From an uncultured Desulfuromonadales bacterium (lineage in GTDB: Bacteria; Desulfobacterota; Desulfuromonadia; Geobacterales; CAIOGM01), in the NCBI GenBank assembly GCA_903929485.1, contig CAIYUY010000040.1, positions 1-53,082 on the forward strand: DNA of 53,082 nucleotides, in the 5' to 3' direction. Positions 1 through 53,082 of the stretch are shown piece after piece. Numbering within the stretch: position 1 is the stretch's first letter; every line of letters begins with the position of its first letter. The position numbers and the translations under genes were made by a program. The notes beneath the pieces were generated by a model. The model was given only the letters and a program-made list of their open reading frames with translations, was not told the DNA's origin and made no database searches.

Positions 1-338
1 CCCCCCTCGTTGATGGCGGCGATGGCGGCGTTGGTATCCGCGTACCCGGTGAGGATCATCCGGTACGAGTTGGGAGACAGCCGGGCGGCCGCCTGGAGGA
101 AGGCCGCGCCGTTCATCTCCGGCATCCGGTAGTCGCTGAGGATCAGGCCGATCTCCCGGGAGGTTTTGAGGATCTCCAGCCCTTCCGGGCCCGAGGAAGC
201 CGTCAAAACCTGGAAAGGCTCTCCGCGAAAGAGGCGGGTCAGGGAGGAGAGAACATTCTGCTCATCATCCACGCAGAGTATCCATAACGGCTCTTCCGCG
301 TCGCCGGCGCCGTCGGGTAGCGGGGACTGTTCACTCAT
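1..338 (-). CDS. Response regulator, receiver domain (partial, C-terminus outside window)
   Basis: The first 112 residues of a response regulator are visible; the gene runs off the left edge. The N-terminus has an acidic leader, then the receiver core LCVDDEQNVL (acid pocket, residues 21-30), the phosphoacceptor Asp69 in LILSDYRMP, and the Thr of the ILTGYAD strand. The SDYRMP/GYAD wording is typical of receivers attached to HD-GYP or similar output domains in deltaproteobacteria, but the output is not visible, so this is inference. The start ATG overlaps the stop of the histidine kinase gene as ATGA (335-338), which indicates translational coupling; the kinase is its likely phosphodonor. Confidence 0.9.
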   Translation of the reverse strand, partial: MSEQSPLPDGAGDAEEPLWILCVDDEQNVLSSLTRLFRGEPFQVLTASSGPEGLEILKTSREIGLILSDYRMPEMNGAAFLQAAARLSPNSYRMILTGYADTNAAIAAINEG

Positions 339-2677
339 GCTACCTCCTCCGGGGTGCGGGGGAGGCTGACCGTAAAGGTAGAGCCGACCCCCACTTCGCT
401 TTCCGCCATGATCGCACCGCCATGTTTTTTAATGATTTCGTAGGAGATACTGAGCCCCAGGCCGGTTCCACGTCCCACCTCCTTGGTGGTGAAGAACGGT
501 TCAAAGAGCCGGCAACGAATCTCCTCGGGAATCCCCTCCCCGGTGTCACTCACCGAGACATGAACGAACTCCTCGTCACACCAGCTCTTCAGCATGATCT
601 CCCCCGGCGGGATGATGGCATGGCCCGCATTAACCAGCAGGTTCAAAAAAACCTGATTCAGTTGGCCGGGGTTACAGAGTATCTCCGGTAGGTCGCCGTA
701 CTCTTTCCGGATAGTGGCCACATATTTCAGTTCATTGTGGACGATATTCAGGGCGCTCTCCAGGCAACGATTCAAATTCATGAGTTCACGTTCCTCCCCT
801 CCCACATGGGAGAAGGTCTTCAGATCACGAACGATCTTGGAGACCCGCTCCGCCCCTTCCAGCGATTCGGCGATGAGGGCGACCCCGGCGGTGAGAATGT
901 ACTCCATATCCAGCGACTCCCTTTCTTTTTTCATGAGCTCACGCGTTGGCGGGGAGAGCTCGCCGCAGTGCCCCTGCAGGAGGAGGTCGTAGGCAACGAT
1001 CTGGTCGATATACTGAGCCAGGAGATCCAGGTTGGAAATTACATAACAGACGGGATTATTGATTTCATGGGCCACCCCCGCGGCCAGCTGCCCGATGGAC
1101 GCCAATTTTTCGCTCTGCATGAGCGCCTGATCCTTTGCCCGGTTCTTCCCGACCTCGTCGGTCACCCGGTTCTCCAGCGCCTCATTATAAAGCTCAAGCA
1201 GTTGCCGGTGGCCCCGGAGTTCCTCCTCCACCTGACGTCGCTTGCTGATATCGATGAAAGATATGACGGCGCCGTGCAGCACCCCGCCTTTAACCTGAGG
1301 AATAGCCCAGTACTCCACGGGAAAACCCGAACCATCGCTCCTCCAGAACTGCTCGTCTTCCACATGACAGCCGGTGGAGCTCTCCAGGAGAGCGCTGATC
1401 GGGCACTCTTCAGGGGGATAGGCGGTTCCGTCCCACCGGGAGTGGTGAATCAGGGAGTGCATGTTTTGCCCCAGCAGCTCCTCCTCGGAGCGGTACCCCA
1501 GATGCCGGAGTCCCGCCGGGTTGCAGAAGGTGCAGAGCCCGGCGGTGTCCATTCCATAGATCGCCGCGCCGGCGGCGTCCAGGATCAGCCGGACCTTTTC
1601 CTCGCTCTCGTTAAGCCCGTGCGTCATGCTCCGGGCCAGTTCCAGCGCCCTATCCCTGGTTCGCTGCAGGGTATAGGCGATGATGGAGAGGAGCAGGGAG
1701 ATCAGGACCCCTCCGGCCAGGGCGGCGCCGGAGGTTGCCCGGTTGAATTCCCGGTCAAAGGCGGGGAGACTCTTGAAGACGAAGGTCCAGGATCTATCGT
1801 GCATCGCGACGGTGCGGGTGAGGGTCAATTCCGGACGATAGTTGGCGGGGAGGGAAACTTTCTCGTTTTTCAGGCTGCTGAACATGAGGTTGCCCGGCAG
1901 GACCGACTCCCCGTCGTAGATCTCGAAGTCCAAGTTGTCGGGCAACTTCCCCAGAATACTGTAGACAAAACCTTTCACCAAGCTGGCGCTGTAGATGAAA
2001 CCCTGGAGAGCCGTCCGACGCTCTCCCATGGTGAAGACAGGCGCCCCCCGGCGGTAGACCGGCAGACAGAGCAGCATCCCCGGCTGTTTCTCCCCCTTGG
2101 GATCCTGCACCAGGACGATGCCGGAGACCAGGGAGCTCTTGCCGCTGTCCCGGGACCAATCCAGGGCCGCCCGGCGCTTGGCTTCCGAATACATGTCATA
2201 ACCGAACACCTGCCGACTACCCGCATTCCGGGGCTCGTAGTAGGTGACCGGGGCGTAGAAAGGGCGCGCCCCCGCGGGCCGGATTCGGTAATCCGTGTTC
2301 CCCTCCCCCCGGATCTTTTCCAGATGCGCCTCTTTTTCCCCTGAAGTCAGCCACGCCGTATAACCGAGGCCGAGGAGGCCGGGATGGTGCTCCCGGAGTC
2401 TCAGGCTCCCCACATACCGTCGCCACTCCTCGCCGGTGACGACTTTGGAAGAGCTGAACAACCCTTCCGCGCCAAAGAGGAGATGTTCATGATCGTCAAC
2501 CCAATCCACCAACTGGAGTATGATCGCCTCGGACTTGCCGTTGAAATTTTTCCGGGCTTGCCGGTTGAATCCGGCATCCAACATCCCCCAGGAGACGAAC
2601 GTGGCGGACAAACTGATGACCAGCACCAACAGCGGCAGCATCTTGAACGGGGGTGTGACAGGGGTGATCCGGGTCAT
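335..2677 (-). CDS. CHASE-PAS sensor histidine kinase
   Basis: A 780-residue membrane histidine kinase. TM1 is at about residues 13-32. A periplasmic CHASE domain spans roughly 45-305, with the conserved [10 protein letters not shown] and FGYDMYSE stretches. TM2 is at about 318-338 and a PAS domain at about 358-485. A coiled coil leads to the H-box (GVAHEINNP, His537), the N-box ([10 protein letters not shown], about 680-690), the G1 box DTGEG (about 710-714) and an FFTTK...GTGLGLS lid. CHASE domains bind small extracellular ligands; the ligand here is unknown. The same CHASE type recurs in the GGDEF protein at 39145-41511. The gene starts 12 bp after the ABC-F gene and its stop overlaps the next response regulator, so the three probably form one transcript. 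Confidence 0.93.
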
Positions 2678-2689
2678 CTGAACTCTCTT

Positions 2690-4312
2690 TTAAGTTATCC
2701 GCACCTTACCCAGATAGTAATCGTAGCTCCCTTCATAAGTCCGCATCTCCCCGTGATCGATCTCGAAAACCCGATCCACCAGGAGCCGGAGGAAGTGACG
2801 ATCGTGGCTGACCAGCAGCACGGTTCCCGCGAAATTCTTCAGAGCCTCCAGGAGGATCTCCCGGGAGCGGATATCCAGGTGATTGGTCGGCTCATCCAGG
2901 ACGAGGACGTTCACCGGCCGGGCCAGGAGCGTGGCCAGCACCACGCGGCTTTTTTCGCCGCCGGAGAGGTTCTCTATTCGCTTGTCAACGCTGTCCCCGG
3001 AGAAGAGAAATGCCCCCAGGAGGTTCCGGATAATGCCGATCCCCGCCTGGGGCATGGCGTCCTGCACCGTCTCGAAAACTGTTTTCCGGGGTTCCAGCAA
3101 CTCCATGGCGTGCTGGCTGAAGTAGCCCAGCTCCACGTTGGCGCCGATGACGGAACTCCCCGAAGTCGGTTCCGTCCGGCCGGCCAGAACCTTGAGAAAG
3201 GTTGACTTTCCCGCGCCGTTGACCCCCACCACGGCGATCTTGTTCCCCCGGCGGATGATTCCCGAAATCCCGCTGAAGACCGGATGCTCTTCCCCGTCGG
3301 GTCGGGTCCAACTCTTGGCCAACCCCTCCAGAACGACCACGTCGTCGCCACTCCTGGGGGGCTCGCCGAAGTCGAAACGGACGGCCCGCTCCTCGGGAGG
3401 GATCTCGATCCGGTCGATCTTCTCCAGCTTCTTCACCCGTGACTGGACCTGGGCGGCATGGGAGGCCCGGGCCGCGAACTTGGCGATGAACTCCTCCTCC
3501 TTGGAGAGCATCTCCTGCTGCCGCTTATGACTGGCCAGGAGCTGGTCGCGGCGGATATCCCGTTCCCGCTCATAGAAGTCATAGTCGCCGCCGTAGGTGG
3601 TGATACTCTTGTTGGCCACCTCGGTGATCCTTCCCACCACCCGATTCATAAAGTCACGGTCGTGGCTCGTCATGAGAAGCGCCCCGTCAAAGGTGGAGGC
3701 CAGCCACTCCTCCAGCCAGATGATGGACTCCACGTCCAGGTGGTTGGTGGGCTCGTCCAGGAGAAGGACGTCGGGCTTCAGGGTCAGGATCTTCGCCAGG
3801 GCGATCCGCATCTTCCAGCCGCCGCTGAAACTCTCCACCGGATGGTTGAACCGGTCCGGTCCGATGCCAAGGCCGGTGAGCACACTCTGAGCCCGGGAAT
3901 CCAGGTCATACCCCCCCTTGTGCTCGTACTCCTCCATGACCGAGCCATACCGCTCCAGGAGGTCGGCCATGGCATTGTCGGACATGGGCTCACCCATGGC
4001 TCTCTCCATCTCCTTCAGCTCACCACCCAGCCGCACCGTATCGCCCGAACCGGCCATAACCTCGTCCAGGGCCGACCGACCGGACATATCTCCCACATCC
4101 TGGGAGAAATAGCCCACGGTGGTCCGCTTGGCGCGGATGATCTCCCCCGCGTCCACCTCCTCTTCCCCGGTGATGATCCTGAAAAGTGTGGTCTTCCCGG
4201 CGCCATTGGGCCCCACGAGGCCGGTGCGAGTGCCGGGAAGGATCTGAAAGCCGGCATCTCGAAAGAGCACCTGACTCCCATGTTGTCGGGTGATATTGGA
4301 AAGGTGGATCAT
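2690..4312 (-). CDS. ABC-F family ATPase (ribosome-associated)
   Basis: A 540-residue protein with two ABC ATPase domains and no membrane segments. Domain 1 has Walker A GPNGAGKTT (about residue 35), signature SFSGGWKMR and Walker B LLLDEPTNHLD. Domain 2 has GVNGAGKST, signature NLSGGEKSR and LVLDEPTNHLD. A charged helical linker (about 240-315), the P-site tRNA interaction motif region of ABC-F factors, joins them. Family members act on the ribosomal E site to rescue or tune translation, and some give antibiotic resistance. The length and lack of a long C-terminal coiled coil fit the YbiT/EttA-like branches rather than Uup, but the subfamily cannot be fixed by eye. The downstream histidine kinase follows after 12 bp. 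Confidence 0.93.
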   Translation of the reverse strand: MIHLSNITRQHGSQVLFRDAGFQILPGTRTGLVGPNGAGKTTLFRIITGEEEVDAGEIIRAKRTTVGYFSQDVGDMSGRSALDEVMAGSGDTVRLGGELKEMERAMGEPMSDNAMADLLERYGSVMEEYEHKGGYDLDSRAQSVLTGLGIGPDRFNHPVESFSGGWKMRIALAKILTLKPDVLLLDEPTNHLDVESIIWLEEWLASTFDGALLMTSHDRDFMNRVVGRITEVANKSITTYGGDYDFYERERDIRRDQLLASHKRQQEMLSKEEEFIAKFAARASHAAQVQSRVKKLEKIDRIEIPPEERAVRFDFGEPPRSGDDVVVLEGLAKSWTRPDGEEHPVFSGISGIIRRGNKIAVVGVNGAGKSTFLKVLAGRTEPTSGSSVIGANVELGYFSQHAMELLEPRKTVFETVQDAMPQAGIGIIRNLLGAFLFSGDSVDKRIENLSGGEKSRVVLATLLARPVNVLVLDEPTNHLDIRSREILLEALKNFAGTVLLVSHDRHFLRLLVDRVFEIDHGEMRTYEGSYDYYLGKVRIT

Positions 4313-4393
4313 CGGTTCCTCGTAAACGTTTGATAGTCAGCCGGATTGTTTACCACGGCGAACGGTTTGGTGACAACGGAAATCGAATCTTGC

Positions 4394-4467
4394 TTGTCAT
4401 CCTGAGCGTAGCGAAGGATCTGCTTGTAAAAACAGAAGCAGATTCTTCGCTTTGCTCAGAATGACAA
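4394..4467. repeat. 74-bp imperfect inverted repeat (TCATCCTGAGCG type)
   Basis: Two 32-bp arms, 4394-4425 and 4436-4467, are near reverse complements around a short A-rich loop. The core CCTGAGCGTAGCGAAGGATC is a type of dispersed intergenic repeat seen in many bacterial genomes. It lies between mogA and the ABC-F gene; it would form a long hairpin in a read-through transcript but lacks a clean U-run, so terminator function is uncertain. Confidence 0.75.
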
Positions 4468-4498
4468 TATAGATCAAGAAATCCACACACCTGAATAA

Positions 4499-4990
4499 TT
4501 ACTCCGGCTTGACGCAGTCACTTTTATCCCCCTGGATCTTGGCCACGGCGTGGGGGATCGCCGACCAGACAGCTTCCAGATTTTCCACCGCGCCGCCGGG
4601 ACTCCCGGGGAGGTTGATGATGAGGGTCCGGTTTCTGATCCCGGCGATGGCCCGGGAGATCATGGCATGGGGGGTCTTCTCCATGCCGGCCCGCCGCATG
4701 GTCTCGCCGAAGCCGGGAATCTCCACCTCCACGATCCTACGTGTGGCGTCCGGCGTTACGTCCCGGGGGGAGACCCCGGTGCCGCCGGTGGTCAGGATCA
4801 GATCGAAGAGGCCGCTGTCCGCCCATCCCTCCAGCTTCACATAGATGATATCCAGCTCGTCGGGGACCAGTTCGGTGTGGAGCACCGTGACTCCCCGCTC
4901 CCCCAGCCATTTTTCCAGGGCCGGTCCACTACGGTCCACCCGTTCACCCCGTGCTCCCTTGTCGCTCAATGTCAGTATTGCTGCTTTCAT
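4499..4990 (-). CDS. mogA: Molybdopterin adenylyltransferase MogA/MoaB family
   Basis: A 163-residue protein of the MogA/MoaB fold. It adenylates molybdopterin before molybdate insertion during molybdenum cofactor synthesis in the cytosol. Visible motifs are the N-terminal TLSDKGARGER strand-loop, the substrate-binding LTTGGTGVSPRDVTPDAT (about residues 86-103) and NLPGSPGG (about 127-134). moaC lies just upstream on the same strand (5187-5660), so both encode molybdenum cofactor steps. The 190 bp between them is filled by a MITE-like element. MogA and MoaB are hard to separate without an alignment; the pathway is secure. Confidence 0.92.
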   Translation of the reverse strand: MKAAILTLSDKGARGERVDRSGPALEKWLGERGVTVLHTELVPDELDIIYVKLEGWADSGLFDLILTTGGTGVSPRDVTPDATRRIVEVEIPGFGETMRRAGMEKTPHAMISRAIAGIRNRTLIINLPGSPGGAVENLEAVWSAIPHAVAKIQGDKSDCVKPE

Positions 4991-5020
4991 GATCTCATCT
5001 CCCTAAAACAAAAACTTTTC

Positions 5021-5133
5021 ACCGCAAAGACGCAAAGTACGCAACGGAAAACCTACTGGGGGGTAAAGCAAAAATAGAATCCGGTTTTTGTTGTTACTCT
5101 CTGCTTTCTTCGCGTACTTTGCGTCTTTGCGGT
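5021..5133. repeat. MITE-like element copy 1 (22-bp perfect terminal inverted repeats)
   Basis: The arms 5021-5042 and 5112-5133 are perfect 22-bp reverse complements (core CCGCAAAGACGCAAAG). The interior matches the reverse complement of the interior of the element at 33702-33826 (shared stretches GTAAA..CAAAAA..GA.TCC.GGTTTTTGT). It has no coding capacity. It fills the moaC-mogA gap. Confidence 0.8.
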
Positions 5134-5186
5134 TCAAAGGTTATGGGTTTATTCTTAAGTTCTCGGTCTCTCCATGCCTCCGTAGT

Positions 5187-5660
5187 TCAATCGCTCTTAT
5201 ACGTCCCGCTTTTCCCCCCCTCCTTGAACAGGAGCCTGACCGGGCCGATGGTGATTCCCTTCTCGGTTCCCTTGCACATGTCGTAGATCGTCAGCGCCGC
5301 CACCGAGGCGGAAACCATCGCCTCCATCTCCATTCCCGTTCGTTCCAGCGCCCTCACCGTGCTCCTGATCCGGATCGTTCCGCTCTCTGAATCGGTCTCG
5401 AAATCGATGGCGGCATGGTGGATGGCCAGGGGGTGAGACAAAGGGATCAGCTCGGGCGTTTTTTTGGCCGCGGCGATTCCGGCCAATCGCGCCACACCCA
5501 GTACATCCCCCTTGGTGACCCCCCCTTCCAGGATGGCAAGAAGCGTTTCCGGCTTCAGCGACACCAGAGCCTCGGCCACCGCCGTCCGGAGGGTGGGAAG
5601 CTTGGCGCTGATATCCACCATGATCGCCCGCCCCTGATCGTCGAAATGATTGAATGACAT
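5187..5660 (-). CDS. moaC: Cyclic pyranopterin monophosphate synthase MoaC
   Basis: MoaC converts 3',8-cyclo-7,8-dihydro-GTP to cyclic pyranopterin monophosphate, the second step of molybdenum cofactor synthesis. Family motifs are present: MVDIS near the N-terminus, KGDVLGVARLAGI, the active-site KKTPELIPLSHPL (about residues 65-77), EAMVSASVAALTIYDMCK and KGI near the C-terminus. The chosen ATG (MSFNHFDDQGRA) gives 157 residues and is preceded by GGGAG at a good distance; an in-frame ATG four codons upstream is less well placed. A 7-bp stem hairpin lies immediately upstream (5671-5692). Confidence 0.95.
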   Translation of the reverse strand: MSFNHFDDQGRAIMVDISAKLPTLRTAVAEALVSLKPETLLAILEGGVTKGDVLGVARLAGIAAAKKTPELIPLSHPLAIHHAAIDFETDSESGTIRIRSTVRALERTGMEMEAMVSASVAALTIYDMCKGTEKGITIGPVRLLFKEGGKSGTYKSD

Positions 5661-5670
5661 ACATGCTCCC

Positions 5671-5692
5671 ATGGCTTCAATAAGTAAGCCAT
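5671..5692 (-). promoter_or_regulatory. Hairpin in moaC leader
   Basis: ATGGCTT and AAGCCAT are perfect 7-bp reverse complements separated by 8 bases, just upstream of the moaC Shine-Dalgarno sequence. It could affect translation or transcript stability. No known molybdenum cofactor riboswitch fold was recognised. Confidence 0.4.
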
Positions 5693-5847
5693 TTTGTTTG
5701 CACTATCTTTCCTCACTGTATAAAAATAAGCTCCGGAATGCAAACGCAATCGAAAAGGTCTTCCCTGCTCTCCTTGGTCCTACTTTGTCACATTACGCTC
5801 GTTGTCTCGGAACTCCGGGATTTTACCCTCTCCAACCCTCCCACCCA

Positions 5848-5891
5848 TTGTCCCTTACGGGACAACATGTCTCTCACGGGACAACATGTCC
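5848..5891. promoter_or_regulatory. Tandem palindromic operator: two TGTCC-N6-GGACA sites plus a half-site
   Basis: Site 1 is a perfect palindrome, TTGTCCC-TTAC-GGGACAA (5848-5865). Site 2, TGTCT-N6-GGACA (5868-5883), differs at one base. A half-site TGTCC starts at 5887. The TGTC starts (5849, 5868, 5887) are exactly 19 bp apart. They lie 43-85 bp upstream of a -24 element, a range where activators can act. The regulator is unknown. Confidence 0.7.
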
Positions 5892-5933
5892 GAACTCCCC
5901 TTTGTAACTCATTGGAAAACCGTGCTGCTCTCC

Positions 5934-5949
5934 TTGGCACGTTTCTGGC
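5934..5949 (+). promoter_or_regulatory. Sigma-54-type (-24/-12) promoter upstream of mcp operon
   Basis: TTGGCACGTTTCTGGC matches the -24/-12 consensus TTGGCACG-N4-TTGC at every position except one (G for the second T of the -12 box). The invariant GG and GC have the required spacing. Palindromes flank it on both sides. Transcription would start near 5961, giving a leader of about 350 bases before mcp. Confidence 0.65.
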
Positions 5950-5986
5950 TATCCATCAAGAAAGTATCCCGCGGATGACGGCGAAG

Positions 5987-6002
5987 TGTCCCGTTTTGGA
6001 CA
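5987..6002. promoter_or_regulatory. TGTCC-N6-GGACA palindrome downstream of the promoter
   Basis: TGTCCCGTTTTGGACA has 5-bp perfect arms. Its centre lies about 45 bp downstream of the -12 element of the mcp promoter. The promoter of the gene starting at 36788 has an equivalent site at the same distance. Confidence 0.6.
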
Positions 6003-6312
6003 GACCGGATGGGGAGGCAAGCCGCCCTGCTGCGAATTTCCGTTACGGCTCATGGCGAAACAGAAATATGCGTAACTCTCTTTAGTAATTTATCTCTGAA
6101 ATAGTCCCGACCAACATGCGCCGCGCGAGACGGAACAGAACAGAGCCGGAGCTGTAATTTTTTGTTCCAAATCAACGAAATAGCTGCTATGTTATGCCGT
6201 TTGGAAATAAACTATTCCGCCCGAATTTAGTCATCGGGATGAGACTTTCAAAATCACACAAAAAACTGCGAATCGACACATTTTAGTTACATGAAACGCC
6301 GGGAGAACGACC

Positions 6313-9300
6313 ATGAAAAAGATAACATTCGGCCAAAAACTCGTAGGCGGATTTCTTATTGTCGGTTTTTTAACCGCCATTGTGGGTGGAGTAGGAATCC
6401 TTAACATCAAGACAATCGAGAAGGCCGACACCAAACTCTATGAAAAATTCACCGTTCCCATCGGCCAACTGCAGGAGATGATTTCGTCATACCTGCTCAT
6501 CCGTCTCTCCCTGCAGGAACTGCTGGACGAACCGGACGCCGCGAAAAAAAAGGAGCAGGTGGCGAAAATCCGCGAGCTCCTGGATACCATGGATCAGGAT
6601 ACCGTGGAGTTTCCCAAGACCATTCTCACCAAGGAAGGACGTGAACATTTCAAGGAATTCACCGATTCCTGGAAAGTGAACAAGGGGGTACTGGAAAAGG
6701 CTATCACGTTAGGGGAAGAGGGGAACGGCAAGGAGTTATCGGTTCTCCTGAAGGGGGAAATCGCTCAAAAGGGGAGCATCGCCCTGGACGCGCTGGTGGA
6801 ACAGGTAAGCTCCAAGATCAAGCAGGCCAAACGGAGTTCCGGCGAAAACATCGTCCTCTCCAACAGCTCCACGGTGATCATGTCCCTCTTTACCCTGGCG
6901 GCGATTATTCTGGGGCTCATGCTCGGCTGGATCATCACCCGGGGAGTCAAACGGCAATTGGGGGGTGAACCGGATGATGTGGCCGAACTGGCCGGCAAGG
7001 TCGCCCAGGGAGATCTCTCCACGGTCATCGACACAGCTGGGAAAGACCCCAGGAGCATCATCATCGCCATGAAAAAGATGTCCGACGCCATCAAAGCCCT
7101 GATGGCCGACGCCGGGGCTCTGACCCAGGCGGCAAAGGCGGGAAACTTGGCGACCCGAGCCGACGCCGGCAAACATCAGGGGGAGTTCCATGATCTGGTG
7201 GCCGGGTTTAACGAGACCCTGGACGCGGTTATCGGCCCCCTGAACGTGGCCGCCGAGTATGTGGATCGAATCTCCAAGGGAGATATTCCCCCCAGGATCA
7301 CCGACGCCTACCAAGGGGATTTCAACGCCATAAAGCTCAATCTCAACAGCTGCATAAGCAACGTCACCCTCCTGGTCACCGACACGGCGCTCCTGGCTCA
7401 GGCGGCGCGCTCAGGCCGACTCTCCGTCCGGGCGGAGGCGTCCCGTCATCAGGGAGAGTTCCGCCACATCGTCACCGGCATCAACGACACTCTGGATACG
7501 GTCATCGGCCCCCTGAATGTGGCCGCCGACGCCCTGTACAATTTCGGAGAAGGGATCGCCCCCGCCGAGATCACCGAGGAGTACCTGGGGGACTATGGCC
7601 GAATCAAGCACGGCCTCAAGGCGGTTCTTGCCGCGGTAACCATGCGGGGCGAAGACCTGGAGCTCCTCCTTGGCGCCGCCCTGCAGGGAAATCTCACCCT
7701 GCGCGCCGATGCCACCAAGTACAACGGCTATAACAGCAGGATGATAAACGCCGTCAACCAGATCCTGGATCGGCTTACCGATCCGCTGCAGGTCGTCTCC
7801 GTCTGCATGAACCGGATCGCCCAGGGGGATATCCCGGCAAAGATCACCGAAACCTACAGCGGCGACTTCAACGAGATCAAGAACAACGTCAATATCTGCA
7901 TCGACGCCGTCAATCTCCTGGTGGCCGACTCCCACATGTTGGTCCAGGCCACCATGGCGGGGAAACTGGCCACCCGGGCCGATGCTACCCGGCATCATGG
8001 AGACTTCAAAAAGATCGTGGGTGGTTTCAACGACACCCTGGATGCGGTCATAGGCCCCCTGAATATGGCTGCGGAATATGTGAACCGGATCGCCAAGGGA
8101 GATATCCCGGCAAAGATCACCGACAGCTACTATGGCGACTTCAACGAGATCAAACTTAATCTCAACTACTGCATAAGCAACATCACCCTCCTCATCGACG
8201 ACGCCCACCAATTGGCCTTGGGCGCCGTGGAAGGGAAGTTGGCCTCCAGAACCGACGCTTCCCGCCATCAGGGAGATTTCAAGAAGATCGTCATCGGCTT
8301 CAACGATACCCTGGATGCGGTCATCGGCCCCCTGAACATGGCGGCTCAGTATGTGGACCGGATCGCCCAGGGGGAGATCCCGCCACGGATCACCGACAAC
8401 TACAACGGCGACTTCAACGAGGTTAAAAATAATCTCAACGGCTGCATCGATATCATGAACAACCTCCTGGGTGAGGCAGGTCGAGTCGTCCGGGCCGCGG
8501 CGGAGGGGAACCTGGATCAGCGGGCCGACAAAAATCTCTTTATCGGCAGCTGGCGGCAACTGGTGGAGGGGATAAACACCATCGTCACCAACATCGTCAC
8601 CCCCTTGAGGCTCACCGCATCCTACGTGGACCAGGTGGCCAGGGGAGAAATCCCCCCGCTCATGGACGGCGTATATCATGGCGAGTACGACAGCACCAAG
8701 AACAATATCAACGCCCTGCTGGGAACCATGCACGCTCTCCACCGGGAAATCGACGTTGTCATCACCGCCGCCGCGGTTGGTGACCTGAACCTGCGAGCCG
8801 ACGCCGACCGTTTCGTGGGGGAGTGGCGCACCCTGGTTGTGGGGGTCAACGACACCATCTCCAACATCGTCGGTCCGCTCATGAGCACCGCCGGCTATCT
8901 GCAACGGATCGCCCAGGGGGATCTCCCCCCCCTCATCGTCGACAACTCCCAGGGACAGTACAACCTCATCAAAAATAACCTGAACGGACTCCTCAAAACT
9001 TCCCACAATCTGTTATCCGAAACTGATATGATTATCAAGGCTGCCGCGGGGGGGGATCTCAACCATCGCGCCGATGCCACGCTGTTCGTGGGGGCGTGGC
9101 GCACCCTGGTGGCGGGGATCAACGACACCATGACCGGCATCGTCACGCCGCTTGCCCTCAGCACCGATTATATCAAGCGAATTTCCCTGGGGGATATGCC
9201 GCCGGTGATCACCGACCGGTACCATCTCCAGTTCGACATCGTCCGAAGCCTCAACGAACTCATCTCCGCCCTGAACCAGATCACCGCCGGTGCAGGGGAG

Positions 9301-10167
9301 ATCGCCTCGGGTAACCTGATGGTCAACCTGCGGGAGCGGTCAAGCAAGGATGAACTGATGAAGGCGCTGGTCACCATGGTGAGCCAGCTTACCAAGGTGG
9401 TCAAGGATGTGAAGAGCGCGGCTGACAACGTGGCTGCCGGCTCCCGTGAGATGAGTTCCGGGGCCGATGACCTCTCCAATGGCGCCAACGAGCAGGCGGC
9501 GGCAGCCGAGGAAGCATCTTCCAGCGTGGAACAGATGACCGCCAATATCCGGCAGAACGCCGACAACGCCCGGGAAACCGAAAAGATCGCCTTGATGGCG
9601 GCGGACGACGCCAGGGACGGCGGGTCGGCGGTAACTGAAACCGTGGCGGCCATGCGGGAGATTGCCGGGAAGATCACCATCATCGAGGAGATTGCCAGGC
9701 AGACCAACATGCTTGCCCTGAACGCCGCCATTGAGGCGGCCCGGGCCGGGGAGCACGGCAAAGGGTTCGCCGTGGTCGCCTCGGAGGTGCGCAAGCTGGC
9801 GGAACGAAGTCAGCAGGCGGCCCAGGAGATCTCCGAACTCTCCACCTCCAGCGTGGAGGTGGCGGAACGAGCCGGGTCAATGCTGTCCAGGATCGTCCCG
9901 GAAATCCAAAGAACCGCGGAACTGGTGCAGGAGATCAACGCCGCCTGCCGGGAACAGGACAGCGGCGCCGTGCAGATCAACAAGGCGATCCAGCAGCTGG
10001 ATCAGATTACCCAGCAGAACGCCTCGGCGGCGGAGGAGATGGCCTCCACCTCCGAACAGCTCTCTGCTCAGGCGGAGCAGCTCCAGAGCAGTGTAACCTT
10101 CTTCAAGACCGACGACTCGGGATCAAGGAGTTCGGAGAAAAGGAGGCCTGCCATGTATCTGCGCTGA
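6313..10167 (+). CDS. Methyl-accepting chemotaxis protein with an 18-unit poly-HAMP array
   Basis: A 1284-residue chemoreceptor. TM1 is at about residues 10-32, a four-helix-bundle sensor domain at about 35-185 and TM2 at about 187-211. A canonical HAMP follows (about 212-265). Then come 16 HAMP-like units of about 45 residues, in eight alternating A/B pairs (about 267-990), and a last HAMP (about 991-1035). The MCP signalling hairpin has its tip near residues 1125-1165 ([20 protein letters not shown]). It should pass ligand signals to CheA/CheW. The sensor module is nearly the same as that of the histidine kinase at 12142-14031. A PstS-like protein and a porin follow closely on the same strand. 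A GGGAG precedes the ATG. No cheA/cheW lies in the window. Confidence 0.95.
7111..9285 (+). repeat. Internal repeat: eight A/B pairs of HAMP-like units
   Basis: About 2175 bp code for 16 units averaging 45 residues. A-units read like [26 protein letters not shown]-units read like [32 protein letters not shown]. Pairs 4 and 5 are almost identical; the B half of pair 2 and the A half of pair 3 are most diverged. The B-units of pairs 1, 3, 4 and 5 share one cysteine near their end (LNSCIS, VNICID, LNYCIS, LNGCID). Confidence 0.85.
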
Positions 10168-10216
10168 ACCTGATGTCTGCTTCGCGAAAACGTACATTAC
10201 ACCAAAGGGGTATCAT

Positions 10217-10663
10217 ATGACTATTATCCGGGTACTACGCAACTGCTTCACGGGAACCCTTATGACAGGCTCGCTCATGATGGGGTTTTCCGCACCGGCG
10301 GCGGCAGCCGACTTTGTGATTGTGGCGAACAAGGGTGTCTCGGCCGGCTCTCTCAGCAAGGGGGAACTTCAGTCGATTTTCCTGGGAGAAAAAACGAAAT
10401 GGGATGACGGCAAGCCGATCAAGATCGTCACCCTGGATGAAGGAGCGGCCCACAAGGCCTTTCTGCAAACCGTCGTGGGGAAAACACCCTCCCAATTTGA
10501 CAGTTACTGGAAGAAACTGATTTTCACCGGCAAAGCCGCGGCCCCCAAGGCCTTTGACGAGGCGGGGAAACTGGTTGATTTCGTGGCGAGCCAAGCCGGC
10601 GCCATCGGCTACGTGGCTGCCGGACAGGCCGTCGGTTCGGTCAAAACAATTTCCATCAAGTAG
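10217..10663 (+). CDS. Small PstS-like periplasmic substrate-binding protein
   Basis: A 148-residue secreted protein. The signal peptide (residues 1 to about 31) ends at APAAAADF. The mature part begins FVIVANKGV and contains LSKGELQSIFLGEKTKWDDG and GAIGYV, which mark the small phosphate-binding-protein-like family; full PstS is about 300 residues, so this is a single-lobe version. Ligand binding is inferred and may not be phosphate. It lies 49 bp after the chemoreceptor gene and 11 bp before the porin gene with good ribosome sites, so the three probably form an operon. It could present a ligand to the chemoreceptor or be a cargo partner of the porin. Confidence 0.8.
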   Translation: MTIIRVLRNCFTGTLMTGSLMMGFSAPAAAADFVIVANKGVSAGSLSKGELQSIFLGEKTKWDDGKPIKIVTLDEGAAHKAFLQTVVGKTPSQFDSYWKKLIFTGKAAAPKAFDEAGKLVDFVASQAGAIGYVAAGQAVGSVKTISIK

Positions 10664-10674
10664 GAGGATAATAC

Positions 10675-11937
10675 ATGAAGAATATTTTAGCAGCGATAAC
10701 ACTCTGCGCAGTGGGACTTACGGCTTTTTCCACAACAGCCGGGGCAGTGGACCTGGGCGGGGTTGACATTCACGGATTCATCTCCCAGGGGTTCATCAAG
10801 ACCCCGGGCCAGAACAACTTCCCCGTGAGCAACAGCGGCAAGGGGTCGTTCAACTTCAACGACTTCGGCATCAATTTCACCAAGGAGATCTCCCCGGATC
10901 TGCATCTGGGGCTGCAGTTGTCCGCCTTCGACCGGGGTAACTACGGCCGGGACAAGATCACCATCGACTGGGCCTACGGCGACTATCGTTTCAAGGATTG
11001 GCTCGGGTTCCGGGCAGGGAAGGTGAAGATACCCCTGGGGCTCTACAACGAGGCCAGGGATAATGACGCACTGAGGACCTTCATCTTCCTCCCCCAGCAG
11101 GCGTATTTCGATTATGAGCGGGATTCCCTGGTGGCCATCCTGGGTGGCGGGATCTACGGCTCCATCCCCATGGGGAATGCGGGGACACTGAACTATCAGG
11201 TAGAAGTCGGCGCCGTCCCCGCGGTCTCCGACGGCGGCTTCGCCAAGGAAATTGGTGGGATGCTGGGTGGTTCGTCCGACACCCTGAACATCACCGACAT
11301 CAATTCCACCACCTCCATCGCCCACAGCCTGGAATGGCGGACCCCCGTTTCCGGTCTCCGCGCCCTGGCCACCGGTCTTCATACATCGCTCAGTGGAACA
11401 GCAAACGTGCTGGACCATGCAGTACCAAATGCCGATGGAGTAAATACCGACCATTTCACCGGGACCGCAACCTGGAAGTACGACAATCTCCACCGCTACA
11501 TCTTCTCCCTGGAATACACGCTGAACGATCTGATCCTCTCCGGCGAGTATGAACTTGACGACTACACGCTGAGCACCAGCTCCACCTATTCCAACGGGAC
11601 TACAGGCGCATTAAATTCAAAGCAAGCCACCGACTCCTGGGTCATCATGGCCACCTACCGCTTCAATGACTGGTTCGAAATGGGGAGTTTTTACCATGAA
11701 GTCTACGCTGATCGACACCACCGTGACGGTTCCACTCACAACGACTTTTGGCTTGCTCAGCCCTACAACATGTGGTGGAAGGACACGGCCTTGACACTCC
11801 GCTTCGACCCGGTCCCCAACGTGGTGTTCAAGGTCGAGGGGCATTACATCAACGGGAACTACGAAGTCATCGAAAACATCGGTGGCGCCAAAAAGGATTC
11901 GTACATCCTGGCCAGCAAGGTCAGCTACAGCTTCTGA
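10675..11937 (+). CDS. Outer-membrane porin-like beta-barrel protein
   Basis: A 420-residue protein with a signal peptide cut after about residue 24 (TAGA-VDL). The mature chain is rich in alternating aromatic/polar strands (for example WAYGDYRFKDWLGFRAGKVK) and ends in a C-terminal Phe (VSYSF), the usual beta-barrel assembly signal. No metal or heme motifs were seen. The family resembles OprP/OprO-like or uncharacterised deltaproteobacterial porins; the substrate is unknown. A strong AGGAGG precedes the ATG. It is the last gene of the mcp operon and converges on the histidine kinase at 12142-14031. Confidence 0.8.
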   Translation: MKNILAAITLCAVGLTAFSTTAGAVDLGGVDIHGFISQGFIKTPGQNNFPVSNSGKGSFNFNDFGINFTKEISPDLHLGLQLSAFDRGNYGRDKITIDWAYGDYRFKDWLGFRAGKVKIPLGLYNEARDNDALRTFIFLPQQAYFDYERDSLVAILGGGIYGSIPMGNAGTLNYQVEVGAVPAVSDGGFAKEIGGMLGGSSDTLNITDINSTTSIAHSLEWRTPVSGLRALATGLHTSLSGTANVLDHAVPNADGVNTDHFTGTATWKYDNLHRYIFSLEYTLNDLILSGEYELDDYTLSTSSTYSNGTTGALNSKQATDSWVIMATYRFNDWFEMGSFYHEVYADRHHRDGSTHNDFWLAQPYNMWWKDTALTLRFDPVPNVVFKVEGHYINGNYEVIENIGGAKKDSYILASKVSYSF

Positions 11938-11950
11938 TCTCCGACCTTTT

Positions 11951-11974
11951 GTAGGGGCGAACGGCGTTCGCCCT
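11951..11974. repeat. GTAGGGGCGA palindrome, intergenic copy
   Basis: GGGCGAAC-GGC-GTTCGCCC is a perfect 8-3-8 palindrome preceded by GTAG, 13 bp after the porin stop. The same sequence family occurs in frame inside the type IIG gene at 18749-18772. It might help end porin transcription, but no U-run follows. Confidence 0.75.
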
Positions 11975-12069
11975 GTTTCATCGGCGAAAGGGTAGAATGC
12001 CATACGTGCGTATGCAAAATAATGGCCGCAGGGTGTGCACCAGTGACCGGAGCATCCTGCGGCTTATCT

Positions 12070-12116
12070 TTTCTTTGCGGTTCCTTTGCGTACGTTGCGT
12101 CTTTGCGGTGAAAAGG
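12070..12116. repeat. Solo arm of the MITE-like element
   Basis: This segment matches the right end of the element at 33702-33826 (TTTCTTTGCGGTTCCTTTGCGT, then the inverted-repeat core, then GGTGAAAA). No left arm was found nearby, so it is a remnant or half-element at the 3' end of the histidine kinase gene. Confidence 0.65.
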
Positions 12117-12141
12117 TTTTCCCACTCTCCTGCACCACCAC

Positions 12142-14031
12142 TCAGATTTTCGTCGTGCGGGGAAGCCTGACGGTAAAGGTTGTTCCCTGGCCGGACGCGC
12201 TCTCCACCAGAATTTCCCCCTGCTGTCTCTTGATGATTTCATAGGAGATACTGAGTCCCAGCCCGGTCCCCTTCCCCACATCCTTGGTGGTGAAAAACGG
12301 GTTAAAAATCTGGCTCCGAATCTCGTCGGAGATTCCTTGTCCGGTGTCGCTCACCGAGGCATACACGGAGTCGCCGTCATGCCAACACTTCAGGGTTATT
12401 TCACCGGGGGGGGTAACAATGGCCTGCCCGGCATTGATCAGGAGGTTCAGAAAGACTTGATTCAGTTGGCCGGGGTGGCAGAGAATCACCGGCAACGGCT
12501 CATACATTTTTCGTATGGTGGCCACATATTTCAATTCGTTGAAACAGATGGTCAAGGCGCTCTCCAGGCAGGCGTCCAGTGTCGTCAGCTCATAATCAGG
12601 CGCATCCACCCTTGAAAAGTTTTTCAGGTCCAATACTATTTTTGTGACTCGCTGCGCACCAACCAGCGACTCCTCGATGAGATCGGTTCCGTCCGCAAAA
12701 ATAGTATCGATGTCCAACGAATTGCGGCAATTGGCAAGTAATATCCGGCTACCCTCCGTCAACTCCCTGTCATCATATCCCTGCCTGATCCGATCATATT
12801 TGATAATCAATCCCAGGTAATCGGCAAGAGTACGCAAATTGCTGGAGATGAAACCCATGGGATTGTTGATCTCATGAGCCACGCCGGCCGCCAATTGACC
12901 GATGGAAGCCATCTTCTCGCTCTGCATCAAAACCCGATCCAGCTCCCTGTTTTTGAGCACTTCATCGGCAACCCGCTCTTCCAGTTGCAGGTTGAGAGAT
13001 TCCAGCTGAAGTTGATGATCCTGCAATAGTTCCTGATCAATGCGCCGTTGCGCCACTTCTTCATTGAGAAGGGCTGTGGTCACTCTCAACGGTTTCACGA
13101 TATTGTTCACGATATTGTTGATTCCCACCACCAGATCACGAAAATCCCCCCGATGCTTGGTCGCATCGGCCCTGGTGTCCAGATTGCCCGCCATCGCCGC
13201 CTGGGTCAGAGTCCCGGCATCGGCCACCAAAGCCCTGATGGCCTCGGTCATCCTCTGCATGGCCACGATGATGCTCTGGGGATCCTTCCCCGTGGTATCG
13301 ATTATGGTGGAGAGATCCCCCCTGGCGACTTTTCCCGCCAGTTCGGCCACATCGGCCGGCTCCCCCCCAAGTTGTCGCCTGATCCCCCGGGTGATGATCC
13401 CGCCGAGACAAACCCCCAGAAGAATCGCCATCATGGTGAACAGACACATGAGCACGGTGGCGTTTTTTGACAGGACGTTGTTTTCTTCGGAGCTCCGCTT
13501 GGCCTGTCTGATCTTGGAGCTCACCTGCTCCACGAGCACCTCGAAGGCTCTGGCGCCGTTTTGGGCCATGACTCCCGACTGCAGGAGCGCTAACCCCTTG
13601 CGGTTCCCCTGATCCCCCATTCGGATCGCCTCGACCAGATCGACTTTGTACAATTTCCAAACGTCGGTGAACTCCCTGAAATGTTCGCGTCCCTCCTTGG
13701 TAAGAATCGTCTTGTCAAACTCAATGGCGTCCTGATCGATGGTGTTCAGCAGTTCACAAGCCCGGTTCACCTCCTCCTGTTTTTTCACCCCATCCGTTTC
13801 ATACTGCAACTCCTGCAAGGCGAGGCGGATGAGAAAATAGGACGAAATCATCTCCTGCAACTGACCGATGGGAACCGTGAACTTCTCATAGAGCTTGGTG
13901 TCGGCCTTGTCCATGGCCCTGATATTGTAAATCCCCACCCCACCCACAATGGCGGCGAAAAACGCCACAATCAGAAATCCACCTATGAGTTTTTGGCCGA
14001 ACGTACTATTTTTTATGACTATTCGCATCAC
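12142..14031 (-). CDS. Histidine kinase with the same sensor module as the chemoreceptor
   Basis: A 629-residue membrane kinase. TM1 is at about residues 13-33, the four-helix-bundle sensor at about 35-188 and TM2 at about 191-213. A HAMP (about 214-268) and one further HAMP-like unit ([20 protein letters not shown], about 271-315) lead to a coiled coil and the kinase core: His386 in [10 protein letters not shown]-box [11 protein letters not shown]1 DTGQGI, lid [16 protein letters not shown]. Residues 10-300 closely match the first 300 residues of the chemoreceptor at 6313. The two may sense the same stimulus with different outputs. It lies 22 bp after glnE on the same strand. No cognate response regulator is next to it. 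Confidence 0.93.
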
Positions 14032-14052
14032 ACAATTCCCCTTCGGTTTAAG

Positions 14053-17000
14053 TTACTCTTCTCCGAACACCCGGTAAAAACAGTCACGGATGGCTGAGGT
14101 GTTTTTCCCGTACTCGGCCATGAAGAGCTCGCCGGGGTGACGGAGTTTCGGGTCATACCCCAATTGGCGGGCCAGTTTATCCAGATATTCCCGCGAACCG
14201 CTCAGATCGTTCATGGAGTAATCATGGATAATCCGGAGCCGGTTCTCCAGTCGCCTCAGAAACTTGTACCCGCTAAGAACTGTTTCGGCATCGCTGTCGG
14301 CCAGAAGTCGAGCTGTCCGGATCGCCTTCAGCGCCGCCACGGTGGAGGTGGAGCGGATGGCTTCGTAGTCGCGGCCGAATTTCAACTGGAGGTACTGGAC
14401 GATGAACTCCACATCCACGATCCCTCCCCGGCCGGTCTTGATGTTGTAACTCCCCTTGGACTCCCTGGCCAGCTCGTTTTCCATCCGCATCCGAAGGCGG
14501 CGGATTTCCCGACGTTCCTCGTCGCCGACAGTGGCGCCGTAAACAGTGGCGGTGATAATCTTTTCCAGCTCTCCCTTCAATTCCGGCCGACCAATGACAA
14601 CGCGAGCCTTGGTTAGAGCCTGTCTCTCCCAGACTTGAGCTTCATGGGCATGGTAGCTTCTGAACGACTCCAGGGAGGTCACCAACGGTCCGGCATTACC
14701 CGAAGGACGGAGTCGGGTATCGATCTTGTAGACATACCCTTCCCGTGTCTGGGTGGAGAGGATGGAGATAATCTTCTGGCCCAGTTTGGCGAAATATTCA
14801 TGGTTGGTGATCGGTTTTTCTCCGTCGGTGGTTCCCTGATGATCATAGATATAGATGATATCCAGGTCTGAATGGTAGTTTAGCTCGTCCCCGCCCATTT
14901 TCCCCAGGGCGATAACAGCCAGACTCGCCTCCCGGATACCGCCGCTCCGGTCACAGGTGGGGATGCCGTGGCGGGTAAGCTCTTTTTTCGCCATGCTGTA
15001 GGCGGCAAAGAGAAGCACATCGGCCAAGGTGGTAAGCTGGCGAGTGATCTCCGATTGGCCCAGATTACCATGTATGTCGTTGAGACCGATCCGGAGAAAC
15101 TCCTCGTGCCGATAGCGCCGAAGCGCATCCAGCCGCTCCTCGATGTCGTCGGCCTGGTCAAGGAGCAGGGCGATCTCGGCCCCCATCTCTTCCCGATCCT
15201 TCACGAACCCGGTGGTGGAGGAGCGAGTGACCATGCTGTCCAGAAGCGCCGGATTGCCGATGAGGATCTTGGAAAGAAACTCGGAGATGCCGAAGAGGGA
15301 TACCAGAAGCTTCAGCGTTTCGCGACTCTCCGCAAGGAGCGCGTAGAGAGTCGATCTCGACCCCACCGCCACCAGAAACCGCTCCAGGTTCCCCAGCGCC
15401 ATCTCCTGGTCGGGGGACTCCAGCAGATACTGCAGGAAGAACGGGGCGATCTTTTCCAGGGTTCGGCGAGCCCGCTCGGTGAGACGAGCCCGGGGAGGGC
15501 CATCACGGAGCACCACAAGACTGTCATAGGCCCGGTCCAGCTGGACAAATCGCCGCTCGGCCAGCAGCTCCTTGATCAGCTCCGGGTCGGCGCGATGATC
15601 CAGTAACCGCTTGACTTCGGAGCTGACCTCATCCTGCGCCTCCTGCGCCCCCCCGTGAAAGAGCTTGCCGTACATCCCAAAGACCCGATCCCGATGCGCG
15701 GCGAGAGTCTCCCTGAACTTGAGCTCCCCGTTCTCCCTGAGAAAACCGCAGCGGCGAGCCAGCGCCCGGAACTCTTCCTCCCGGGTGGGGAGGTTATGCG
15801 TCTGTCGCTCCTGCACGACCTGTATCCGGTGTTCCACGGTGCGGAGAAACCGGTAGGCGTCCCGGAGGGCGTCACACTCTTCCCCGGTGATGAGTCGGGC
15901 GTCCTTCAGCTTCTCCAGCGCCTTCAGTGTGCTCCGTTCACGGATGACGGGATTTCTTCCCGCGTAGACCAGTTGCAGCGACTGGATGAAAAATTCCACC
16001 TCCCGGATACCGCCGCGCCCCAGCTTGATATTCAGCTCCCCCTCTCGCTCCCGGGCCAGGGAGGCGTTGATCTTCTGCTTCATCACCTTCATGTCTTCAA
16101 TCATGTTGAAATCATGATATTTCCGATAAATGAAGGGCTCCAGAAACTTGAGGATCGCCTCGCCAAGAACGAGATCTCCCGCCACCGGCCGAGCCTTCAG
16201 CATGGCGGTTCGCTCCCACGACTGCCCCCACGCCTCGTAATAAACCTCGGCGGAGCGCTGGGAGATGGCCATGTCGCCGCTTTTCCCCTCGGGACGGAGC
16301 CCCATGTCCACCCGGAAGACATAACCGTCGGCGGTCACCTGGGATATGGCCCGGGAGATCAATTCACCCAGCTTGACGAAAAAAGCGTGCAGTGAGATCT
16401 TCCCCTTCCCTCCCCCGTGGCTCCCCGGGACACCCGTCGTTTCTCCCTCGTCGGAGCTGTAGAAGTAGATCAGGTCGATATCCGAGGAAAAATTCAGCTC
16501 CCTCCCCCCGAACTTACCCATGCCGAGAACCGTCAGATCCGCTTCCCGTTCCCCGTGAGGAGAGCTCATCATCGGTCGGCCATGCTCCTCGACCAGCTTC
16601 CGGCGGGCCGCTTCGTAGGCGATCTGGAGGCAGGAGGCGGCCAGGGAGGTAAGCTCCAGGGTCACCTCTTCCAGCGGGGCGAGATTATTCAGGTCACGGG
16701 TGGCGATCCTGAGTATTTCGTGATATTTGAACTGCCGCAGGAGAGGAAGTGTCCCTTGGTAGCCCGTCTCGTCGCCGATAAATTCCCGCAGAGCGGCCAT
16801 GCTCTCTGCTTCACTCCGGCGGATCTCGATCTGCCGGTTGGTAAAGAGCGCCCGGAAGTAGCCGGCATCGCGGCAGACGATATTGGTGAGAAACGGCGAA
16901 GAGCCGCAGAGGGTCAGCAGTTGCACGAAACGCGCCCTGTGGGCGCAGATGGCCAGAAGCTCGTCACGTTGAACCACCGAACTGATCCGTTCCAGACCGT

Positions 17001-17217
17001 TCAGAGCCAGATCGGGGAGTGCGGTAAAGAGCGCCGCGTAGGCCACACCTGCAATATTTTGGCCGGGAAGACTTTCGGCCAGAAGCCGAAGATTGGTGGC
17101 GGAGCGGGACGGGTAAACGAACCCCCTGCGCCCGAGAAAGACGATAAGATCCGCGTCTCCCCCCGCCGCGACGGCAAAGAGTGTCCGGAATTCGGCATAA
17201 AAATCGTTACGGTTCAT
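14053..17217 (-). CDS. glnE: Bifunctional glutamine synthetase adenylyltransferase/adenylyl-removing enzyme
   Basis: GlnE adds and removes AMP on glutamine synthetase in response to PII and glutamine. The 1054-residue product has the two homologous nucleotidyltransferase halves: GMGKFGGRELNFSSDIDL (N-terminal, adenylyl removal) and ALGKMGGDELNYHSDLDI (C-terminal, adenylylation), each with the G-G...D-x-D pattern. Length is near the usual 950-1050. I chose the ATG giving MNRNDFYAEF, which overlaps the stop of the upstream nuclease gene as ATGA (17214-17217); the frame stays open 15 codons further up, but those lie inside the neighbour. Such tight coupling of glnE to a DUF1016 nuclease is odd. 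Confidence 0.95.
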   Translation of the reverse strand: MNRNDFYAEFRTLFAVAAGGDADLIVFLGRRGFVYPSRSATNLRLLAESLPGQNIAGVAYAALFTALPDLALNGLERISSVVQRDELLAICAHRARFVQLLTLCGSSPFLTNIVCRDAGYFRALFTNRQIEIRRSEAESMAALREFIGDETGYQGTLPLLRQFKYHEILRIATRDLNNLAPLEEVTLELTSLAASCLQIAYEAARRKLVEEHGRPMMSSPHGEREADLTVLGMGKFGGRELNFSSDIDLIYFYSSDEGETTGVPGSHGGGKGKISLHAFFVKLGELISRAISQVTADGYVFRVDMGLRPEGKSGDMAISQRSAEVYYEAWGQSWERTAMLKARPVAGDLVLGEAILKFLEPFIYRKYHDFNMIEDMKVMKQKINASLAREREGELNIKLGRGGIREVEFFIQSLQLVYAGRNPVIRERSTLKALEKLKDARLITGEECDALRDAYRFLRTVEHRIQVVQERQTHNLPTREEEFRALARRCGFLRENGELKFRETLAAHRDRVFGMYGKLFHGGAQEAQDEVSSEVKRLLDHRADPELIKELLAERRFVQLDRAYDSLVVLRDGPPRARLTERARRTLEKIAPFFLQYLLESPDQEMALGNLERFLVAVGSRSTLYALLAESRETLKLLVSLFGISEFLSKILIGNPALLDSMVTRSSTTGFVKDREEMGAEIALLLDQADDIEERLDALRRYRHEEFLRIGLNDIHGNLGQSEITRQLTTLADVLLFAAYSMAKKELTRHGIPTCDRSGGIREASLAVIALGKMGGDELNYHSDLDIIYIYDHQGTTDGEKPITNHEYFAKLGQKIISILSTQTREGYVYKIDTRLRPSGNAGPLVTSLESFRSYHAHEAQVWERQALTKARVVIGRPELKGELEKIITATVYGATVGDEERREIRRLRMRMENELARESKGSYNIKTGRGGIVDVEFIVQYLQLKFGRDYEAIRSTSTVAALKAIRTARLLADSDAETVLSGYKFLRRLENRLRIIHDYSMNDLSGSREYLDKLARQLGYDPKLRHPGELFMAEYGKNTSAIRDCFYRVFGEE

Positions 17218-18386
17218 GGTCTGCTCCCGGCTCCATAGGCCACCTCCTCTTCCCTCACCCACTCAACCAGCTTCTGTTGCAACAGTTCCTTGGACGGCAG
17301 ATAAAGACTGTACTCCCGTGCATGAATGTTGGCGTCAGCCGGCAGGGTCAGTTCGACAATGGCATCTTTTTTCCTCTTGCAAAGAAGGATGCCGATAGTG
17401 GGGTTTTCTTCGGGGGTCTTCACGTAGCGGTCGAAATAGTTCACATACATCTGCATCTGCCCCAGGTCCTGATGGCTGAGCTTTTCCAGTTTAAGATCAA
17501 TGAGCACATAACAGCGGAGCAGACGGTTGTAAAAGACCAGATCGACGAAGAAATGGTCCTCATCAAAGGTGAACCGTTTCTGGCGGGCCTCGAAGAGAAA
17601 ACCCTTGCCCAACTCCAGCAGAAACTGTTCAAGCCGGTCGATGATGGCGCTTTCCAGGTCGGACTCGGAGTAGCCGGACTTCTCGTCGAGACCAAGAAAT
17701 TCCAGGACATACGGTTCCTTGAGGATATCCGCAGCCGTGACGATAATCTGCCCTTCGCCGGCGAGTTGCCGGACACCTTCCTTGTCTTTGCTGAAAGCGA
17801 GGCGTTCGTAGAGGCAAGACCCAACTTGGCGTTTCAGCTCACGGAAAGACCAATCCGACTGAAAAGCTTCAATTTCATAGAAACTGCGTTCCTCTAGGTT
17901 TTTGATGGTGAGCAGGAGGACATAATGGGACCAACTGAGCGTAAAAAGTGGCTTGCCGGACTTCCCAGGCGGTGTTTGCACAATTGTCCCGAATTTATCA
18001 GACACTGTCTGACAAATTGGCGTGGCAGGGAAATGGTCAGTCGGGGTCTGACCAATCCTTTCCCGATATTCAAGAAAAAATTGTCGAATCAGACGTAAAT
18101 TGGTTGGAGAGAAACCGTTCCCAAACTCTGCGGACAGCCTCACGGAAAGCTCTTTCAGCAACTCCTTGCCATACTCCGCCCGCTCCGCCCCCTTCTGTTC
18201 TTGCTCCACAATCCGCCGACCGATCTCGAAATTAGTCCGCACCTGCAGGGTGTTAACCTTAGTGGCGACGGCGTGGCGAGCGGAGTGGATGAGTCCGCGA
18301 AGCTCGGTAACCAGTGGCGCAAGCCCATTATCCTCTTTCGGAGGAGAAAGCTGCCTACGACTTCCATGGTCGGGGGTTTTCTTCAT
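17214..18386 (-). CDS. DUF1016/YhcG-type PDDEXK nuclease
   Basis: A 390-residue protein of the DUF1016 (YhcG) family. The N-terminal DUF1016_N helical region is at about residues 20-190 (LIHSARHAVATKVNTLQVRTNFEIGRRIVEQEQKG). The C-terminal PDDEXK nuclease domain is at about 205-370, with the catalytic set in DHFFVDLVFYNR and LIDLKLEKL (D...D-x-K) followed by LGQMQMYVNYFD. YhcG-like proteins are linked with mobile elements and defence loci; the exact role is unsettled. It lies downstream of the type IIG enzyme and overlaps glnE by ATGA. Repeated leader elements upstream (18408-18486) may control it. Confidence 0.88.
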   Translation of the reverse strand: MKKTPDHGSRRQLSPPKEDNGLAPLVTELRGLIHSARHAVATKVNTLQVRTNFEIGRRIVEQEQKGAERAEYGKELLKELSVRLSAEFGNGFSPTNLRLIRQFFLEYRERIGQTPTDHFPATPICQTVSDKFGTIVQTPPGKSGKPLFTLSWSHYVLLLTIKNLEERSFYEIEAFQSDWSFRELKRQVGSCLYERLAFSKDKEGVRQLAGEGQIIVTAADILKEPYVLEFLGLDEKSGYSESDLESAIIDRLEQFLLELGKGFLFEARQKRFTFDEDHFFVDLVFYNRLLRCYVLIDLKLEKLSHQDLGQMQMYVNYFDRYVKTPEENPTIGILLCKRKKDAIVELTLPADANIHAREYSLYLPSKELLQQKLVEWVREEEVAYGAGSRP

Positions 18387-18407
18387 ACTTCACCCTGTAA
18401 ATAACAC

Positions 18408-18486
18408 TTTTCCGTTTCCCAGTTAAGCAAACATGCCATTTGATTTCAGCATGTTACCATTTTTTTCCGTTTCCTAGTTAAGCAAA
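18408..18486. promoter_or_regulatory. Direct repeats in the leader of the DUF1016 nuclease gene
   Basis: A 24-bp sequence (core TTTTCCGTTTCC.AGTTAAG) occurs at 18408-18431 and 18463-18486, differing at one base, with starts 55 bp apart. Between them AACATGC and GCATGTT form a 7-12-7 inverted repeat. The block lies 22-100 bp upstream of the nuclease start and could be a repressor-binding array or the trace of an insertion. Confidence 0.55.
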
Positions 18487-18562
18487 AACGAGATTACCAG
18501 CCAGCGGATGAATCACGTCCTCAAGGCCGATAGTGCTGAGATAGAGGTTCTTATGGTCAAGG

Positions 18563-21500
18563 TCATTTTTTCCCCTCCACCACGGCAATCTCATCATCCG
18601 TCAGGCCGTACAGGGCGTAAACGAGTCGATCTATTTCGGCTTCGAGAGCGGGGATGTTCCCTTCGACTTCGCTCAGGGGACGGACGGTTTCCTGTCGGGG
18701 CGCATGGCATACGCCCCATGCGCCCGCCGTTGACATGGCCTCGGAATCGGGGCGAACGCCGTTCGCCCCTACGATCTTCTGAACCAGCACTTCAATGGCT
18801 ACCTTCTGTTCATCGGTGGCGGGCGGGATGGGGAGTTGTTCCATGTATTGGGCTATGAATCGAACAAAACCACCACGTATAGTTGAACTTATATTCAAAT
18901 AGAACCACCAGACAAGCCGCGAGTTGAGCAGTCCTAAAATCCATTTTTCAGAAGTTGGCAGTATATATGCTGTATTCCCAAGAAAAGAGTTGCTCTCGTC
19001 CCACGCAAATTTTGATTCTTGTGCTATGTCGGGAAATACTATCTTCACTTTCTCGAATTCACGGAAATACGCGATGTTATCCTGAATTTCAAACCACTTG
19101 TATGGCCCGGGCTTACGACCGTTCTCCTGATTTTCCGAAGATTTCGGCTCTAAATCAGCCCTGAACTGTTCCAGGTGGCGCTTGATGGCGGGATAGATCT
19201 CGATATTCGTGCCACGTCGGGTGAAAATAAGATATAGATTCGCCCATTCCGTCCGCCACTTCTTGAGGTCACGTCCCCGGAGCCACGGTTTGATGATCTC
19301 GGCGCAGTTCGGATCTTCGGCAATGAGCCGCTGCCGGGTGGCCTCGTCGATGACGAACGCCTCGTTCAGGCCGGTCTTGATGCCGTAGTAGAACTTCCCG
19401 TCGACATACTCCCCCATTGGTGTTCCGGCCTTGCGTAGTTTAGCCATGAGCTCCAGCACGTCCGGCCGTTCCAGAGTCCAGCCTTCGGTGGACAGGGAGA
19501 CAAGCGGCATGGTGAAACCGACGGCGGCGACGGTATCCGCCGGATTCTTGAGCTGTTCCGGGTCGGTAAAAGTGGCGACGAGGATCTCCCCCCTCCCAAC
19601 CTCCCCCCGCTGGGGGGAGGAGTTCATTTTGCGTCCTTTTACCTGGAAGGTTTGGGGAGGTGCGTTCTCCACCAGCACGATGGACGGATAAGTGGTTGCC
19701 TCGTCGAAGATGGAGAGATCTCCGAAATCGAGTATCAGGAGCGGGGTCGCACGGGTGGTGAGGAGCTCGCGGGTTTTCCTGCCGTAACCGGCTCGCATGA
19801 ATTTGTTGGGGGCGATATAACAGAGGGCGCCCTTAGGCTTCAGAATCTCCAGACCGGCCTTGAAGAAATAGGTATACAGATCCGCCGTGCCGCAGAAAAA
19901 GTCACCGAACCGCTCGGCATAGATCTCTTTTTGCGCCTTGATGGCTTCATGCCGGATATAGGGGGGATTGCCGATGACCATGTCGAAACCGACAAACCGT
20001 CCGTCATCATCCAGAACTTCGGGAAACTCGAAGCGCCATTCGAAGGCGTTGGCGTAAACCGTCCGCTGCCGCTCCTCAATCTTTCGCTCCAGCTCTTCGG
20101 CCTTTTGATGCAACTCCTGCCGCCGGGTCAAACCCGTATTGTCAAAGACGAAAATTTCCTGGGCGAGCTCATTTTTAATCCGGCGAAGCTCCCGCATATA
20201 CCCATCGGCCGGATCGGAGAAGCTGCTCCACTGCTCCTTGAGCCGTTGGATTTCCCGACGGAGAACCGCCTTGTTGCTGGGACCATCGCTCCCCAGTTTG
20301 TAGGCCCAGACCTTTTCCCGATAGCGAGACGTCAGAGTCCTGAGCTTCTGGCGCTCCGCCGGGGCATACCGTTCCAGGGTCTCCTTGTCGTCTCGAAGGG
20401 AAAACCGGTTGACCAGTGAGTTGCCGCACTTGATGTTGATGTCGATATTGGGGAGGGTCTCCAGTTCCCACCCAGCGGGGGAGAGTTGGGGAGAGGCGCG
20501 GTAGTAGGCGCTTTTCAGCAGCTCAATCCAGAGTCGGAGACGACAGATGGAGACGGACTTGGGATTGATATCCACGCCGAAGAGACACTGCTCGATGACC
20601 GTCTGCTTTTCGTGAAAAAGGGTTTCCTGAAGCCGCTGCTGCTCTTCGTAGGGGCGGCCGTTTTGATTCAGAACGTACTCGAACAGCTTGTCATCATCCT
20701 TGTCGATGACGATGAGCTCGTCCTGATCAACGGTTACCCGGTACTCCTTGACCCGGTCGCCGTTGTCCCGATAACAGAGGACACCCAGTTCGCTCTTGAT
20801 GGCGATGATTTCGTTCAAGGCCGAGACCAGGAAGTGACCGGAGCCCACGGCGGGATCGCAGAGCCGGAGGGAGTTGATAATCTCGTTGCTTTTTTTCCGG
20901 AGATCCCGGTCGGTCCGATCCAGACGGTCCTTGAGATCGGCGAAATCCGTCACCTTGGCCAGACCGGGAATGTCGGATTCACGAAATTTCGCCACCACCC
21001 CCCGCCGAATGGTCTCGCGACAGATATACATGGTGATGAAGCCGGGGGTGAAGAAGGAACCGTCCTTGTAGCCGTTTATCTTCTCGAAGATCAGCCCCAG
21101 CACAGCGGCGCTGATGATGCTCTTGTTCTCTTCCTGAATCTCGGCATTCCCTTCGGCGGCAAAATCGTAGGCGTCGAGAAACTCGAACAGATAGGGAAGA
21201 ACCCCCTTGTCGCCGGTGAGACGTTTGCCGTTGCTCCCCTTCAGGACCGTTGCGGCATGGAGAGGCAGCTCCTTCCGTTCCTTGAGACTGGAAATATGAA
21301 CGGCTTTTCGCTCCAGTTCGCCGGGTTCAAAAAGAGAGCTGTTAAGATAGGGAATGGCGCCGTAGCGTGCATGAACCTCGGCGTTTCGCTGGTCCGGACG
21401 GATGGCCAGAACCTCGAAAAACAGCTCCTGCAATCCGTCAAAACCTTGAATCATCCGGCTGTTAAGAAATGCTCGGCTCCGGTCGCCCCGATGATGGGCG

Positions 21501-22540
21501 ATAAGTTGCCCTTCCAGGAGTTTGAGAAAAAGGATCCGGTCCAACCAAGTAATACAAAGCTCCAGACTTATGCTGAAGAGCCGTTCTTCATCGTCGGCGC
21601 CGAACCGGTCGAGATTCTCCAGGTTCTCCAATACCCGCTGGCTGACCAAAACAGAGATCGTGTTCTCCAGTAATGATCCATCATTTCGTGTACCCGTCCC
21701 CTTGCGCCGGATCAGCTTCTTTCCCTTATCCTTCACCTCTTCCAGACCGATGATATGCAGCAGCTCCGAATAAAACTCACGATTGAGGGAGTTGCTGTCG
21801 TTGGCAAAGGGAAGTTTGAGAAGGTAAGGGGGAGAGAGGAGTTTATAGAGGTTTATCAGTTTTCTGTCGTCACCTCCTGATTGAGGGGAGGAAACGGTGG
21901 TGACGCGGACAAGGCGTTCGTATTCCTTGAGGTTGAAGAAGGCGCAGGTAAGCTCATCGAGTTTTTCCGCTATGAACGGCTTGGCTAACTCCTGATAAAA
22001 CCAGTCGGTCCCGGCGCCGGGGAGGGTTCCTTCCGTCCAATCCCGATAGCTTTTTACAAACTTCGGGTTGCCGAAAAAGAGCCGCTCGAAGTCGGCGGCA
22101 TCAAAGATGTACCATTCGTGAATATTGCAGATGATGAGCTGCTTGAGTTCCTTGTTGCCTCGCAAGCGCTCTTGCAGGTAGTAATGGAGCAGCTCGTGAA
22201 GGGCCTTAACGTTGGGACGTTCCGACGAAATCATCTCAGTGGTGTTGGAGGGGCGTTTGACCTCAATGATGACACCGACGGAATCGGAAGATGATTTGCC
22301 GTTATGAATGACCAAGTCGGCTCTACCGCTGGTGTTGATCTCGTAGGCAGGTTTGTACCAGGCGTCCTTGAGGAAATCCGCGACGATGTTTTTCAGGTGC
22401 TCCTCGGATTCACCTTCCTTGATTCGCTGGAACAGACGCGCCAGGGAACTCTTGAAAAGGTCAATCTGCTCCCGTTTCAGGCTCTGTTTCAGGTACGCCT
22501 TGGAGAGGGCTTTTGCCGGGGAGAGGATCGTCAGCTTCAT
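18563..22540 (-). CDS. Type IIG restriction-modification enzyme (nuclease-methyltransferase fusion, Eco57I-like)
   Basis: A 1325-residue single-chain restriction enzyme. An N-terminal PDDEXK nuclease is visible as ADLVIHNG...GVIIEVKRP (Asp75, Glu93-x-Lys95). The N6-adenine methyltransferase core has the SAM motif [13 protein letters not shown] (about residue 563) and catalytic [10 protein letters not shown] (about 858). The C-terminal third is the target-recognition region and ends with a coiled helix ([21 protein letters not shown]). The start overlaps the mtnA stop as ATGA. Three separate in-frame insertions of host repeat families are visible: residues near 690 ([10 protein letters not shown]), near 980 ([13 protein letters not shown]) and near 1257-1294 ([10 protein letters not shown]...). 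Whether the enzyme still works with them is unknown. Confidence 0.9.
18658..18772. repeat. Three host repeat families stacked in frame inside the type IIG gene
   Basis: From right to left this block holds GGGGCGAAC-GCC-GTTCGCCCC (18749-18772, same family as 11951-11974), the palindrome GGGCGCATGG-N8-CCATGCGCCC (18698-18725) and a CTTCGACTTCGCTCAGGGGA motif (18658-18680). Together they add about 38 residues without breaking the frame. Confidence 0.75.
19584..19624. repeat. G/C-rich hairpin repeat in frame inside the type IIG gene
   Basis: CTCCCCCC-GCT-GGGGGGAG (19601-19619) is a perfect hairpin, followed by the GGTTGGGAGGGG family tail on the other strand. It encodes [14 protein letters not shown] second member in the opposite orientation lies at 20464-20496. 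Confidence 0.7.
20464..20496. repeat. Second G/C-rich repeat in frame inside the type IIG gene
   Basis: The segment CCCAGCGGGGGAGAGTTGGG matches the repeat at 19584-19624 in the other orientation. It encodes [11 protein letters not shown] between SAYYR and [16 protein letters not shown], both well conserved in Eco57I-type methyltransferases. Confidence 0.65.
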
Positions 22541-23580
22541 CCCTTCGCCGCCAGTTCCTTCAGCTCCTTCAGGTAATCCCCTTTTGCCACCCCGTGCTGG
22601 GTGATGATGCCGGTGATGTAACGGGCGGGGGTAACATCGAAGGCGGGATTTTTTACCCGAACCCCCTCCGGAGCGATGGCGATCCCCTTCATATGAGTCA
22701 CCTCCGCCCCCGTCCGCTCCTCGATGGGGATCTGGTCACCATGAGAAAGAGTCAGATCCAGGGTGGAAACGGGGGCCGCCACGTAGAAGGGGATGCCGTT
22801 CTCCTTGGCCAGTACCGCCACGGAGTAGGTGCCGATCTTGTTGGCGGTGTCGCCGTTGGCGGCGATCCGGTCGGCCCCCACCACGCAGCAGGTGATCTCT
22901 CCCTTTTTCATGAAATGCCCGGCCATGTTGTCGGAGATGAGGGTCACCGGGATGTTGTCCTTCATCAGCTCCCAGGCGGTGAGCCGCGCCCCCTGAAGCC
23001 AGGGACGGGTCTCGTCGGCGTAGACCTGAATCCCCTTCCCGGCCTCATGAGCCGCTCGGATGACTCCCAGGGCCGTGCCGTAACCGGCGGTGGCCAGCCC
23101 TCCGGCGTTGCAGTGGGTCAGCACCGTGGCCCCTTGGGGGATCAGCTCGGCGCCATGAGCACCGATAGCCTTGCAGATGGCCAGATCCTCTTCCTCCACC
23201 CGGATCGCTTCGTCAATGAGGATCTTACGGATATTGAAAAGGGGGAGAGTCCGGTGGGCCTTCGCCATCCGCTTCATCCGGTCTATGGCCCAGAAGAGAT
23301 TCACCGCCGTGGGACGAGTCCCGGCCATGACGTCGCAGATGGTCTCAAATTCCCGGAAAAAACTCTCGTGATCCGTGGCCTGTATATCCCGCGCCCCCAG
23401 GGCTACCCCCATGGCGGCGGCCACGCCGATGGCCGGGGCGCCCCGGATGATCATCCCCCGAATCGCCTGGGCAACCCCCTGATAGTCGGTATATTCATTA
23501 TAAATTTCCTCGGCTGGTAGCCGGGTCTGGTCGATCATGACGACCTTGCCGTTACGCCACTGGATGGTACGAAAGGACAT
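22537..23580 (-). CDS. mtnA: S-methyl-5-thioribose-1-phosphate isomerase
   Basis: A 347-residue MtnA, which converts methylthioribose-1-phosphate to methylthioribulose-1-phosphate in the methionine salvage pathway. Family motifs seen: [15 protein letters not shown] (about residues 43-57), [19 protein letters not shown] with the catalytic Cys (about 155-175), and the catalytic Asp region [20 protein letters not shown] (about 235-254). The length fits the family and AAGGAGA precedes the ATG. Its stop overlaps the type IIG start. It fits with the SAM-riboswitch-controlled methionine genes at 44.8-47.1 kb in the same pathway area. Confidence 0.95.
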
Positions 23581-23600
23581 AAAGATTCTCCTTAAGAGTT

Positions 23601-25223
23601 TTATTCTTCATCGGGTAACTCTTCAAGAGTGACCAGCCAGGGGTCTCCCTCCCCGGCCCAGAAGAGCTTTTCCAGCTCCGCCAGGAGCGGTTCCAGGCTG
23701 CTCCGATCCAGGGCGGAGACAGAGATGGCCCGGTAGCGACGCCCTGACTGACGGACGCGAATAAAAGAGACCGGATCTTTCTTCCGGAGGGCGGTGACCA
23801 GATCGCTCTTGTTATAGACCAGGAGGCGAGGCTTGTCACCCAGCTCCAGTTCCTCCAGAATGGCGTCCACCTGACTGATCTGTTCCTGAAAACGGGGGTT
23901 GGCGGCATCCACCACATGAATAAGAAGATCCGAATCCTGGAGCTCCTCAAGAGTCGCCTTGAAAGCCCCCATGAGCGATTTCGGAAGGGAACGGATGAAC
24001 CCCACGGTGTCGGTGATGATCACCTCCCGCTCCCGGGGGAAGCGGAGGCGACGACTGGCCGTATCCAGAGTGGCGAAGAGGAGGTTTTCGGTGAAAAGTT
24101 CGCTCTTGGTGAGGGAGTTGAGAAGTGTGGACTTCCCCGCATTGGTGTAGCCGACAATGGAGACGATGGGGATACCGGCCTTCACCCGCTTCCGCCGCCG
24201 TTCCCGCCGCCCCTTGGAGAGCTCTTCCAGTTCCCGCTCCAGCCGGGCGATCCGGTCGCGAATCCGCCGCCGGTCGATCTCCAGCTTGGTCTCACCGGGG
24301 CCGCGTCCGCCGATTCCCCCCATGAGACGCGACATCTGCACCCCCCGTCCCGAAAGCCGGGGGAGGAGGTACTTGAGCTGGGCCAGCTCCACCTGCACCT
24401 TGCCGTCCAGACTCTTGGCCCGATGGGCGAAAATATCCAGGATGAGCTGACTCCGATCGATGACCTTCAGCTCCGTCATCTGGGAGATGGAACGGACCTG
24501 GGTTGGGGAGAGTTCCTGATCGAAAACCAGGAGGGTCGCCCCCAACTGAAGCGCCCTGATCACCACCTCACGGATCTTCCCCTCCCCCATGAGATAGCGG
24601 GGATTCACCCCCTTCTGCCGCTGAATCACCCGATCCAGTACCGACACCCCGGCGGTACGAGCCAGTTCCTGCAGTTCATCCAGAGAATCTTCGGCCTCCA
24701 ACGAGGAACCGGTGGTCGCCGAGACCAGTATCCCCCGCTCAACGGCGTCGGAGACTTCCCGGGATTCCTGCCGGAACTCCTTGAGGGACCCTTCCAACAT
24801 GCTGATGAATTGGACGAAATCCAGGTTGAAGGCGCTGAGGGACTGGAGAGGTTCCACGGCATAGGGGTGGGTGATCCGGGCTGAAGGGGGGACGATGTGG
24901 GCCAGATGGATATCCAGCTTCCGACCGTTCAGGGAAGGGAGAAGGGCAGCCATGAGGTCCAGTCGCAGGAGCGACAGATCGGTGAGGTCATCGTTGGTGA
25001 GCGCCTCCCCCCGGAGATGGGTATGAACGAAACGTAAGCCCCGAAGAAGCTTTCTCCCCAGGGGAAAATCCGAAAGTTCCGGGATAAGAAGAGTCCGCTC
25101 ATCCCCCACAATGACATATTCCACCGCTCCGGAGCGAGCAATGAGAAGACCGACCTGACGCCCGGTTTCCTGGGAGAGCTCGGCCATCCGCCAGGCCAGC
25201 TCGTCGCTGACCACCTCATCCAC
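23601..25223 (-). CDS. hflX: GTPase HflX (start codon region disrupted)
   Basis: HflX is a ribosome-associated GTPase that splits stalled or stressed ribosomes. The product has the N-terminal HflX domain, the glycine-rich linker [21 protein letters not shown] (split here by frame context only), and the G domain: G1 [10 protein letters not shown]3 DTVGF, G4 YNKSD, G5 ISA-type VSALD. The first usable start is GTG at 25223, giving 540 residues, but no ribosome site precedes it, and family-like sequence (GLKSSQISGLERLYRRR) continues in frame upstream to about 25300. The frame is open to a TAG at 25347-25349 yet contains no ATG, GTG or TTG. See the separate entry for the 5' region. Confidence 0.92.
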
Positions 25224-25346
25224 CGGAACACGGCGGCGATAGAGCCGCTCCAGCCCACTGATCTGACTGCTCTTGAGCCCGGTCAGATTACCGTAAAGTT
25301 GTTGGATAAAAAGCCCCCCCGGGAAAAATGTTCTATGTTCTACGTT
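25224..25346 (-). other. In-frame 5' extension of hflX without a canonical start codon
   Basis: Read on the minus strand, this segment continues the hflX frame and encodes LFIQQLYGNLTGLKSSQI and then SGLERLYRRRVP, which looks like the normal HflX N-terminus. Only CTG and ATC are available as weak starts. The region upstream is the heptamer hairpin at 25338-25392, which probably replaced the original start. Confidence 0.65.
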
Positions 25347-25392
25347 CTATGTTCTACGTTTAAACCTAGAACGTAGAACATAGAACGTAGAA
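25338..25392. repeat. Heptamer-repeat hairpin between nfu and hflX
   Basis: Two 23-bp perfect inverted arms (25338-25360 and 25370-25392) are made of GAACGTA/GAACATA heptamers around a 9-base loop. T-runs lie on both sides (GTTTTTT on plus, ATTTTTC on minus), so it could act as a two-way terminator. It sits directly upstream of the hflX coding region. Confidence 0.8.
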
Positions 25393-25401
25393 CGTTTTTT
25401 A

Positions 25402-25626
25402 TTATTGCACCTGCACGACTTCCTTGACCCCTGGAACCTTCTCCTTGAGAGTCCGCTCGATACCCATTTTCAGGGTCATGGTGGACATGGGGCAGTGGCC
25501 GCAGGCGCCGGTGAGCTTGACCTGAACAACCCCTTCCTCGGTCACACCAATCAGCTGCACATCGCCGCCATCCGCCTGAAGCGCCGGACGGATAAATTCA
25601 AGGGCCTGCCTGACTTCTTCAATCAT
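25402..25626 (-). CDS. nfu: NifU-like C-terminal domain Fe-S scaffold protein
   Basis: A 74-residue Nfu domain protein. It matches the C-terminal domain of NifU, which holds a labile [4Fe-4S] cluster and hands it to target proteins. The cluster motif C-x-x-C is in TGACGHCPMS (about residues 40-49), with the preceding IRPALQADGGDVQL stretch typical of the family. AGGAGA lies 6 bases before the ATG. Upstream is a pair of GTAGGGGC palindromes; downstream is the heptamer hairpin and hflX. Confidence 0.95.
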   Translation of the reverse strand: MIEEVRQALEFIRPALQADGGDVQLIGVTEEGVVQVKLTGACGHCPMSTMTLKMGIERTLKEKVPGVKEVVQVQ

Positions 25627-25653
25627 TGACTATCTCCTTTTATGGTCCTTCGT

Positions 25654-25677
25654 GTAGGGGCACGGTACGCCGTGCCC
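25654..25677. repeat. GTAGGGGCA palindrome, intergenic copy
   Basis: GGGCACGG-TACG-CCGTGCCC is a perfect 8-4-8 palindrome preceded by GTAG. It lies in the aspA-nfu gap next to the copy at 25684-25710. Confidence 0.75.
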
Positions 25678-25683
25678 GGTTGT

Positions 25684-25710
25684 GTAGGGCGACGCATGCG
25701 TCGCCCCTAC
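25684..25710. repeat. GTAGGGCGAC palindrome overlapping the aspA stop codon
   Basis: GGGCGACGCATGCGTCGCCC is a perfect 20-bp palindrome flanked by GTA/TAC. The TAG stop of the lyase gene (25707-25709, minus strand) is part of the repeat's GTAGGGGCGAC end, so the element supplies the stop. A nearly identical copy is inside the type III Res gene (51516-51540). Confidence 0.8.
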
Positions 25711-27107
25711 CGTTTACTCACCGGCACGCCGGGGGAGGTCAGCGGGTAGGGATCAAGGATCTCCGCAATCTCTTTCGCCGACAGTATCCCCTTTTCGAGA
25801 ATGATCTGCCGGATACTTCTACCGGAAGCCACCGACTCCTTGGCCACAACGGCCGCCCCGGCATACCCCATGTATGGAGCAAAGACCGTCACCAACCCCA
25901 GGGAATCATCCAGATACCGCCGACAACGCGCCTCATTGGCCGATATTCCATCTATGGAGAGCGTGGTCAACCGCTCCACCCCATTGATCAGAATCTCCAG
26001 GGAAAAGAGGAGGTTGAAGGCGATCACCGGCATCATCACGTTCAGTTCCAGCTGTCCCGCCTGAGCCGCCAGGGCCACCGTAGCATCACACCCCATGACC
26101 TGAAAGCCGACCATGCTGATCATCTCCGCCATGACCGGGTTCACCTTCCCCGGCATGATGGAGGAGCCCGGCTGCACCGCCGGCAGGATGATCTCGTCCA
26201 AACCGGTGCGCGGTCCCGAGGCCAGCAGCCGGAGATCACCGGAGAGTTTAACGAGGATCACCGCCACCCTCCGAAGCGCCCCGGAGAGAGCCACAAAGGG
26301 GTCCATGTTGAAGGTGGTCTCAACCAGATCCTTCGCCCGAACCAGCTCCCGACCGGTATCCCGCGCCAGTTCAGCCACCACCAGGGTTATATACCGCTCC
26401 TCGGCGTTGAGTCCGGTCCCCACGGCGGTTCCCCCCAGCCCCAGCTCACAGAGGTCCCCACGACAGAGCTCTACTCCCCGGATGGCCCGATCAATGGCTG
26501 CGGCATGGGCGGCGAACTCCTGCCCCAGGCGGATGGGAACCGCGTCCTGGAGATGAGTCCGCCCGGACTTGAGGATTCCGTCGAACTCCACCCCCTTGCG
26601 GGCCAGGGCGTCCCGAAGCGCTCCCAATTCCTCCGTGAGCTTGTCCATCTGCTCCAAGGAGGCCAGGCGGATGGCGGTGGGAATCACGTCGTTGGTGGAC
26701 TGAGCCATGTTCACATGGTCGTTGGGATCCACCCGGCCGCTCCCCCGGTCCGCTCCCAAAAGCTCGGCTGCGCGATTGGCCAGCACCTCGTTGACGTTCA
26801 TGTTATGGGAGGTGCCGGCGCCGGCCTGAAACGGGTCCACCACAAACTGGCTGTCGTGCCTCCCCATCAGAGCCTCATCGGCCGCGGCCACGATGGCGTT
26901 CCCGATTTGACGGTCAAGCCTCCCCGTAGTCATGTTAGCCAGAGCCGCGCACTTCTTGATGAGGAGCGTGGCCCTGACAAAGACCGGAAACGGCTTCAGC
27001 CCCGAGATGGGAAAGTTAGCCACGGCCCTGGCTGTCTGGGCTCCGTAGAGGGCATCGATGGGAACTTCCATGGTTCCCAATGTGTCGTGTTCGATTCTCA
27101 CCGCCAT
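25707..27107 (-). CDS. aspA: Aspartate ammonia-lyase (aspartase/class II fumarase superfamily)
   Basis: A 466-residue lyase of the aspartase/fumarase superfamily; it likely converts aspartate to fumarate and ammonia. Conserved boxes are AGAGTSHNMNVNEV (substrate site), MAQSTNDVIPTA, GRTHLQDAVPIRLGQEF and the signature loop GSSIMPGKVNPVMAEM with its catalytic Ser. The wording NPVMAEM rather than NPTQCE favours aspartase over fumarase, though similar fumarases exist. Length and start (after GGGGGGG) fit the family. The stop codon is formed by a palindromic repeat, so the last residues may differ from relatives. Confidence 0.88.
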   Translation of the reverse strand: MAVRIEHDTLGTMEVPIDALYGAQTARAVANFPISGLKPFPVFVRATLLIKKCAALANMTTGRLDRQIGNAIVAAADEALMGRHDSQFVVDPFQAGAGTSHNMNVNEVLANRAAELLGADRGSGRVDPNDHVNMAQSTNDVIPTAIRLASLEQMDKLTEELGALRDALARKGVEFDGILKSGRTHLQDAVPIRLGQEFAAHAAAIDRAIRGVELCRGDLCELGLGGTAVGTGLNAEERYITLVVAELARDTGRELVRAKDLVETTFNMDPFVALSGALRRVAVILVKLSGDLRLLASGPRTGLDEIILPAVQPGSSIMPGKVNPVMAEMISMVGFQVMGCDATVALAAQAGQLELNVMMPVIAFNLLFSLEILINGVERLTTLSIDGISANEARCRRYLDDSLGLVTVFAPYMGYAGAAVVAKESVASGRSIRQIILEKGILSAKEIAEILDPYPLTSPGVPVSKR

Positions 27108-27119
27108 GATACCCCCCCT

Positions 27120-27584
27120 TCACCATTCACAGTTTAAAAACCCGTATTTTTCCATGACCAACCGTCCATGCTCTTTCTCCTCCAGAATAAGCGTCCGAAA
27201 CATCTCTTTTCCCTGACTGTCGGAGCAGTTCGCCTCAAGCTCTTCAAAGTGAGCAAGCGCCTTTTTTTCTATCTCCAGGGCAATCTCCAGCCCCTTCCGG
27301 TCATCGGCGTCAAAGGGAACCACCGGCTCCCCCTCTCCCGCAAGCTCCAGGCCGATGGTGGAACCGCCGTAGGAGAGCCAACGGCCGTCGTCCTTGAGCG
27401 AGCGGTACAGCTCAACCATCATGAGATAATGGAGTTCCTCACTCTTGGCCAACCACCTAAAGATCCGTTTTCCCGCCGGGTTAAAAGTCTTCCGTTCGGC
27501 GGCGCTATAGAAATCGAAGGTCTCTTTTTCGATCTCCATGGCCTGCGTGACGGCATCCAGCAGTTTCTTGTTCCGCATGTCCAT
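27120..27584 (-). CDS. Ferritin-like/rubrerythrin-type diiron protein
   Basis: A 154-residue four-helix protein. Helices carry metal-ligand patterns of the ferritin-like superfamily: EIEKETFDFY (about residues 18-27), KSEELHYLMM (EExH, about 47-56), EIEKKALAHFEEL (about 103-115) and LEEKEHGRLVMEKYGF (ExxH, about 132-147). No rubredoxin-like Cys-x-x-Cys tail is present, so it is the erythrin-only form. The likely role is peroxide reduction or iron handling in an anaerobe, inferred from the family. AAAGGA precedes the first ATG; an ATG two codons later is possible. The stop lies 13 bp before the aspA start. Confidence 0.85.
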   Translation of the reverse strand: MDMRNKKLLDAVTQAMEIEKETFDFYSAAERKTFNPAGKRIFRWLAKSEELHYLMMVELYRSLKDDGRWLSYGGSTIGLELAGEGEPVVPFDADDRKGLEIALEIEKKALAHFEELEANCSDSQGKEMFRTLILEEKEHGRLVMEKYGFLNCEW

Positions 27585-27601
27585 GAACGTCCTTTTAAAC
27601 C

Positions 27602-27643
27602 GTGAAACGTGAAACGTGAATGGTGAATGGTGAATGGTGAATC
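27602..27643. repeat. Six GTGAAAC/GTGAATG heptamers
   Basis: Units run GTGAAAC, GTGAAAC, GTGAATG three times, then GTGAATC, with exact 7-bp spacing. They sit just upstream of the ferritin-like gene. Confidence 0.85.
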
Positions 27644-27677
27644 TATAAGATGTTTTTTGCCTTTCGCCTTTCGCCTC

Positions 27678-28832
27678 TCACCGGTTTTTAGTCCAATCGC
27701 TCATGCAGCGGAGCCGGGGATTATCCACCCCCCTGGCCTGAACCAGCACCCTGAAGGTGTCCCCCATCCCCCCCTCGGGGAGGATCAGCTTTTTCATCAA
27801 CAGCCGAGCCTTCAGCTTCTCCTCCTGGGGGAGATCGGAACTCTCCAGTCGCATCATCTCTTCCATGAACCCCACCGCCATGAGAAAGCGGTACTGCTCG
27901 CCAAACCAGACCGTTGCCAGGCCTTTCGCCTCGCCGCTACTCATGAGGGTGGAGAAGTCCACATGGGAGGTGATATCCTGCTCCCCCGGCCGGAGATACG
28001 GGCTCTCTTCCACCTGATGTCGGTGGTAGCAGAGAAGGGTGCCTCCCATGCGCGCCGGGGAGAAGAGGTCGATAGCCTCGTAACCGTAATCCACCGTCAG
28101 GACAAATCCTCGCCCAATGGAGCCGGCCACACCGGCAAGCCACCGGGGCGCCGCCAGATTGATCTCCGCCCGTTTTCCCTCCGCCAGGGTGACGCCGATT
28201 TGCTTGAGATACGCGGCAAGCTCCGGGGTGGAGGGTTCGCCGAACTCCTCCAAAAGCTCGCCGTTTGAGAGCCCCACGTAAATTTCCCTGAGACCGCCAG
28301 GGGTCATCTCCACCAGATGAACAGGAAAGGAGTCGATCAGCTCGTTGGAATAGAGGCAGCCGGTAAGGGAAAGCAGTTCGGATGAAAGCTCGTCTGGACT
28401 CCCCCAGGAGCTTCGGGATGCGTGGGGCCCCAGCATCTCCTCCTGAATCGTCCTCAAAGTCGGCTCCGCCTCGATGAGTCGACAAGCCAGGCGGCCATAC
28501 AAAGCCGGCGCCTCAACGCGGAGATAGTCGAGAATATCCCGAGCCAGCCGGCCGTTACCTGCCCCGACCTCCACCAGATCGAACCGTTCCGGCTCCCCCA
28601 GCAGCTCATCCATCCGGACGATTTCACGGGCCATGAGTCGGCCGAAAAGCGCATGAACGTTGCTGCTGGTATAGAAATCCCCCTCTGCCCCCACCTTGCG
28701 CCCCGGCGAAGTATAGTAACCGAGCCCCGGCTCATAGAGGCAGGCGGCCATGTAGTCGGCAAAAGTGATGCGACCTCGCGCCCTGATACGGTCATGAATG
28801 ATGGTCTGAAGTGGTGAATTCTCGTCCGGCAC
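27678..28832 (-). CDS. MidA/NDUFAF7-type SAM-dependent methyltransferase
   Basis: A protein of about 384 residues of the COG1565 (MidA, DUF185) family, whose eukaryotic members methylate an arginine of a complex I subunit during assembly. The bacterial substrate is not established. The SAM motif I VEVGAGNGRLARDIL is near residue 85, preceded by the family hallmark YEPGLGYYTSPGRKVGAEGDFYTS. I prefer the GTG at 28832 (VPDENSPLQ) because GGGGAG lies 6 bases before it; an in-frame ATG at 28874 is made by the heptamer repeat and lacks a ribosome site. Confidence 0.85.
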   Translation of the reverse strand: MPDENSPLQTIIHDRIRARGRITFADYMAACLYEPGLGYYTSPGRKVGAEGDFYTSSNVHALFGRLMAREIVRMDELLGEPERFDLVEVGAGNGRLARDILDYLRVEAPALYGRLACRLIEAEPTLRTIQEEMLGPHASRSSWGSPDELSSELLSLTGCLYSNELIDSFPVHLVEMTPGGLREIYVGLSNGELLEEFGEPSTPELAAYLKQIGVTLAEGKRAEINLAAPRWLAGVAGSIGRGFVLTVDYGYEAIDLFSPARMGGTLLCYHRHQVEESPYLRPGEQDITSHVDFSTLMSSGEAKGLATVWFGEQYRFLMAVGFMEEMMRLESSDLPQEEKLKARLLMKKLILPEGGMGDTFRVLVQARGVDNPRLRCMSDWTKNR

Positions 28833-28872
28833 AATGATCTCCCCATTTAAGTTCGGATTAGCCGCACACAGC

Positions 28873-28907
28873 ATTCAACATTCAACATCCAACATTCAAC
28901 ATCCAAC
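28873..28907. repeat. Five ATTCAAC/ATCCAAC heptamers
   Basis: ATTCAAC, ATTCAAC, ATCCAAC, ATTCAAC, ATCCAAC follow without gaps. The array overlaps the most upstream possible start of the methyltransferase and forms its 5' flank. Confidence 0.85.
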
Positions 28908-28960
28908 GGTTGATTATATGCCATCATCCGCTGTTGTTTCAATAGCTCTTTTTACCGAAC

Positions 28961-29596
28961 TCATCCCAGGGATGCAACCCCATGCTGAATGGCGAACTTG
29001 ACCAGGGAGGCGGTATTTTTCAGACCGAGCTTCTTCATGATTCTGCTCCGGTATACATCGGGGGTGTTATCCGCCAGAGATAGGTTCCGGGCAATCTCCA
29101 GGCTGGATTTCCCCTCCACGACCAATCTCAGCACCTCCTTCTCCCGCTGACTGAGACCATCCAGGGGGTTTTCCACGGAGTTCTGACCCCCTTGCAGCAA
29201 CGATTCAACCCCCTTCCCCAGGTAACTCCTTCCCTCCATGACTTCCCGTATGGCTGCAATGATTTCGTCTCCCGCCACCCCCTTGAGGAGATACCCGGAG
29301 GCGCCCGCCTGGAAGGCGCGGGCTACGTGCTCGGAATCATCATACATGGAGAGGATGATGCACCTGATCAGGGGCATGGTCGTCCGGATCGTCTGAAAGG
29401 CGTCGATCCCGTTGACTCCGGGCATGGCAATATCCATGATGATGATATCACAGGGAATCTTGCGGCAAAGCTCGATGATCTCATGACCGTCCGCCGCTTC
29501 CCCGGCGACGACGATCTCCCGCTGAGTCTCCAGAATTTTCCGAAGACCGACTCTCACGATACCGTGATCGTCTGCAATAAGGACCTTAATCGACAT
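28961..29596 (-). CDS. NarL/LuxR-type response regulator
   Basis: A 211-residue transcription regulator. The receiver domain spans residues 1-120 (acid pocket IADDHG, phosphoacceptor Asp55 in IIIMDIAMPG, Lys in YLLKG). A LuxR-type helix-turn-helix is at about 145-205 (LSQREKEVLRLVVEGKSSLEIARNL...VYRSRIMKKLG). It should bind DNA after phosphorylation by the kinase encoded immediately upstream, whose gene overlaps it by 11 bp. In the recognition part the sequence is SLADNTPDVY where most relatives have a S-x-K-T-V pattern, a mild variation. GGGAGG precedes the ATG. Target genes are not evident. Confidence 0.93.
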   Translation of the reverse strand: MSIKVLIADDHGIVRVGLRKILETQREIVVAGEAADGHEIIELCRKIPCDIIIMDIAMPGVNGIDAFQTIRTTMPLIRCIILSMYDDSEHVARAFQAGASGYLLKGVAGDEIIAAIREVMEGRSYLGKGVESLLQGGQNSVENPLDGLSQREKEVLRLVVEGKSSLEIARNLSLADNTPDVYRSRIMKKLGLKNTASLVKFAIQHGVASLG

Positions 29597-31415
29597 GGGG
29601 AACCTCCCTGGGAATGACGATATGGATTACGGTTCCACGGCCGGGCTTTGTTTTCAGGTGAAAAGTCCCGCCCAGCATCTCCGCCCGCATCCGCATGATG
29701 CTCAACCCCCACCCTCCTCCGGGCCGCGGAGTCGCCGGAAGGGTAAAACCGGCGCCGTCATCGGCCACCGTGAGCCTTACGAAACTTTCACCGCTGCGCA
29801 GGCGAACCATCATCTTCTCTCCCCCCGAATACTTGGCGGCATTGGTGAGCGCCTCCTTGGCGACGCGGAACATCGCCAGCTCCCGATCCGCCGGCAGCCG
29901 GGGGAAGCCTCTTTCCGTCACCACCGCAACGATCATGCCTGTGCGACGTTTCATCTGACCGGCGTACCAACGGAGCGCCGCCGCCAGCCCGTAGGAAAAG
30001 AGAACAGGCGGTTGCAGCCGGGCGATGATGTTTCGGACCTTGCCGCTGAGGCCGTCAACCAACTCCGTGGAATCGGCCATGAGTGCGGCAAGTCGAATCC
30101 TCCGCTCCGGCTGAACGTCGTTTTTGATGAGCGCCAGGGTGAAGTTCAGTGCGGTGAGATCGGGCCCCAGCTCATCATGCAGCTCGGCGGCAAGCGTTCT
30201 CCGGACCTCTTCTTCCAGATCCACCAGCCGGCGGCTGTAACTCTGCAGCGTCAGTTCCGTCTTTTTCCGTTGGGTGATATCCTGAACGGTGCCGGTGCTG
30301 GTGAGGAGCTTGCCACACAGGTCATAGGTGGCCGAGCCGCGGGCGGCGATCCATTTACATCCGCCGTCGGGCATGAGCAGGCGATACTCCAGTTCGTAGG
30401 GGATTCGGTCCGCGTGGGCATCCTGGACGGTTTGAATGAGAAAAGGGAGATCTTCGGGATGGACCATGGATCTGTAGCTGTCAAAGCTGGGGGTGAAATG
30501 AGAGGGATCCACCTGGCAGATCTTGTACATTTCATCGGACCAGGAGATAAGCCCCCGCACAAGGTCACGTTTCCATGAGCCCAGTTTTGTGAGCCGCTGA
30601 GCTTCGTTGAGGTGAGCCTCACCGGCACGGCGCTGCTCCTCCATCACCTTCTGTGGGGTAATGTCCGTAATGGTTCCCACATAGCTGGTGACGCCGGCCA
30701 GGTCATCCAACTCGGCAAGGGCCTGTCCCCGCACCCAGGTGACGACCCCGTCGGGGCGCAGGAAACGATACTCCATGTCAAAGGGGAGCCGTTGCTCCAT
30801 GCAGCGCCGCCATCCGGAGAAGAGTCTCTCCCGGTCATCGGGATGGATCGCACGCTCCCACCCGGTGAACAGCGCCTCGTCGTAGCCGAGTCCGGTAATC
30901 TCCTGCCACCGCTGGTTCACATAGACACATTCCCCCTGGGAATCGGCGCGAAAGATCCCCACCGACGCCCCCTGGGCCAGGGTGCGAAAGAGTCTCTGCC
31001 CTGCCAGGAGCGCCCCTTCCGCCTGCTTCTGCCCGGAGATGTCCATGAGGACCAGATGAAACGTATCCCCTGACGGCGAGATCGTGGCCACTACGCGGAT
31101 CGCCAGCGGAACGGCATCGTCCACCAGGATCGTCAGCTCGCAGCTCTCCTTGCAGCGATTTTTTTGAATCGTATAAAGAAAATCCAAAAAAACAGGGAGA
31201 TCCTCCTTGGCCACGAACGGCGCAAAGGGTCTCCCCCTGAGGGTGGAACGTTCCGTGGCCAGAAGCCTGGCTCCGGTCAGGTTTATGACGCTGATGATCC
31301 CGCTACCGTTAAGGGTCAGATACCCCACCGGAACGTCGTCAAAGAGTTCGTCCCGTGCCGTGGATAACGGCGCTCCTCCTGAATCCCTGCTCTTATCGTC
31401 GTAGTTGCGTATCAA
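29586..31415 (-). CDS. Soluble NarX-type histidine kinase with three PAS domains
   Basis: A 609-residue kinase without membrane segments. PAS domains are at about residues 20-135, 140-255 and 275-390, the last two with PAC-like ends (GTITDIT, GTVQDIT). The HisKA_3 dimerisation helix has the phospho-accepting His413 in AAELHDELG; the HATPase has the N-box AKEALTNAAKYS, DDGAGF and GGWGLSIMRMRAEML. It should phosphorylate the response regulator encoded downstream (11-bp overlap). The start is TTG, supported by GAGGAG 7 bases upstream; no ATG is well placed. It lies 18 bp after rlmKL. Confidence 0.92.
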   Translation of the reverse strand: MIRNYDDKSRDSGGAPLSTARDELFDDVPVGYLTLNGSGIISVINLTGARLLATERSTLRGRPFAPFVAKEDLPVFLDFLYTIQKNRCKESCELTILVDDAVPLAIRVVATISPSGDTFHLVLMDISGQKQAEGALLAGQRLFRTLAQGASVGIFRADSQGECVYVNQRWQEITGLGYDEALFTGWERAIHPDDRERLFSGWRRCMEQRLPFDMEYRFLRPDGVVTWVRGQALAELDDLAGVTSYVGTITDITPQKVMEEQRRAGEAHLNEAQRLTKLGSWKRDLVRGLISWSDEMYKICQVDPSHFTPSFDSYRSMVHPEDLPFLIQTVQDAHADRIPYELEYRLLMPDGGCKWIAARGSATYDLCGKLLTSTGTVQDITQRKKTELTLQSYSRRLVDLEEEVRRTLAAELHDELGPDLTALNFTLALIKNDVQPERRIRLAALMADSTELVDGLSGKVRNIIARLQPPVLFSYGLAAALRWYAGQMKRRTGMIVAVVTERGFPRLPADRELAMFRVAKEALTNAAKYSGGEKMMVRLRSGESFVRLTVADDGAGFTLPATPRPGGGWGLSIMRMRAEMLGGTFHLKTKPGRGTVIHIVIPREVPHVD

Positions 31416-31433
31416 GAGCCCGCTCCTCGCTTT

Positions 31434-33605
31434 TCAGGGGCGCGTGATCCGCCAGCAGCTGTGGATACGGGAATCTCGCCGGAAATCAAAGGGGATAGTC
31501 CGGGGGGTAAGCTCTTCCAACTGGAGACCCGGAACGGTTTCACGCGCCATGGTAAAGCTCCTCAGATTCGTGGAAAAGATCAATACCCCGTCCGGCTCCA
31601 GGAGCCCGGCAGCCAGGGCGATGAGTGTCCCGTGGTCCCGCTGCACGTCCAAGGTCCCTTCCATCCGCTTGGAATTGGAAAATGCCGGAGGATCCAGGAA
31701 GATGAGCCCCCACCGCTGCTTCCCCTCTTCCGCCGTCTCCTCCAACCAGAGGCGGCAGTCGGCCCGGATCAGTTCGTGCTCTACCCCCAAGCCGTTCAAC
31801 TCAAGGTTCCGCCGAGCCCACTCCAGATAGGTTGAGGACAAATCCACCGTGGTGGTAGCCGGCGCCCCCCCCACCGCGGCATGAACCGTGGCGGCGCCGG
31901 TATAACCGAAGAGATTGAGAAATCGCTTGCCGGAGGCGAGGTTCCGGATAAGCTCCCGGGTTGGTCGATGATCGAGAAAAAGACCGGTGTCCAGGTAATC
32001 GGTAAAGTTCACCAGAAAGCGACAGGGGCCTTCGGACACCTGATGAAATTTTCCGGTCGCCCCCTGCCGGTCATATTGGCTCGCCCCCTTCTGCCGGCGG
32101 CGAACCTTGATGAAGAGCTGCTCCCGGGAGATTTCCAGGACGGAGGCAATGACCTCCAGCGCCTCTCGAAGCCGCCGATCGGCGTCGGCCGGGTCGATGG
32201 AGCGGGGAGCTTCATACTCCTGCACATGGGCAAAGAGCTTTTCGCCGCCATAGAGGTCAACCGCCAGATTGTATTCGGGAAGATCGGCGTCGTAGAGCCG
32301 ATAACAGCTCACTTCCCCCTGAGCCGCCCACTTCTCCAGGTTTCGCAGGTTCTTGCGCAGCCGGTTGGCAAAGGATTCGGCTCCGGGAGTGAGCAGCTTG
32401 GGGGGAGGAACGGGGGCGACCTCCCCCTTCCGCCGGGAGGTATCCACCGCCGCGACATCAAACAGGGAAAGTGAGCACTCCAGGGCGCCATTGTAGAGGA
32501 CCGAAACCTTGCGGGGCTTGAGGCCGATGGGGTACCGCTCCTGACTTCCGGTGAGAAGGGCGGCGCTCCAGCCGCGAAACTCCCCCTTGAGCAGTTCGCC
32601 GATACGGGCATACAGTCGCGCCAGATCCTCCCCTCGTCCCAGCCGCTCACCATAGGGAGGATTGATTACCACCAACCCGGGAACCCCTCCCGCAACCGAA
32701 GGGCGAGCAGCACCGATCTCCCTCCGCTCGAACCGGATGATTCCCGCCAGACCGGCCCGTTCCGCATTGGAGCGGGCCATCCCCAGCGCCTTCTCGTCCC
32801 GGTCGTACCCGGTGATATCCAGTGTCCGACTCAAACCCAGGTCCCACCGCTGCCGAGCCTTGCCCCGCAACTCCTCCCAGAGCCCGGCATCGTGCTGCTT
32901 CCACCCGAAAAAACCGAAATAGTTCCGGAAGAGTCCCGGCGCGGTGTCTGTCGCCATGAGCGCGGCCTCGATGGGAAAGGTGCCGGAACCGCACATGGGG
33001 TCCAGAAGCGGCGCACCGGCGGCGGCCAACTCCGGCCACCCGGCCCGACAAAGGATTGCCGCAGCCAAGTTCTCCTTCAGCGGGGCTTCCCCCTTCTCTT
33101 CCCGGTACCCCCGGCGGTGCAGACTTTCCCCGGAAAGGTCAAGGCTGACCGTCGCCATCCCCTTGTGGAGCCGAACGGCCACCCGGAGATCCGGCCGATC
33201 GCGGGCCACCGATGGCCGGACTCCGTACCGGTCGCGGAACTGATCCACGATGGCGTCCTTCACCTTCACCCCGCCGAAACGGGTGTCGGTGATGAGGGGA
33301 GATCCGCCGGCAAAATCCACGGAGAGGGTCCCTTCCGGAAGGAGATGGTGATCCCACGGGATCGTCAGTATCCCCTGGTAGAGCTCCTGGGGGCTCTCCG
33401 CGGGAAACTCGGTCAACGCGAGAAATACCCGTCCGGCAATGCGGGACCAGAGACAGATCCGATAACCCAGCTCCAGGGGGCCGGTGCAGAGTACACCGGC
33501 GTTCCCTTCCTTAACGGTATGGGCGCCCAGAGCGCCGACTTCTCCGGCAAGGAGATACTCGGCGCCGCGAGGTGCGGTAATGAAGTATGAAAGGGGTTGG
33601 GTCAT
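31434..33605 (-). CDS. rlmL: Bifunctional 23S rRNA methyltransferase RlmKL
   Basis: A 723-residue fusion that, in E. coli, makes m2G2445 (RlmL part) and m7G2069 (RlmK part) in 23S rRNA. The N-terminal THUMP domain is at about residues 50-160. The RlmL methyltransferase has DPMCGSGTFPIEAAL (SAM motif) and INPPYGERLG (catalytic). The RlmK half has LFGYTGAATVHAAVGGA and FLDPPAFSNSKRMEGTLDVQRDH. Length matches E. coli RlmKL (702). The following gene is the PAS kinase 18 bp downstream. The 5' flank holds a MITE-like element. Confidence 0.95.
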   Translation of the reverse strand: MTQPLSYFITAPRGAEYLLAGEVGALGAHTVKEGNAGVLCTGPLELGYRICLWSRIAGRVFLALTEFPAESPQELYQGILTIPWDHHLLPEGTLSVDFAGGSPLITDTRFGGVKVKDAIVDQFRDRYGVRPSVARDRPDLRVAVRLHKGMATVSLDLSGESLHRRGYREEKGEAPLKENLAAAILCRAGWPELAAAGAPLLDPMCGSGTFPIEAALMATDTAPGLFRNYFGFFGWKQHDAGLWEELRGKARQRWDLGLSRTLDITGYDRDEKALGMARSNAERAGLAGIIRFERREIGAARPSVAGGVPGLVVINPPYGERLGRGEDLARLYARIGELLKGEFRGWSAALLTGSQERYPIGLKPRKVSVLYNGALECSLSLFDVAAVDTSRRKGEVAPVPPPKLLTPGAESFANRLRKNLRNLEKWAAQGEVSCYRLYDADLPEYNLAVDLYGGEKLFAHVQEYEAPRSIDPADADRRLREALEVIASVLEISREQLFIKVRRRQKGASQYDRQGATGKFHQVSEGPCRFLVNFTDYLDTGLFLDHRPTRELIRNLASGKRFLNLFGYTGAATVHAAVGGAPATTTVDLSSTYLEWARRNLELNGLGVEHELIRADCRLWLEETAEEGKQRWGLIFLDPPAFSNSKRMEGTLDVQRDHGTLIALAAGLLEPDGVLIFSTNLRSFTMARETVPGLQLEELTPRTIPFDFRRDSRIHSCWRITRP

Positions 33606-33701
33606 GACGTCCGCTCCACCAGGAATGTGCTATCGCACACTCTATCATGAATCCCAAAGGAGCGGGGGGAGAATCCTGAAAGGGAAAAGCAAAACCCTTG
33701 A

Positions 33702-33826
33702 ACCGCAAAGACGCCAAGGACGCAAAGAAAACAGAAGAGATACGACAAAAACCTGGACTCTTTTTTGGTTTACCTCAGAAAAGGTTTTTTCTTTGCGGTT
33801 CCTTTGCGTCCTTTGCGTCTTTGCGG
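33702..33826. repeat. MITE-like element copy 2 (near-perfect terminal inverted repeats)
   Basis: Arms at 33702-33727 and 33802-33826 share the same CCGCAAAGACGC core as copy 1, with one mismatch between arms. The interior is related to copy 1 (5021-5133) in the opposite orientation. It lies in the 257-bp gap between rlmKL and the DeoR-like gene; nothing else is seen in that gap. Confidence 0.8.
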
Positions 33827-33862
33827 TGAAAATGTTTTTGCATTTCATTGTGCCGGTGAGAG

Positions 33863-34504
33863 TTACTGGGGGGCGCAGTGGGGGCAGACACTCTTCCCCC
33901 CCCCCATGGTCATCTCCTCCTGGAGATACTCCAGGGCTTCATGGAGGGGGCCCACCTTCCCGCCGAAACCGATCCGGAAGCGCCGGGCCTGATCCTCGTT
34001 CTCGAAGGTCAGGATGGAGGGGGTGCAACAGGGGGAAGCCGCGCTCCCCATGAGGTAAAATGAGCGATGGGCCGGATGGGGTCGACCGCTGATGAAGTCG
34101 GCGGTCATGGCGGAGGTGATGTTCTCCTTCTGCCTAAGGTGGGCCGAGAGACCACAGTGAGGACAACAGGCAAAGTACTGTTCCCCCGTGGCAAGGGTAA
34201 TCCCGTAGAGGAGATGCTGGGTAACCGGGCGGAGACAGACGAGGCAGCTGTCCGGATGCTGAGCCCCGTGAGTCACCCGGGCCGGAGATGGGGCCAAGGC
34301 GGCGGGCGCGACGACCTTGGCTTCATCGGCGGGGACTGCGCCGCCGAAGATCCTCCTGATAAGGCTCCGGGATTCCAGGACATCCAGGTCCCGATGAAGG
34401 GTCATCTTGGAAACATCAAACTGTTCGGCAATCTCTTTGAGGGAGAGTCCTCCCTTCTCCTGAATCAGAGCGAGAAGCTCTTTACGGCGCTGGGTCGCTT
34501 TCAT
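33863..34504 (-). CDS. DeoR-type helix-turn-helix protein with a Cys-rich NosL-like C-terminal part
   Basis: About 213 residues. The N-terminus is a clear DeoR helix-turn-helix (residues about 3-57: SLKEIAEQFDVSKMTLHRDLDVLE, then RRIFGGAVP). In place of the usual sugar-phosphate sensor there is a Cys-rich part: CLVCLRPV, FACCPHCG, SPCCTPS and a terminal CPHC. Stretches such as SFYLMGSAASPC and ARRFRIGFGGKV recall NosL-type copper proteins; that is inference. A metal- or redox-sensing repressor is plausible. I chose the ATG at 34504 (MKATQRRKEL), with AGGATGG upstream, over an ATG three codons earlier. A TGTTA-N3-TAACA palindrome lies in the divergent promoter region. Confidence 0.75.
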   Translation of the reverse strand: MKATQRRKELLALIQEKGGLSLKEIAEQFDVSKMTLHRDLDVLESRSLIRRIFGGAVPADEAKVVAPAALAPSPARVTHGAQHPDSCLVCLRPVTQHLLYGITLATGEQYFACCPHCGLSAHLRQKENITSAMTADFISGRPHPAHRSFYLMGSAASPCCTPSILTFENEDQARRFRIGFGGKVGPLHEALEYLQEEMTMGGGKSVCPHCAPQ

Positions 34505-34530
34505 GGAAACCATCCTGACAGGTATTTTGT

Positions 34531-34543
34531 TGTTACTCTAACA
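34531..34543. promoter_or_regulatory. DeoR-like operator candidate
   Basis: TGTTA-CTC-TAACA is a perfect 5-3-5 palindrome, 27 bp upstream of the DeoR-like start and between the divergent genes. Further TGTTAC copies lie at 34568-34573 and 34588-34593. The arms equal the outer arms of the E. coli DeoR operator TGTTAGAATTCTAACA. Confidence 0.5.
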
Positions 34544-34610
34544 CAAAAAAACAGATTGCACAGCCAATGTTACCATGCACCCTTTTTTGTTACGGAAAGA
34601 GCGTCCGGAC

Positions 34611-34618
34611 GCCGATAA
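34611..34618 (+). promoter_or_regulatory. Possible sigma-28 -10 element
   Basis: GCCGATAA equals the sigma-28 (FliA) -10 consensus and lies 62 bp before the ATG of the small gene at 34680. The -35 side is a poor match to TAAA at the needed spacing, so this is weak. Confidence 0.25.
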
Positions 34619-34679
34619 GAGTTCATGGAGAGAAGTTATTGACCACGACGACCTCTCTTTCCCAAAAGGAGAAATCTCC

Positions 34680-35084
34680 ATGAAAGCGTCAACAGTGACA
34701 ATAACGGCGGATTCATCAACTAAATTGTTACGCGGGGGGGGACTTCCCTCCCCGACGAGTTCTAAAACAGCTTCGGCTACTCCCGGCTCTGTCGCCAAGG
34801 ATGCCGTTACTGTCGATTTTTCCGCATCCCATGACGTTTTCGCCGCGGTTGACAAATTCTTCGACCTGAACAGTCCGGGCAAACTGGAGACACTCAACTC
34901 GCTCTCCCCCGAGGAAAAAGGACAAGCGCTCAAGATGGTTGTGGAACTTACCAAGAAGGGGTTTGTGGGTTACGAGACGCTCCGTCTTGACAATAACAAG
35001 GTGGAGCGCCATGACGTGATCATGGAGATAGGGGATGACCGTCTTCGCAATGCCCATGTTTACCACGATCCCCGTGGGAGATGA
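34680..35084 (+). CDS. Small protein of unknown function
   Basis: 134 residues, no signal peptide or membrane segment. The first 50 residues are Ser/Thr/Ala-rich and probably disordered. The rest is a helical, charged domain with FDLNSPGKLETLNSLSPEEK, then KKGFVGYETLRLDNNKVERH and IGDDRLRNAHVY. I recall similar short proteins from Geobacter-type genomes but no assigned function. The ATG is preceded by AGGAGA at 7 bases; the frame is open 35 codons further up without a good ribosome site. It is divergent from the DeoR-like gene and converges on the GGDEF gene 15 bp away. Confidence 0.75.
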   Translation: MKASTVTITADSSTKLLRGGGLPSPTSSKTASATPGSVAKDAVTVDFSASHDVFAAVDKFFDLNSPGKLETLNSLSPEEKGQALKMVVELTKKGFVGYETLRLDNNKVERHDVIMEIGDDRLRNAHVYHDPRGR

Positions 35085-35099
35085 TCATGGGAGCCCGAT

Positions 35100-36788
35100 T
35101 CAACCCACCGGGCCATGGCAGTAACAGGCTATCTTCTGCTCGGCTTTATCCCGATACATCCTCTTGTCACTGAGTTTCAAAGCTTCTCCAAGCATCCCGC
35201 CATGTTTCGCGAGACCGATCCCGAAAGCGATGCTCACCTGACCAGCGGTTATTTCCTGAGAAGCCATGATCCTCTTTACCACCTCCTCGGCAACGCTCTT
35301 GGGGGCTCCCGGAAGAAGGATTGCAAATTCATCCCCCCCGATGCGGGCGACGATATCCTCGGCGCGAAAAGCTCTCTTGATAATCCGCGACGCCAGCTGA
35401 ATCAGCTGATCACCGGCGCCGTGTCCCTGGGTGTCATTGATTTTTTTCAGACCATTCAGGTCCGCCATGACAATGCTGAGGGGAAACGTTCCACCCGTTG
35501 CAAGCCGTTCCAGCTCTTCATCAAAAAATGCCCGGTTGTAGAGACCGGTCAACCTGTCGTGAAAACCGACATGACGAAGCATCTCTTCGATTTTCTTCTG
35601 CTTGGTTATATCTTCCATGGAAAGGAGGATGATAGCGGGGCCGATATTCCCCTGGATGATTTGCCGGGCGTTCAGCAGAATGGTTCTGCTGCCGATGATG
35701 CGGAAATCATGCTCCACTTCATAGTCAGTGATCCTGGTATCATTGGTGAAGATCTCCTCCAGGAGGCATCGCAGGCGGGGAATGTCCCATTGCCGATTCC
35801 CCAAATCATAAACATATTTCCCGATCGTCTCCCGGGCGGTAGCCTTGAAGGTGTCGTAGAAGCTCTGGTTAGCGGTAAGAATCATCAGCTCCGGATCCAG
35901 CACCACCAGCGGTTCGCGCACGGTTTCCACGATATTCTCGGCATACCTGCGGGCATTCTGGACTTGCGCCGCCAACTCCTTCCGCTCGGTTATCTCGGTT
36001 TGAATAATGACGACCCCCTGCCTCGAACCTTTCAGCCTGGATACCCGTATGATAAACCACCGTTGTTCCAGGGAAAAGCCGCAGCCATACTCCATGGTAA
36101 AGGACTCTTTTTCACCCAGTAACACCGTCCGTATCCCTTGCTGCACCGCGGCGCACTCTTCACAATCTTTTTCACCATCGCTTCGCCGCGGATCCAGGTA
36201 CAGCTTTCCCGGATCACTTGTTGCGACGCAGGAGTCGCCGCTCTTCGCGGCTGACAGCTTCCTCCATGCCTCGTTCACCGCCACGACAATCCCTTTCGGA
36301 TTAAGGACGGCGATGCCGGACGTCAGTGAATCCATGACGTCCGTGGCGAAATATTCACTCTCCTCCAGATCGACGATCAGCTTTTCCGACATCCGCAACG
36401 CTTCCCGGCGGGTATTCAGCAGGACATGAATCAAAAAAAAGAGGAGGATGGTAACCGCCCCGCCGCCGAACATGGTGAGCCATACCCCCAGATAACCAGT
36501 GGTAAGGAGCCCGTCCGCCATGGTGGGGGTTTCGTAGAGCAGGGCTTGGGGCTTCTCCCCGTCTCCGTTATAACCCAAAGGCCACCGATTGAGAGCTGAA
36601 AGCGGTTCCGAACAGGTGGCGGGAGCATGCAGTTTTCGATCCACGCAGGATTTCATCTGAAAGGCGGCCGCGACGGTCAGCGGCAGTCCCACCGCCAGGA
36701 TCAGCAAGCTCTTCCCTATCCAAAACTGAGACGGCGCGGAGGGAGTTCCGCCGCTTTCGGCTTTTGGGGTAAACGGCATGGTTATCAT
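35100..36788 (-). CDS. Membrane diguanylate cyclase, PAS-PAS-GGDEF, lacking the CHASE domain
   Basis: 562 residues that make cyclic di-GMP. TM1 is at about residues 28-46 and TM2 at about 96-121, with only about 50 residues between them. PAS domains follow at about 145-270 and 283-400, then GGDEF at about 405-555. The active-site motif RIGGDEF is intact and the inhibitory I-site RAED sits five residues before it. The protein matches the paralogue at 39145-41511 nearly throughout, but about 230 periplasmic residues (the CHASE domain) are missing and a short unrelated piece (HAPATCSEPLSALN) fills the gap. A sigma-54-type promoter and flanking palindromes lie upstream. Confidence 0.93.
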   Translation of the reverse strand: MITMPFTPKAESGGTPSAPSQFWIGKSLLILAVGLPLTVAAAFQMKSCVDRKLHAPATCSEPLSALNRWPLGYNGDGEKPQALLYETPTMADGLLTTGYLGVWLTMFGGGAVTILLFFLIHVLLNTRREALRMSEKLIVDLEESEYFATDVMDSLTSGIAVLNPKGIVVAVNEAWRKLSAAKSGDSCVATSDPGKLYLDPRRSDGEKDCEECAAVQQGIRTVLLGEKESFTMEYGCGFSLEQRWFIIRVSRLKGSRQGVVIIQTEITERKELAAQVQNARRYAENIVETVREPLVVLDPELMILTANQSFYDTFKATARETIGKYVYDLGNRQWDIPRLRCLLEEIFTNDTRITDYEVEHDFRIIGSRTILLNARQIIQGNIGPAIILLSMEDITKQKKIEEMLRHVGFHDRLTGLYNRAFFDEELERLATGGTFPLSIVMADLNGLKKINDTQGHGAGDQLIQLASRIIKRAFRAEDIVARIGGDEFAILLPGAPKSVAEEVVKRIMASQEITAGQVSIAFGIGLAKHGGMLGEALKLSDKRMYRDKAEQKIACYCHGPVG

Positions 36789-36820
36789 TAACTATCCCCG
36801 GTCATCTTGCTAGGTGTCAT

Positions 36821-36836
36821 TGTCCGTTAAGGGACA
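36821..36836. promoter_or_regulatory. TGTCC-N6-GGACA palindrome in the leader of the GGDEF gene
   Basis: TGTCCGTTAAGGGACA has perfect 5-bp arms. Its centre is about 45 bp downstream of the -12 element at 36873, the same distance as at the mcp promoter. Confidence 0.6.
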
Positions 36837-36872
36837 CTCAAACCAAAAATGAGGACTCCGCAGGGAGTTGTT

Positions 36873-36888
36873 GCCAGAACCATGCCAA
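36873..36888 (-). promoter_or_regulatory. Sigma-54-type (-24/-12) promoter of the GGDEF gene starting at 36788
   Basis: On the minus strand the sequence is TTGGCATGGTTCTGGC. It has the invariant GG and GC at correct spacing and shares the unusual TTCTGGC end with the mcp promoter at 5934. The predicted start is near 36861, about 73 bases before the ATG. Confidence 0.6.
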
Positions 36889-36938
36889 AACATATTTTGT
36901 CATATTTCAGTAAGTTACATGCAGGCATGCAGCACAAG

Positions 36939-36956
36939 TTGTCCCCTGCGGGACAA
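36939..36956. promoter_or_regulatory. TTGTCCC-N4-GGGACAA palindrome upstream of the GGDEF promoter
   Basis: TTGTCCCCTGCGGGACAA is a perfect 7-4-7 palindrome, the same form as 5848-5865 in front of mcp. Its centre is about 60 bp upstream of the -24 element, a normal place for an activator site. Confidence 0.7.
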
Positions 36957-37019
36957 GAGGTAAGGAGGAGAGCGAGGGGGCAAGAGAATCAGGAGAGGAT
37001 TATGAAAGGATTGTGAATA

Positions 37020-38342
37020 TCATCTCCGCCCGATTCCACTGACCGGGCCATGAAAATAACAGGTTACCTTCTGCTCGGCTTTATCCCGATACATCCTCCT
37101 GTCACTGAGTTTTAGAGCTTCCCCAAGCATCCCGCCATTTTCCGCGGAACCGACTCCGAAGGCAATGCTCACCTGACCATTGGTTATTTCCGAAGAGTTC
37201 ATGATCCTCTCCACCGCGTCCTCGGCAACGCTCTTCCGGGTTTCCGGCATAAGAATCGCAAATTCATCCCCCCCGATCCGGGCAACCACATCCCCGGCGC
37301 GAAACGCCCTGAGAATGATCCGCGCCGCCAGCCGGATCACCTGATCACCAGCCGCGTGTCCTTGGCAGTCATTTATCATTTTAAGCCCGTTCACATCAGC
37401 CATGACAATACCGATGGGAAACGTTCCCTCCCTGGAGAGCCGTTCCAGCTCTTCATCAAAAAACGTCCGGTTGTAGAGACCGGTCAGCTTGTCGTGAGAA
37501 CCCACATGACGAAGCATCTCTTCGTTTTTTTTCTGCTCGGTTATATCCTCCATGGCCAGAAGGATGATGTGCGATCCGATATCTTTCCGGTAAATCTGCC
37601 GAGCGTTGAGTCTGATAATCTTGCGCCCGATAACGGGAAAATCAGCCTCTACGTCATAGCCGCTGAATACGGAATCGTTGGGGAGAATCTCCTCGAACAG
37701 CAGCCGCAGGCGCGGAAGGTCCCACTGACGGCTTCCCAGGTCATAAATAAAATTTCCCAGAGTTTCCTTCGGCGTAACCATGAACATATCGTAAAAACTC
37801 TGGTTGGCGCTGAGAATTTTCAGTGCGGAATCCAGCACCACCAGCGGCTTACGCACGGTTTCCACGATATTCTCGGCATATTCCCGGGCGTCCCGAACTT
37901 CCCCCAGCAGACGCTCCAGATTCTCGTTTTGCTGGTTAAGCCGGCGTTGCAGAAAACTTATCTTCAAATGAGTTTGAACGCGTGCGTAGACCTCATCCAG
38001 CTGGAAGGGCTTGGTCACGTAGTCCACTCCCCCTACGCGGAACGCTTTAACCTTGTCCACTGTTTCATTCATCGCGCTGACAAAGATTACGGGGATCTCC
38101 TGGAGCAGCCCATCGGCTTTGAGCAGCCGGCAGAGTTCGTAGCCGTCCATTAACGGCATATCTATATCCAGCAGAATCAGGTCGGGCGGTGTCGCGCGTG
38201 CTGCCTGTAGCGCCAGTTTGCCGCTGAGAACGACTTGCGTTGCGTACCCTCGCGCAGCCAGCATTTTCTCCAGAAGCAGAACATTGGCGAGATTGTCGTC
38301 CACGATGAGAATATTTGGGGCTTTCTCCTCCGCGATCTTCAT
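37020..38342 (-). CDS. Response regulator diguanylate cyclase, REC-PAS-GGDEF
   Basis: 440 residues, soluble. A receiver domain (about 1-125; phosphoacceptor Asp59 in LILLDIDMP, Lys in YVTKPF) is followed by a short coiled coil, a PAS domain (about 155-275) and GGDEF (about 285-435) with intact RIGGDEF and I-site RAGD. The PAS-GGDEF part matches the cyclases at 35100 and 39145. Phosphorylation by an unlinked kinase would presumably raise c-di-GMP output. I chose the ATG at 38342 (MKIAEEK), with AGGGGG 7 bases upstream; the frame is open 21 codons further up. A sigma-54-type promoter lies 53 bp upstream. Confidence 0.92.
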   Translation of the reverse strand: MKIAEEKAPNILIVDDNLANVLLLEKMLAARGYATQVVLSGKLALQAARATPPDLILLDIDMPLMDGYELCRLLKADGLLQEIPVIFVSAMNETVDKVKAFRVGGVDYVTKPFQLDEVYARVQTHLKISFLQRRLNQQNENLERLLGEVRDAREYAENIVETVRKPLVVLDSALKILSANQSFYDMFMVTPKETLGNFIYDLGSRQWDLPRLRLLFEEILPNDSVFSGYDVEADFPVIGRKIIRLNARQIYRKDIGSHIILLAMEDITEQKKNEEMLRHVGSHDKLTGLYNRTFFDEELERLSREGTFPIGIVMADVNGLKMINDCQGHAAGDQVIRLAARIILRAFRAGDVVARIGGDEFAILMPETRKSVAEDAVERIMNSSEITNGQVSIAFGVGSAENGGMLGEALKLSDRRMYRDKAEQKVTCYFHGPVSGIGRR

Positions 38343-38394
38343 CATGAAACCCCCTGATAACAATTTCTTCCCTGACTCAACAAAAGAATCTTTT

Positions 38395-38410
38395 GCAACA
38401 AACATGCCTG
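38395..38410 (-). promoter_or_regulatory. Sigma-54-type promoter of the REC-PAS-GGDEF gene
   Basis: On the minus strand CAGGCATGTTTGTTGC matches GGCAYG-N4-TTGC with correct GG-GC spacing. It is very close to the promoter at 41580-41595. The predicted leader is about 40 bases. Confidence 0.55.
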
Positions 38411-38581
38411 ATGGAAACTACTAAGAGGGGGAATTTTATATGCTGATTTCGCGGGGAAAGCCGTGAAACGAGGAGCGATGAAAAAAAAACCAGGAGATGA
38501 CCTGTCATATTCGAAGGAACCGCCATATACGGCAATTCCATCGGAATGACGAAACGTACGTGACTGCCATCATCCCGTTGG

Positions 38582-38977
38582 CTATCCGGAGATACCGCGG
38601 GTGACTGGGCTGAGCAGCGCCCGGTACTCCGGCGCCCCGTTGGGGCATTGAGCCGCGGTCGCCTCCAATCTGCCATGGAACAGGGATCCGTCACGTTTCC
38701 TCATCCGCAGGTCACATCTCTGCATCTTTCCCGTGGCCAGAAGCTGTTGTCGATGGAGAGAATAGATATCCTGGTCTTCGTGAAAGATGAAACGGGTTAA
38801 CGGCTGCCAGAGCATCGTCACCCGGGCCGCCCCCAGCAGGATCGCCGTGATCAGATTGACATGGGAGATGAGTCCCTGGTCATTGAGGCGGAGAAAACCC
38901 ACCGGTGGCAGCTCGCACAGGTGGAAATGTTCGGCGCCGAACTCTTTCAGGGGTATCCCGCTTCCTTGTTGTGCCAT
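38582..38977 (-). CDS. Orphan PAS-domain protein
   Basis: 131 residues consisting almost only of one PAS domain (CELPPVGFLRLNDQGLISHVN, then FIFHEDQDIYSLHRQQLLATGK and CDLRMRKRDGSLFHGRLEAT). The chain ends right after the PAS fold, where kinases of this family go on into another domain, so it may be a stand-alone sensor or the remnant of a kinase. AGGGAG lies 7 bases before the chosen ATG. The frame stays open up to a TTG at 39148 that would overlap the upstream GGDEF stop as TTGA, so a longer form is possible. Confidence 0.65.
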   Translation of the reverse strand: MAQQGSGIPLKEFGAEHFHLCELPPVGFLRLNDQGLISHVNLITAILLGAARVTMLWQPLTRFIFHEDQDIYSLHRQQLLATGKMQRCDLRMRKRDGSLFHGRLEATAAQCPNGAPEYRALLSPVTRGISG

Positions 38978-39144
38978 GATGCCGCTCCCTATTCGAACAA
39001 CTCCGTTTGCTGTTTCGTCTTTTTTTCCTGGGGGAAAGCGCGGTAGAGTGACGGCAACGCCCAGGCCAAGGCCGTCATAACGCTTATCATGATAGTTCCT
39101 CGCCAACCATCTCGCCATACTCGCCATGTTCAAATTTATCCGCT

Positions 39145-41511
39145 TCAACCTGCCGAATCGTGGCAGTAACAGGCTATCTTCTGCTCGGCTTTATCCCGAT
39201 ACATCCTTCTGTCACTAAGGTTCAAGGCTTCCCCGAGCATCCCTCCATTTTCCGCGAAACCGATTCCAAAGGCGATGCTCACCTGACCAGCCGTTATTTC
39301 GGGAGAATTCATGATCCTCGCCACTACCTCCTCCGCAACACTCTTTTCTGCTCCCGGAAGAAGAATCGCAAATTCATCACCCCCGATGCGGGCGACGATG
39401 TCCTCGGAGCGAAACACTCTCTTGATGATCCGTGACGCCAGCTGAATCAGCTGATCACCGGCGCCATGCCCCTGACTGTCGTTGATTTTTTTAAGACCGT
39501 TCACATCGGCCATGACGATACTGACGGGAAACAATCCGCCCGTTGCGAGCCGTTCCATCTCTTCATCAAAAAACGCCCGGTTGTAAAGACCGGTCAACCT
39601 GTCGTGAGAACCGACGTAACGGAGCATCTCTTCAATTTTCTTCTGCTTGGTTATATCTTCCAGAGACAGAAGGATGATGTTGGGACCGATATTCCCCTGG
39701 ATGATTTGCCGGGCGTTCAGCAGAATAGTTCTGCTGCCGATGGCGCGAAACTCATGTTCCACTTCATAGTTGTTTATCACCGTATCATTGGTGAAAATAT
39801 TCTCCAGGAGGGATCGCAGGCGGGGAATGTCCCATTGCCGGTTGCCCAGATCATAAATAAATTTACCGACAGTCTCCTGGGAGGTCGCCTTGAAGGTGTC
39901 GTAGAAGCTCTGGTTGGCGGAAAGAATCATCAGCTCCAAATCCAGCACCACCAGCGGCTCGCGGACGGTTTCCACTATATTCTCCGCGTATTTCCGGGCA
40001 TTCTGGACTTGCGCCGCCAGCTCCTTCCGCTCGGTTATGTCGGTATGAATAATAACGACCCCCTTCCTTAAACCTTTCAGCCTGGATACCCGCATGATAA
40101 ACCACCGTCGTTCACCGGGAGAGACACAGCCGTACTCCATGGAAAAGGCATCCTTTTCACCCAATAAAACCGCCCTTATCCCTTGCTGCACCGCGGCGCA
40201 CTCTTCACAATCTTCCTCACCATCGCTTCGTCGCGCATCCAGGTACTGCTTGCCCATATCGCTCGTTACGACGCAGGAGTCGGCACTATTCTCCGCCGAC
40301 AAATTGCGCCACGTTTCATTCACCGCGATGATGACCCCCTTGGGATCAAGGACGACAATACCGGACGTCAGTGAATCCATGATATCCATGGCGAAATATT
40401 CACTCTCCTTCAGATCGGCGGTCAGCTTTTCCGACATCCGCATCGCTTGCCGGCGAGTGCTCAGAAGAGAGCGGATCAAGGCGAACAAAAGAATGGTAAC
40501 CGCACCGCCGCCAAGCATGGTGAGCCATACTCCCAGATAACCAGCGGTGAAGAGCCCTTCCCTGTTTTGGGTAAAGCGGAGAGTCCAGGGGCGACCAGCG
40601 ACTTGAATCTGTCGTGTAAATAGATATTTTTTCGGTTGTTTCCTCTCCGCGGCAGTGAGGGTTTCGTAGAGGAGAGTTTGGGGCGATTGCCGCAAACCGT
40701 CAAAGAGCTGAAGCTGAATCCTCTCTTTTCCCTCCCCGGCGCGACGGCCGAGTATTCCCTCCATCAGATCGTTCATCCGATGGGGGCTATAGACCCAGCC
40801 GAGAAGCGCGACGCGGCGCTGCGCCACCGTTTCAACCGGAAGAGCCCTGCTGTAGACCGGGAAATAGATCAGGGTGCCGGCCTGAACATCGACGCCGTTT
40901 TCTTGTATCAGAAGAACTTTGGCGGAGAGCGCCCCCCCCCCCGTATCCCGCGCCTGTTCCAAAGCGGCCCGGCGAACCGGTTCCGCAAGCATGTCGTAAC
41001 CGAAAGCCCGCAGGTTGCGGCCGGAAAAAGGTTCCAGATAGGTGACGGGAGCGTAAAACTTTCTATCACCGGCCGGTTTCACCGCATATTCAGGAAACCC
41101 TTCGCTCCGTACTCCCCGAAGATGCCGGGCAAGCCCCGCGCGGGTGATCAGCGGCGCGAATCCGAATCCCTGGATACCGGAGAGTTGTTGCTCCGGCTTC
41201 CGGTAGCGGGCAAAAACATGCCATTGCCGCCGCGTAACCTTTTCCGACGCGTCGAACAGCGCCGCGCCGCTCTGCAAAAGGATCACCTCGCTCTCAAACC
41301 GGTCGGCGATCTTTTCTTGAATCACGATACAGCGAGAGGTGAATTCCAGCTCGGCGATCCTGTCCAGACCGGATTTCATCCGCCATGTGGCCGCGACGGT
41401 GAGCAGCAGGCCCACCGCCAGGATTGACCGGCTCCTCCCTATCCAACAGGGAGACGGCGCGAGGGGAGTGTCGCCGCTTTCGGCTTTTGCCGTGAAGGGC
41501 ATAGTTATCAT
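39145..41511 (-). CDS. Membrane diguanylate cyclase, CHASE-PAS-PAS-GGDEF
   Basis: 788 residues. TM1 is at about 22-42, a periplasmic CHASE domain at about 50-300 (FYAPVTYLEP, FGYDMLAEP, TLIYFPVYSR), TM2 at about 320-345 and two PAS domains at about 370-625. GGDEF is at about 635-780 with intact RIGGDEF and I-site RSED. It should turn an extracellular small-molecule signal into c-di-GMP. The CHASE domain resembles that of the histidine kinase at 335-2677. I chose the ATG at 41511 (MITMPFTAK), with GGAGG 7 bases upstream; the paralogue at 35100 starts the same way. A sigma-54-type promoter lies 69 bp upstream. Confidence 0.94.
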   Translation of the reverse strand: MITMPFTAKAESGDTPLAPSPCWIGRSRSILAVGLLLTVAATWRMKSGLDRIAELEFTSRCIVIQEKIADRFESEVILLQSGAALFDASEKVTRRQWHVFARYRKPEQQLSGIQGFGFAPLITRAGLARHLRGVRSEGFPEYAVKPAGDRKFYAPVTYLEPFSGRNLRAFGYDMLAEPVRRAALEQARDTGGGALSAKVLLIQENGVDVQAGTLIYFPVYSRALPVETVAQRRVALLGWVYSPHRMNDLMEGILGRRAGEGKERIQLQLFDGLRQSPQTLLYETLTAAERKQPKKYLFTRQIQVAGRPWTLRFTQNREGLFTAGYLGVWLTMLGGGAVTILLFALIRSLLSTRRQAMRMSEKLTADLKESEYFAMDIMDSLTSGIVVLDPKGVIIAVNETWRNLSAENSADSCVVTSDMGKQYLDARRSDGEEDCEECAAVQQGIRAVLLGEKDAFSMEYGCVSPGERRWFIMRVSRLKGLRKGVVIIHTDITERKELAAQVQNARKYAENIVETVREPLVVLDLELMILSANQSFYDTFKATSQETVGKFIYDLGNRQWDIPRLRSLLENIFTNDTVINNYEVEHEFRAIGSRTILLNARQIIQGNIGPNIILLSLEDITKQKKIEEMLRYVGSHDRLTGLYNRAFFDEEMERLATGGLFPVSIVMADVNGLKKINDSQGHGAGDQLIQLASRIIKRVFRSEDIVARIGGDEFAILLPGAEKSVAEEVVARIMNSPEITAGQVSIAFGIGFAENGGMLGEALNLSDRRMYRDKAEQKIACYCHDSAG

Positions 41512-41533
41512 GAATATTCCTCCAGTCATGCAA

Positions 41534-41557
41534 ATTCCCGATTACACCCTCGGGAAT
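41534..41557. promoter_or_regulatory. Inverted repeat in the leader of the CHASE-GGDEF gene
   Basis: ATTCCCGA and TCGGGAAT are perfect 8-bp arms with an 8-base loop, between the -12 element and the ATG. It could be an operator or an mRNA hairpin. Confidence 0.45.
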
Positions 41558-41579
41558 GACAATTATCTTGGAGGCCAAA

Positions 41580-41595
41580 GCAACAAACGTGCCGG
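41580..41595 (-). promoter_or_regulatory. Sigma-54-type promoter of the CHASE-GGDEF gene
   Basis: On the minus strand CCGGCACGTTTGTTGC matches GGCACG-N4-TTGC perfectly; only the first two T positions of the long consensus differ. A TGTCC half-site directly abuts it upstream (TTGTCCGGCACG). Confidence 0.65.
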
Positions 41596-41790
41596 ACAAG
41601 AGATCTCAATGCTAATAAGTATAAATGGCTAATTTGACACATGGTAAGACAAATTTGAAGGGTAAGCGAGGGGTATAAACCGTCGAAAATTTTCCCGTCA
41701 CGGTACGGAACCGTCAGATATGAAAGGTTGATCCATAAAAAACAGGAAAAAACGGGTTGAACCGGGCGGAGGAAGGATAAGGTGGAAGCG

Positions 41791-43377
41791 TTAGTCGCGG
41801 CGAATACCGTATTTCCGCATCCGGGCCCGAAGAGTACTGGGGTTGAGACCGAGAAGGAGGGCCGCGCCGCCGGCGCCTTCAACTCGCCATCCGGTTTTCC
41901 TGAGCATTGCAAGAATGTGGCGCTGCTCCAGATCGGCCAGTTCCTTGGGCTCCTCAGCCACCGGTTCCGCCGTCTTGCGGTCGGGCTCCAACCGATCCAG
42001 GAGCTGCAGCAAGGCGCCGTTGCTGATGATGATCGCCCGCTCGATAACACTTTCCAGTTCACGCACGTTGCCCGGCCAGCGGCGCTCCTGAAGGAGAGCC
42101 AGTAACTCCCTGGGGATGGTGGCGACCTTTTTACCGATCTTCTTGTTGAATTTAGCGACGAAATGATTCACCAAGAGCGGAATATCTTCCTTGCGCTGCC
42201 TCAGCGGCGGGATCGTGATGGGAAAAACATTGAGCCGATAAAAGAGATCCTCCCGGAACCTGCCGTTTTTGATCTCTTCCTCCAGGTTCCGGTTGGTGGC
42301 CGCGATGATCCGAACCTTGACCTTGATGGTCCGCCCACCTCCCAACCGCTCGAACTCGCCATCCTGGATGACCCGGAGGAGCTTTGGTTGCAACTCCAAC
42401 GGCATCTCCCCTATCTCGTCCAGAAAAATAGTGCCGCCATCGGCCAGCTCGAACCGCCCGAGCTGTCGTTCATGGGCCCCGCTGAAAGCGCCTTTTTCAT
42501 GGCCGAAGAGTTCGCTTTCCACCAGATTCGCCGGCAGCGACGTGCAGTTGACCGTTATCATCGGCCGCTCCTTGCAGGCGCTGCGACTATGGATGGCGCG
42601 TGCAACCACCCCCTTGCCGGTGCCGGTCTCTCCCAGAAGGAGGACCGTCGCATTCTGGGCCGCCACCTGCTCGATCTTGAAAAAAACATAGGCCAACGCG
42701 GCGCTATTCCCGATGATCTCGCCGAAATTGTACTCCCGGGCGACCTCCTGATGCAGGTAGATGTTCTCGGCCTGGAGCCTCTCTTTCAGCCGGGAGATCT
42801 CTTCATAGGCCTCCTTCAGGGACAGTTCCGTTTTCTGGTGCTCGTATATTTTTCCAATAAGCTGCCGATTCGCGTCGATCAGCTTTTCGGTCCGCGCCTC
42901 TACGATTATCTCCAGGTCGTCATGAGCTTTTTGCAGCGCCTCAGCCAACTGCTTCCGTTGGGTGATGTCTTCCATGGCCAAAAGGATACTGTGCAGGCCG
43001 ACACGATCCCGGAAAATCTGCCGGGCGTTGAGGAGAATAATCTTTTTGCCGATGCCGGGGAAATCATGCTCCACCTCGTAACCGTTGAACAGGGTATCGT
43101 TGGGGAGAATATTCTCAAAGAGTATCCGCAACTTGGGAATATCCCACTGACGATTTCCCAGGGCGTGGATGAACTGACCGATGGTTTCCTCCGGCGTCAC
43201 CTTGAAGGTATCGTAGAAGCTATGGTTGGCGATGAGAACCTTCAGATCGGAATTAAGCACCAACAGCGGCTCGCGCACGGTCTCCACGATACTGGCGGCG
43301 TATTCCCGGGCATCCCGGATTTCCGCCGCCAACCGTTCCACGGCTATTTTCAGATTTTCAACTCCGCCGATTCCCAT
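41791..43377 (-). CDS. Sigma-54-dependent transcriptional activator, PAS-AAA-Fis
   Basis: 528 residues. A PAS domain (about 10-140) is the same type as in the three GGDEF proteins downstream ([29 protein letters not shown]). A coiled coil (about 145-210) leads to the AAA+ domain: Walker A GETGTGKG, Walker [11 protein letters not shown], and the sigma-54 contact loop, here GAFSGA in place of GAFTGA (about 296-301). A Fis-type helix-turn-helix closes the protein ([25 protein letters not shown]). No receiver domain is present, so control is probably through PAS. It lies upstream of three genes with -24/-12 promoters and is the natural candidate to drive them. Start: ATG at 43377 after GAGGGG. 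Confidence 0.94.
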
Positions 43378-43381
43378 TATC

Positions 43382-43409
43382 ACCCCTCGGATTTTTTTGA
43401 AAGAGGGGT
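43382..43409 (-). promoter_or_regulatory. Inverted repeat covering the activator's ribosome-binding site
   Basis: ACCCCTC and GAGGGGT are perfect 7-bp arms separated by 14 bases. On the minus strand the second arm is the Shine-Dalgarno sequence of the activator gene. In mRNA it could hide the ribosome site; in DNA it could be an autoregulatory operator just downstream of the -10 box. Confidence 0.45.
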
Positions 43410-43410
43410 T

Positions 43411-43440
43411 AATATAGCATAATTTCGTCTAATTCAGCAA
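43411..43440 (-). promoter_or_regulatory. Sigma-70-type promoter of the activator gene
   Basis: On the minus strand TTGCTG, an 18-bp spacer, then TATATT with an extended TGC before it. It ends 34 bp before the ATG. Confidence 0.5.
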
Positions 43441-43521
43441 AAAAAAGCGAAACAAGAAACGTCGCCTCTCCAATCGACTTCTCTCTCGCTTCTTCCACCA
43501 GTGGCGGCAAAAAAGGGCGAA

Positions 43522-43842
43522 TCAACATCGAAGTGCCGAAATCACCTCTGCTCCCGCCGTTGACGCAATGGTGTCGAACCTGATCTCCGGCTCTTTGGTG
43601 AGCAGCTTCATGGCGCCCATGAGGACTCCGAAATGGACGGACTTCAGATGAGTCTCAAGCTCTTTACGACAACTCCATTCCTCGGTAAAAAACAGAACCT
43701 CTTCCGCCTCCAAATCCAGGGAGCAATTGCAGCTCAGGCACCCCTGCTCGCTTCGTATGGGGCCGAGAAGCGCTTTGAATGTTTGAATGAGCTCTTTTCT
43801 TTTTTCCGGCGAAACTGTTATTTTGATACTAAGATGCTTCAT
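43522..43842 (-). CDS. Antibiotic-biosynthesis-monooxygenase-fold protein (YgiN-like)
   Basis: 106 residues with the dimeric ferredoxin-like ABM fold: strand LSIKITVSPEKRKEL, GCLSCNCSLD in the middle strand, FFTEEWSCRKELETHLKSVHF with the conserved His, and a C-terminal amphipathic strand. Members include quinol monooxygenases and heme-degrading enzymes; the substrate here is unknown. I chose the ATG giving MKHLSIKITV, with AAGGAA 7 bases upstream; the frame is open 30 codons further up without a good ribosome site. It stands alone, divergent from the small gene at 44221. Confidence 0.8.
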   Translation of the reverse strand: MKHLSIKITVSPEKRKELIQTFKALLGPIRSEQGCLSCNCSLDLEAEEVLFFTEEWSCRKELETHLKSVHFGVLMGAMKLLTKEPEIRFDTIASTAGAEVISALRC

Positions 43843-44220
43843 GCTTTTTCCTTTGGACGGAGCTTGTTTACCGGGAAAACCCCACGTTTCATCGTGATCC
43901 GCCGAAAAGATGACATGCATTATTCGCACCAAAAAAGAACAGTCCGGAGAGCACCTCGCAACTGCTTGAATGTAAAGGTCGTATCAAAACAACAATGGAC
44001 GGCCGGAAGGGATAACTGTCGCCGGATGCCGTCACATCCGACGGAACCGTATTTTCATCCGACCGTACGACAGCCCGTGGTGAAACCGGTGGAAAAAGAA
44101 CTATTTTCACCTCCTGGGCGATCCACACCGGTTTTACGGGAGCCATGCCCCCATTTGCATTTTTTTCGAGTATACTACACTATGTCCTGCTTCATCACGA
44201 GCGCCTCAGGGAGTCGCACC
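43843..44220. other. 378-bp intergenic region between divergent small genes
   Basis: No gene is convincing here. It holds a 9-bp inverted repeat (AAACCGGTG at 44083-44091, CACCGGTTT at 44126-44134) enclosing a second, weaker stem, and a TATACT hexamer shortly before the gene at 44221. Nothing else was recognised. Confidence 0.5.
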
Positions 44221-44532
44221 ATGATCAACACGACTATCAAGGTAAAAACCCATCAGGGAAAAAGGGAAGAGCTCTCTGAACCATCCGAACCGAAACCGGG
44301 CCCATATCCACCGGATGGCATGGAGATCTTGATTCCAACCATCCATAAGGACAAGTATGCGGGAAGAGTCAGGGCGTCGGATCTTGAACTCCTCATCGAA
44401 AGGGGCGCCATTGCCGCATTTTGCCGGGCGGACGGCTGGGTTGAGGTGGGGAAGGATCCCATCCGGGGGAGGGGTGGGACCTATGGTGGCCCGGAACGGA
44501 GAAGAAAAATCACCATGGAAAATAACTATTGA
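44221..44532 (+). CDS. Small protein of unknown function with a GGPERRR tail
   Basis: 103 residues, soluble, no signal peptide. The order is a polar Pro-rich N-terminal half (SEPSEPKPGPYPPDG), then a compact domain AGRVRASDLELLIERGAIAAFCRADGWVEVG, then the basic tail GGTYGGPERRRK. The middle resembles short helical DNA- or protein-contact modules seen in other deltaproteobacterial small proteins, but I cannot assign a family. AGGGAG lies 7 bases before the ATG. The frame is open far upstream without a start that has a ribosome site. It precedes the SAM riboswitch by 60 bp. Confidence 0.65.
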   Translation: MINTTIKVKTHQGKREELSEPSEPKPGPYPPDGMEILIPTIHKDKYAGRVRASDLELLIERGAIAAFCRADGWVEVGKDPIRGRGGTYGGPERRRKITMENNY

Positions 44533-44595
44533 CATTTAAGAACCGATTTGCGACAGTTCCAAGAGTTATAGTTAAAAGACAACTGCATACACAAT

Positions 44596-44702
44596 TTCTT
44601 ATCAAGAGCGATCGAGGGACGGGCCCTACGACGTCGCGGCAACCTCCAGATGGAAGGTGCCAATTCCCGCGAAAACGTGCAACCGTTTTCGGAAGATAAG
44701 GA
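44596..44702 (+). ncRNA. SAM-I (S-box) riboswitch
   Basis: The canonical S-box order is present: CTTATC-AAGAG (P1 and start of P2), GAGGGAC-GGGCCC, then CGGCAACC, GGTGCCAATTCC and GATAAG closing P1 (CTTATC 44598-44603 with GATAAG 44695-44700). It binds S-adenosylmethionine. It controls the two trans-sulfuration genes that follow. Confidence 0.93.
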
Positions 44703-44721
44703 AGAGTGAGACCTGACAAGG

Positions 44722-44757
44722 AATCCTCTTCCGCACCCCGGAAGGGGATTTTTATTT
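44722..44757 (+). terminator. Riboswitch-controlled intrinsic terminator
   Basis: An 11-bp stem (44722-44732 with 44740-44750, one G-U pair) and a 7-base loop are followed by TTTATTT. The segment GGAAGAG (44700-44706), which overlaps the end of P1, can pair with CTCTTCC (44726-44732) as the antiterminator. High SAM should favour P1 and termination. Confidence 0.85.
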
Positions 44758-44769
44758 AGGAGAAACGGA

Positions 44770-45960
44770 ATGAATATCGCGACTCAGGCAGCACAGATCG
44801 GCCTCGATTGGGACAGCCGCACCGGGGCCGTCACGGTCCCCATCTACCAGACAGCCACCTTTCGCCATCCGGGGCTGGGGCAGAGCACCGGCTACGACTA
44901 CAGCCGGTCGGGCAACCCCACCCGGCAGGCGCTGGAAGAGGGAATGGCCCGACTGGACCGCGGCGCCAGGGGATTTGCCTACTCCACCGGAATGGCCGCC
45001 ATCACCAGTATTCTCTTCCTCTTCAAAAGCGGCGACCACCTGGTGGTCACCGAGGATCTCTATGGCGGCACCTACCGGCTCTTCGAGCAGTGCCTTAATC
45101 AGTACGGCCTCTCCTTCACCTATGTGGACACATCGGACATGGACGCGGTCCGGCGGGCTATCCGCCCGGCAACCAAGGCGCTCTTTGTTGAGTCCCTCAC
45201 CAACCCCATGCTCAAGGTGGCGGACATTGGGGCTCTGTCGGAACTCTGCCGGGAAAAGGGACTGCTCCATATCGTGGACAACACCTTCCTGACCCCTTAC
45301 CTGCTGCGCCCCCTGGATCTGGGAGCGGACATCTCCCTCTACAGCGGCACCAAATACCTCTCCGGCCACAACGATACCCTCTCCGGATTGGTGGTGGTGA
45401 AGGAGCCGGCCCTGGCCGAAAGGGTCTACTTCCACCAGAACTCCATCGGCGCGGTGCTGGGGCCCCAGGACGCCTGGCTCACCATGAGGGGAATCAAGAC
45501 CCTCTCCGTCCGGCTGGACCGGCAACAGGAGAACGCCCAAAAAATAGCCCAGTGGCTGACGGCGCAGCCCCAGGTCCGGAGGGTCTACTATCCGGGGCTG
45601 ACTGACCATCCCGGCCACGAACTGCTGAAGCGGCAAGCACGGGGCTTCGGCGCCATGATCTCCTTCCAGGTGATTGACCCGGCCCTGGTGGAGCCGCTTC
45701 TCCTCAAGAGCACCGTTATCTCCTTTGCCGAGAGCCTGGGAGGGGTGGAGAGCCTCATCACCTTCCCGGCGGTCCAGACCCACGCCGACATCGAGCCGGA
45801 GAAGCGAGAGAAGTTGGGGATAACCAACACCCTGCTGAGACTCTCCGTGGGAATTGAAGACGTAAACGACCTCATCGCCGACCTCGCACAGGCCTTTGAA
45901 CCGGGGACGGACCGGGGACCGGGGACATGGAACGTAGAACATAAGAACATAAGAACATAG
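44770..45960 (+). CDS. metB: Cystathionine gamma-synthase/O-acetylhomoserine sulfhydrylase-type PLP enzyme
   Basis: 396 residues of the Cys/Met metabolism PLP family. Motifs: YDYSRSGNPTRQALE, the PLP-stacking region STGMAAI, VDNTFLTPYLLRPLDLGAD and the PLP lysine in SLYSGTKYLSGHND (about residue 197). With the SAM riboswitch upstream and a second paralogue downstream it fits the B. subtilis metI-metC layout, so it is probably the gamma-synthase step from activated homoserine. The exact substrate cannot be read by eye. The last 20 residues (EPGTDRGPGTWNVEHKNIRT) are coded by heptamer-type repeats and are not family sequence. AGGAGA precedes the ATG. Confidence 0.88.
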   Translation: MNIATQAAQIGLDWDSRTGAVTVPIYQTATFRHPGLGQSTGYDYSRSGNPTRQALEEGMARLDRGARGFAYSTGMAAITSILFLFKSGDHLVVTEDLYGGTYRLFEQCLNQYGLSFTYVDTSDMDAVRRAIRPATKALFVESLTNPMLKVADIGALSELCREKGLLHIVDNTFLTPYLLRPLDLGADISLYSGTKYLSGHNDTLSGLVVVKEPALAERVYFHQNSIGAVLGPQDAWLTMRGIKTLSVRLDRQQENAQKIAQWLTAQPQVRRVYYPGLTDHPGHELLKRQARGFGAMISFQVIDPALVEPLLLKSTVISFAESLGGVESLITFPAVQTHADIEPEKREKLGITNTLLRLSVGIEDVNDLIADLAQAFEPGTDRGPGTWNVEHKNIRT

Positions 45961-45962
45961 AA
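45901..45962. repeat. ACCGGGG and GAACATA heptamer-like repeats at the metB 3' end
   Basis: ACCGGGG-type units (45901-45926) are followed by GAACGTA, GAACATA(A), GAACATA(A), GAACATA (from 45930). The second type matches the hairpin at 25338-25392. They encode the C-terminal tail and the stop of the first PLP enzyme. Confidence 0.7.
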
Positions 45963-45983
45963 CTTCTTTCGGAGGAGCTTTCC

Positions 45984-47120
45984 ATGGATATCGCCACCCG
46001 TCTCATCCATACCGGCGCCGCGGTGGAACCGGTGCAGGGAGCGCTCAGCGTCCCGCTCTACCACGCCTCCACCTATGCCCAACCCTCAGTGGAAACCTTC
46101 GGCGCCTGGGACTACGCCCGCTCCGGCAACCCCACCCGCCATGCCTTGGAAGTGGCCATCGCCGGCCTGGAAGGGGGAACAGTCGCCTGCGCCTTCGGCT
46201 CGGGGATGGCCGCCACCTCGTCCACGCTTCTCCTGTTTCAGCCGGGTGATCACCTGGTTGTCTGCGACGATGTGTACGGCGGCACCTTCCGGGTCATGAC
46301 CCGGCTTTTCAGCCAATGGGGACTCTCGGTCACCTTCGTGGACGCCACCCACACGGCCAACATCGCCGCAGCCATCCGCCCCAACACCAGAGCACTCTTC
46401 CTGGAGAGCCCTTCAAACCCGCTCCTGAAAATCATCGACCTCCAGGCCGCGGCGGCCCTGGCCAAGGATAAAGGGCTCTTGACGATCGTGGACAACACCT
46501 TCATGACCCCCTACTTTCAGCGACCCCTGGAGCTTGGGTGCGACATTGTCATCCACAGCGGCACCAAGTTTCTGAATGGTCACAGTGACGTGGTCTGCGG
46601 CTTCGCCGTCACCGCCGATCCTGCCCTGGGAGAGCGGCTCCGCTTCGTCCAGAACGCCTTCGGCGCGATTCTCGGTCCCAACGATGCATGGCTGACCCTC
46701 CGCGGTTTGCGGACCCTCAAGGTCAGGATGGAAGAAAGCCAGAAGGGGGCAGGGATCATCGCCGCGTGGCTGGCCCAACACCCCCGAATCAGCCAAGTCT
46801 GGTATCCCGGACTCCCCGGCCATCCCGGCCACGCAGTGCATCAGGCCCAATCCTCCGGTCCCGGCGCGGTTCTCTCCTTCGAATTTGATTCCTTTGAGCT
46901 GACAAAGAAGGTTTTGGAAGGGGTGAGACTCATGGCCTTCGCGGTGAGCCTGGGTGGGGTGGAAAGCATCCTTTCCTACCCTGCCAAAATGTCTCATGCC
47001 GCCATGCCGGCCGAGGAGCGGGCGCTGCGGGGGATCAGCGACACCCTGGTTCGGCTTTCCGTGGGGCTGGAATCTCCCGACGACCTCATGGCGGAGCTTG
47101 ACAGGCTGATGAATTCCTGA
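45984..47120 (+). CDS. metC: Cystathionine beta/gamma-lyase-type PLP enzyme
   Basis: 378 residues, a paralogue of the upstream protein. Motifs: WDYARSGNPTRHALEVA, GSGMAATSS, VDNTFMTPYFQRPLELGCD and the PLP lysine in VIHSGTKFLNGHSDVV (about residue 195). It likely cleaves cystathionine to homocysteine (beta) or cysteine (gamma). With the first enzyme it completes trans-sulfuration under SAM-riboswitch control. GGAGGAG lies 6 bases before the ATG, 23 bp after the first gene's stop. Confidence 0.87.
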   Translation: MDIATRLIHTGAAVEPVQGALSVPLYHASTYAQPSVETFGAWDYARSGNPTRHALEVAIAGLEGGTVACAFGSGMAATSSTLLLFQPGDHLVVCDDVYGGTFRVMTRLFSQWGLSVTFVDATHTANIAAAIRPNTRALFLESPSNPLLKIIDLQAAAALAKDKGLLTIVDNTFMTPYFQRPLELGCDIVIHSGTKFLNGHSDVVCGFAVTADPALGERLRFVQNAFGAILGPNDAWLTLRGLRTLKVRMEESQKGAGIIAAWLAQHPRISQVWYPGLPGHPGHAVHQAQSSGPGAVLSFEFDSFELTKKVLEGVRLMAFAVSLGGVESILSYPAKMSHAAMPAEERALRGISDTLVRLSVGLESPDDLMAELDRLMNS

Positions 47121-47177
47121 TGGCGGTGATAGTCCGCCAACCAAGGCTTTCAGTCGCACCATCCGGAGGAACCGTCC

Positions 47178-47780
47178 ATGTCCGACAATGATTGCCGCGC
47201 CACCCTCATGACTATTGCAACGCCGCTCTTTGCCCAGAAGGGATTTCATGGAGTAAGCGTCAGGGAACTGGCCAAGGCCGCCGACATGAACCTCTCCATG
47301 ATCTCCTACTATTTCGGAGGCAAGGAGGCGCTCTATACCGCCGTGCTGAACGAGCAGTTCGCCACCCTGGGCCAGGTGGCTGAGATCAAGTCGCTGGCGT
47401 TGGATCCGCTGGGGAAATTCGAACGGTATATCCACTCCACGGTGGAGCGTTACCGAAAAAACCCGTACCTCCTCCGCTTCTACACCAGCGAATTGACCAA
47501 CCCCACCCCCAGCTTTGAACTGATCGTCAAGCCGGCCATCGGTCGGGTTCTCCTGGTTCTGCACCAGATCTTCACCGAAGGAGTCGCCGCCGGACAATTC
47601 CGCCGGGAACTGGACCCCATGGATACAATCCTGGCCCTGGCCGGGATGATCAACTTCTACTTTCTTCTGGAACCGGTGACCAAGGAACTGGTGAACCATG
47701 CCCCTGAACGGGACGAGGTTCTGGTAAAACACCTCATGGATATTTTCACCCGGGGAGTGGCTGTTTCAATTGACAGTTAA
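47178..47780 (+). CDS. TetR-family transcriptional regulator
   Basis: 200 residues. The N-terminal TetR helix-turn-helix spans about 8-55 (ATPLFAQKGFHGVSVRELAKAADMNLSMISYYFGGKEALYTAV). The C-terminal ligand domain is helical, with NPTPSFELIVKPAIGRVLLVLHQIF resembling regulators of the RutR/YbiH type, but the ligand is unknown. GGAGG lies 8 bases before the ATG. It follows metC by 57 bp and may be on the same transcript. The last few residues and stop are formed by heptamer repeats shared with the sfsA end. Confidence 0.9.
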   Translation: MSDNDCRATLMTIATPLFAQKGFHGVSVRELAKAADMNLSMISYYFGGKEALYTAVLNEQFATLGQVAEIKSLALDPLGKFERYIHSTVERYRKNPYLLRFYTSELTNPTPSFELIVKPAIGRVLLVLHQIFTEGVAAGQFRRELDPMDTILALAGMINFYFLLEPVTKELVNHAPERDEVLVKHLMDIFTRGVAVSIDS

Positions 47781-47845
47781 CAATTGACAATTCCCCCCCA
47801 TCAACCGTTTTCCGCTGTCAATTATCAATTATCAATTATCAATTG
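47767..47845. repeat. CAATTGA/CAATTAT heptamers between convergent genes
   Basis: Left units CAATTGA, CAGTTAA, CAATTGA, CAATT (47767-47792) and right units CAATTAT three times plus CAATTG (47819-47845) form a loose inverted repeat. The stop codons of the TetR gene (plus) and sfsA (minus) both lie inside it. It may serve as a two-way transcription end. Confidence 0.8.
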
Positions 47846-48523
47846 CAGTCTGGTGGCCAGATGAACTCCATCAGGAGAGACCTCCCCACGGTAGGCGAGG
47901 GCTTCCACGCCGGAACTCACCGCTTCCCGCAGCAGCTCCCCATAGCGTGGGTCGATCCGATCGGCGGGGGCCATGGCCCCGCAGTCTCCCCGCTGAACCA
48001 CGTAGAAGATCACCCCCCTCTCCCCGCTTCGCACGACATCCATCAGCTCAACCAGATGCTTCTGCCCCCGCAGGGTCACGGAGTCGGGAAAGAGGGCCAA
48101 GCCATTATCAGCCAGGGTGACGCTCTTCACCTCCACCCAGCATCTTCCCTGCTCCCCCGTCAGGAGGAGATCCAGGCGGCTGGCACCCCGTGTGACCTCG
48201 GGGCGAATGACCCCGTACCCCTGAAGCTCCGCCACGACACCATTTAGTATCCCTTCCCGGACCAGCGCCGGGGTTATCCCCGTATTGATCCCGATCCAGC
48301 ACCCCTTCACCCGCACCAGCTCCCAGGTATGAGGATACTTCCGTCCGGGTTTGTCCGAGCGGGAAAGGATCACCGGGCTACCCGGGAGATCGCACCCGGT
48401 CATACTCCCGGAGTTGGGGCAGTGCACCGTAATAGTCTCCCCCGAATCCAGGGTAACGTCGGCCAGGAATCGCTTGTAACGGCGGACGAGGATTCCGGCA
48501 AGAAGGTTTTCGGGTAATTTCAT
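47825..48523 (-). CDS. sfsA: SfsA family protein (DNA-binding/sugar fermentation stimulation)
   Basis: 232 residues of the SfsA family, an OB-fold joined to a PDDEXK-like domain. Conserved stretches are RRYKRFLADV, HCPNSGSMTGC, RKYPHTWELV, the nuclease-like LDLLL...CWVEVKSVTL (E-x-K) and FPDSVTLRGQKHLVEL. It was named for maltose metabolism in E. coli; its biochemical role is not settled. The start overlaps the stop of the upstream unknown gene as ATGA (48520-48523). Its C-terminal LQLIIDN and stop are coded by heptamer repeats. Confidence 0.93.
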   Translation of the reverse strand: MKLPENLLAGILVRRYKRFLADVTLDSGETITVHCPNSGSMTGCDLPGSPVILSRSDKPGRKYPHTWELVRVKGCWIGINTGITPALVREGILNGVVAELQGYGVIRPEVTRGASRLDLLLTGEQGRCWVEVKSVTLADNGLALFPDSVTLRGQKHLVELMDVVRSGERGVIFYVVQRGDCGAMAPADRIDPRYGELLREAVSSGVEALAYRGEVSPDGVHLATRLQLIIDN

Positions 48524-49068
48524 AGAACGATTTTCACCCTTCCCACCAGCGCCCCCGGCTGGAACGTCACATCCCGCAGCGTCACAAAGTTCAGGGGGTG
48601 AATCCCCTTCACGGTTGCCCCGAACAGCGGGACCAATTTCGGTATCCGGGCCAGGTCGCAGATGATGCTCCCCTCCCGCCAGGAAAGAAAGGGGACTCGC
48701 CCCACGATCCTGGCGGTGACCCAGTCAAGAGAAAAGGGCTTCACCTCATCGGCCTTCAAGACCAGGTATTTCCCTTCCGGTGTAAAATCAACCCGCTGGA
48801 CGGTAAGTCGGGCCGAAAAAGAGATATCAAAGGGGAGCGGCCGTTTGCGCACCTTTCCGGTGATCTCTCCATACCCCTCATAAAACCGAATCTCCAGCTC
48901 CCGGATATCATCCTCTTCCCCTGGGGCCATCAGTTCCCGTTGAAAAAGTTCCTGAGTAATCCGAAATTCCCGTTTGGTGAAGAGGTCGCGCAGGTTCTGG
49001 TCCTTCATGAACTGCTTGAGCAACGGGTTGGTTATCTTATCTGATACCTTTTGGAAAATATTCATCAT
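48520..49068 (-). CDS. Conserved protein of unknown function, DUF2993/LmeA-like features
   Basis: 182 residues, no signal peptide or clear membrane segment. The core GEITGKVRKRPLPFDISFSARLTVQRVDF followed by LVLKADEVKPFSLDWVTARIV and later IPKLVPLFGATVKGIHPLNFVTLRDVTF is beta-rich, reminiscent of DUF2993-type lipid-binding folds; that is a weak guess. Its stop overlaps sfsA, so the two are coupled. GGGAG precedes the first ATG; a second ATG follows directly. It lies 24 bp after the type III res gene. Confidence 0.7.
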   Translation of the reverse strand: MMNIFQKVSDKITNPLLKQFMKDQNLRDLFTKREFRITQELFQRELMAPGEEDDIRELEIRFYEGYGEITGKVRKRPLPFDISFSARLTVQRVDFTPEGKYLVLKADEVKPFSLDWVTARIVGRVPFLSWREGSIICDLARIPKLVPLFGATVKGIHPLNFVTLRDVTFQPGALVGRVKIVL

Positions 49069-49092
49069 GGCGTACTCTCCCGCTCGTCGCTA

Positions 49093-51711
49093 TCAATCAG
49101 TTTCCACCAGTCCGCCCATTTCGGACCGCCAATCCTTTTGGTATACCAGGGCGCAGTTGACGGTGGTTTGCGGGTTGTAAACCAGCTCCAGATCTCCCAC
49201 GCAAGTGGCATTCTCCCAGGCAAACGATCCGGAACATAACTCCAGAAGCTTCTTCTTGTACTCGGTATCATCATTGCCGGCGAGATGATCGCCCTTTGTC
49301 TCAACGATCATCAGGTTCTGGATTCCCCCCGCCTTCGATAGCGCGAAGATGAAGTCAGGGTACACCTTCTGCTTGCGCCATCCCTGCAAGGCGTACTGAC
49401 GCTTGGCCACATTACGATGCCACCAACTGACGGCGCTTTCACTGTCCAGGTAACAGGCAACCTGCTGCTCGTACTCGTTGAAATCATCGCGATACGTCGG
49501 AGCGAACAGGTTTTGCAAGACAAGCTCGCCATCATCACGGCGCAGCTCCTGACTGTTAGCCGACCGGTCGGTGGGCATGGTGTCGGGCATCCGCCAGTTA
49601 GAGCCGTTTGTCCGGAGACGAAACTGGATATTCCCCGCAGCCACGTCCGCCGCGAACAGCTCCTCTGCCAACTTGTCACGGATTGCCTGGAGGCTCTTGC
49701 GCAGCTCTTCGATGATGTGGGGTTGGCGCTGTCCCAAGGTTTCGTCATGCAGACCGGCAACCTTGAGGAGTAATACCGCCTCGGTGACGATCTGGCGAGC
49801 AAACCAGGGATTCGGCACGACGTCCAGAATGGCGCGGACAATGTAGACCGGGTCGAATGACTCCACCTCCGGGCGGATTTCACCGTCACTCCTGGTGAGG
49901 AACTCCTTGTCTCCCATGTCATCCTTGAGCCCGATCCTCACGGTCCTGGCGCTGGCGGTAGTGGTGATTTTCTTCACTCTTTCGGCGAATGAAGGGTCCG
50001 GCATCAGTTGCTCCCAAGGGAGACGTTGCAGGATATCCTGTTCGTAGTCAAGGGGTCTCACGGTGTCACCGTCCACGCGGTTGACCAGCGGCAGATAGAT
50101 TTTAGCCGTCCGCAACTCTTCACGACGTGAGACCTTGCGCGGTTCGGGGCGTTTGCTCCCGTCACCCTTCTGCTCGCGAATCTGTTCGGCCAGATCAGCC
50201 ATGCCGTCCTGCTCCAGTCCGGCCTTGACTGCAGCGATCACCTCCCGGGTCGAAGCGTGATGACAGATCACATAGCACTCGTCCAAGGCATCGGTTCCAG
50301 TCTTGATGGTGTCGGGTTGCCGAAGTATGCGCCCCACCAGCTGAGTCAGGGCGTTCCGGTTGGTCATCGGGGCCAGGGAGCAGAGCACGTAGGCAAAAGG
50401 GCAGTCCCACCCTTCTTGCAACGCCTGTTTGGTAATGATGAAGCGCACCTGACAGATTGGACTCAGAAGGTCGATATTCTCCGGCGCTTTCAGCTCGTTT
50501 TTCTCCGCCGTCTTCTCGGCGATTTCCTTATCACTGATCCCCAAGGTCAGCAGGTACTCCCGCACCTCCGCCGCGTGGATGTAGCCGGCATCCCGCTGGT
50601 CCTTGCCGGTCCGTTCCACCTGGATCAAGGCGATGGGGCGGATATAGCGCCCTGTGTCGCTCTGGAGTTGCTCAGCTTCCCGTTGCAGGTCGTTCAGCCG
50701 CTCCAAGCTTTCCCGAAGACAGTCCCGCCACTCTTCACCACCATGCACTGTCACGTTGATCGGCAACTTGATCATCCCTTCCCGGTCCAGTTCCGTTCCG
50801 CGAACATCCACCAGCCAATTGCTGAACATGGGCGGGGTGTCCGCGGGCCGATCCTTGGGAGTTGCCGACAGCTCCAGGACAAAGCGGGGATTGAAGCCGT
50901 ACAGCGTGGTGAGCGCCAGCTTGGAGTATCCCTTGTGCCCTTCGTCCAGTACGACAATCGGTTGAATCCAGCGGAGCACGTTGCCCAGGGAATCCTTAAC
51001 GACGGCTCCCAAATTCTCCCGATGTCCGTACACGTCCAGGTTCGGTGTCTCCAGGAGACATTGGTGGTGAGCCAGATAATCGTCCCCCACGGGGAAAAAG
51101 CCATGAACATTCCCTCTGTCCCGGAACATTCGCAGAGTTTCCTGAGTCTCGCGGTTGGCCGATTGGAGCATCAGAAGCATGACGCAGAGATGGGAATCAA
51201 CGTCGCGCTTGTTGAGTGGGTCGTTCTTCTCCAGGATCTTCACCCGACCTGCCGCTGCCTTGTCCAGCTGTTGGCGGATGGGGTGCTCACGGTTGCAGAG
51301 GGCTTTCCTTGTCTGGGCATAGATGGATTCGTTAGGGACAATCCAGAGGACAAAGCCGCTGTTGCTCCGGAGCCATTTTGACATGATCCGGGAAACGGCA
51401 TTCGCCGCCAGAATGGTCTTGCCGCCACCGGTGGGGACCTTGAGCGCCACCGACGGCACCGATCGACCTGCGCCGTCGGTGCGTGGGCTGAACGGGATAG
51501 CAGATCGAACCGGTGGTAGGGGCGACGCATGCGTCGTCCCGCGCATCTTTTCCCACGCCCTTTCGGTGAAGTCGGGAAGCGCCAGCTCAAGATCAGGATT
51601 CTCCTGTTTCAGCGCCACGATCTTCAGATAGTTAGCGTAAACGGAAGTCAACTCATCCAGGTAATTATCAAGGGTATCCAGCACCCGTTGCTGAAAATCT
51701 TTCAGTTCCAT
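49093..51711 (-). CDS. res: Type III restriction-modification system endonuclease subunit (Res)
   Basis: 872 residues. The superfamily 2 helicase part has Walker A VPTGGGKTILAA (about 91-102), motif II VVLDEGHKG (about 252-260), motif III ELSATP, and a motif VI-like QLVGRILRQPD. The C-terminal PDDEXK nuclease is visible as YPDFIFALSK (about 782) and LMIVETKGDH (E-x-K, about 798-807). It cuts DNA with the Mod subunit encoded upstream. The start overlaps the small gene 51702-52094 by 10 bp. An in-frame palindromic repeat (51516-51540) adds residues GTTHASPLPP just before Walker A. Confidence 0.93.
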   Translation of the reverse strand: MELKDFQQRVLDTLDNYLDELTSVYANYLKIVALKQENPDLELALPDFTERAWEKMRGTTHASPLPPVRSAIPFSPRTDGAGRSVPSVALKVPTGGGKTILAANAVSRIMSKWLRSNSGFVLWIVPNESIYAQTRKALCNREHPIRQQLDKAAAGRVKILEKNDPLNKRDVDSHLCVMLLMLQSANRETQETLRMFRDRGNVHGFFPVGDDYLAHHQCLLETPNLDVYGHRENLGAVVKDSLGNVLRWIQPIVVLDEGHKGYSKLALTTLYGFNPRFVLELSATPKDRPADTPPMFSNWLVDVRGTELDREGMIKLPINVTVHGGEEWRDCLRESLERLNDLQREAEQLQSDTGRYIRPIALIQVERTGKDQRDAGYIHAAEVREYLLTLGISDKEIAEKTAEKNELKAPENIDLLSPICQVRFIITKQALQEGWDCPFAYVLCSLAPMTNRNALTQLVGRILRQPDTIKTGTDALDECYVICHHASTREVIAAVKAGLEQDGMADLAEQIREQKGDGSKRPEPRKVSRREELRTAKIYLPLVNRVDGDTVRPLDYEQDILQRLPWEQLMPDPSFAERVKKITTTASARTVRIGLKDDMGDKEFLTRSDGEIRPEVESFDPVYIVRAILDVVPNPWFARQIVTEAVLLLKVAGLHDETLGQRQPHIIEELRKSLQAIRDKLAEELFAADVAAGNIQFRLRTNGSNWRMPDTMPTDRSANSQELRRDDGELVLQNLFAPTYRDDFNEYEQQVACYLDSESAVSWWHRNVAKRQYALQGWRKQKVYPDFIFALSKAGGIQNLMIVETKGDHLAGNDDTEYKKKLLELCSGSFAWENATCVGDLELVYNPQTTVNCALVYQKDWRSEMGGLVETD
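51516..51540. repeat. GTAGGGGCGACGCATG palindrome in frame inside res
   Basis: GGGGCGACGCATGCGTCGTCCC is a near-perfect palindrome with one mismatch, the same family as 25684-25710. It encodes GTTHASPLPP on the minus strand. Confidence 0.75.
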
Positions 51712-52094
51712 GAGAAAGCCCCGCCGGAAGGGAAAGGTGTTCCCGCCGGAACTGAGGCGATGGACAATCGATCTTCACCCTCGCATTCCATGTACTTTGC
51801 TGAAACGATGGTTGCCATCTCATGAGGAAATTGAGCGAGCTTTTGCGCAATCAACAGCTTCAGATTGTACTCGACGGCAGCGACATCAGCCTCAGCATTC
51901 AACCTGCGAAAATTATCCATATACTTGCGAAAGGCTTTCTTGCGTTCAGGTTTGGGCAAGTTGGCCAAATTCCATGCGGTACTTGCCAGATTCAGATGTA
52001 CCTGCTTCCGACAGGCGTCTTCCCCATTGCGGATAAAGTCACCAGCAAACCCCGCGACCATTTCAGATATTTTCTCCCGCGTACGTTCGGCCAT
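51702..52094 (-). CDS. Small protein encoded between type III mod and res
   Basis: 130 residues, helical and charged (AERTREKISEMVAGFAGDFI, then KPERKKAFRKYMDNFRRLNAEADVAAVEYNLKLLIAQKL). No known domain was recognised. It starts 5 bp after mod (the mod stop lies in its ribosome-binding site AAGGAG) and overlaps res by 10 bp, so it belongs to the restriction-modification operon. It may be an extra subunit or regulator of the system; this is inferred from position only. Confidence 0.7.
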   Translation of the reverse strand: MAERTREKISEMVAGFAGDFIRNGEDACRKQVHLNLASTAWNLANLPKPERKKAFRKYMDNFRRLNAEADVAAVEYNLKLLIAQKLAQFPHEMATIVSAKYMECEGEDRLSIASVPAGTPFPSGGAFSWN

Positions 52095-52099
52095 GATCT

Positions 52100-53082
52100 C
52101 TACTCCTTCTCAAATCGATACAGCGCAAACGGCAAGGAAGCATGCTCCACGCCTAGGGGCAGGAGGTGTTTACTCGCTACGAAGCGGACGGGGGCAAAGA
52201 CCAGATGCCGTTTGTCCTTCCCCGTGGCGGCGATCTTCTCCGCCAGGGTCAGCGTCAAGGCTGCGTCGCGTGACTTGAGCCAATCGAGGTCGGGGCGATA
52301 GATGAGCCATACATGGAAGCTGGGGCTTTCGCCAAGATACCAGTCGGCAATATCGGCGTCATCCGTAGGGGCGACCGGCCGGTCGCCCTTACATGCCATT
52401 CCGGTGGCGGTGTGAAACAGCCAGGCGCCAAGGCTGCGATAATCGGGAAGATGCTCCCCGGTCAGGAGCTTATCCAGGTCCAGGGGTGGACCGAGTTCGC
52501 AGTAGGTAAAACCACCTCCCAGCCCTTCCGTCCGCTGGCTTATCTTCTTTTCACCCACCACCAGCAGAGTATCGTCTTTGAGCGTCTTGCTGATGTTGTC
52601 GAAGCGCTTGCCCTTGATCTGCTCGATATGATCGATTTCCAGCAGCAGCTTAGGCACGGTTTTGAGGGTGGAGAAGCTCAGTTTCTTGCGGAAAAGTTCT
52701 TCCCTCTGCGTCCCGACGTACTCGTAACCGTTGATCACCCGGCGTACCCGCTCGGCGGTCAAGGCGTCTGCGTACTCCTCGCACTCCACCAGGATGAACT
52801 TTCGGTTTCCGGCATCCTTGGCATTGAGAGAGAGAACTGCGTGGGCGGTCGTGCCGGAACCGGCGAAGGAATCGAGAACTATCGAATCGCTGTCGGTGGC
52901 AAGTTGGAGGACTCGCTCAATCAGTCTGGTCGGCTTGGGAGTGACAAAAACATCCGCTGAAGACTCGAAATTCAGGATTGCGAGGAGCTCTTTCTTGGCG
53001 TCCTGGGTGTGCCCGACATCATCGTAGAACCAGAGGGTTTGCGGGACGACCCCTTGTTTGACTTCGGAGAGGAAGCGCTTGA
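52100..53082 (-). CDS. mod: Type III restriction-modification system DNA methyltransferase (Mod), 5' end outside window
   Basis: The last 327 residues of an adenine-specific methyltransferase of the beta class. The SAM-binding motif I is DSFAGSGTTAHAVL, then KFILVECEEYAD. Before it, VKQGVVPQTLWFYDDVGHTQDAKKEL is the usual type III Mod stretch. The catalytic NPPY motif must lie to the right of the window. Mod gives target recognition and methylation and is needed by Res for cutting. An in-frame palindromic repeat (52365-52392) inserts CKGDRPVAPTD. The coding frame runs through the window edge with no start inside it. Confidence 0.92.
   Translation of the reverse strand, partial: KRFLSEVKQGVVPQTLWFYDDVGHTQDAKKELLAILNFESSADVFVTPKPTRLIERVLQLATDSDSIVLDSFAGSGTTAHAVLSLNAKDAGNRKFILVECEEYADALTAERVRRVINGYEYVGTQREELFRKKLSFSTLKTVPKLLLEIDHIEQIKGKRFDNISKTLKDDTLLVVGEKKISQRTEGLGGGFTYCELGPPLDLDKLLTGEHLPDYRSLGAWLFHTATGMACKGDRPVAPTDDADIADWYLGESPSFHVWLIYRPDLDWLKSRDAALTLTLAEKIAATGKDKRHLVFAPVRFVASKHLLPLGVEHASLPFALYRFEKE
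52365..52392. repeat. GTAGGGGCGACC palindrome in frame inside mod
   Basis: GGGCGACCGGCCGGTCGCCC is a perfect 20-bp palindrome flanked by GTAG and TTAC. It encodes CKGDRPVAPTD in the Mod C-terminal part. Confidence 0.8.

Follow-up and report, generated by a model that had tools for sequence, protein, structure and literature searches.

The promoters described here closely resemble those of the NtrC/NifA type, with which they share dimer sites upstream of the start (about -86 and -105), an IHF-like element before the -24/-12 elements and, as predicted, an AAA+ activator of the response-regulator kind with a GAFTGA motif. The consensus site of NifA is TGT-N10-ACA, and TTGC in the -12 element belongs to the sigma-54 consensus without being invariant, so that its absence does not disqualify a promoter. 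A second likeness is to FleQ at the pel and flagellar promoters of Pseudomonas, an activator of the same AAA+ class that has sites flanking the promoter and governs motility and biofilm genes; going by the title of a 2002 report by Jyot et al., FleQ is also said to be able to bind downstream of an RpoN site. A third is to NorR at norVW, where there are three dimer sites per promoter and NorR requires all three of these enhancer sites, which act as a scaffold for a higher-order oligomer of the protein (PMC2941729).

The window analyzed here is the whole of one 53-kb contig (C40). An earlier note on this DNA had described two sigma-54-type promoters in it, one before a chemoreceptor gene (mcp) and one before a GGDEF gene, each bracketed by TGTCC-N6-GGACA palindromes. 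The features at the two promoters are as follows.

5849..5864, outer upstream palindrome of the mcp promoter, exact, centre at about -105: TGTCCCTTACGGGACA
5868..5883, inner upstream palindrome of the mcp promoter, one mismatch, centre at about -86: TGTCTCTCACGGGACA
5905..5917, - strand, IHF-like element between enhancer and promoter at mcp, IHF binding inferred: TTCCAATGAGTTA
5934..5949, + strand, predicted sigma-54 promoter of mcp with -24 GG and -12 GC, -12 box TGGC: TTGGCACGTTTCTGGC
5987..6002, downstream palindrome of the mcp promoter, exact, centre at about +34: TGTCCCGTTTTGGACA
6313..10167, + strand, mcp target gene, a chemoreceptor of 1284 aa with 4HB_MCP, HAMP_2 repeats and MCPsignal
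36940..36955, lone upstream palindrome of the GGDEF promoter, exact, centre at about -86: TGTCCCCTGCGGGACA
36905..36917, + strand, IHF-like element of the GGDEF promoter, in the same promoter-relative orientation as at mcp: TTTCAGTAAGTTA
36873..36888, - strand, predicted sigma-54 promoter of the GGDEF gene, -12 box TGGC: TTGGCATGGTTCTGGC
36821..36836, downstream palindrome of the GGDEF promoter, exact, centre at about +34: TGTCCGTTAAGGGACA
35100..36788, - strand, GGDEF target gene, a PAS-GGDEF diguanylate cyclase of 562 aa with the GGDEF motif intact

The positions -105, -86 and +34 are reckoned from predicted start sites. The elements claimed by the earlier note at both promoters were present to within 1 bp, including the TGGC read as the -12 box at each, and by the coordinates the downstream palindrome is centred about 45 bp from the GC of the -12 at each promoter. 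Upstream, the mcp promoter has two palindromes at a spacing of 19 bp and the GGDEF promoter has one. The GGDEF promoter is a reduced version of the design, with the outer upstream palindrome missing and a single upstream site (about -86) retained together with the one at +34. Assignment of both as sigma-54 promoters rests on their GG-N10-GC elements, and RpoN-dependent transcription is inferred.

The HAMP_2-repeat chemoreceptor gene is followed by genes for a 148-aa PBP_like_2 protein and for one of 420 aa without a Pfam family (6313-11937), and a congener (G002, L131:7022-12641) has the same triad promoter, gene order and sizes as this operon. The GGDEF gene is the first of three in a row (35100-36788, 37020-38405 and 39145-41529, all on the - strand) with shared regions 71-82% identical and the GGDEF motif intact in all three; only the first has a palindrome promoter, and none of the three other congeneric genomes has an ortholog of it above the cut-off.

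Four exact copies of TGTCC-N6-GGACA were found in the window against 0.08 expected, and none of 100 shuffles reached four. Palindromes with two mismatches were within chance in number there, which confines the signal to near-perfect sites. Across the genome (5.36 Mb, 369 contigs) there were 26 exact copies compared to 6 for the reversed control, with 22 of the 26 sitting at promoters of one shared design. Lone exact sites on C94, C97, C101 and C272 lie within coding regions in about the number expected by chance and were set aside as chance occurrences, and single-mismatch sites across the genome were listed only in part. Scanning the genome with a relaxed pattern of two sites at the proper distance returned five promoters, all already known, with none in the control. 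The genome-wide scan suggested as a check in the earlier note found the palindrome mainly at sigma-54 promoters before signalling genes, in a regulon that exceeds the two promoters of the window.

The design recurs at about eleven near-identical promoters in this genome (G000). Seven are complete triads (C14, C40-mcp, C211, C238, C242, C262 and C290) and those on C168, C169 and C319 are truncated by contig ends; C168 and C169 may each be half of a single promoter. The target genes are as follows.

C40 and C238, chemoreceptors
C14 and C211, MASE1-CHASE and CHASE histidine kinases
C262, a PAS kinase
C319, a kinase-receiver-LuxR hybrid
C40, the GGDEF gene (diguanylate cyclase)
C242, an Os1348-like small protein, then a lone receiver
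C168, a YtkA-like protein with a periplasmic-binding protein
C290, target unclear; the -12 of this triad is degenerate (GT), and a Y1-type transposase gene separates the promoter from the next gene

This list of targets indicates mainly a signalling regulon. The C290 promoter is possibly one that has been severed from its gene; the Y1 transposase gene that follows it (L027:8089-9516) encodes a DnaA-like C-terminal domain.

The geometry of the module comes from 52 copies (triads) collected from this and other genomes, with the 19-bp upstream pitch fixed by the search and the third palindrome not used as a search criterion. In order, the module has the pair of upstream palindromes (centred at about -105 and -86), then an IHF-like element, then a sigma-54 promoter whose -12 is non-canonical, and finally the downstream palindrome at about +34. 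A downstream palindrome with at most one mismatch was present in 50 of the 52 triads and was exact in 45. In 49 of the 50 copies that have it, it lies 119-123 bp from the inner upstream palindrome, and its distance from the promoter was 51-55 bp, with 53 bp in 30 of the 50. The inner site lies 66-69 bp from the promoter in every triad but one, and this sole outlier (78 bp) is displaced by about 10 bp, or one helical turn. Since many of the 52 triads are orthologs of one another, inheritance accounts for part of the constancy in spacing, and the seven complete paralogous triads of this genome are the more independent sample.

The promoter elements of the triads read GG at -24 in 50 of 50 and GC at -12 in 48 of 50, the search itself having demanded GG and either GC or GT. 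TCGC was the commonest -12 box (32/50), followed by TGGC in four and the canonical TTGC in one, which makes TGGC at the mcp and GGDEF promoters one form of a family-wide departure. A TAAC-N3-CTGAAA element is position-locked between the inner site and the promoter across the family and reads TTTCAG-N4-TTA on the opposite strand, differing at one position from the IHF consensus WATCARNNNNTTR given for Geobacter (PMC7962754). Scores for this consensus in the spacer were not clearly above those of shuffled spacers and only the fixed position stands out, so that the involvement of IHF is inferred from this position and from the fit.

In other genera the paired palindrome was observed directly 3' of an NtrC-type activator gene, which is itself 3' of a hybrid kinase gene. 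The activator of these relatives has one clear ortholog in this genome (C136:33104-34447; 76% identical), whose gene overlaps by four bases that of a PAS-HisKA-HATPase-receiver-Hpt hybrid kinase, with the kinase gene first; control of the activator by phosphorylation from this kinase is inferred. Its receiver, AAA+ (Sigma54_activat) and lid domains match Pfam, and it has GAFTGA and a C-terminal HTH that aligns to the orthologs. Pfam HTH_8 was not reported for it and was weak in its orthologs. No palindrome or triad was found near the C136 activator gene, and the link to the regulator in this genome thus rests on orthology.

Activator and palindrome were observed to occur together across genomes. 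Of 277 genomes in the class, 29 have the tandem palindrome (≤1 mismatch), 30 have the activator (E ≤1e-180, identity ≥68%) and 28 have both (Fisher p ~6e-35, relatedness uncorrected), and for the 141 genomes of the order the numbers were 26 for the tandem and 27 for the activator (≥68% identity) with 25 shared. In three genomes from other families (G181, G189 and G241) the site was detected first and the protein afterwards. The tandem follows the activator stop codon at a distance of 18-174 bp in 24 of the 28 shared genomes (25 copies).

The exceptions are informative. Two genomes have the activator without the tandem (G019 and G100), and in both a triad lies behind the gene in which all three palindromes are 17 bp long (N7) with a pitch of 20 bp (L244 and L245, respectively). 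The recognition helix of these two activators ends in SRKQFY and SRKRFY compared to SRKLFY elsewhere, or SRKIFY/SRKMFY in two, and the residue preceding the helix is also altered; site spacing and recognition helix thus covary, possibly as a natural specificity switch. One genome has a triad without the activator (G098), and there a 26-28 residue remnant of the activator HTH was found 24 bp before the triad. All three exceptions to the co-occurrence are explained in this way and, as far as sequence can indicate, strengthen the case for the protein and the site.

We estimate a probability of roughly 0.8 that the palindrome promoters form a regulon under one NtrC-type two-component activator (G000:C136:33104-34447), a predicted relationship for which there are no binding, footprint or expression data; this figure covers the regulon and the regulator and excludes the role of the +34 site. 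That the activator would bind TGTCC-N6-GGACA is inferred from co-occurrence, adjacency and HTH covariation. The proposal of the earlier note that one regulator joins chemoreceptor and cyclase expression is supported by the genome-wide scan and by a regulator that tracks the palindrome across the 277 genomes in presence, position and DNA-binding helix.

A different regulator was also considered. The window encodes a PAS-type sigma-54 activator (PAS-AAA+-HTH; 41791-43383, - strand) in which GAFSGA replaces GAFTGA, and the palindrome could be a NifA site, recognized by NifA or by another activator such as this one. TGTCC-N6-GGACA does satisfy the NifA consensus, TGT/ACA half-sites are common among such activators in Desulfovibrio (PMC4641369) and an activator gene is at hand in the window. 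However, the site tracks a different protein in the 277 genomes and covaries with the HTH of that protein, and its targets are signalling genes rather than nitrogen fixation genes, which makes this explanation very unlikely. The window activator was itself rejected as the regulator on its unrelated HTH, its GAFSGA and an identity of only 46% over the AAA+ domain.

The same covariation bears on the suggestion that only the upstream palindromes are protein sites and that the downstream one is a hairpin in the 5' leader of the RNA. The downstream site does fall in the predicted leader and a 5-bp stem is possible, but the N7 genomes change all three sites, the downstream one included, along with the HTH, and in the downstream site complementarity is not maintained between positions 6 and 11. 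We regard a leader hairpin as scarcely credible.

Orphan tails of the activator HTH also precede extra triads in G071 and G181; the tails before such extra triads (L226, L230 and L239) are of 26-60 residues. These tails suggest that the cassette is spread by duplications in which the 3' end of the activator gene is copied as well; no tail was found on any triad of this genome. Such duplicated cassettes (G071, G098 and G181) are what could be expected if the palindromes were merely dispersed repeats without a regulatory role, an idea to which we give almost no credence, as 22 of the 26 exact sites are at sigma-54 promoters of fixed layout, the flanking sequence has otherwise diverged and the sites covary with a protein.

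Outside this genome the first gene past the triad often encodes a protein of 68-86 aa. Three such small proteins tested, one of them from C242 of this genome, score 54-58 bits with the Os1348 family NHLP clan model, above its cut-off of 40. Os1348 itself, from Pseudomonas sp. Os17, is a small antibiotic-related protein (PMC7726476). Small first targets of this clan were noted at L125:9741-9962, L219:7050-7274 and L024 (~8552), and elsewhere the Os1348-like gene is followed by genes for secreted proteins, such as a DUF3089 lipoprotein or a metallophosphoesterase-like protein with a TAT signal. Flagellin-like genes lie near a triad in G020 and G189 (L124:7801-9504 and L242:7206-9008), and in that of G020 the N and C domains of flagellin are separated by RCC1 repeats.

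Based on these observations, we propose that phosphorylated dimers of the activator would bind TGTCC-N6-GGACA at about -105 and -86, that IHF would bend the DNA between enhancer and promoter and that the AAA+ ring would open the closed sigma-54 complex at a promoter with an off-consensus -12 box. Activation from the upstream sites is likely, although inferred. What the sequences themselves show is the module with its geometry, its association with a single activator and the covariation of palindrome and helix; phosphorylation, IHF binding, activation and any role for the +34 site are deduced. A third dimer may bind at about +34, just beyond the expected RNA polymerase footprint and at a near-fixed distance from the promoter, and we see about an even chance that this site supplies the third dimer of the AAA+ hexamer, with the loop closed around the promoter. 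The need of NorR for three sites provides a precedent for a third dimer at the AAA+ ring. The two sites of the GGDEF promoter mean, if that promoter is functional, that three are not obligatory. The full proposal is a split enhancer in which two upstream dimers and one at +34 make up the hexamer with polymerase held in the IHF-bent loop, on a cassette that spread by duplication, taking the 3' part of the activator gene with it, and that was recruited to a signalling regulon in this genus. We put it forward tentatively, at somewhat less than even odds.

The main alternative retains the same regulator and makes the +34 palindrome a repressor or feedback operator, or a roadblock. In the repressor variant, unphosphorylated or excess activator at +34 would block open-complex formation or promoter escape, and output would peak at intermediate activator levels. 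In 50 of the 52 triads this site is found at the border of the transcribed region, its centre is more AT-rich than those of the upstream sites (GC 0.43 compared to 0.54-0.61), so affinities may differ, and FleQ at pel binds an upstream box and a start-site box and represses by looping (PMC10723142). A roadblock would, however, tolerate many distances, yet the spacing is 51-55 bp with 53 dominant, and the downstream site is conserved as well as the upstream ones (45/50 exact). The near-fixed distance from promoter to +34 site favors a stereospecific role over a simple roadblock, and we consider this alternative a serious possibility that we nonetheless doubt. The hypothetical looping, or combined activation and repression, raised in the earlier note would fit the rigid geometry.

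Here a regulator, its operator and its regulon could be named from sequence alone, and the covariation of protein and DNA is directly testable. The fixed +34 operator offers a natural system for asking if a downstream site supplies the third dimer of a sigma-54 activator. One kinase-regulator pair would, in this genus, set the expression of many sensors, chemoreceptors and one c-di-GMP enzyme, forming a layer above the signalling network itself. The motif was not found by a full-text literature search of partial coverage, outside which lie the 'Class 1-4' paired elements of a G. metallireducens supplement, and it is not described in the main text of the Geobacter papers found; the two-component system is apparently undescribed in this class.

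Set against the known systems, FleQ differs most clearly in its box (GTCAAT-N2-ATTGAC), which is unlike the TGTCC-N6-GGACA palindrome. The pel promoter is a sigma-70 promoter, no rigid triad has been described for FleQ, and FleQ works with FleN and c-di-GMP, for neither of which there was evidence here (FleN was not among the searches). NorR has a GAF domain in place of a receiver, and its sites are all upstream. Compared to NtrC/NifA-type promoters, the present module adds an identical third palindrome at a fixed place downstream and has a -12 that is almost never TTGC. This is in other respects an ordinary sigma-54 activator system, and its unusual features are the strictly kept downstream operator and the signalling regulon.
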